A DNA stretch of 22,696 nucleotides from a virus. Shown piece after piece: positions 1 to 22,696 of this stretch (position 1 is its first letter; each line of letters begins with the position of its first letter). Under the pieces are notes generated by a model. That model had not been told where the DNA came from, did no database searches, and saw only the letters and a program-made list of their open reading frames with translations. Both the position numbers and the translations under genes were made by a program. The stretch lies in the IMG/VR virus record IMGVR_UViG_3300017605_000139, positions 1-22,696 of that record; one strand, given 5' to 3'.

Positions 1-1608
1 CACGCCGGCGGGGTTCGTGCCCCCCGTGATCGGCGGGGGCTCGGAGCCCGGCGGGGTCCACCAGCCCGTTGGGCCCGTGGTGTCGCCCGGCGCGGTGCCT
101 GAACCGGGCGTGGACGGCGTAGTCCCCGGCAGGTCGGGGTACGTCGGCGGCGTGTTGGCGGGCCAGGGGGCTTCCGCCGGCTCGTTGAAGTTCGGCGCAT
201 CCTCGACGCGGTAGTCGGTCGGCGGGCTGTCGGTGGTGCCGGGGCCGGTTCCGGGCGTGACCACGGGACCGCCGGGGGTTCCGGGGCTGCTCGGATCGCT
301 CGGCTCACCGGGCGGGTTCGCAGGGTCGCTAGGCTCTGCGGGCGGCGGCTCACCCCCACCAGGCGGCGGGTTGGGCGGGTCGCTCGGCGTCGTGGGCACG
401 TCGAAGGTCGGCGGTCCCGGCTTGTCCTTTTGCGTGAAGAACGACTCCGCCACGAGGCGCCACAGGCCGCGGCGCTGTCCGTTCACCCACCCGTGGTTTG
501 ACCGCACGTCGTACCGGATCCACGCCCGCGTGGTGATCGGCGCCGGCACGGGGTCGTAGATCTTGCGGTCGAACTCGAGCGGGGCGTCGTGGGACTGGTC
601 GCGGAAGAAGAGGTGCCGGTCCACGTCGAGGTGGCCGCTGTTGACGGGCTCTCCGTCTGGAGTGGTCCCCAGGCGGTGCTGGTCGCTCGTGTGGCCGGGG
701 CAGAGTCCACCCCATGCGTCAGCGGACAGGAGCATCACGCCGTTCTTGGCGTCCGGCGCCTTGTCCTTGGCGACCGTCTTCCCGTCACCGCTGCGGTTGG
801 GGTGCGTCTCGACCGTCTGCCCGTCGCCACCCCCACGCGGCTTGCGCTCCGGCGCCTGTTGCCCGCCACCCGTGGCAAGCCGCGCGTAGGCGGCGCCGAG
901 CCCGAGCTGCTTCCCCTGGCCCGTAAGCGCGAACTGAAGCGCAGCGGTCGGTCCCTCCGTGGCGCCCAAGTCTCCCACCGCGGGCGTGAGCACGACGCGG
1001 GTAAGAGTCTGGAGGTATGCCGACCGACGATCAGACAGCGTGTCGATGGGGTCGAGGTCAACGATGCGCGTCCCCATCGCGCCGTGCTCGTTTTTGTTCA
1101 CGGCCACGAGGCGAGGATCGACGTGGGCGAGCAGATCCTCCTGCGCGTCCTCGCGCGTGCCCGCCATGCCGATCGCCAGCGTGCCCTTGGGCCACGGCCC
1201 GTACCACGTCGGGAGACTGTGCGAGGCAGTCTTGAACGCTGTATCGGGCGCGTAGGAGCGCAGGCGCACGGGCAGCACGCCCGTCGTGGGCGACCCGCCG
1301 CCCGTGATGGGACGGCCCTTGGAGTCCTTGCCCTCGCCTTCCGTCGAAGTGACGCGTGCGAGCAGCGCAGGGCTCCACGCGCCGCAGTCGCGTGAGTCGG
1401 GCGCCCACCAGCGATAGGCGGGAAGGTCGCCAGCCGTCCCCTTGCCGTCCACGGCGTCGATCGTCAGAAGCCGTTCGTCGTCTGAGCCCTCGGCGTTGAC
1501 GATACGCACGCCTGCCGGGCCAAGCCGCGCGCCCACCGCCCCCTTCACCTCGCGGCGATGGTCCTGCAACGGCCAGTAGCCTTCGGCGCGGTCGAGGATG
1601 GAGGTCAC
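1..1608 (-). CDS. Tail fibre/adhesin-like virion protein, C-terminus cut by window edge
   Basis: This frame is open with no stop from a GTG at 1608 to the left edge, giving 536 residues and continuing outside. The GTG overlaps the stop of the 721-aa hub-like gene by four bases (GTGA), the commonest coupling in this operon, which supports the start. Residues 1-395 look like a folded, Trp/Asp-rich domain. From about residue 397 the protein becomes a low-complexity Pro/Gly/Thr/Ser tail with repeated PSDP units. Its place, last after the distal tail genes, suggests a tip, fibre or receptor-binding component. I recognise no family, so the function is inferred from position and composition only. 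An alternative is a structural tail-tip protein with a long flexible linker. Confidence 0.75.
   Translation of the reverse strand, partial: MTSILDRAEGYWPLQDHRREVKGAVGARLGPAGVRIVNAEGSDDERLLTIDAVDGKGTAGDLPAYRWWAPDSRDCGAWSPALLARVTSTEGEGKDSKGRPITGGGSPTTGVLPVRLRSYAPDTAFKTASHSLPTWYGPWPKGTLAIGMAGTREDAQEDLLAHVDPRLVAVNKNEHGAMGTRIVDLDPIDTLSDRRSAYLQTLTRVVLTPAVGDLGATEGPTAALQFALTGQGKQLGLGAAYARLATGGGQQAPERKPRGGGDGQTVETHPNRSGDGKTVAKDKAPDAKNGVMLLSADAWGGLCPGHTSDQHRLGTTPDGEPVNSGHLDVDRHLFFRDQSHDAPLEFDRKIYDPVPAPITTRAWIRYDVRSNHGWVNGQRRGLWRLVAESFFTQKDKPGPPTFDVPTTPSDPPNPPPGGGEPPPAEPSDPANPPGEPSDPSSPGTPGGPVVTPGTGPGTTDSPPTDYRVEDAPNFNEPAEAPWPANTPPTYPDLPGTTPSTPGSGTAPGDTTGPTGWWTPPGSEPPPITGGTNPAGV
271..390 (-). repeat. 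Degenerate PSDP proline-rich repeats
   Basis: Inside the left-edge gene, residues 407-446 contain three PSDP units separated by short Pro/Gly stretches (TPSDP, EPSDP, EPSDP). The wider Pro/Thr/Gly-rich tract continues to the edge. This is a protein-level repeat of the kind that acts as an extended, flexible spacer. Confidence 0.6.
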
Positions 1609-3770
1609 GCGGGCATTTCCGGGATCGTGCCGAGGATCATCGACCGCAGCGAGGTCGGGAGGACCGCGAGCGCGTCCATGATACGCCGCGCAGGACCCAT
1701 CTCAGCCTGGGTCACAAGTCGCCCGTCAGGGTCGAGCCGATGACGAATCGCGTCGATGCTTCCCACCAGACGCAGCGCCGGGTCCAGGTGGAAGGCCGGC
1801 GAGCCCTCGACCTGATCGACGTAGAGCGCCCACACCGCGATTGCCAGCGCCTGCGCCACGGCGGGGATCAGGGCCGTGGCGTCGCTGTTGTCCTCGAGGT
1901 TCACGATCTCGTATCCAGGCGCGGTCGATGCGGGCGGGTCTCCCTTGAACCCGAACAGCGCCAAGGCCGACTCCCGCGCCTTCACCGTCCCGACGTGCGC
2001 GTACCAGGCGGTCATCAGCGACGGCGGGACGTAGAGGTTCCACGTCGGCCCGTCCCCACCGTCCACGTCGAATGACGCCGCCATCTTCTGCTTGATGTCG
2101 CCGGGCTTCACCTCGTACATGAGGCACCGGCTCTTGCTGTGAGCGCCGAACGGTCGAGCCGTCACGATGATCGCGGCGCGGTGGTCGTCGGCCAGGAACA
2201 CCGGAAGGCATGACTTGACCTGGCACCCGAACGCGATCGGGAACTCCATCTGCTTCTTCAGGTCGCGCGTGAGCGATACGATTCGCCCCGAGCCCAACTC
2301 CTTGAACTGCGACGGCACCACCGACGACCGCATGCCGTGCGGGTCGGTGCGGTAGTTGATCTTGAGGATGCCGAGCTCGCGGTCGAGTACCTCTACGACG
2401 GCGGGAGCGGCGCTCTGTTCGTACAACTCGGCGTCGATGCCGGGATAGCCGTTGATGTTCGCGCTCACGAACTGGTTTTCCCTGTTCCAGATCGCCGCGT
2501 ACGCCTTGGCTTTGTCGCTCGGGATGATCGCGTACTGGCTCCATGCCATGCTGGGCGAGCGCGTGCCGGTCACGGGGTCGAGCACGCCGACGCGCTGGGG
2601 CTTCAAGTCGCGGATGTAGCGCATCCACTCCGGGTTGATGATGTAGGTCTGCCGATAGTGCGCCTTGATCGCTGCGATGCGCGCGGCCCAGGACTTGTCA
2701 TCCGCCCCCTGGTCGAGCTTGTCGAATCGCAGGTACATGCTGTCCAGCGTGAACCAATACTTGCGGATGTTGGCAAAGGTCAGCGGCGGGCCGCTCACCT
2801 GAGCGACTTCTGCCGCCCACACGGGGATCACGATGCGCAGCGGAACCCACGTTCCCTGCGCCACGCGCTGCCCCGCGATCGTCGTGTAGGGGTCAGGGAG
2901 CGGAAGGCAGTTCTCCATCGTCATGTCGGGATCGTTCCCGACATCCACGGCGTAGACGGTGTCCGTGTCGGATTCCTCGATCGCGTCGAAGCGCAGTTCG
3001 ATGTCCCGCTCGAAGTGCGCCCGGATCGCACGGGGGCGGATCGCCATGAGGGACACGACGCGGTCGATGTTGCCGGCGCCCGTGCGAGGCCCGGCGCCGT
3101 CCATCGCCGCCTTCGTTCCGGCCCTGTCGAGCCCGTCGAAGACGACCACCGTGCCGTCGGGGTCCACGCGCACCATCGCCCCGGGGGCGTGCTTGAGCGC
3201 GCGCTCCAGCGCGGCATCGCCCGAATCCGCGAGGTCGAGACCCTCCACGGTCAGCGTGTTGGCGGGGAAGGATTCGATGCGCCACCCGAAGCCTTCGTCG
3301 GCGAGGATGCGCGCGAGGACGTGATCCACGACCTGACGCGCGGTCCAGCGCGCGCCGTGGTTCAGGCTCGCCTTGGCGTAGGCGTACGTGTCGATGGGCT
3401 GGGTGATCTCGACGGGCCCACCGCCGACGATGCGCCGCGTGCCGGTCTTGCGCGGGATGTTGAAGGCGCCGACCACGAGCGCGCGCGGGAAGCGCCAGCG
3501 GATGTCAGACACGACGAACGCCCGATGGAACGGCATCTGCGTCGGGGCCTCGCGCAAGATGTAGAGCCCCGTCCACTCGTAAGCGGGCGCGTTCTCAGGC
3601 TGGATCTTGAGCGTGGTTCGCTTGCCCATCTGCGCCTGGATGCCGGGCCATTGCTCCTTGTGAACCACGTACGTCTTTGTCGGAGCGCCAGCGCCCGTCA
3701 CCGCGTCCCACGACACGGACGCGGCGTTGGCGAGAAGCACGCCGCCCAGGGTTGCGACGGGAGGGTTCAC
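1605..3770 (-). CDS. Baseplate/tail hub-like protein (721 aa)
   Basis: The GTG start at 3770 directly abuts the TAG of the preceding gene, with no gap and no overlap. The segment at about residues 140-215 resembles phage tail-hub (gp27/gpD-like) domains: a helix (WTARQVVDHVLARIL), then a beta-rich part, a second helix (DAALERALKH) and a strand pattern VRVDPDGTVVVFDG. The rest is long, mixed alpha/beta, with no signal peptide or membrane segment. It lies after the tape-measure candidate and the 486-aa distal tail protein and before the fibre-like gene, the usual place for a central tail-tip or hub protein. The hub assignment is inferred from local pattern and position. An unrelated tail-tip structural protein is the alternative. 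Confidence 0.72.
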   Translation of the reverse strand: MNPPVATLGGVLLANAASVSWDAVTGAGAPTKTYVVHKEQWPGIQAQMGKRTTLKIQPENAPAYEWTGLYILREAPTQMPFHRAFVVSDIRWRFPRALVVGAFNIPRKTGTRRIVGGGPVEITQPIDTYAYAKASLNHGARWTARQVVDHVLARILADEGFGWRIESFPANTLTVEGLDLADSGDAALERALKHAPGAMVRVDPDGTVVVFDGLDRAGTKAAMDGAGPRTGAGNIDRVVSLMAIRPRAIRAHFERDIELRFDAIEESDTDTVYAVDVGNDPDMTMENCLPLPDPYTTIAGQRVAQGTWVPLRIVIPVWAAEVAQVSGPPLTFANIRKYWFTLDSMYLRFDKLDQGADDKSWAARIAAIKAHYRQTYIINPEWMRYIRDLKPQRVGVLDPVTGTRSPSMAWSQYAIIPSDKAKAYAAIWNRENQFVSANINGYPGIDAELYEQSAAPAVVEVLDRELGILKINYRTDPHGMRSSVVPSQFKELGSGRIVSLTRDLKKQMEFPIAFGCQVKSCLPVFLADDHRAAIIVTARPFGAHSKSRCLMYEVKPGDIKQKMAASFDVDGGDGPTWNLYVPPSLMTAWYAHVGTVKARESALALFGFKGDPPASTAPGYEIVNLEDNSDATALIPAVAQALAIAVWALYVDQVEGSPAFHLDPALRLVGSIDAIRHRLDPDGRLVTQAEMGPARRIMDALAVLPTSLRSMILGTIPEMPA

Positions 3771-5231
3771 CTAGTTGCTTCCGCCGCTGAACGAGACGCC
3801 TGCGTTCGGGCCTCCGCTACCTGGGCTCTCGACCCACTCCTCGATCGTCTGCTCCACGAGGTCCGTCACCGTGATCTGGTCGCCGCCGGACTGGCCGAAC
3901 GTGCGAACCGTCGCGGCCGAGTCGTTGGCGATGAGGATCCAGCCGGACGCCTGACCGCCACCGCTGTCACCAAGGCCGCCGGCAGGGACCGCCCCGCCAG
4001 GCTGTAGCGTGCCCAGCGCGGCGCTTCCATCCGGGTTCACGAACGCGACCCCGAAAACCGTGCCGCCGCTGCCTCCGATGCGCTGCTTGGGCTTGAGAAC
4101 GCCCAGCACGCGCACGGCGCGGATGCCGAAGCGCCGCCGCGTGGCGAATCCCTGGTCGGCGTACTTGGCGAAGAGGTTGCCGTTCCAGATCCCCGTGAAG
4201 ACCATGCCGCCTTCCTCGGAGATTTTCGACGTGATGAGCGACTCGATCACGTCCGTAGCGTCGATGGCGGCCCAGTAGACGATGTCGATGGTCAGCTGGT
4301 TCGTATACGGAATGTAGTTCGGGCGCTCCGACAGGATCGCCAGCGACGTGGGGGTGAAGCGCGAGCGAACCTGCTCTGTGATGTAGGGCCGGATCGTGCC
4401 CGTGTAGAGCGTGGCGAGGTCGGTGGAGAGCGTCTTGTCGAGCCAGCACTCGAAGTGGCATGTGATCGTCTCCATGCGCTTCACGCCGCCGCCGCCCGAG
4501 TCGCCCGGCGCCTCGATGCTGCGCGCGATCGACAGCACAGGGGCGACGATGCTCGCGTTGTCGAGCGAGCCGCCCGGCTGCGCCACGAACATCTCGCGGA
4601 ACGTGCGGGAGAACCGGACGACCTTGTCCTGGTCGTCGCGCTCCGTCTCCTGCGCGGTGAGCTCGAACGTGCCCGAGGGGAGCAGCGCCGAGAGCGCCGA
4701 CGAGCAGAACGCCGCGATCTGGGCCGCGTACTGCGCGGTTCCCTCGACCGTCGTGAGTGCCGTCCACACCCCCTTGATCGTCACCGTGCGGCCCTGCGCG
4801 GGATCGTAGGTCACGGTCAGAGAGGAATCGCGCCGGCCGCTCGTGTCGGTGCTGGGCAACTCCCCGCCCACCGTCACGGTGTAGAGGCGCGAGCGGTCGG
4901 TGTCTGCGCCCTGCGTCCCCGCCTTGTCGATGCGCGCGTAGGTGTTCAGGCCGGTGTTCACGGCGGCGGTCGGATTAAGCGTGCGCTCCGTGCTGCTGCC
5001 CCACTCCATCTTGAGCAGTTGCCGACGCTTGCTGAACTCGGACTCCATCTCGGCACAGTTGGCCGCGAAGGTCGCGTCCGATGTGCCTCGGATCAGAACG
5101 TCGAACGTCAACTCGAACAGCGAATGCTCGCGGTGGAACCGATGCAGGCCGGTGATGAGCCGTTCCGTCGTGCCGCCGCAGACGAATGAGCCCCACGTCA
5201 GTTGAAGATTGTTCGTGACCGCGGCGGCCAT
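3771..5231 (-). CDS. Distal tail structural protein (486 aa), unknown family
   Basis: The start is the ATG at 5231, whose A is shared with the TAA of the upstream gene (TAATG), giving MAAAVTNN. An in-frame start at 5258 would lie inside the upstream gene and is less likely. The protein is mostly beta-rich with two helical stretches (ATFAANCAEMESEFSKRR and AAQIAAFCSSALSALL). It looks like two tube-type beta domains in series followed by a third segment. The last 120 residues are Gly/Ser-rich and end in SGGSN. Its position between the tape-measure candidate and the hub-like protein fits a distal tail or tail-tip ring protein. I do not recognise a named family. Confidence 0.75.
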   Translation of the reverse strand: MAAAVTNNLQLTWGSFVCGGTTERLITGLHRFHREHSLFELTFDVLIRGTSDATFAANCAEMESEFSKRRQLLKMEWGSSTERTLNPTAAVNTGLNTYARIDKAGTQGADTDRSRLYTVTVGGELPSTDTSGRRDSSLTVTYDPAQGRTVTIKGVWTALTTVEGTAQYAAQIAAFCSSALSALLPSGTFELTAQETERDDQDKVVRFSRTFREMFVAQPGGSLDNASIVAPVLSIARSIEAPGDSGGGGVKRMETITCHFECWLDKTLSTDLATLYTGTIRPYITEQVRSRFTPTSLAILSERPNYIPYTNQLTIDIVYWAAIDATDVIESLITSKISEEGGMVFTGIWNGNLFAKYADQGFATRRRFGIRAVRVLGVLKPKQRIGGSGGTVFGVAFVNPDGSAALGTLQPGGAVPAGGLGDSGGGQASGWILIANDSAATVRTFGQSGGDQITVTDLVEQTIEEWVESPGSGGPNAGVSFSGGSN

Positions 5232-5821
5232 TAGAAGATCCCCTTCGACTCGAGCCACGTCACGAACTTGTCGAGCACGTTCGTCAGGCGCGTGAACACG
5301 TCCTCGGCCGTGTCCTTGCCCGCCATGCCCATCGCCTCGGCCCGGACCTCGGCCTTGCCGCGCGCCTCGGGCTCGTAGAGGTCACGGAGCGACTCGTAGA
5401 GGCTCTGGACTTCGCCGCTGCCCGCGCCACCGGCCCCGCGCGCCGTGCCCAGCAACGCCGCCGTTTCCTCTGCCGCGCGCTGACGGCCCGAGACAGCGCC
5501 GCCCATGCCCGCGAGGCCCATCGCGCCCGACGCCGCGTTGCCGAGCCCGCCCAGCATCCCGTTCGCCACGCCGAAGATGTCGCGGCCGATGGGGGCGCCG
5601 ATCATGCCCAGCGGGGCCAGCGCGGCGAGCGAGCCGAGCAGGCTTCCGACGTTGAAGCCTCCTCCGCCTACACCGCCACCGAAGCCCTGCCCGCCGCCAC
5701 CGATGCCGCCACCCCCGCGCACGGGAACGGTGACGCCGCGGCCGGCTTGCGAGTAGAGCGACGACAGCTCGGACTTGGCGCCGGCCAGGTCGAGCGACAC
5801 GCGAATGGAGGCATCAGCCAC
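5231..5821 (-). CDS. Short glycine-rich tape-measure-like protein (196 aa)
   Basis: The GTG start at 5821 shares one base with the upstream TAG (TAGTG). The N-terminus (SIRVSLDLAGAKSELSSLY) resembles tape-measure N-termini, which often begin with a short strand and an amphipathic helix. Residues 36-56 are almost all Gly. Residues 57-110 form a Gly/Ala/Leu hydrophobic region that could be one or two membrane-inserting helices. Residues 112-196 are helical and charged. It occupies the tape-measure slot, just before the distal tail genes, but is far shorter than the usual 600 or more residues. Either it is a miniature tape measure for a short tail or it is a tail-tip membrane-active protein. The first reading is inference. 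Confidence 0.68.
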   Translation of the reverse strand: MADASIRVSLDLAGAKSELSSLYSQAGRGVTVPVRGGGGIGGGGQGFGGGVGGGGFNVGSLLGSLAALAPLGMIGAPIGRDIFGVANGMLGGLGNAASGAMGLAGMGGAVSGRQRAAEETAALLGTARGAGGAGSGEVQSLYESLRDLYEPEARGKAEVRAEAMGMAGKDTAEDVFTRLTNVLDKFVTWLESKGIF

Positions 5822-6657
5822 TACGTCACCGTGCCCGTGCGGTACGAGCCCTTGTCGCGCGCCTTCGTCTGGACGCTGAAACGCTCATCGACGGCTGCGC
5901 CCGACTCTGAAAAGGCCGCGAACAGCGCGAACGAATGCGCCCCCGCCGACAGGCCCGACACCGTGACCGACGTGGCGAGGTCGCTGGCGAGCGTGACGCC
6001 CGTGCCCGCCGTGCTGCTGCTCGGGGCCGTCGATCCCGAAGCGCGCCGAAGGATGATCTTCCGCAGCCCGTAGGCGCTCGGCGGCAGCACCCACGCGAGC
6101 GTGGCCTGCCCCGGCGTCGTCACGTCGATCGTGAGGTCCGTGGGCGCGAGGTACTCGTCGGCGCGCGTGCAGAGCGCCGTGAGGATGTATTGCCGATGCA
6201 CGACGTGGACGTTCTTGTCGAGACGCTCGGGGGCTGGGCTCGACCCGTGCGAGACGATGACGGGCGTCCCGTCCGCGCCGGTCAACTTCCCAAGCGACGT
6301 GAGCAGGGCCGTCTCGAGGTCGAGCAGCCCGCGTCCCTGGCTCTGGCCGAGGCGGTTCGTGGCCCCCGCGCTCGACGGCCCGCCGATCATGGAGTGCTCG
6401 CCCAGCGGGTCGCCCAGCACTTCGCACGCGATGACCAGGATGAACTCTTGCGTCAGGAGGTCAGGGTCCTCAGGGTCGGGCGTCTGTGTGCCGAGGTTGA
6501 TGAGCCCGAACGGCATGCGCAGGGGCTTGTCGTCGTCGTCCCGTAGCCCCGCCGTGACGTAGACGGATGTTCCGAGGATGAGCCCCCCGGGGGTGTCGGG
6601 CCAGGCGGCGCGCTGCGCTCGGAACCGGATCTGCTTCGCCATCTGGAAGGGGCTCAC
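5821..6657 (-). CDS. Tail-completion-like domain fused to an FN3-like domain (278 aa)
   Basis: I take the GTG at 6657 as start because it overlaps the upstream TGA by four bases, like its neighbours. An in-frame ATG at 6642 has no clear Shine-Dalgarno and would remove five residues. Residues 1-165 are an alpha/beta domain (EFILVIACEVLGDP, LLDLETALLTSLGKL, VHVVHRQYILTALC) reminiscent of tail-terminator or completion proteins. Residues about 172-265 look like a fibronectin type III or Ig-like sandwich: PTDLTIDVTTPGQATLAWV, then a YGLRKIILRRA strand, then TVSGLSAGAHSFALFA. FN3-like additions are common on phage tail proteins. The N-terminal assignment is weak, the FN3-like one moderate. Confidence 0.65.
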   Translation of the reverse strand: MSPFQMAKQIRFRAQRAAWPDTPGGLILGTSVYVTAGLRDDDDKPLRMPFGLINLGTQTPDPEDPDLLTQEFILVIACEVLGDPLGEHSMIGGPSSAGATNRLGQSQGRGLLDLETALLTSLGKLTGADGTPVIVSHGSSPAPERLDKNVHVVHRQYILTALCTRADEYLAPTDLTIDVTTPGQATLAWVLPPSAYGLRKIILRRASGSTAPSSSTAGTGVTLASDLATSVTVSGLSAGAHSFALFAAFSESGAAVDERFSVQTKARDKGSYRTGTVT

Positions 6658-6782
6658 AGGCGACCCCTCAGCCTGAGAGTGCACGCGCGGCTCACGCGGA
6701 ACGCCTGACGGTAGTGCCGCCGAATCCGGGCGATCCTGGCTTGCCACTTGCTCGCGCGGATGGGAAGGGGTGTATCGGTCAC
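6654..6782 (-). CDS. Small basic protein (42 aa), possible second tail-chaperone ORF
   Basis: The GTG at 6782 overlaps the stop of the 103-aa gene by four bases (GTGA), and its own TGA overlaps the next GTG in the same way, which supports a real coupled gene. The product is basic, with many Arg residues (RIARIRRHYRQAFRVSR), and probably one helix. It lies in the -1 frame relative to the gene before it. It sits between the tail-tube candidate and the tape-measure region, where many phages carry tail assembly chaperones of which the second is made by frameshift. No function can be read from the sequence itself. Confidence 0.55.
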   Translation of the reverse strand: MTDTPLPIRASKWQARIARIRRHYRQAFRVSRACTLRLRGRL

Positions 6783-7090
6783 GGCGGGGCCCTCCGCGTG
6801 AGCATGGCCCCGGCCTTGTCCAGCGCCATCCTGGCCGCCGCGTCCTCGGCCGACAGCCCGCCGTCCACCGCCCGGGAGATGGCCTGTAGAGCCTCCGGTT
6901 CGCCCCGCACGGCCCCCGCCAGCACGGCGGCCCGCTCGGCAAAGACCCGGTCCCCGGCGGCTTCCAGCGCCTCCTGGACGGCCGGGTCGAGCGCCAGCCA
7001 CGCCTGGACGGACCCCGGGCACCCCGCCCGCACGTAGGCGAGCAGGCTGGCCGGGCTGGCGCGGCGCGGGGAGGGGCGGAAGGGCCACAT
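6779..7090 (-). CDS. Small helical protein (103 aa), possible tail assembly chaperone
   Basis: The ATG at 7090 shares one base with the stop of the tail-tube candidate (TGATG). The product starts MWPFRPSPRR and is then almost entirely helical and Ala-rich (about residues 15-97: SLLAYVRAG, AVQEALEAAGDRVFAERAA, EALQAISRAV, SAEDAAARMALDKAG). Position right after the tube candidate and a helical, soluble, small product fit a tail assembly chaperone, but no family motif proves it. The local DNA is even richer in GC than the rest of the window. Confidence 0.6.
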   Translation of the reverse strand: MWPFRPSPRRASPASLLAYVRAGCPGSVQAWLALDPAVQEALEAAGDRVFAERAAVLAGAVRGEPEALQAISRAVDGGLSAEDAAARMALDKAGAMLTRRAPP

Positions 7091-7674
7091 CAGAGGGTGA
7101 TGTCCCTGCGCCGCCCGATCGCCGCCGGCCCCTTGCTGGAGTGCCGGAGCGCCATCCACGCGCATTGCGTCCCGATGTCCTCGGTCCGGTTCAAGGCGAT
7201 GGCGAGCGGGTCTCCCATGACGGGCAGGATCCGGTAGAAGTGGACGAAGATCGCGTCCGAGTCTGGGGCCGTGGCGCTCACCGCGTGGGTTGCCCCGTCC
7301 GGCGTGAACGTGACCGCGAACTCCCGAGCCGACATCCACTCGCCCGCGTGGGCCGTCGAGGGGAAGGTCACGAGCCGCCGCTGGGTCACGGTCCCGGCCG
7401 CCGTGGTGCGAAACTCCTTCGCCATCATGTCGTCGTCGAGGGTGCGGACCCGGAAGCGCAGTTTCCAGGCCTCCCCAGGCTCGAGGTACTCGACAGGCTC
7501 GCCCCCCAGGGCCTCGATGGTCACGGGGTAGGCGGCCCCCACCCGCTCGGCCACCACGTCGCGCACAGCCCCCAGCCCCGTCCCGCCGTGGGGCCAGGCG
7601 AGGGCCAGGTTGGTGCAACCGAAGGCGAGGCGCCCCGGGATGCGGCGGATGGCGGAGACGTCCAGCGTGCCCAT
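7090..7674 (-). CDS. Putative tail tube protein (194 aa)
   Basis: The ATG at 7674 overlaps the upstream TGA by one base. The product is beta-rich. It opens with a recognition segment (GRLAFGCTNLALAWPHGG, then LGAVRDVVAE), has an acidic turn at DDD, and closes with strands around DAIFVHFYRILPVMGD. The layout of the opening segment and of a closing strand with a hydrophobic-Tyr-Arg core is one I associate with tail-tube-type proteins of non-contractile phages. It is followed by two small helical/basic ORFs and a tape-measure candidate, the standard order of a tail module. The family assignment is moderate and rests on pattern plus order. Confidence 0.62.
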   Translation of the reverse strand: MGTLDVSAIRRIPGRLAFGCTNLALAWPHGGTGLGAVRDVVAERVGAAYPVTIEALGGEPVEYLEPGEAWKLRFRVRTLDDDMMAKEFRTTAAGTVTQRRLVTFPSTAHAGEWMSAREFAVTFTPDGATHAVSATAPDSDAIFVHFYRILPVMGDPLAIALNRTEDIGTQCAWMALRHSSKGPAAIGRRRDITL

Positions 7675-8126
7675 CAGTCACGCTCCCACACTTGGGCTAG
7701 GCCAGTCGGCGCGGCCCACGACAGCGCATCGCGACCGTCCGGGCCGCTCGCCACGCGCTCCTGCCCCCATTGCTCGCGGTCCGCGCACGCGAAGTACCAC
7801 ATCGGGTACCTGTCACGCCCGACGACCACGACGCCATGCACCTTCGTCGGGTCGAGCTTGTACGTCTCACCAAGGAACACGCTCGGGTATCTGAAGGCCC
7901 TGAGGTCCAACCGGGGACGGCCCTTTACCTCGATGACGTGCCGACCGTTCACGAGCAAGTCGCCTTCGTCAGAGAACTCTCCGCGGTGGATGCTCTGAGG
8001 CGGGTGAATGTCGATGTGGCATCGAACAAAGCAGGTCGGATAGCGACGCACTATCTCCGCCGCGGCCCACACCGATCGGATGTGCCCGTCCACGAGGCTG
8101 TCCAGGAATAGCGCATCGGTCTTCAC
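7674..8126 (-). CDS. PD-(D/E)XK nuclease-like protein (150 aa)
   Basis: The start is the GTG at 8126, overlapping the gpG-like stop by four bases (GTGA). Longer in-frame starts lie inside the upstream gene. Residues 56-68 (GDLLVNGRHVIEVKG) carry the hallmark of the PD-(D/E)XK nuclease/resolvase fold: Asp56, a hairpin, then a hydrophobic strand ending in Glu66-x-Lys68. An upstream helix (HIRSVWAAAEIVRRY) and a later VHGVVVVGRDRYPMWYFA strand pair fit the core fold. There is no signal peptide or membrane segment. Members of this fold include Holliday-junction resolvases, restriction enzymes and recombination nucleases. Its position between gpG-like and tail-tube genes is unusual. Activity and substrate are not shown, and a catalytically dead structural use is possible. 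Confidence 0.72.
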   Translation of the reverse strand: MKTDALFLDSLVDGHIRSVWAAAEIVRRYPTCFVRCHIDIHPPQSIHRGEFSDEGDLLVNGRHVIEVKGRPRLDLRAFRYPSVFLGETYKLDPTKVHGVVVVGRDRYPMWYFACADREQWGQERVASGPDGRDALSWAAPTGLAQVWERD

Positions 8127-9010
8127 GACGCCCTCCGCACCGTGAGCCCGTACAGGCCCTCGATGTCCTTCACGAGCTGCGGCGGCAAGCCCACCATCGG
8201 ACGGGCCGGGTGCTTGACCGTTCGCGCCACGCCCACCATCTTCGGGTTGAGCAGCCAACCGAGCTTCTTCGCGCGCTCGTTCTTCGCGCGAGCGGAGGCG
8301 ACCTTCCCCGCCTCCGCGCCGGTCATGGGCTCGCTCTTGCCGCGCGCCGCAGCATCGACCACGCGCTTGCGGGCCGTGATCTGCGTCTGGATCTGCTGCC
8401 GGCGCTGGCGCTCGCCTGGCGGAACCTTCTGGCCCTGGTATGCGCGCTTGCTCGCCGTGAGCGCGGCCTTTAGCCCTGCGATCTGCGGGTCGTCCTTCAC
8501 GGCGCCACGCGCCTCACGATCCTCCCGCCTCTGCGGCGCCGCCTCTGCGCGCTTCTCCGCCCCGCCGAGCTTCTTCATCCACTCCCACAACCGCGTCTGG
8601 ATCGCCTTCGTGATCGTGGTCGCCTTGGACTCCCCGCCCGTGTGCAGCACGTCGGCGTAGCCCAGCATCGTGCCCTCTTCCACCGTGTTCTGGCCGATCA
8701 CGCGCCACGCGAACGAACGGGCCAGGAGGTTGTTGTCCCGCAGCACGGGTCGGTCCTGGAAGCGCCGCTCGGGGGGCGTCTTGCCGCGCGCGAAGTCTGA
8801 CAGGATGCCGGGCCAGTTGGGGGTCATGCCCGTGTCGCCGCGCGACTTCCACCGCACCCCGCCGAACCGCTCCTCGCGGAAAGCCTTCTGCGTCTCGGCC
8901 ACGAGCAAGGCGCCGATCCCGGGAAGGATGCGCTCGGCCGGGCGCTCGAACGCGCCACGGAGCGCCGCGAACCGCGTTCCTTCGACGAAGATGGGGCCCT
9001 GGCTGTGCAT
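8123..9010 (-). CDS. Mu gpG/virion morphogenesis-family protein (295 aa) with basic helical insert
   Basis: The ATG at 9010 follows the preceding stop by 21 bases. Family-like features in order: GIGALLVAETQKAFREERFGGVRWK (residues about 31-55), LLARSFAWRVI with EEGTMLGYADVLHTGGESK (about 95-129), and the C-terminal HPARPMVGLPPQLVKDIEGLYG (about 267-288), which matches the RPfxGlp-type ending of Mu gpG and P2 gpS relatives. These proteins act in tail completion or head-tail joining. Residues about 135-250 form a long Arg/Lys/Ala/Gln-rich helical insertion that I would not expect in the family. In Mu the gene lies upstream of the protease, whereas here it follows the capsid and connector genes. 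Confidence 0.78.
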   Translation of the reverse strand: MHSQGPIFVEGTRFAALRGAFERPAERILPGIGALLVAETQKAFREERFGGVRWKSRGDTGMTPNWPGILSDFARGKTPPERRFQDRPVLRDNNLLARSFAWRVIGQNTVEEGTMLGYADVLHTGGESKATTITKAIQTRLWEWMKKLGGAEKRAEAAPQRREDREARGAVKDDPQIAGLKAALTASKRAYQGQKVPPGERQRRQQIQTQITARKRVVDAAARGKSEPMTGAEAGKVASARAKNERAKKLGWLLNPKMVGVARTVKHPARPMVGLPPQLVKDIEGLYGLTVRRAS

Positions 9011-9031
9011 GGTGCTTCGCTACTCGATTCC

Positions 9032-10381
9032 TTACGGGTCGGTCACAGTCTCGCCGCCCGCCGTCGCGGACGGGAGCGAGATGGGAAGTTGTGCGTAGTC
9101 GGCCGCGTACATGAGCTCGGACGTCGCGGCGGTCGGGCCCGTGTCGGCCGTGGTGAACTTGTCGCGCTGGAGGAACGCCGTCGCCCCGCCGGGGATCCAG
9201 TAGTAGGCGCCGTCCACCAGATCCCACGGGGCGAACCGCAGCGCGTCCACGTTCAGCGTACCTACCGCGAGGTTCACGACCTCGATCTCGATGTCGGGCG
9301 CGTCCTCCTTCCAGTTGCGGTAGTAGAGGTTCTTGTCGATCGTCATGGAGAGGATGTGCCATGACGTGTCGCCCACGGTGGCGAGGTTCTTCGTCGCGGT
9401 CTGGTTTCCCATCTTGAGGTTGAGCGTCCCGGTGCATCCTGCGTTGTTGCAGCGGTACGCGACCTGCGCCATCCACGGAACACGCTCCCCGCCCGCGCTG
9501 ATGTTCGCCACCGACAGGGCCTGCGTCACCTCGTTCGTCGCCGCGCCGTCGATGGCGAACAGGAGCGAGCCGGACAGGGCGGCCGTCACACCAGGCGAGG
9601 CCACGAAGATGTTGGACGCTCCCGTGGCCGCGGTGATGTTCGCCGCCGTCCCGCCAATCGTCCAGTTGGGGATCTTGTCCGTCGAGGTACCCGAGAACGT
9701 CGCGTCCCACGATGCGTTGCGAATCGGCGTCGATCCGCTGCCAGAGTGCTTGACCACGTACGGCCCGAGGAACAGGCCCGAGCCCTGGTAGTCGAGCGCG
9801 TCCTTGCTGCGGTCCTCGCCACGGCACCAGAACTGCTCCGCTCCCTTGAGCGCGCCCGTGTTCTGATCGACGTAGCACTCCCAGGTCTTCGTCTCGACGT
9901 GGCCGCCCTGGAGGTTGTACCCCTCCCAGTCCACCGAGAGCCTGAGCGGGAGTCCTGAGCCCGTACCCGTCACGGCCGAGAACGCCCCGCGCGTCCAGTC
10001 CCGGTCATTGAATGTCACCGAGTTGTCGTGCATGTAGCGATGGAGCCGCGCCCACAGATCGACGCCCGACGTTCCGACCTGTCCGGGAACGCCGCTCGCC
10101 TGCCCAGGGTCCGTCTCGGGGAACCCGCCCAGACGCATGACCTCGCGCCCGAAGGCGTTCCACACGGCGCGCACCTTGGCTCGGCCGTACGTCGCGCTCA
10201 GGTCCGAGCGCAGCGTCGCAAACGCGGCCTCGACGCCGCCCGGCATGAAGTCGCCCTCGTACGCCTGCTCGGCCGTGTCGATGCTCGTGACGATCGTGGG
10301 AAAGATCGTGAGCAGATCGGTGAACGGCTTGATGCCGTTCTTGAGCTGCGCGGAGATCTCTGCCCAGGTGGCGCTAGCCAT
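9032..10381 (-). CDS. Beta-rich virion protein (449 aa) with carbohydrate-binding-like C-terminal half
   Basis: The ATG at 10381 is preceded by TAAGGAGCGAGC, a good Shine-Dalgarno. Residues 1-95 are helical (AEISAQLKNGIKPFTDLLTI, YGRAKVRAVWNAFGREVMRL). The part after about 225 is a Thr/Ser/Ala/Gly-rich beta-sandwich candidate, with a cysteine pair near YRCNNAGC, a WHILSMTIDKN strand and DALRFAPWD, the kind of jelly-roll seen in carbohydrate-binding modules and virion surface proteins. It lies between the gp36-like connector and the gpG-like gene, so it may be a head-tail collar or surface decoration. No named family is recognised. Confidence 0.7.
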   Translation of the reverse strand: MASATWAEISAQLKNGIKPFTDLLTIFPTIVTSIDTAEQAYEGDFMPGGVEAAFATLRSDLSATYGRAKVRAVWNAFGREVMRLGGFPETDPGQASGVPGQVGTSGVDLWARLHRYMHDNSVTFNDRDWTRGAFSAVTGTGSGLPLRLSVDWEGYNLQGGHVETKTWECYVDQNTGALKGAEQFWCRGEDRSKDALDYQGSGLFLGPYVVKHSGSGSTPIRNASWDATFSGTSTDKIPNWTIGGTAANITAATGASNIFVASPGVTAALSGSLLFAIDGAATNEVTQALSVANISAGGERVPWMAQVAYRCNNAGCTGTLNLKMGNQTATKNLATVGDTSWHILSMTIDKNLYYRNWKEDAPDIEIEVVNLAVGTLNVDALRFAPWDLVDGAYYWIPGGATAFLQRDKFTTADTGPTAATSELMYAADYAQLPISLPSATAGGETVTDP

Positions 10382-10390
10382 GCTCGCTCC

Positions 10391-10816
10391 TTACGGTGGG
10401 TCGAGGTTCACGTCCTCGAAGTCCGCGTCATCGAAGGTCGGCGTACGGTCGGGGTCGTCGGCGGTCGGCGTACGCACGCCGTTGCTCGCCGGCGCGATGT
10501 GCGACCGCGGCCCAACGTCCTTCACCATCTCGCACTCGGACTTGAAGTCCGCCCAGAACTCCTTGCCCAGCGCCCTGGCCGACCCGCCCCACTCGCGCAG
10601 GATCGCCTCGACGGCCTCCACCGCGATCGAGACGTGGGCCGCGTTCGTGGACAGGTACGCCGTCTGCGCGTAGATGCCGAACCGCGCCTCGACGTCCGTG
10701 CAGGCCAGCGCGAGGATCGTCGCGTTGACCGTCGTGGCGGTCACGTCGCGCTTGTTCGTGATCTCGACCAGGATCTGCGAGTCGATGCGCGCGGTTACGT
10801 CGGTCGCCAGAGACAC
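10391..10816 (-). CDS. Head-tail connector, Mu gp36/DUF1320-like (141 aa)
   Basis: GTG start at 10816, with a GGGGG stretch a few bases upstream. The first 80 residues follow the plan of gp36-type connector proteins: an N-terminal ARIDSQILVEITNK segment, an Ala-rich helix with the DVEARFG turn, and a further helix AHVSIAVEAVEAILREWG. The remaining 60 residues are an acidic, Pro/Thr-rich tail containing a nine-residue tandem duplication. The order capsid, unknown, then this gene matches the Mu order gpT, gp35, gp36. Without an alignment the family call is moderate. Confidence 0.7.
   Translation of the reverse strand: MSLATDVTARIDSQILVEITNKRDVTATTVNATILALACTDVEARFGIYAQTAYLSTNAAHVSIAVEAVEAILREWGGSARALGKEFWADFKSECEMVKDVGPRSHIAPASNGVRTPTADDPDRTPTFDDADFEDVNLDPP
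10421..10474 (-). repeat. 27-bp tandem duplication in connector tail
   Basis: Two adjacent 27-base units encode RTPTADDPD and RTPTFDDAD (residues 115-132 of the connector-like protein). The first 12 bases of the units (CGTACGCCGACC) are identical and the remainder has drifted. This is a simple in-frame duplication in an acidic, probably disordered tail. Confidence 0.75.
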
Positions 10817-10873
10817 GTCACGCCCCCTTTCGGGTCAGGAAGGGACGGGACGTGGTGGGCATGGTGCTTCGGG

Positions 10874-11371
10874 CTAGGCGTCCACGGGCTCGTAGCGGAT
10901 GAACTTCGACACGGGCACGTCGCGGGAGTCCTTCGCGTAGCGCGGGTTCTTCACCCACTCGCGCTCCTCGGTGTCCTTGCCCGTCGCGTCCTTCTTGAGT
11001 CGCATGACCGTCGTGGCGTGGATCGAGGTTCGGAGAGTGTCGCGCTCGACCCAGCCGGAGTCCTTCTGCCACACCCGCTCCTTGCCGCGGATGATGCGCA
11101 CCACCTCGCGCTCGGACGCGGCCTTGACCGCCTCGAGCTGGTCGGGCGTGAGCTCCAGCACCTCGCCGCTCACGACGTCGTTGCCCCACTCGCTCGTGAC
11201 GGGGTTCCACTTCGGCGGGGTCGTCCACTTCTGGAACGTGACGCCGGGCTGCTCGGGCGTGAGGCCCGGTGCGCTCCACACGTCGATCGGAGCGTCCTCC
11301 GCGATGAAGACGTGGAACGTCTTGGGAGCGGACTCGACCCGGACATGGGCGGGGGGAACGTTCGGCGACAT
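10874..11371 (-). CDS. Unknown protein downstream of major capsid (165 aa)
   Basis: The ATG at 11371 has a strong Shine-Dalgarno, AGGAGG, six bases upstream. The product begins with a short Pro-rich leader (MSPNVPPAHVRVES) followed by mixed alpha/beta sequence. A helix (TPDQLEAVKAASEREVVRII) sits near residues 75-95, and the C-terminal half is charged (RLKKDATGKDTEEREWVKN). It occupies the position of Mu gp35 between capsid and gp36-like genes, but I see no sequence features that prove homology. A small capsid-associated or connector accessory role is the best guess from position. Confidence 0.72.
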   Translation of the reverse strand: MSPNVPPAHVRVESAPKTFHVFIAEDAPIDVWSAPGLTPEQPGVTFQKWTTPPKWNPVTSEWGNDVVSGEVLELTPDQLEAVKAASEREVVRIIRGKERVWQKDSGWVERDTLRTSIHATTVMRLKKDATGKDTEEREWVKNPRYAKDSRDVPVSKFIRYEPVDA

Positions 11372-11417
11372 GGGCGCCTCCTGGTTGGTGGTGGACGGGA
11401 CTTCGTGGCGCGTGCGT

Positions 11418-12407
11418 CTAGTTGTCGACCATGACCGCGGCGTACGGCGTGGCGACGCCGTAGCCGGTGCGCTTGTCGAACTGGACGTACTCGATCTTGG
11501 TCGCGCGAGCCGAGTCGCTGTTGTCCATGTTCCCTTCGTGCGTCTCGATGGCCTGACGCTCGAGGACCACCAGCGGCTTGCGGCGCGCGCCCGTCGCGAA
11601 CACGAACCAGTCGTTCGACGTGATGCGCGGCGTGAGCCACACCTCGACGTTGTAGCCTCCGACCTGGATCACGTTGGACACCGCGGCGTTGCTGGTGGCC
11701 GTGCTGGAGCCGATCGGTACGGCGTCGGCCTTGAACGCGCGGTTCATCTCCTTGATGTTCGCGCTGCCCGCCATGACCAGGAAGCCCTGGTTGAAGATCG
11801 ACGGATCCCAGAGCGGCTGCCCCTCGGTGTCCTGGAAGGCCATGATGCGCGCGACCGCGGCGTAGAAGTCCGTCTCGATCGAGGCTGAGGTCGCCACGCC
11901 GCTGCCCGTGACCGTGTTGCCGCCCGAGGCGCCGTAGCGCGTCGAGGTCGAGAACAGCGCCAGGCCGTCCGGGCTGTTGGGGATCGACGGGAGCAGGTTC
12001 GTGTCCGTCGCGGCCGTGATGATCTGCACCAGCACCCGCTCATCGACCAGCGCCATGTTCGTGCCAGCGCCGTCTGCCTGCTGGCGCAGCGAGCGCGTCT
12101 GGTCGTCCATGCGGTGGTTCTTCGACCAGTCCACCGCGATGCCCCAGTCACGGACCGGGACGGTCCACGTCTGGTCCTTGAACCCCTTGCGGCGCACCGA
12201 CTCGCCGTCGCGCCAGATGGCGGCGTGGGGCGGCGACTCGTAGAACGCGAACCGCTCCGTCTCCTTGTCGGACGGGATGAACTCCGCGATCCTGGAGAGG
12301 CGCGCCTTCGTGTTCTCGAAGGTGGGGATGTAGGTGTCGAAGAACGCATCCTGTAGCCCCGCGGACAGGACGCCGGGCGAACTGGAGATGACGGGCTGGC
12401 CGGGCAT
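11418..12407 (-). CDS. Major capsid protein, Mu gpT-like (329 aa)
   Basis: The ATG at 12407 is preceded by CCAGGAGCCACAC, a strong Shine-Dalgarno as expected for the most abundant protein. The layout fits the Mu gpT major head family: N-terminal helix (AGLQDAFFDTYIPTFENTKARLSRIAEF, residues about 16-43), an E-loop-like strand region with WTVPVRDWGIAVDWSKNHRMDDQ (81-103), a long helix with the acid-rich VDERVLVQII, a flexible Gly/Thr stretch, then beta strands ending near VATPYAAVMVDN. It immediately follows protease/scaffold and decoration genes, the usual order. No truncation is visible, and the length is near that of gpT (about 300 aa). Confidence 0.85.
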   Translation of the reverse strand: MPGQPVISSSPGVLSAGLQDAFFDTYIPTFENTKARLSRIAEFIPSDKETERFAFYESPPHAAIWRDGESVRRKGFKDQTWTVPVRDWGIAVDWSKNHRMDDQTRSLRQQADGAGTNMALVDERVLVQIITAATDTNLLPSIPNSPDGLALFSTSTRYGASGGNTVTGSGVATSASIETDFYAAVARIMAFQDTEGQPLWDPSIFNQGFLVMAGSANIKEMNRAFKADAVPIGSSTATSNAAVSNVIQVGGYNVEVWLTPRITSNDWFVFATGARRKPLVVLERQAIETHEGNMDNSDSARATKIEYVQFDKRTGYGVATPYAAVMVDN

Positions 12408-12431
12408 GTGTGGCTCCTGGGGTCCTGGGGA

Positions 12432-12884
12432 CTAGAGGGCGCGGCTCTCGCCGGGGGCGAACAGCTCGACGTCGCACAGCGTCGAGGAGCCGTAGTAGCG
12501 GGAGACGTACCCGATGGCCTTCGTGTTGGACGTGGCCGAGAGGGTCAGGATGTTGTCGTCGGTCATGTAGACCAGATCGCCCACATCGTTGATGTTGTCC
12601 ACGCCGACGACGTTGTAGCGCACGAGCACCAGCGGGCCGGTGATGACCGTCACCTCGCTGTCGCCCTGCGCGCCGTCGGCGGTCACGCTCTTGCGGACGA
12701 TGCCGAGGAAGTGGAACGTGGCCGTGTCGGCCGGCTTCACGGCCAGGCCGGTGGACGTGTCCAGGCACACGAACCCGCCCGCGTAGAACACGATGGCGTT
12801 CGTGCCCGGGACGGCGATGACGTTGGACGGGCCGCCCGTGCTCTCACGGGTCGTCACGTTACGAGCTGCGGTCAGGTTGGACAT
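12432..12884 (-). CDS. Head decoration/stabilisation-type protein (150 aa)
   Basis: The ATG at 12884 follows GGAGTAGGCCCCC, where GGAG serves as Shine-Dalgarno. The product is nearly all beta, with small repeated turns (GGFVCLDTSTG, FHFLGIVRKSV, VGDLVYMTDDN, KAIGYVSRYY). That pattern is typical of trimeric capsid cement proteins and DUF2190-like head proteins. It lies between the protease/scaffold and the major capsid gene, which in Mu-like and lambda-like phages is where decoration proteins are encoded. The family name cannot be settled here, but a capsid-binding role is likely. Confidence 0.75.
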   Translation of the reverse strand: MSNLTAARNVTTRESTGGPSNVIAVPGTNAIVFYAGGFVCLDTSTGLAVKPADTATFHFLGIVRKSVTADGAQGDSEVTVITGPLVLVRYNVVGVDNINDVGDLVYMTDDNILTLSATSNTKAIGYVSRYYGSSTLCDVELFAPGESRAL

Positions 12885-12890
12885 GGGGGC

Positions 12891-13607
12891 CTACTCCCGG
12901 ATCCCGGCCGCGTAGAGCCGGTTCTTGATGAATGCGGCGCGGGACTTGTTCTGGAGCGCGATCGGCATCGCGTCGTACATCGCGCCAGCGGCGCGGGCCT
13001 TCGCGTAGACCTCGGTGCCCTTGCTCGCGTAGGCTGCGACCTCGGCAGCCTCGGCGACCTCGCCGGCGGGGTCCGCGTCGCCGTTGGGCGGAGCCTTGGG
13101 GGCGGAAGCCTTGAAGCCCTCCACCCACGTCTTGAGGCCCGACAGGCCGCCGTGCTCCTTGGCCTTCGCCTTGAGCATGGCGCGCGGGTTCGAGCCGAGC
13201 GGGTAGCGCGCGAGGTCGGTCAGCATCCCGTCGATCGCTTCGCCCAGGTCGCGCTCGGACTTGAGCGTCTCGACGTCGGCGCGGAGCGCGAGGCTCTCGG
13301 CTGTGTGCGCAGCGTCGGCGCGGATCGCGGCGTCGGTCGTCTTCGCGGCTGCCATCTTGCCACCTCCCTGGTCTGCGGGTCCATCCATGCCGGTTGCGTC
13401 GGGAGCGCCCTTGCCTTCGTCGCCGAAGATCGCGGCGATGCCCGCCTCGAGCTTCGTGTGCTGCTCGCGCGTGAGCTTCATCTCGGCGATCTTCGTGAGC
13501 AGCGCATCGACCGGGTCGGCCTTCGACTCCTCGGCCTTCGCGGCGGGCTTCTCTTCGCCCTTCGGCTTCTCGTCTTCCGGCTTCGCCTCGGCCTTGATCT
13601 GCTTCAT
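12891..13607 (-). CDS. Probable nested scaffold protein (238 aa, internal start)
   Basis: In-frame ATG at codon 204 of the protease/scaffold gene, giving MKQIKAEAKPEDEKPKG and then the whole charged helical C-terminal part. GAGGT lies five bases upstream (13613-13617), better than the ribosome site of the full-length gene, which depends on coupling. The cut falls at the boundary between the protease domain and linker and the scaffold-like part. Mu Z and lambda Nu3 are precedents for scaffolds made from internal starts in the protease gene. That translation really starts here is inference. Confidence 0.6.
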   Translation of the reverse strand: MKQIKAEAKPEDEKPKGEEKPAAKAEESKADPVDALLTKIAEMKLTREQHTKLEAGIAAIFGDEGKGAPDATGMDGPADQGGGKMAAAKTTDAAIRADAAHTAESLALRADVETLKSERDLGEAIDGMLTDLARYPLGSNPRAMLKAKAKEHGGLSGLKTWVEGFKASAPKAPPNGDADPAGEVAEAAEVAAYASKGTEVYAKARAAGAMYDAMPIALQNKSRAAFIKNRLYAAGIRE

Positions 13608-14216
13608 GGTGAACCTCGAGAGGACGGTGATCGCCTTGCCCGACGACGCGGAGGCTACCAAACGCGAATCGTTTGTGTGGGAATCGCGGTTATTCGCATT
13701 TGCGACAGCGCGCGCACCGACCTCGCTTCCGATGGTCAGCATCGGCAACTTGCAATGCGGGGAGCGCGTCGGGAGCAGCGCGAGCGAGTCGATGAAGCCC
13801 GACTCCGGGTCGAGCGACTCGATCGAGCGGTACGGAAGACGGTTGGCGCGGATGCGGTCGAAGACCTCGGACGGAACGGCCACGAGGTCCGCGAACAGCG
13901 CAAGCGTATCCTCGCCGTCCTCGGTGCTCATGCCGACGCGCATCGGGCGGATGAAGCCCGCGTCCTCGACCTCGTCGCCGTCGTCGTGGTGGTGGACGTG
14001 GAGCCTGCCCATGAAACGCCCACGCTCGGCCCTGCGGCTCGCAGCGATGGCCGCGCGCATCCAATCGGCGTCGATCGTTCGCTCGCCCACGGGCTTGCCG
14101 GTGCCATCCACAAGTGGGACCGTGCCGGCCGCGACGATCGGAACGTCGAAGACGTTCCAGGTTCCGTCGTCGTTCTGGACGGCGCGGTGGTCGCCCCCGG
14201 GGATGGCGCCCGTCAC
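12891..14216 (-). CDS. Prohead protease with C-terminal scaffold (Mu I/Z-type, 441 aa)
   Basis: The GTG at 14216 overlaps the upstream TGA by four bases. Residues 50-165 look like a Mu gpI-type prohead serine protease: GRLHVHHHDDGDEVEDAGF, with His73/His75 as catalytic histidine candidates, then LPYRSIESLDPESGFIDSLA, in which Ser131 is the nucleophile candidate, followed by the ALLPT...P closing motif. Residues 166-203 are a linker with unusually many Asn/Ser/Asp and lower GC. Residues 204-441 are highly charged and helical (Lys/Glu/Ala-rich), as in scaffolds, ending in SRAAFIKNRLYAAGIRE. In Mu the scaffold Z is made from an internal start within the protease gene I, and a matching internal start is present here. 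Confidence 0.85.
   Translation of the reverse strand: MTGAIPGGDHRAVQNDDGTWNVFDVPIVAAGTVPLVDGTGKPVGERTIDADWMRAAIAASRRAERGRFMGRLHVHHHDDGDEVEDAGFIRPMRVGMSTEDGEDTLALFADLVAVPSEVFDRIRANRLPYRSIESLDPESGFIDSLALLPTRSPHCKLPMLTIGSEVGARAVANANNRDSHTNDSRLVASASSGKAITVLSRFTMKQIKAEAKPEDEKPKGEEKPAAKAEESKADPVDALLTKIAEMKLTREQHTKLEAGIAAIFGDEGKGAPDATGMDGPADQGGGKMAAAKTTDAAIRADAAHTAESLALRADVETLKSERDLGEAIDGMLTDLARYPLGSNPRAMLKAKAKEHGGLSGLKTWVEGFKASAPKAPPNGDADPAGEVAEAAEVAAYASKGTEVYAKARAAGAMYDAMPIALQNKSRAAFIKNRLYAAGIRE
13613..13617 (-). promoter_or_regulatory. Internal Shine-Dalgarno for nested scaffold
   Basis: GAGGT on the minus strand lies five bases before the internal ATG at 13607, inside the protease/scaffold reading frame. 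Match and spacing are good for ribosome entry, and this is what decides the proposed nested start. Confidence 0.55.
13694..13706 (-). repeat. Second copy of GTCGCAAATGCGA
   Basis: The same 13 bases as in the intergenic copy occur here, inside the linker of the protease/scaffold gene (codons for VANANN) and about 90 bases upstream of the nested scaffold start. The surrounding DNA is lower in GC than its neighbours. Confidence 0.3.
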
Positions 14217-14425
14217 TCGGGCGCCTCCGCCAGCGTGAGCAACTCGACCGACGCCGCGCGCATCGCCGCCATCGCGTTCGTCATGGTCGTGACGGCCTCG
14301 CCGCGGCTGGAGAACGTGGCCGCGGACTGGAGCCGCACCTCGGGCTTGCCATCGCCGTGGCCCACGACGATGTCCCCGAACCACGCGCCCACGGCGTTCT
14401 TCCAGACTCGGATCGTGGCGGTCAT
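14213..14425 (-). CDS. Unknown small virion-operon protein (70 aa)
   Basis: The ATG at 14425 follows TAGGAGCCACC, in which GGAG is a well-placed Shine-Dalgarno just after the previous stop. The product starts MTATIRVWKNAVGAWFGDIV, a short beta hairpin, then has an Arg/Ser turn and an Ala/Met-rich helix (EAVTTMTNAMAAMRAASVELLTLA). Its stop is coupled to the protease/scaffold start. I do not recognise it. Possibilities include a small head accessory protein or a protease co-factor. Confidence 0.68.
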   Translation of the reverse strand: MTATIRVWKNAVGAWFGDIVVGHGDGKPEVRLQSAATFSSRGEAVTTMTNAMAAMRAASVELLTLAEAPE

Positions 14426-14433
14426 GGTGGCTC

Positions 14434-15171
14434 CTAGGCGATGACGACCGAGCACTCTACCGTCTTGAGGATGATCTTCTTCACCGTCGCGTCCACGGCC
14501 GAGAGGACGCCGATGTAGGGGATGAAGGCCGCGGTGGACGTGAGTGCCGCGGTGGTCGCGACGAGCCCGCCGTTGATGTAGAAGCGCGCGATGCGGTTGG
14601 CGTCGATCGTAATCCACATCCGGTAGACGGTCGCGGCGGCCACGGCGACGCCCGAGTCCGTGGACGTCGGGCCCGCGTTGGCGATGTCCGACACGCATTG
14701 CCAGTTCGTGTCCGTTCCGGCCTGAAAGCGGAAGAACGCGATGTCGGCGTCGGTCGTGGACACGGGCGTGTTCGTGAGCTTGAACCCGCACCAGATCGTC
14801 GTGTTGGTCAGCGCGGCGTCGGTCTTGAACACGCACGAGAAGTGCGGCTGCTTGGACGGAAGCCAGGTGGTGCCGGTCCAGGCCGTCTGTCCCGTGTCCA
14901 GGTGAGGAAGGAAGATCGCGGAGTCGGACGCTCCGCCGTGCGTGGCGAGGTCCACGCCGCCGGCCGCGTTGAACGCGATGTCTGCGGTCACAGCATTCGT
15001 GCCGAGCAACTCCCAGTTGCGGTTGGCGAGGTTGCGGGCGAGGTGCGCCGCTGCGTTCGAGTTCTCGTCGGTCGCGATGACCGCGTTGAGCGCGGGGAGC
15101 TTCTCGAACCTCTCCGTCAGGACGAGGCGCAAGCCGTCGTGGATGTTCTCGCGGCGGGGACCGTTGCTCAT
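14434..15171 (-). CDS. LamG/ConA-like virion protein (245 aa)
   Basis: The ATG at 15171 follows TAGGAGCCAGCC (GGAG Shine-Dalgarno). After an N-terminal helical part with NLANRNWELLGTNA, the product is a beta-sandwich of concanavalin A/laminin-G type. Typical pieces are WCGFKLTNTP, a DADIAFFRFQ strand, a TDTNWQCVSD strand, then VYRMWITIDANRIARFYINGG followed by FIPYIGV, which reads like the ligand-binding face of LamG-like domains. It lies among head genes between a 117-aa protein and the protease, so it is likely a capsid or head-surface component. Sugar binding is only suggested by the fold. Confidence 0.75.
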   Translation of the reverse strand: MSNGPRRENIHDGLRLVLTERFEKLPALNAVIATDENSNAAAHLARNLANRNWELLGTNAVTADIAFNAAGGVDLATHGGASDSAIFLPHLDTGQTAWTGTTWLPSKQPHFSCVFKTDAALTNTTIWCGFKLTNTPVSTTDADIAFFRFQAGTDTNWQCVSDIANAGPTSTDSGVAVAAATVYRMWITIDANRIARFYINGGLVATTAALTSTAAFIPYIGVLSAVDATVKKIILKTVECSVVIA

Positions 15172-15180
15172 GGCTGGCTC

Positions 15181-15534
15181 CTACGAAGTGGGGTCACAGA
15201 AGGCGGTTACGTTCAGGTGCGTGTAGATGGAGTCGGTCGTGGCGATGAAGTTCACGGCGCGCGTCAACGGCGTTGCGTCGGTGGTATGGCGGGCCACGAA
15301 CACGTCGAACGCATAGAGGCAGTCGGCCGTCAGCGCCGTGCCGCCGTTCAGCTTGATGCTGTTCGTGGCCGAGCCGTTGCCGATCGTCACGTTGAACACA
15401 GAGCCCGTGGCGAGCACGACCGAGACGACGAGCTTCACGCACCCGATCGGCGGCGTGAGCGCGGAGGCTAGGACCGCAGTCGCCGCGCCGGGGGCGGGGA
15501 TGCTCTGGCGGTCGACCATGACGATGGCTGCCAT
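15181..15534 (-). CDS. Beta-rich virion protein (117 aa), unknown
   Basis: The ATG at 15534 has only a weak GTAGG-like Shine-Dalgarno upstream. It starts after a 51-base gap that holds the inverted repeat at 15573-15586. The product is hydrophobic and beta-rich (VKLVVSVVLATGSVFNVTIGNG, LYAFDVFVARHT, AVNFIATTDSIYTHLNVTAFC), like small capsid-decorating or fibre proteins. I recognise no family. The next gene starts after a nine-base gap, so the two beta-rich proteins are likely co-expressed. Confidence 0.72.
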   Translation of the reverse strand: MAAIVMVDRQSIPAPGAATAVLASALTPPIGCVKLVVSVVLATGSVFNVTIGNGSATNSIKLNGGTALTADCLYAFDVFVARHTTDATPLTRAVNFIATTDSIYTHLNVTAFCDPTS

Positions 15535-15572
15535 GCGCCGGAACCTACACCAACCTGCGCAGCCCTAATCCC

Positions 15573-15586
15573 GTCGCATTTGCGAC
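15573..15586 (-). promoter_or_regulatory. Inverted repeat GTCGCA-AA-TGCGAC, candidate operator
   Basis: A 14-base inverted repeat with six-base arms and a two-base spacer lies between the end of the small HTH gene and the start of the 117-aa virion gene. A 13-base stretch of it (GTCGCAAATGCGA on the minus strand) recurs at 13694-13706. Position between genes and AT-rich centre would suit an operator or a start of transcription. Short palindromes also arise by chance, so confidence is low. Confidence 0.3.
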
Positions 15587-15816
15587 TATCCGCGAGAGGC
15601 TTCCCAGCGTGACACGGCCAGGTGCACGAGCGTGACGGTGGCCTGGTGCGGCCCGCGCTTGCCGTGGTCCCCGCGCGCGCGGCGGTAGACCGTCGCCCGG
15701 TCGATGCCGCACAGCGCCGCGGTCGCCTCCACCCCGATCGCGTGGAGCATCCGCTCCCACCTCGGGCGAACGTCGGACCAGGGAGGGGATTCGGCGATGG
15801 TCGCAGGGGTCGTCAT
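15586..15816 (-). CDS. Small helix-turn-helix protein (76 aa)
   Basis: The ATG at 15816 overlaps the stop of the F-like gene by four bases (ATGA). Longer in-frame starts lie within that gene. After a Pro/Ser leader, residues about 20-48 read as a helix-turn-helix (RPRWERMLHAIGVEATAALC, then GIDRATVYRRARGDHG), with Tyr-Arg-Arg in the recognition helix as in Fis/resolvase-type HTHs. A further helix (TVTLVHLAVSRWEAS) follows. A DNA-binding protein among head genes is unusual. It could regulate late transcription or be a small packaging/terminase-type factor. The function is not shown. Confidence 0.72.
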   Translation of the reverse strand: MTTPATIAESPPWSDVRPRWERMLHAIGVEATAALCGIDRATVYRRARGDHGKRGPHQATVTLVHLAVSRWEASRG

Positions 15817-16679
15817 GCGGCGAGCGGTCCCATCTTGAATCCAGGGTCGGGGAACGCGCCGGGCGGCACGCGGCCAGTTCGGACGTGGCCGGGCCGGTCC
15901 ACGAGCCCCATGCGCCGCAGCTCGGGCCACGACATGAGGTCGAGCCCGCAGCGGCAGTTGAACCCAGCCGGCGGTCGCATCTTCGTCCACACCGGATCGC
16001 CGGGCGCCGCGATCATGCCGTCAGCCGCCGCGTGGTTGTCACGCACGTCGATGTCCCCGGCCGTCGTGTAGCGGAACGCGCCGATGGCGTGGGCTACGTC
16101 GGGATCTTCGACCTGCGCGAACCGGCCCGCCGTGTAGGCGCTGGCGATGTTGGTTTGGAACACCTGCGCCGCGTAGGCCGAAGTCCAGTCCCCGATGCCA
16201 GCGATGATCGCCTCGGATTTCGGCAGAGACGCGCCGGCCTTGATCGCCGCCGCGATGTAGTCCTGCACGCGACCCGTGATGGCGAGGTCCGAGGATCGGG
16301 CCAGCGCGAAGCCGCGCTCGGTCCCGTAGAGCCGTTGCACCTCGAGCCAGCCCTGCGCGAGCCTCGGCTCACGCGACACGATGTCCTCCGCCGCCTCCAC
16401 GAACGGCACGCGCGGCATGTGGCCCACGAGCGTCGCAGCGCCCTTCGCACGCGCCTTGACCATGTCGGCCTGGATCAGCGTGCGGCGGCGCCCTCGGATG
16501 TCGGCCTCGGCCCGCACGCCCCGCAGCGCATCGGCCAGGTCGCCCACCGCCACACCCTTGCGCTGCCAGTCCTTTGTCGCCACGGCCTCGGTGAGCCGCT
16601 CCAAGATGGCGAGCAGCCCGCCCGAGGACCGCGCCGCGAGACGGTTGATCTCGTCTACGTGGTCGAGGGAGCGGACCAC
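15813..16679 (-). CDS. Minor head protein, Mu F (gp30)-like (288 aa)
   Basis: The GTG at 16679 abuts the TAG of the small membrane peptide, and a run of G ahead of it can serve as Shine-Dalgarno. Residues 1-150 are helical. Residues about 155-248 match the Phage_Mu_F domain: TSAYAAQVFQTNIASAY (Thr-Asn at 176-177), FRYTTAGDIDVRDNHAAADG (Asp209, Arg213, His216, Gly221), DPVWTKMRPPAGFNCRC (NCRC 241-244). These proteins join the portal and prohead and act in head assembly. The gene follows the portal after three intervening genes, whereas in Mu portal and F genes are adjacent. Confidence 0.87.
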   Translation of the reverse strand: MVRSLDHVDEINRLAARSSGGLLAILERLTEAVATKDWQRKGVAVGDLADALRGVRAEADIRGRRRTLIQADMVKARAKGAATLVGHMPRVPFVEAAEDIVSREPRLAQGWLEVQRLYGTERGFALARSSDLAITGRVQDYIAAAIKAGASLPKSEAIIAGIGDWTSAYAAQVFQTNIASAYTAGRFAQVEDPDVAHAIGAFRYTTAGDIDVRDNHAAADGMIAAPGDPVWTKMRPPAGFNCRCGLDLMSWPELRRMGLVDRPGHVRTGRVPPGAFPDPGFKMGPLAA

Positions 16680-16769
16680 CTACCCCCCCAGCAGTCGGAT
16701 GACGATGACCAGCAGCGCGAGCCCGAAGGCCCACGCGCTCACGGCAAGCGTTTCGTCGTGGCGGGTCAC
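16680..16769 (-). CDS. 29-residue single-span membrane peptide
   Basis: The GTG at 16769 overlaps the preceding TGA by four bases (GTGA). The TAG at 16680 abuts the next gene's GTG. The product starts MTRHDETLAVSAWAF and then a hydrophobic helix runs to the end (GLALLVIVIRLLGG), about 18-20 residues, enough for one membrane span. The tight fit on both sides argues that it is translated. It is shorter than known holins, and no function can be assigned. Confidence 0.55.
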   Translation of the reverse strand: MTRHDETLAVSAWAFGLALLVIVIRLLGG

Positions 16770-17101
16770 GGTGTCACCTTCCTCACCAACCCCCCCGGCC
16801 ACGCGGCGGCGAGGGCGGAGAACACGGTCCAGTTGCCGTTGTCGAGGCGGTAGACCTGCAACTTGCCCGCGTCGATCAAGTCCTGCGCGTGGTCCGCGAA
16901 CTTCTGCACCATCGAAAGGGTCGCGGCGGTTTCCGCGCCCCACGCGACGGTGACGGTGGGCGCGGCGGTTCGGGCCAGCGGCATGAAGTCGAAGGTGCGA
17001 GCGCCGCCCGTGTCGGGGTCGATTGCCGCGTACCGGGTGTTCGCGGTCGCCTTGTCGGCGGCGCGCACGATCAGCAGGTAGCGGCGCACCCAGGTGGTCA
17101 T
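16766..17101 (-). CDS. Unknown virion-operon protein (111 aa)
   Basis: The ATG at 17101 overlaps the upstream TGA by four bases (ATGA), giving MTTWVRRYLLIVRAADK. A start farther upstream at 17131 lies inside the previous gene. The product is mixed: a beta hairpin with the Arg-rich N-terminus, a VAWGAETAATLSMVQKFADHAQDLI helix region, and a C-terminal strand pair ending VRKVTP. No family recognised. It lies between the Ig/lectin-like gene and the membrane peptide, so a head accessory role is possible. Confidence 0.65.
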   Translation of the reverse strand: MTTWVRRYLLIVRAADKATANTRYAAIDPDTGGARTFDFMPLARTAAPTVTVAWGAETAATLSMVQKFADHAQDLIDAGKLQVYRLDNGNWTVFSALAAAWPGGLVRKVTP

Positions 17102-18159
17102 GCGGGGGTGGCCCACTTCGCCTGAGCCCATGTGTGCAGGTTGGTTCGGGCAGTCGCGCCGATGTCGGCGCCGTAGACGGCCAGCACCGCAACCTTGGAG
17201 TTGGCGGGCAGGGAGTTCCCGGCTTCACGCCCGATCTGGATGCCTGCGAGGTCCGACGTGCTGGCGTCCCCCGTTCCGAGAGAGTCGCCGTCCAGCCACG
17301 TCTGCGATGCCGCGCCGCTGTAGAGGCTGACGTGAAGGTGGAGGTTGGCGTCGGCGGCGTCCCCCGTGTCGAACGTGGACCCCGCGAATAGGCCCCAGTT
17401 CACGCCACCCGGGATGAACAGCGTGTTGCGGTTGTTCGTCCCGTCGCCCGAGTCGTACATATGCGCGGCGGCCACGCTGCCGTAGAGCCCGATGGCGATG
17501 ATGGTGTTCGGCTGCGTCTCGGCTCCGCCTGCGAGCGCGGCGCACACGATGGAGTCTCCGCCGTCGAACGAAAGGCACCGCTTGGAGTTGATCCCGTTCG
17601 CGTCAACGGAGGGCTTCGCGCTGCTGGTCGCCTGGATGACCGTGTTCCCGTTGCCCGACAGGTCCGACATCCACCCCACCGGATCGTTGTCCGCCGCCTC
17701 CGCAACATCGCTGCCGTCGCTGGCCGTCTCCAGCACAGAGAACCCCGCCTCGGTGTCGTAGCCCGCCACCAGCCCCGCGATGCTCGACGGGAACCACGCG
17801 ACGGCGATGTTCAGCGTGGCATCGCTCGTCCCGCCCGGCCCCGTCGCCCGAATCACGACGTTCGCCGCCGTCTTGAGCGCGGTGGGCGTGCCGGTGATGG
17901 CGCCCGTGGAGGTGTTGAGCGACACGCCCGTGGGCAGCGTCCCCGACTGCACGGCGTAGGAAGTCACCGCGCCGCCCACGTTCGTGGGGCTCTCGTTCAC
18001 GCTGGTGAAGTAGTCGTACCAGGTGAACGGCGACCCCGCGTAGGAGATGGAGGGGGCGGCGACGCCCTCACCCTGCGGCGGGTACCCAGCGTGAACCACA
18101 CCGCCCTGCGGCGGATACCCGCTGTGGGCGCGGGAACCCTGCGGGGGGTAGGCGCTCAC
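17098..18159 (-). CDS. Surface display-type protein: YPPQG repeats, Ig-like and LamG-like domains (353 aa)
   Basis: The GTG at 18159 overlaps the portal stop by four bases (GTGA). Residues 4-30 hold three YPPQG units at an 11-residue period. Residues about 35-118 look like a putative Ig (He_PIG) domain, with the hallmark SGTLPTGVSLNTSTGAITGT. Residues about 124-353 form a LamG/ConA-like sandwich: GWMSDLSGNGNTVIQ, LSFDGGDSIVC, and a C-terminal YGADIGATARTNLHTWAQAKW helix typical of such domains. Ig-like and lectin-like domains on virions often bind cell or mucus polysaccharides. The place between portal and minor head protein is odd. A fibre or neck-decoration role is inference. Confidence 0.75.
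   Translation of the reverse strand: MSAYPPQGSRAHSGYPPQGGVVHAGYPPQGEGVAAPSISYAGSPFTWYDYFTSVNESPTNVGGAVTSYAVQSGTLPTGVSLNTSTGAITGTPTALKTAANVVIRATGPGGTSDATLNIAVAWFPSSIAGLVAGYDTEAGFSVLETASDGSDVAEAADNDPVGWMSDLSGNGNTVIQATSSAKPSVDANGINSKRCLSFDGGDSIVCAALAGGAETQPNTIIAIGLYGSVAAAHMYDSGDGTNNRNTLFIPGGVNWGLFAGSTFDTGDAADANLHLHVSLYSGAASQTWLDGDSLGTGDASTSDLAGIQIGREAGNSLPANSKVAVLAVYGADIGATARTNLHTWAQAKWATPA
18070..18150 (-). repeat. YPPQG repeat array
   Basis: Three units of YPPQG with linkers SRAHSG and GVVHAG give a 33-base period at the start of the Ig/lectin-like gene. Codons differ between copies, so the repeat is old or selected at protein level. Confidence 0.75.
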
Positions 18160-19472
18160 GGTGCCTCCGGGTTGGGGAAGGCTCCCGGCGTCGGCGCGGG
18201 ACGCGGCGCGATCACTTCGTCGTCAGGCCCAGGCACCGTGTACCCGGCCCGCTCGATGACTTCCTTGCGCTTCAAGGACACGCCCGCGCCAAGCAGCGTC
18301 GAGGCCACGCGAGCGTTTCGCTCCGGGTCCTCGATCTTCTCCTCACCCGTCACGAACTTCGGCATGTTCGCCGTGGCGAGCGCGGGATCGAGCTCTGACA
18401 TCGTCGTGAAGTTGAGCGACCACACCAGCGACACGAGGTCCGCCGTCAGCGTCTCATCGCCTGCGTCGCGGAAGTGCGCGGCGCGAGCCGAGGACGTTGT
18501 CTGTTGGATCTTGCCCAGCGCGTCCGTGCCGCTAGTCGAACCGCCGCTGGGGAGGTAGGAGCCCTCGATACGCACCACGATCCACTTGTCGAGGTACTCC
18601 AGCCACCGCATCGACATGTCGTTCGTGCCCGCGGGGGGCGGCAGGAAGCTGATGATGTCCCGCGAGTCGTGCGCGATCACGTCGCCAGACAGCATCTTGT
18701 CGGCTTCGTCCATCCACTCTTGCAGGATCGCCGTGTTCGGGCGGCTCGTGCTGGAGTCGCGGGCGCCGTCGATGCTGATGTCCAGCACGCCGCGCGCCCA
18801 GCGCCGAAGGCCCTGGAGCCCCATCTTCAGCACCTGATCCTTGGCGTGCAGGTACATGTAGATGCTGTCCATGTCGCCGCGCCCGTAGCCGAACGTGGAC
18901 TCCGAGTCGGTGCAGATGTGGCGCACCATCCACTCGGGGTTCTCGACGGTCTGCCACACCTTGGCGCCGACGCTCCGTCGCTCCCAGCGGATGCCATACG
19001 ACCCGTCGTCCTGCTCCTCGGCCACGCCGCGGAAGCGGTCCCGGTCCACGTCCTTCAAGCGCAGCGGCACCCACCAGCGGCGCGGCTTGCGGTCGAAGAT
19101 CGGCTCCATCTTGAACTGCCCGCGGATGTCGCAGAAGGCCGAGCCGTGGAATGACGCGAGCGCCAGCAGCATACGCGACTGTGAGAAGCGTTGGATCTTG
19201 CCGAGCAGCTCGGTCATGATCTCCGCCGCCTTCACGTCCACGGGGTCGTCGGTGGGGGCCTCGCACGACCACTTGCGTCCCACCACGTTCAGGCAGAACC
19301 GCTCCACGGAGCCGTCCACCACGGGATCGAGGCGGGCCTTGCCGAACGCATCCGGGTCCTTCGACAGCGCGTAGGACGGATCCCAGATGCGCGAGCCGTC
19401 GCGGAACACCGACTCGAGCGACCAGACGTAGCGGTCCTGCGCGGCGGAGTAGCGGCGGATCGGGTTCGTCAC
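18156..19472 (-). CDS. Portal protein, Mu gp29/DUF935-like (438 aa)
   Basis: The GTG at 19472 overlaps the upstream TGA by four bases. The middle reads as a DUF935-type portal: GYGRGDMDSIYMYLHAKDQVLKM (residues 195-217), WARGVLDISID (225-235), and the clip/stem region with LEYLDKWIVVRIEGSYLPSGG (291-311) followed by DALGKIQQTTSSARAAHFRDAGDETLTADL (317-346). Portals of this type form the dodecamer at the packaging vertex and receive DNA from the terminase. The C-terminus is Pro-rich (PRPAPTPGAFPNPEAP). The protein is somewhat shorter than Mu gp29 (about 510 aa). It lies downstream of the terminase and upstream of the F-like head gene. Confidence 0.83.
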   Translation of the reverse strand: MTNPIRRYSAAQDRYVWSLESVFRDGSRIWDPSYALSKDPDAFGKARLDPVVDGSVERFCLNVVGRKWSCEAPTDDPVDVKAAEIMTELLGKIQRFSQSRMLLALASFHGSAFCDIRGQFKMEPIFDRKPRRWWVPLRLKDVDRDRFRGVAEEQDDGSYGIRWERRSVGAKVWQTVENPEWMVRHICTDSESTFGYGRGDMDSIYMYLHAKDQVLKMGLQGLRRWARGVLDISIDGARDSSTSRPNTAILQEWMDEADKMLSGDVIAHDSRDIISFLPPPAGTNDMSMRWLEYLDKWIVVRIEGSYLPSGGSTSGTDALGKIQQTTSSARAAHFRDAGDETLTADLVSLVWSLNFTTMSELDPALATANMPKFVTGEEKIEDPERNARVASTLLGAGVSLKRKEVIERAGYTVPGPDDEVIAPRPAPTPGAFPNPEAP

Positions 19473-19726
19473 TTGAGCATCCGCAGCCCGTTCAGGCCGC
19501 TCGCGCCGACTACCTGGACGCCTTGGGGGGCCGGAGCCGCCTTCGCCATCTGCGCGGCCACGAAGCGCGCGAGCAGGAACCGCTGGGCCTTCCCGAGGAT
19601 GTCAAGCGCCATGTCCAGGTCGCCGCCGTCGCACTTCACGCCGACGCTCTGCGATGCGAGCCCGTAGGTGAGCGTGAGCGTCACGGTCGCTTCGGGCGGA
19701 GGGATGGGCGAGGGGATGTCGGCCAT
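19469..19726 (-). CDS. Unknown small protein before portal (85 aa)
   Basis: The ATG at 19726 has only a weak GGGA-like site upstream. The stop overlaps the portal GTG. The product has a Pro-rich start (MADIPSPIPPPEATV), a strand pair (TLTLTYGLASQSVGVKCDGG) and a helix (DLDMALDILGKAQRFLLARFVAAQMAK). No family recognised. As the first gene of the head block after the 118-base gap, it could be a portal accessory protein. Confidence 0.65.
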   Translation of the reverse strand: MADIPSPIPPPEATVTLTLTYGLASQSVGVKCDGGDLDMALDILGKAQRFLLARFVAAQMAKAAPAPQGVQVVGASGLNGLRMLK

Positions 19727-19844
19727 GCGGGTATCGTTCCCGTCAGGCGTCGGCCGATCACCCGGTCACGCTAGGCGCCTCGCGGGCTCGCCAAAGCCCC
19801 GGGGCGCCGCCTACCCTAACCCAAGGGGGGCCGAGTGCAACGGC
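19727..19844 (-). other. 118-base gap, weak promoter candidate
   Basis: This is the largest gap between genes in the window. On the minus strand TTGCAC (19835-19840) and TAGGGT (19813-19818) are 16 bases apart, a poor match to a sigma70 promoter. A 10-base palindrome GCCCCGGGGC is present without a loop or a U-run, so no terminator can be claimed. Confidence 0.25.
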
Positions 19845-20180
19845 TCACAGCGCGCCGCCACAATGCGGGCAGAACCGGCGCCCATCATGTGCCCCATCCT
19901 CGGGGTCCGGCGCCTCCCACCCTCCGCGCACAGAAATGGCCCGCCACCGATACGCGCACCTGCCCATTCCAGGGCCATTCTCCATCACTTCCCGCTCTAC
20001 TTTTTCCCCATGCTCTAGGGAGTGCAGCGCAACGGAAACGCCAGCCTTGCCCTCCCCGCGAACGTCGATGCCTTTCCGCGCGAAGTGTTCCGTGATCTCC
20101 GGCGCCGTCCACCATCCGGCATCTTCGCGCAAGAGAGCGAGGATTTTCTCCACACGAGAGCCCAACGTAGAGCAGGACAT
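19845..20180 (-). CDS. Winged-helix DNA-binding protein with C-terminal CPHC motif (111 aa)
   Basis: I place the start at the ATG at 20180, which has GGAGGT three bases upstream. An upstream in-frame ATG has no ribosome site. Residues 8-80 fit a winged helix: RVEKILALLRED, a TAPEITEHFARKGI recognition part, GVSVALHSLEHGEKVEREVM, then a wing ending CAYRWRA. The C-terminus ends FCPHCGGAL, a cysteine pair like half a zinc ribbon. It sits between the large terminase and the head genes, where a DNA-binding protein could be a packaging recognition factor or a late regulator. Neither role is proven. Confidence 0.72.
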   Translation of the reverse strand: MSCSTLGSRVEKILALLREDAGWWTAPEITEHFARKGIDVRGEGKAGVSVALHSLEHGEKVEREVMENGPGMGRCAYRWRAISVRGGWEAPDPEDGAHDGRRFCPHCGGAL

Positions 20181-20183
20181 CCG

Positions 20184-20189
20184 ACCTCC
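20184..20189 (-). promoter_or_regulatory. Shine-Dalgarno deciding the winged-helix start
   Basis: GGAGGT on the minus strand ends three bases before the ATG at 20180. It is one of the strongest ribosome sites in the window, and it selects this start over an in-frame ATG farther upstream. Confidence 0.6.
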
Positions 20190-20220
20190 GTATGTGCGCC
20201 GCATGTATGGCCAGAAAAGC

Positions 20221-21588
20221 CTACCACGGGCTCGACAGCGCCGAGTCGTCCAGCACCGTCCTGGCCCTGTCCGCGAGCCTCGGCGGGAGGTTCGGCATCG
20301 TCGGCGTGAGCAGCAGGGCATCGTAGGCCGACGACAGCGCGTCCATCTGGTCGAGCAACTGCTTGCCGGGCGTGCCCTGCGGGTTCACGGCCTCAAGCTC
20401 GTCCAGCAGGCCCGACAGCGACCACCCGCCACGCACCAGGCGCACGTCCCCGATCTGCGCCGACGACGCCACCGGGCCGGCGCGGACGAACTTGTCACCC
20501 GTGGGCCTCACCCCCTCGCAGCGGTAGCCGCGCAGCAACCGCACGAGCGCCTCCACCTGGGCAATCCCGCCGCTCCCGGGCTCCTGCTCGATCACCACCC
20601 GCACGCCCTTGCCGTCGCGCTCGGCCGTCTCCCGGATCACCCGGTCGCGCTCGCCCGGCGTCCACCGACCCACCACCACGTCGTCCACGTACATGCGACC
20701 GTCCTGAGCCTTCGCGGCCCGAACGCCGGCCGTTCGCTTCGCTTCGGGGGCCTCGCTCGCCGCCAGGTCCCACGCGCGCACACGAGCCAGCGTCGTGCCC
20801 GGGATCGCGTCCACAATGCGGAACCACTCGCGCTTGAAGAACGACCCGCCGTGCCGGGCCGTCCAGTCGCCGTCCTCGAGCTGCTTTCGCGTCACGGGAT
20901 CGAGGCGCGCGAGGCTCTTGCGGTAGGCCTCCACGTCAAGCTTCGGGTTGTCGGCGAGCCTGGCAGGGATGAACAGGCGCCGCTCGTTCGTGTCGGCGTT
21001 CCACGGGCTGTCCATGAAGTCGCGCTTGACCCACTCGTGGCCGTCGCCGCCGGGGTTGGAGGTCGAGCGCATACGCAGCCGCACCCTCGACAGCGGGCCG
21101 GATTCGGGGCGCCTGAGTCGCGAGAACAGGTAGCGGTACTGCAGCTCGCGGTGCTGCGTGAGCTCGTCCACGCCGATCATGGAGAGCTGCGACCCCTGGT
21201 AGCGCAGATGGTCGGTCGGGTCGGACAGGTAGCCGAACGAGAGCGAGGCGCCGCTCGGGAACGTCCACCGCGACTCCGAGCCGTTCCACTTCGCCTTCGT
21301 GGACCCGAGCCACTCATGGGAGATTGGGATCAGGCAGCCGGGAAGCGACAGGTCCATGAACGACTTGCGGATGAGCAGGGCCGCGTAGCCCGGCGTCTCG
21401 ACATCGGCCAGCGCGTCCATGAGGATGGCGAAGGTCTTCCCTCCACCCGCGCTCCCTCCGAACAGCACCTCGCTATTCGTGGAGAGCAGGAACACGGCCT
21501 GCGCCTCGTTGGGGAACACGGGCACGTAGGGGTTCGTGCCGAGGCGCAGCGAGGTCATCAGCGCGACGCGGTCGGGGGAGAGCGTCAC
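20221..21588 (-). CDS. terL: Terminase large subunit (455 aa)
   Basis: The GTG at 21588 overlaps the upstream TGA by four bases. It is the ATPase/nuclease motor that packages DNA into proheads. ATPase domain: Walker A GGSAGGGKT (44-52), Walker B IGVDE (138-142), coupling motif SNPGG followed by HEWVK (177-188). Nuclease domain (RNase H-like): RAWDLA with Asp274, VVIEQEPGSGG with Glu334, and DQMDA (413-417) as the third acidic site. The RAGPVASSAQIGDVRLVRGG segment (369-388) is also typical. The length is normal and all catalytic positions appear intact. It binds the portal encoded further downstream. Confidence 0.95.
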   Translation of the reverse strand: MTLSPDRVALMTSLRLGTNPYVPVFPNEAQAVFLLSTNSEVLFGGSAGGGKTFAILMDALADVETPGYAALLIRKSFMDLSLPGCLIPISHEWLGSTKAKWNGSESRWTFPSGASLSFGYLSDPTDHLRYQGSQLSMIGVDELTQHRELQYRYLFSRLRRPESGPLSRVRLRMRSTSNPGGDGHEWVKRDFMDSPWNADTNERRLFIPARLADNPKLDVEAYRKSLARLDPVTRKQLEDGDWTARHGGSFFKREWFRIVDAIPGTTLARVRAWDLAASEAPEAKRTAGVRAAKAQDGRMYVDDVVVGRWTPGERDRVIRETAERDGKGVRVVIEQEPGSGGIAQVEALVRLLRGYRCEGVRPTGDKFVRAGPVASSAQIGDVRLVRGGWSLSGLLDELEAVNPQGTPGKQLLDQMDALSSAYDALLLTPTMPNLPPRLADRARTVLDDSALSSPW

Positions 21589-21740
21589 TCGGGCCAGTCA
21601 GGAAGCACGATGGGCCGCCACTCAAACAGCGCGGGATCGTGCATCGCGTTGATCTTCACGTTGAGCAGCACGCGCGTCGTGCCGCGCTCGCGGAGGTCGC
21701 ACACCGTCCCGATCGGTGGGAGGCCTGGGGTCCAGGTCAT
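21585..21740 (-). CDS. Unknown small protein upstream of terL (51 aa)
   Basis: The ATG at 21740 overlaps the previous TGA by four bases (ATGA) and its own TGA overlaps the terminase GTG. The product has Trp/Pro-rich ends (MTWTPGLPPIGTVCDLRERG and EWRPIVLPDWPE) and a central strand TRVLLNVKINAM. It is probably a compact beta protein. The strict coupling on both sides supports translation. There is no sign that it is a terminase small subunit. Confidence 0.62.
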   Translation of the reverse strand: MTWTPGLPPIGTVCDLRERGTTRVLLNVKINAMHDPALFEWRPIVLPDWPE

Positions 21741-22012
21741 GGGAGCAGGCGCGCTCCGCGCACGCGCAGATCGCCTGACAGCGACTCGGCTTGGATCGTG
21801 TCGTCATCGCCGAGTCGGATAGTCCGAGAATCGGCTAACGCATCTCGCACGAACGCCCGCAGCGCCAGCACCTCGACGGAAAGTGTCTGGACCTGCGCAT
21901 TCGCCTGCGCGAGGTTCAGCCCGTCGCGCAACGACCCGTCAGGCGCGGGAAGCGGACCGCGCTCCCAGCCTTGCAATACCTCATCCGGCACCGGCACGAG
22001 GGGGTCATTCAT
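21737..22012 (-). CDS. Unknown helical protein (91 aa)
   Basis: The ATG at 22012 overlaps the previous gene by eight bases (ATGAATGA). A longer in-frame start would cover that gene. After a Pro-rich start (MNDPLVPVPDEVLQGWERG), residues about 30-60 are helical with coiled-coil character (LNLAQANAQVQTLSVEVLALRAFVRDAL), followed by a short beta part ending GARLLP. It might be a small multimerising protein. A terminase small subunit is conceivable by position, but no HTH is visible. Confidence 0.62.
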   Translation of the reverse strand: MNDPLVPVPDEVLQGWERGPLPAPDGSLRDGLNLAQANAQVQTLSVEVLALRAFVRDALADSRTIRLGDDDTIQAESLSGDLRVRGARLLP

Positions 22013-22166
22013 GGACGTGCTCCGCGAGGTCTGCGATCGTTTCGCCGCACCGCAAGCAGACGAGCGGCGTCCCGCCCAACACCGTGAATGGGGCCTCGAT
22101 GAATCGTCGAAACGCTTCCACGGAGGCAGGGTCCAGCGCCGGCGGGGTGTGGTTAGGGGTGGGCAT
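22005..22166 (-). CDS. Small zinc-finger-like protein (53 aa)
   Basis: The ATG at 22166 overlaps the previous gene by 14 bases, and the stop overlaps the next start by eight. After a Pro-rich leader and a helix (ASVEAFRRFIEA), the C-terminus has CLRC followed by a helix ending HVHE, i.e. Cys-x2-Cys, nine residues, His-x-His. This is the ligand pattern of a minimal zinc finger. Metal binding is inferred from residue spacing. The partner, protein or DNA, is unknown. Confidence 0.58.
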   Translation of the reverse strand: MPTPNHTPPALDPASVEAFRRFIEAPFTVLGGTPLVCLRCGETIADLAEHVHE

Positions 22167-22341
22167 GGCGCGGTCCTCCCCACTTCCGCACTCCCTCGAT
22201 CATCCACGCGGTCAGTTCGCGCATCTGTTGGGCCTCTCGCGCTCCTGGAACTGGAATCGCGTAGGAGCGCGCGCCGTCAGGCCAAACACGGACGGGCTGC
22301 GTTGCGCGCAAGTGTCCGGTCCACACGCGGGGCTCACCCAT
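22153..22341 (-). CDS. Unknown small protein (62 aa)
   Basis: The ATG at 22341 overlaps the upstream gene by eight bases (ATGGGTGA). The product has a Trp/Arg-rich N-terminal half (PRVWTGHLRATQPVRVWPDG) and a helix (AREAQQMRELTAWMIEGVRKWGG). No family recognised. The tight overlaps on both sides suggest it is translated. Confidence 0.55.
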   Translation of the reverse strand: MGEPRVWTGHLRATQPVRVWPDGARSYAIPVPGAREAQQMRELTAWMIEGVRKWGGPRHAHP

Positions 22342-22588
22342 CGCTCTGCACTCCCTCGGGCCCCTCGCTGTACCGAAGGTGCGCGTTCACCTCGGACACG
22401 TTGCGGTGCTGCACGCTCTCAGGCGCGGCGCCCATGCGGCGCCGACCGCCGATTGCCGGGACATCGAACAGCCCCGAGCCGTCCGCACCGAGCCCGCGAT
22501 ACCGAGCCTGCTTGAAGAAGTAGAGCCCGTCCACGAGGACATCACACACGCACGCCTCGCTGGGCAGGCCGGGAAGCCATTCGCTCAC
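22334..22588 (-). CDS. Unknown small protein (84 aa)
   Basis: GTG start at 22588 with AAGAAAGCGAGG ahead of it as a weak ribosome site. The start resembles small phage proteins that begin with a Trp-Leu-Pro pattern followed by VLVDGLYFF-like strands (MSEWLPGLPSEACVCDVLVD). The last 30 residues are charged and probably flexible. No family can be assigned with confidence. Confidence 0.55.
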   Translation of the reverse strand: MSEWLPGLPSEACVCDVLVDGLYFFKQARYRGLGADGSGLFDVPAIGGRRRMGAAPESVQHRNVSEVNAHLRYSEGPEGVQSDG

Positions 22589-22696
22589 GGGGCCTCGCTT
22601 TCTTGGTGACGATGTGTAGGCTGAGTGGGCGGTGGAGGGGATAGATGCCGGGATGAGTGGGCCTTACGCATGGCGTGCCTCACGAATCGCGGCGGC
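22585..22696 (-). other. Right edge: ends of one or two upstream coding frames
   Basis: The minus-strand frame ending TGA at 22585 overlaps the GTG of the 84-aa gene (GTGA) and is open to the edge. It may begin at an ATG at 22671, giving a 28-aa Pro/His-rich peptide (MRKAHSSRHLSPPPP...). Another frame ends TAA at 22664 with AAAIREARHA, which looks like the end of a helical protein, and overlaps that ATG by eight bases. Which of these is real cannot be decided without upstream sequence. Confidence 0.35.

Follow-up and report, generated by a model that had tools for sequence, protein, structure and literature searches.

A probable PD-(D/E)XK nuclease gene at a head-tail gene seam of an uncultivated phage looks like a mobile accessory gene

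Free-standing homing endonucleases occur as optional genes between two conserved genes (PMC6083498). In phage T4, seven free-standing homing endonuclease genes appear to be promoterless cassettes (PMC2988022), and homing endonuclease genes have also been described near terminase and capsid genes (PMC10448857). The phage homing enzymes described are mainly of the HNH, GIY-YIG and EDxHD types, whereas the published ones with a PD-(D/E)XK fold come from genomes of cyanobacteria and protists and not from phages (PMC3943268). Here we describe a gene in a virus record from IMG/VR that is 22,696 bases long and probably fragmentary; this record, analyzed at its full length, is called the window below. 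The gene very probably encodes a PD-(D/E)XK-type DNA-cutting enzyme, and its features suggest a mobile accessory gene and not a virion component. The features at and around the gene are as follows.

7674..8126, minus strand: PD-(D/E)XK-like nuclease gene with GTG start and TGA stop, 150 aa (translation, homologue on contigs L226/L227, motif statistics)
7959..7961, minus strand: Asp56 codon, within DEGD56LLV (translation; conserved in L227)
7929..7931, minus strand: Glu66 codon, within VIE66VK (translation; conserved in L227)
7923..7925, minus strand: Lys68 codon (translation; conserved in L227)
8132..8136, minus strand: GGAGG, Shine-Dalgarno-like, 5 nt ahead of the nuclease GTG (sequence reading)
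8123..9010, minus strand: gpG-like virion morphogenesis gene (PF05069 family), the conserved upstream neighbor (family profile, synteny)
7090..7674, minus strand: g7090, the conserved downstream neighbor, ~190 aa (synteny in related loci)
7683..7687, minus strand: GGGAG in the nuclease gene's 3' end, 8 nt ahead of the next ATG (sequence reading)

The plus strand across 7674-8126 is interrupted by stops, and the open reading frame runs on the minus strand from the GTG at 8126 to the TGA at 7674. An earlier note had placed Asp56, Glu66 and Lys68 in a frame at this position without giving its strand, and its numbering proved exact. The translational coupling it described is visible at both ends of the gene: the GTG, preceded by GGAGG, overlaps the stop of the upstream gene by 4 nt (GTGA), and the TGA shares one A with the ATG of g7090, whose translation the GGGAG could serve. 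The upstream gene had been called gpG-like, an assignment upheld by the PF05069 'Phage virion morphogenesis family' profile, which matches 7 of 8 family members (best E 8.6e-15), with the window's own copy, taken singly, falling below threshold. In its C-terminal half, this gpG-like protein has ~70-95 additional residues that form a charged stretch, and two related loci (L105 and L112) have different insertions at the same place. The g7090 product, which the earlier note had taken for a tail-tube candidate, belongs to a conserved gene family and returned no library match in support of that role.

The bare catalytic triad is uninformative, because the spacing D-x(7-14)-[DE]-x-K arises in 24% of shuffles of the nuclease protein. 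The full strand context, GDLLVNGRHVIEVK, comprises G-D with a hydrophobic run, followed by a hydrophobic pair and E-x-K. It appeared in 4 of 100,000 shuffles (4e-5). Related loci supplied 9,463 distinct ORFs with a minimum length of 100 aa, and the only one to contain it is the nuclease gene itself. Two AlphaFold runs gave low-confidence models (pLDDT 42.1 and 43.6) with a first helix followed by strands, an order compatible with the nuclease core; the placement of the triad at the end of two core strands is putative. Two Foldseek searches with these low-confidence models returned nothing at E <= 0.001.

Divergent members of the PD-(D/E)XK superfamily often fail curated family profiles, and such a match is not a defining feature of the superfamily. 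No family model in Pfam, PHROG, NCBIfam or PADLOC matches the protein; three PHROG models that fell just short of a match in the same region (phrog_3174, E 0.17; phrog_36683, 0.069; phrog_4774, 0.13) were too weak to be counted. Sequence and profile searches of the PDB gave nothing relevant, and exact-peptide scans with the nuclease protein alone found no relative in viral or genome collections. Whole-protein tblastn against phages and plasmids yielded chance hits only, among them one in phage Cueylyss that lies antisense to an annotated gene. Nothing was found in 301 Chloroflexota genomes with a two-row profile or in 400 with a pattern scan.

A homologue was recovered by scanning IMG/VR with a degenerate DNA pattern, EVK...[FY]P-x-[VI]-[FY]...E-x-x-K, that had been tried on the window first. 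Only two contigs matched, L226 and L227, which count as one case because they have 9.8 kb in common at 99.99%. The homologue set is therefore two proteins, the window's and the 157-aa product of L226/L227, alignable from the first residues with 31% identity over 93 aa. L227 conserves Asp56, Glu66 and Lys68 together with Tyr80-Pro81, Phe84, Glu87, Lys90 and Asp92. As both contigs were selected by the pattern, residues 1-65, which lie outside it, make a fair homology test; shuffling gave p ~1e-3 for this part, and the C-terminal third showed no significant alignment. An orphan protein without nuclease function, its D...E-x-K arising by chance, would fit the empty library searches and the low-confidence models. 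This reading is quite improbable given the rarity of the motif context and a homologue with a conserved triad and an aligned N-terminus.

When the 61-residue core was compared with 50,697 phage records by tblastn, only one gene family matched (E 6-10), mostly annotated as Holliday-junction resolvases of Streptomyces phages. The resolvase itself has a firm PHROG resolvase match (4e-27), and alone against the PDB it gave sub-threshold matches to Hjc structures. Profile comparison with hhalign assigned the resolvases a probability of 47% and P 1.9e-4, where two control profiles had P 0.25 and 0.39. We read this likeness as support for membership in the PD-(D/E)XK superfamily, not in the Hjc family. 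Together with the rare motif context and the triad kept in full in the sole homologue, it supports the PD-(D/E)XK identity proposed in the earlier note, which had asked whether the three residues are conserved.

These matches also bear on a second possibility, that the protein is a resolvase-like PD-(D/E)XK enzyme whose gene moved into the late operon and that trims branched replication DNA during head filling, a late recombination or packaging nuclease that is useful and unselfish. The L227 homologue belongs to the recombination module of another phage. A recombination-type gene directly precedes it, and the gene just downstream of it encodes a DUF1064 protein that matches phrog_190 'Holliday junction resolvase'. 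In Burkholderia Lessievirus, the equivalent slot, defined as that after the homologue of the window's neighbor gene, holds by sequence reading an HNH-like protein plus a RusA-like or VRR-NUC-like protein. The resolvases as the core's only phage matches, and their profile P value, point the same way. However, the similarity is weak at E 6-10, the resolvases of L227 and of the Streptomyces phages sit in replication modules rather than structural ones, and related phages do without the gene at this junction, as set out next. Of the roles that the earlier note had offered, this one is the main rival of the explanation favored below, at a lower probability.

Scanning directly for close relatives of the window returned none. 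Related loci were reached from terminase hits to one contig (L048) and from there, through alignments of the MuF and major head proteins, to more than 100 loci, many of them on fragmentary records. Their gene order is largely that of the window. Profiles of gpG and g7090 placed both genes in 98 of these loci (77 distinct by downstream-gene sequence), and the nuclease gene lies between them in none. The spacing from gpG to g7090 is -34 to +24 nt in 86 loci and 43-159 nt in seven; the remaining five carry 1.3-3.5 kb of other genes without similarity to the nuclease gene, as listed here.

L150:14211-16044, L216:4746-6076, L160:14143-15518, L193:1247-2987, L220:3963-7426: unrelated inserts at the gpG/g7090 junction

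The insert in L150 contains an 809-codon open frame that reads on into the downstream gene with no intervening stop. A protein search of the whole records of 35 relatives' loci also gave no nuclease match, a weak empty answer in that its positive control was the window only.

The window encodes both seam-flanking proteins in full. In a tree of gpG plus g7090, the window is nested among the relatives, and its sister (L176; support 0.94) has a zero gap and lacks the gene. A single gain on the window's branch would be the simplest history of these sequences. The nearest relative is 1.7 substitutions per site away, and relatives this distant put the date of the insertion out of reach; a near-identical pair of phages with and without the gene was not found among them.

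The absence of the gene from the relatives' gpG/g7090 junctions means that the head-tail structure does not require it, and it does not behave as a structural gene kept in place across related phages. The idea of a neck protein, such as a tail terminator, was rejected on the same ground. The earlier note had remarked that an enzyme is not expected here, which an insertion explains. It had also suggested a dead domain with a structural use, which at this position would be a catalytically dead or degenerate nuclease serving as a head-tail or tail-terminator protein. The location between the gpG-like gene and the next morphogenesis gene would suit such a role, but the 98 junctions that keep both neighbors and lack the gene largely refute it, and it is further made unlikely by the intact D, E and K of the catalytic triad. 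We regard it as very improbable, the least probable of the readings considered here.

Base composition and codon usage set the gene apart from the other window genes tested. Its GC content is 64.7%, its GC3 0.80 and its codon adaptation 0.52, as against 66-73%, 0.85-0.96 and 0.64-0.81 for the other window genes tested. ORF 6654-7088, which has lower values, was left out of these ranges as probably a wrong frame, because the relatives' gene at that place resembles a window ORF in another frame. The outlier composition is consistent with lateral acquisition. No promoter-like or terminator-like site was seen in 7500-8300, where the promoter scan covered sigma-70-type sites only; a moron with its own promoter was considered, and that scan revealed none.

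An accessory, laterally acquired gene among structural genes could also be a weapon, a late nuclease that degrades host or competitor DNA and is possibly carried in the virion. Defense models (PADLOC) gave no match to the protein and nothing ties it to the particle, and we hold the weapon to be unlikely. Virion carriage, another of the roles proposed earlier, is disfavored because the relatives' junctions do not contain the gene.

Our leading explanation, absent from the roles that had been proposed, is a mobile one. We tentatively favor a laterally acquired, promoterless PD-(D/E)XK cassette whose product acts inside the cell late in infection, most likely as a free-standing homing-type endonuclease. 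The preference for a homing-type nuclease rests on placement: optional nuclease genes in seams between conserved genes are the pattern of free-standing homing endonucleases, and this gene is optional, lies between two conserved genes and has an empty counterpart in the relatives. From what is directly observed (the motif, the triad-bearing homologue, the 98 empty junctions, the intact flanks, the outlier composition and the lack of a recognizable promoter), we infer the fold, the nuclease activity, the timing, the sequence specificity and the homing. A single-gene cassette would have inserted exactly at the stop/start seam, leaving both conserved neighbors intact and translationally coupled, and translation of the nuclease would use the structural operon's message. 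The protein would presumably act on DNA in the cell late in infection, not as part of the virion. It may cut related phage genomes that lack the gene, probably near the gpG/g7090 junction, and repair from the carrier genome could then copy the cassette into the cut genome.

Several observations count against homing. The position of the L227 homologue in a recombination module favors a DNA-repair role. Published PD-(D/E)XK homing enzymes, as noted above, are not phage-borne. Profile libraries recognized no additional DNA-binding domain in the protein, which is near neutral (pI 6.6). HNH or HNH_3 genes, common homing types, were not found in 39 related viral records, which makes the case slightly weaker.

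The window's head module is Mu-like and lies on the minus strand, with a large terminase, a portal (PF06074), a MuF-like protein (PF04233) and a major head protein (PF10124/phrog_371). The nearest named phages by large terminase (20221-21588) are the methanogen viruses psiM2 and psiM100, at 44%, and a related head protein (L174) was found in a Chloroflexi MAG contig. An accessory gene between portal and MuF (17098-18159) contains YPPQG repeats and matches a virion-structural PHROG; in L048, another accessory gene (L048:2219-4195) separates the terminase from the portal. Within 9032-10816, the genes at 10391-10816 and 9032-10381 are swapped relative to the major head protein compared with most relatives, an order that L109 shares with the window. 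At the expected tape-measure position, the window has only a 196-aa Gly-rich protein (5231-5821), and related loci have ~0.5-1.8 kb between the genes that flank this position. If 5231-5821 is the tape measure, the tail would be very short.

Together, these findings would explain simply how a probable enzyme came to lie in a phage structural operon, as a passenger and not a virion part. They also introduce a PD-(D/E)XK protein group that is new, very divergent and missed by current profile libraries, and they caution that late-operon position alone is a poor guide to virion function. It is possible, though a step less probable than the homing-type cassette as such, that the gene represents a phage-borne free-standing PD-(D/E)XK homing endonuclease that spreads from seam to seam among the structural genes of a large, uncultivated family of phages. 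If homing were demonstrated, the protein would be a new variant; judged by the evidence so far, it is a new, divergent PD-(D/E)XK member in an unusual place. A precise empty-versus-filled junction is now available for a direct test of homing by this fold.

Among known systems, the nearest detectable PD-(D/E)XK relatives are the Hjc-like resolvases of Streptomyces Likavirus (Nabi gp37 and Goby gp36), a similarity that is not significant alone (E 6-10). They have equivalents of Asp56, Glu66 and Lys68, reading DEGDLVI...VIEAK where the window protein reads DEGDLLV...VIEVK, and both have LDP-K-V-GVV-V in the strand region that follows. The Likavirus proteins are shorter (120 aa versus 150 aa), and their genes lie beside a helicase and a primase, whereas the window gene lies between head-tail genes. 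The L226/L227 gene, with a GC content of 54%, belongs to the recombination module of a different phage, in contrast to the head-tail seam of the window. I-Ssp6803I, a small single-domain PD-(D/E)XK homing endonuclease of ~150 aa, has the same catalytic motif as proposed here; it is encoded by an intron in a cyanobacterium, whereas the window gene has no intron and its product no PDB sequence match. The seg and mob genes of T4 encode GIY-YIG or HNH enzymes with DNA-binding regions, unlike the window protein, whose homing is putative. In their arrangement, seg and mob are like the window gene: optional and single between two conserved genes, co-oriented with their neighbors and with no recognizable promoter of their own.
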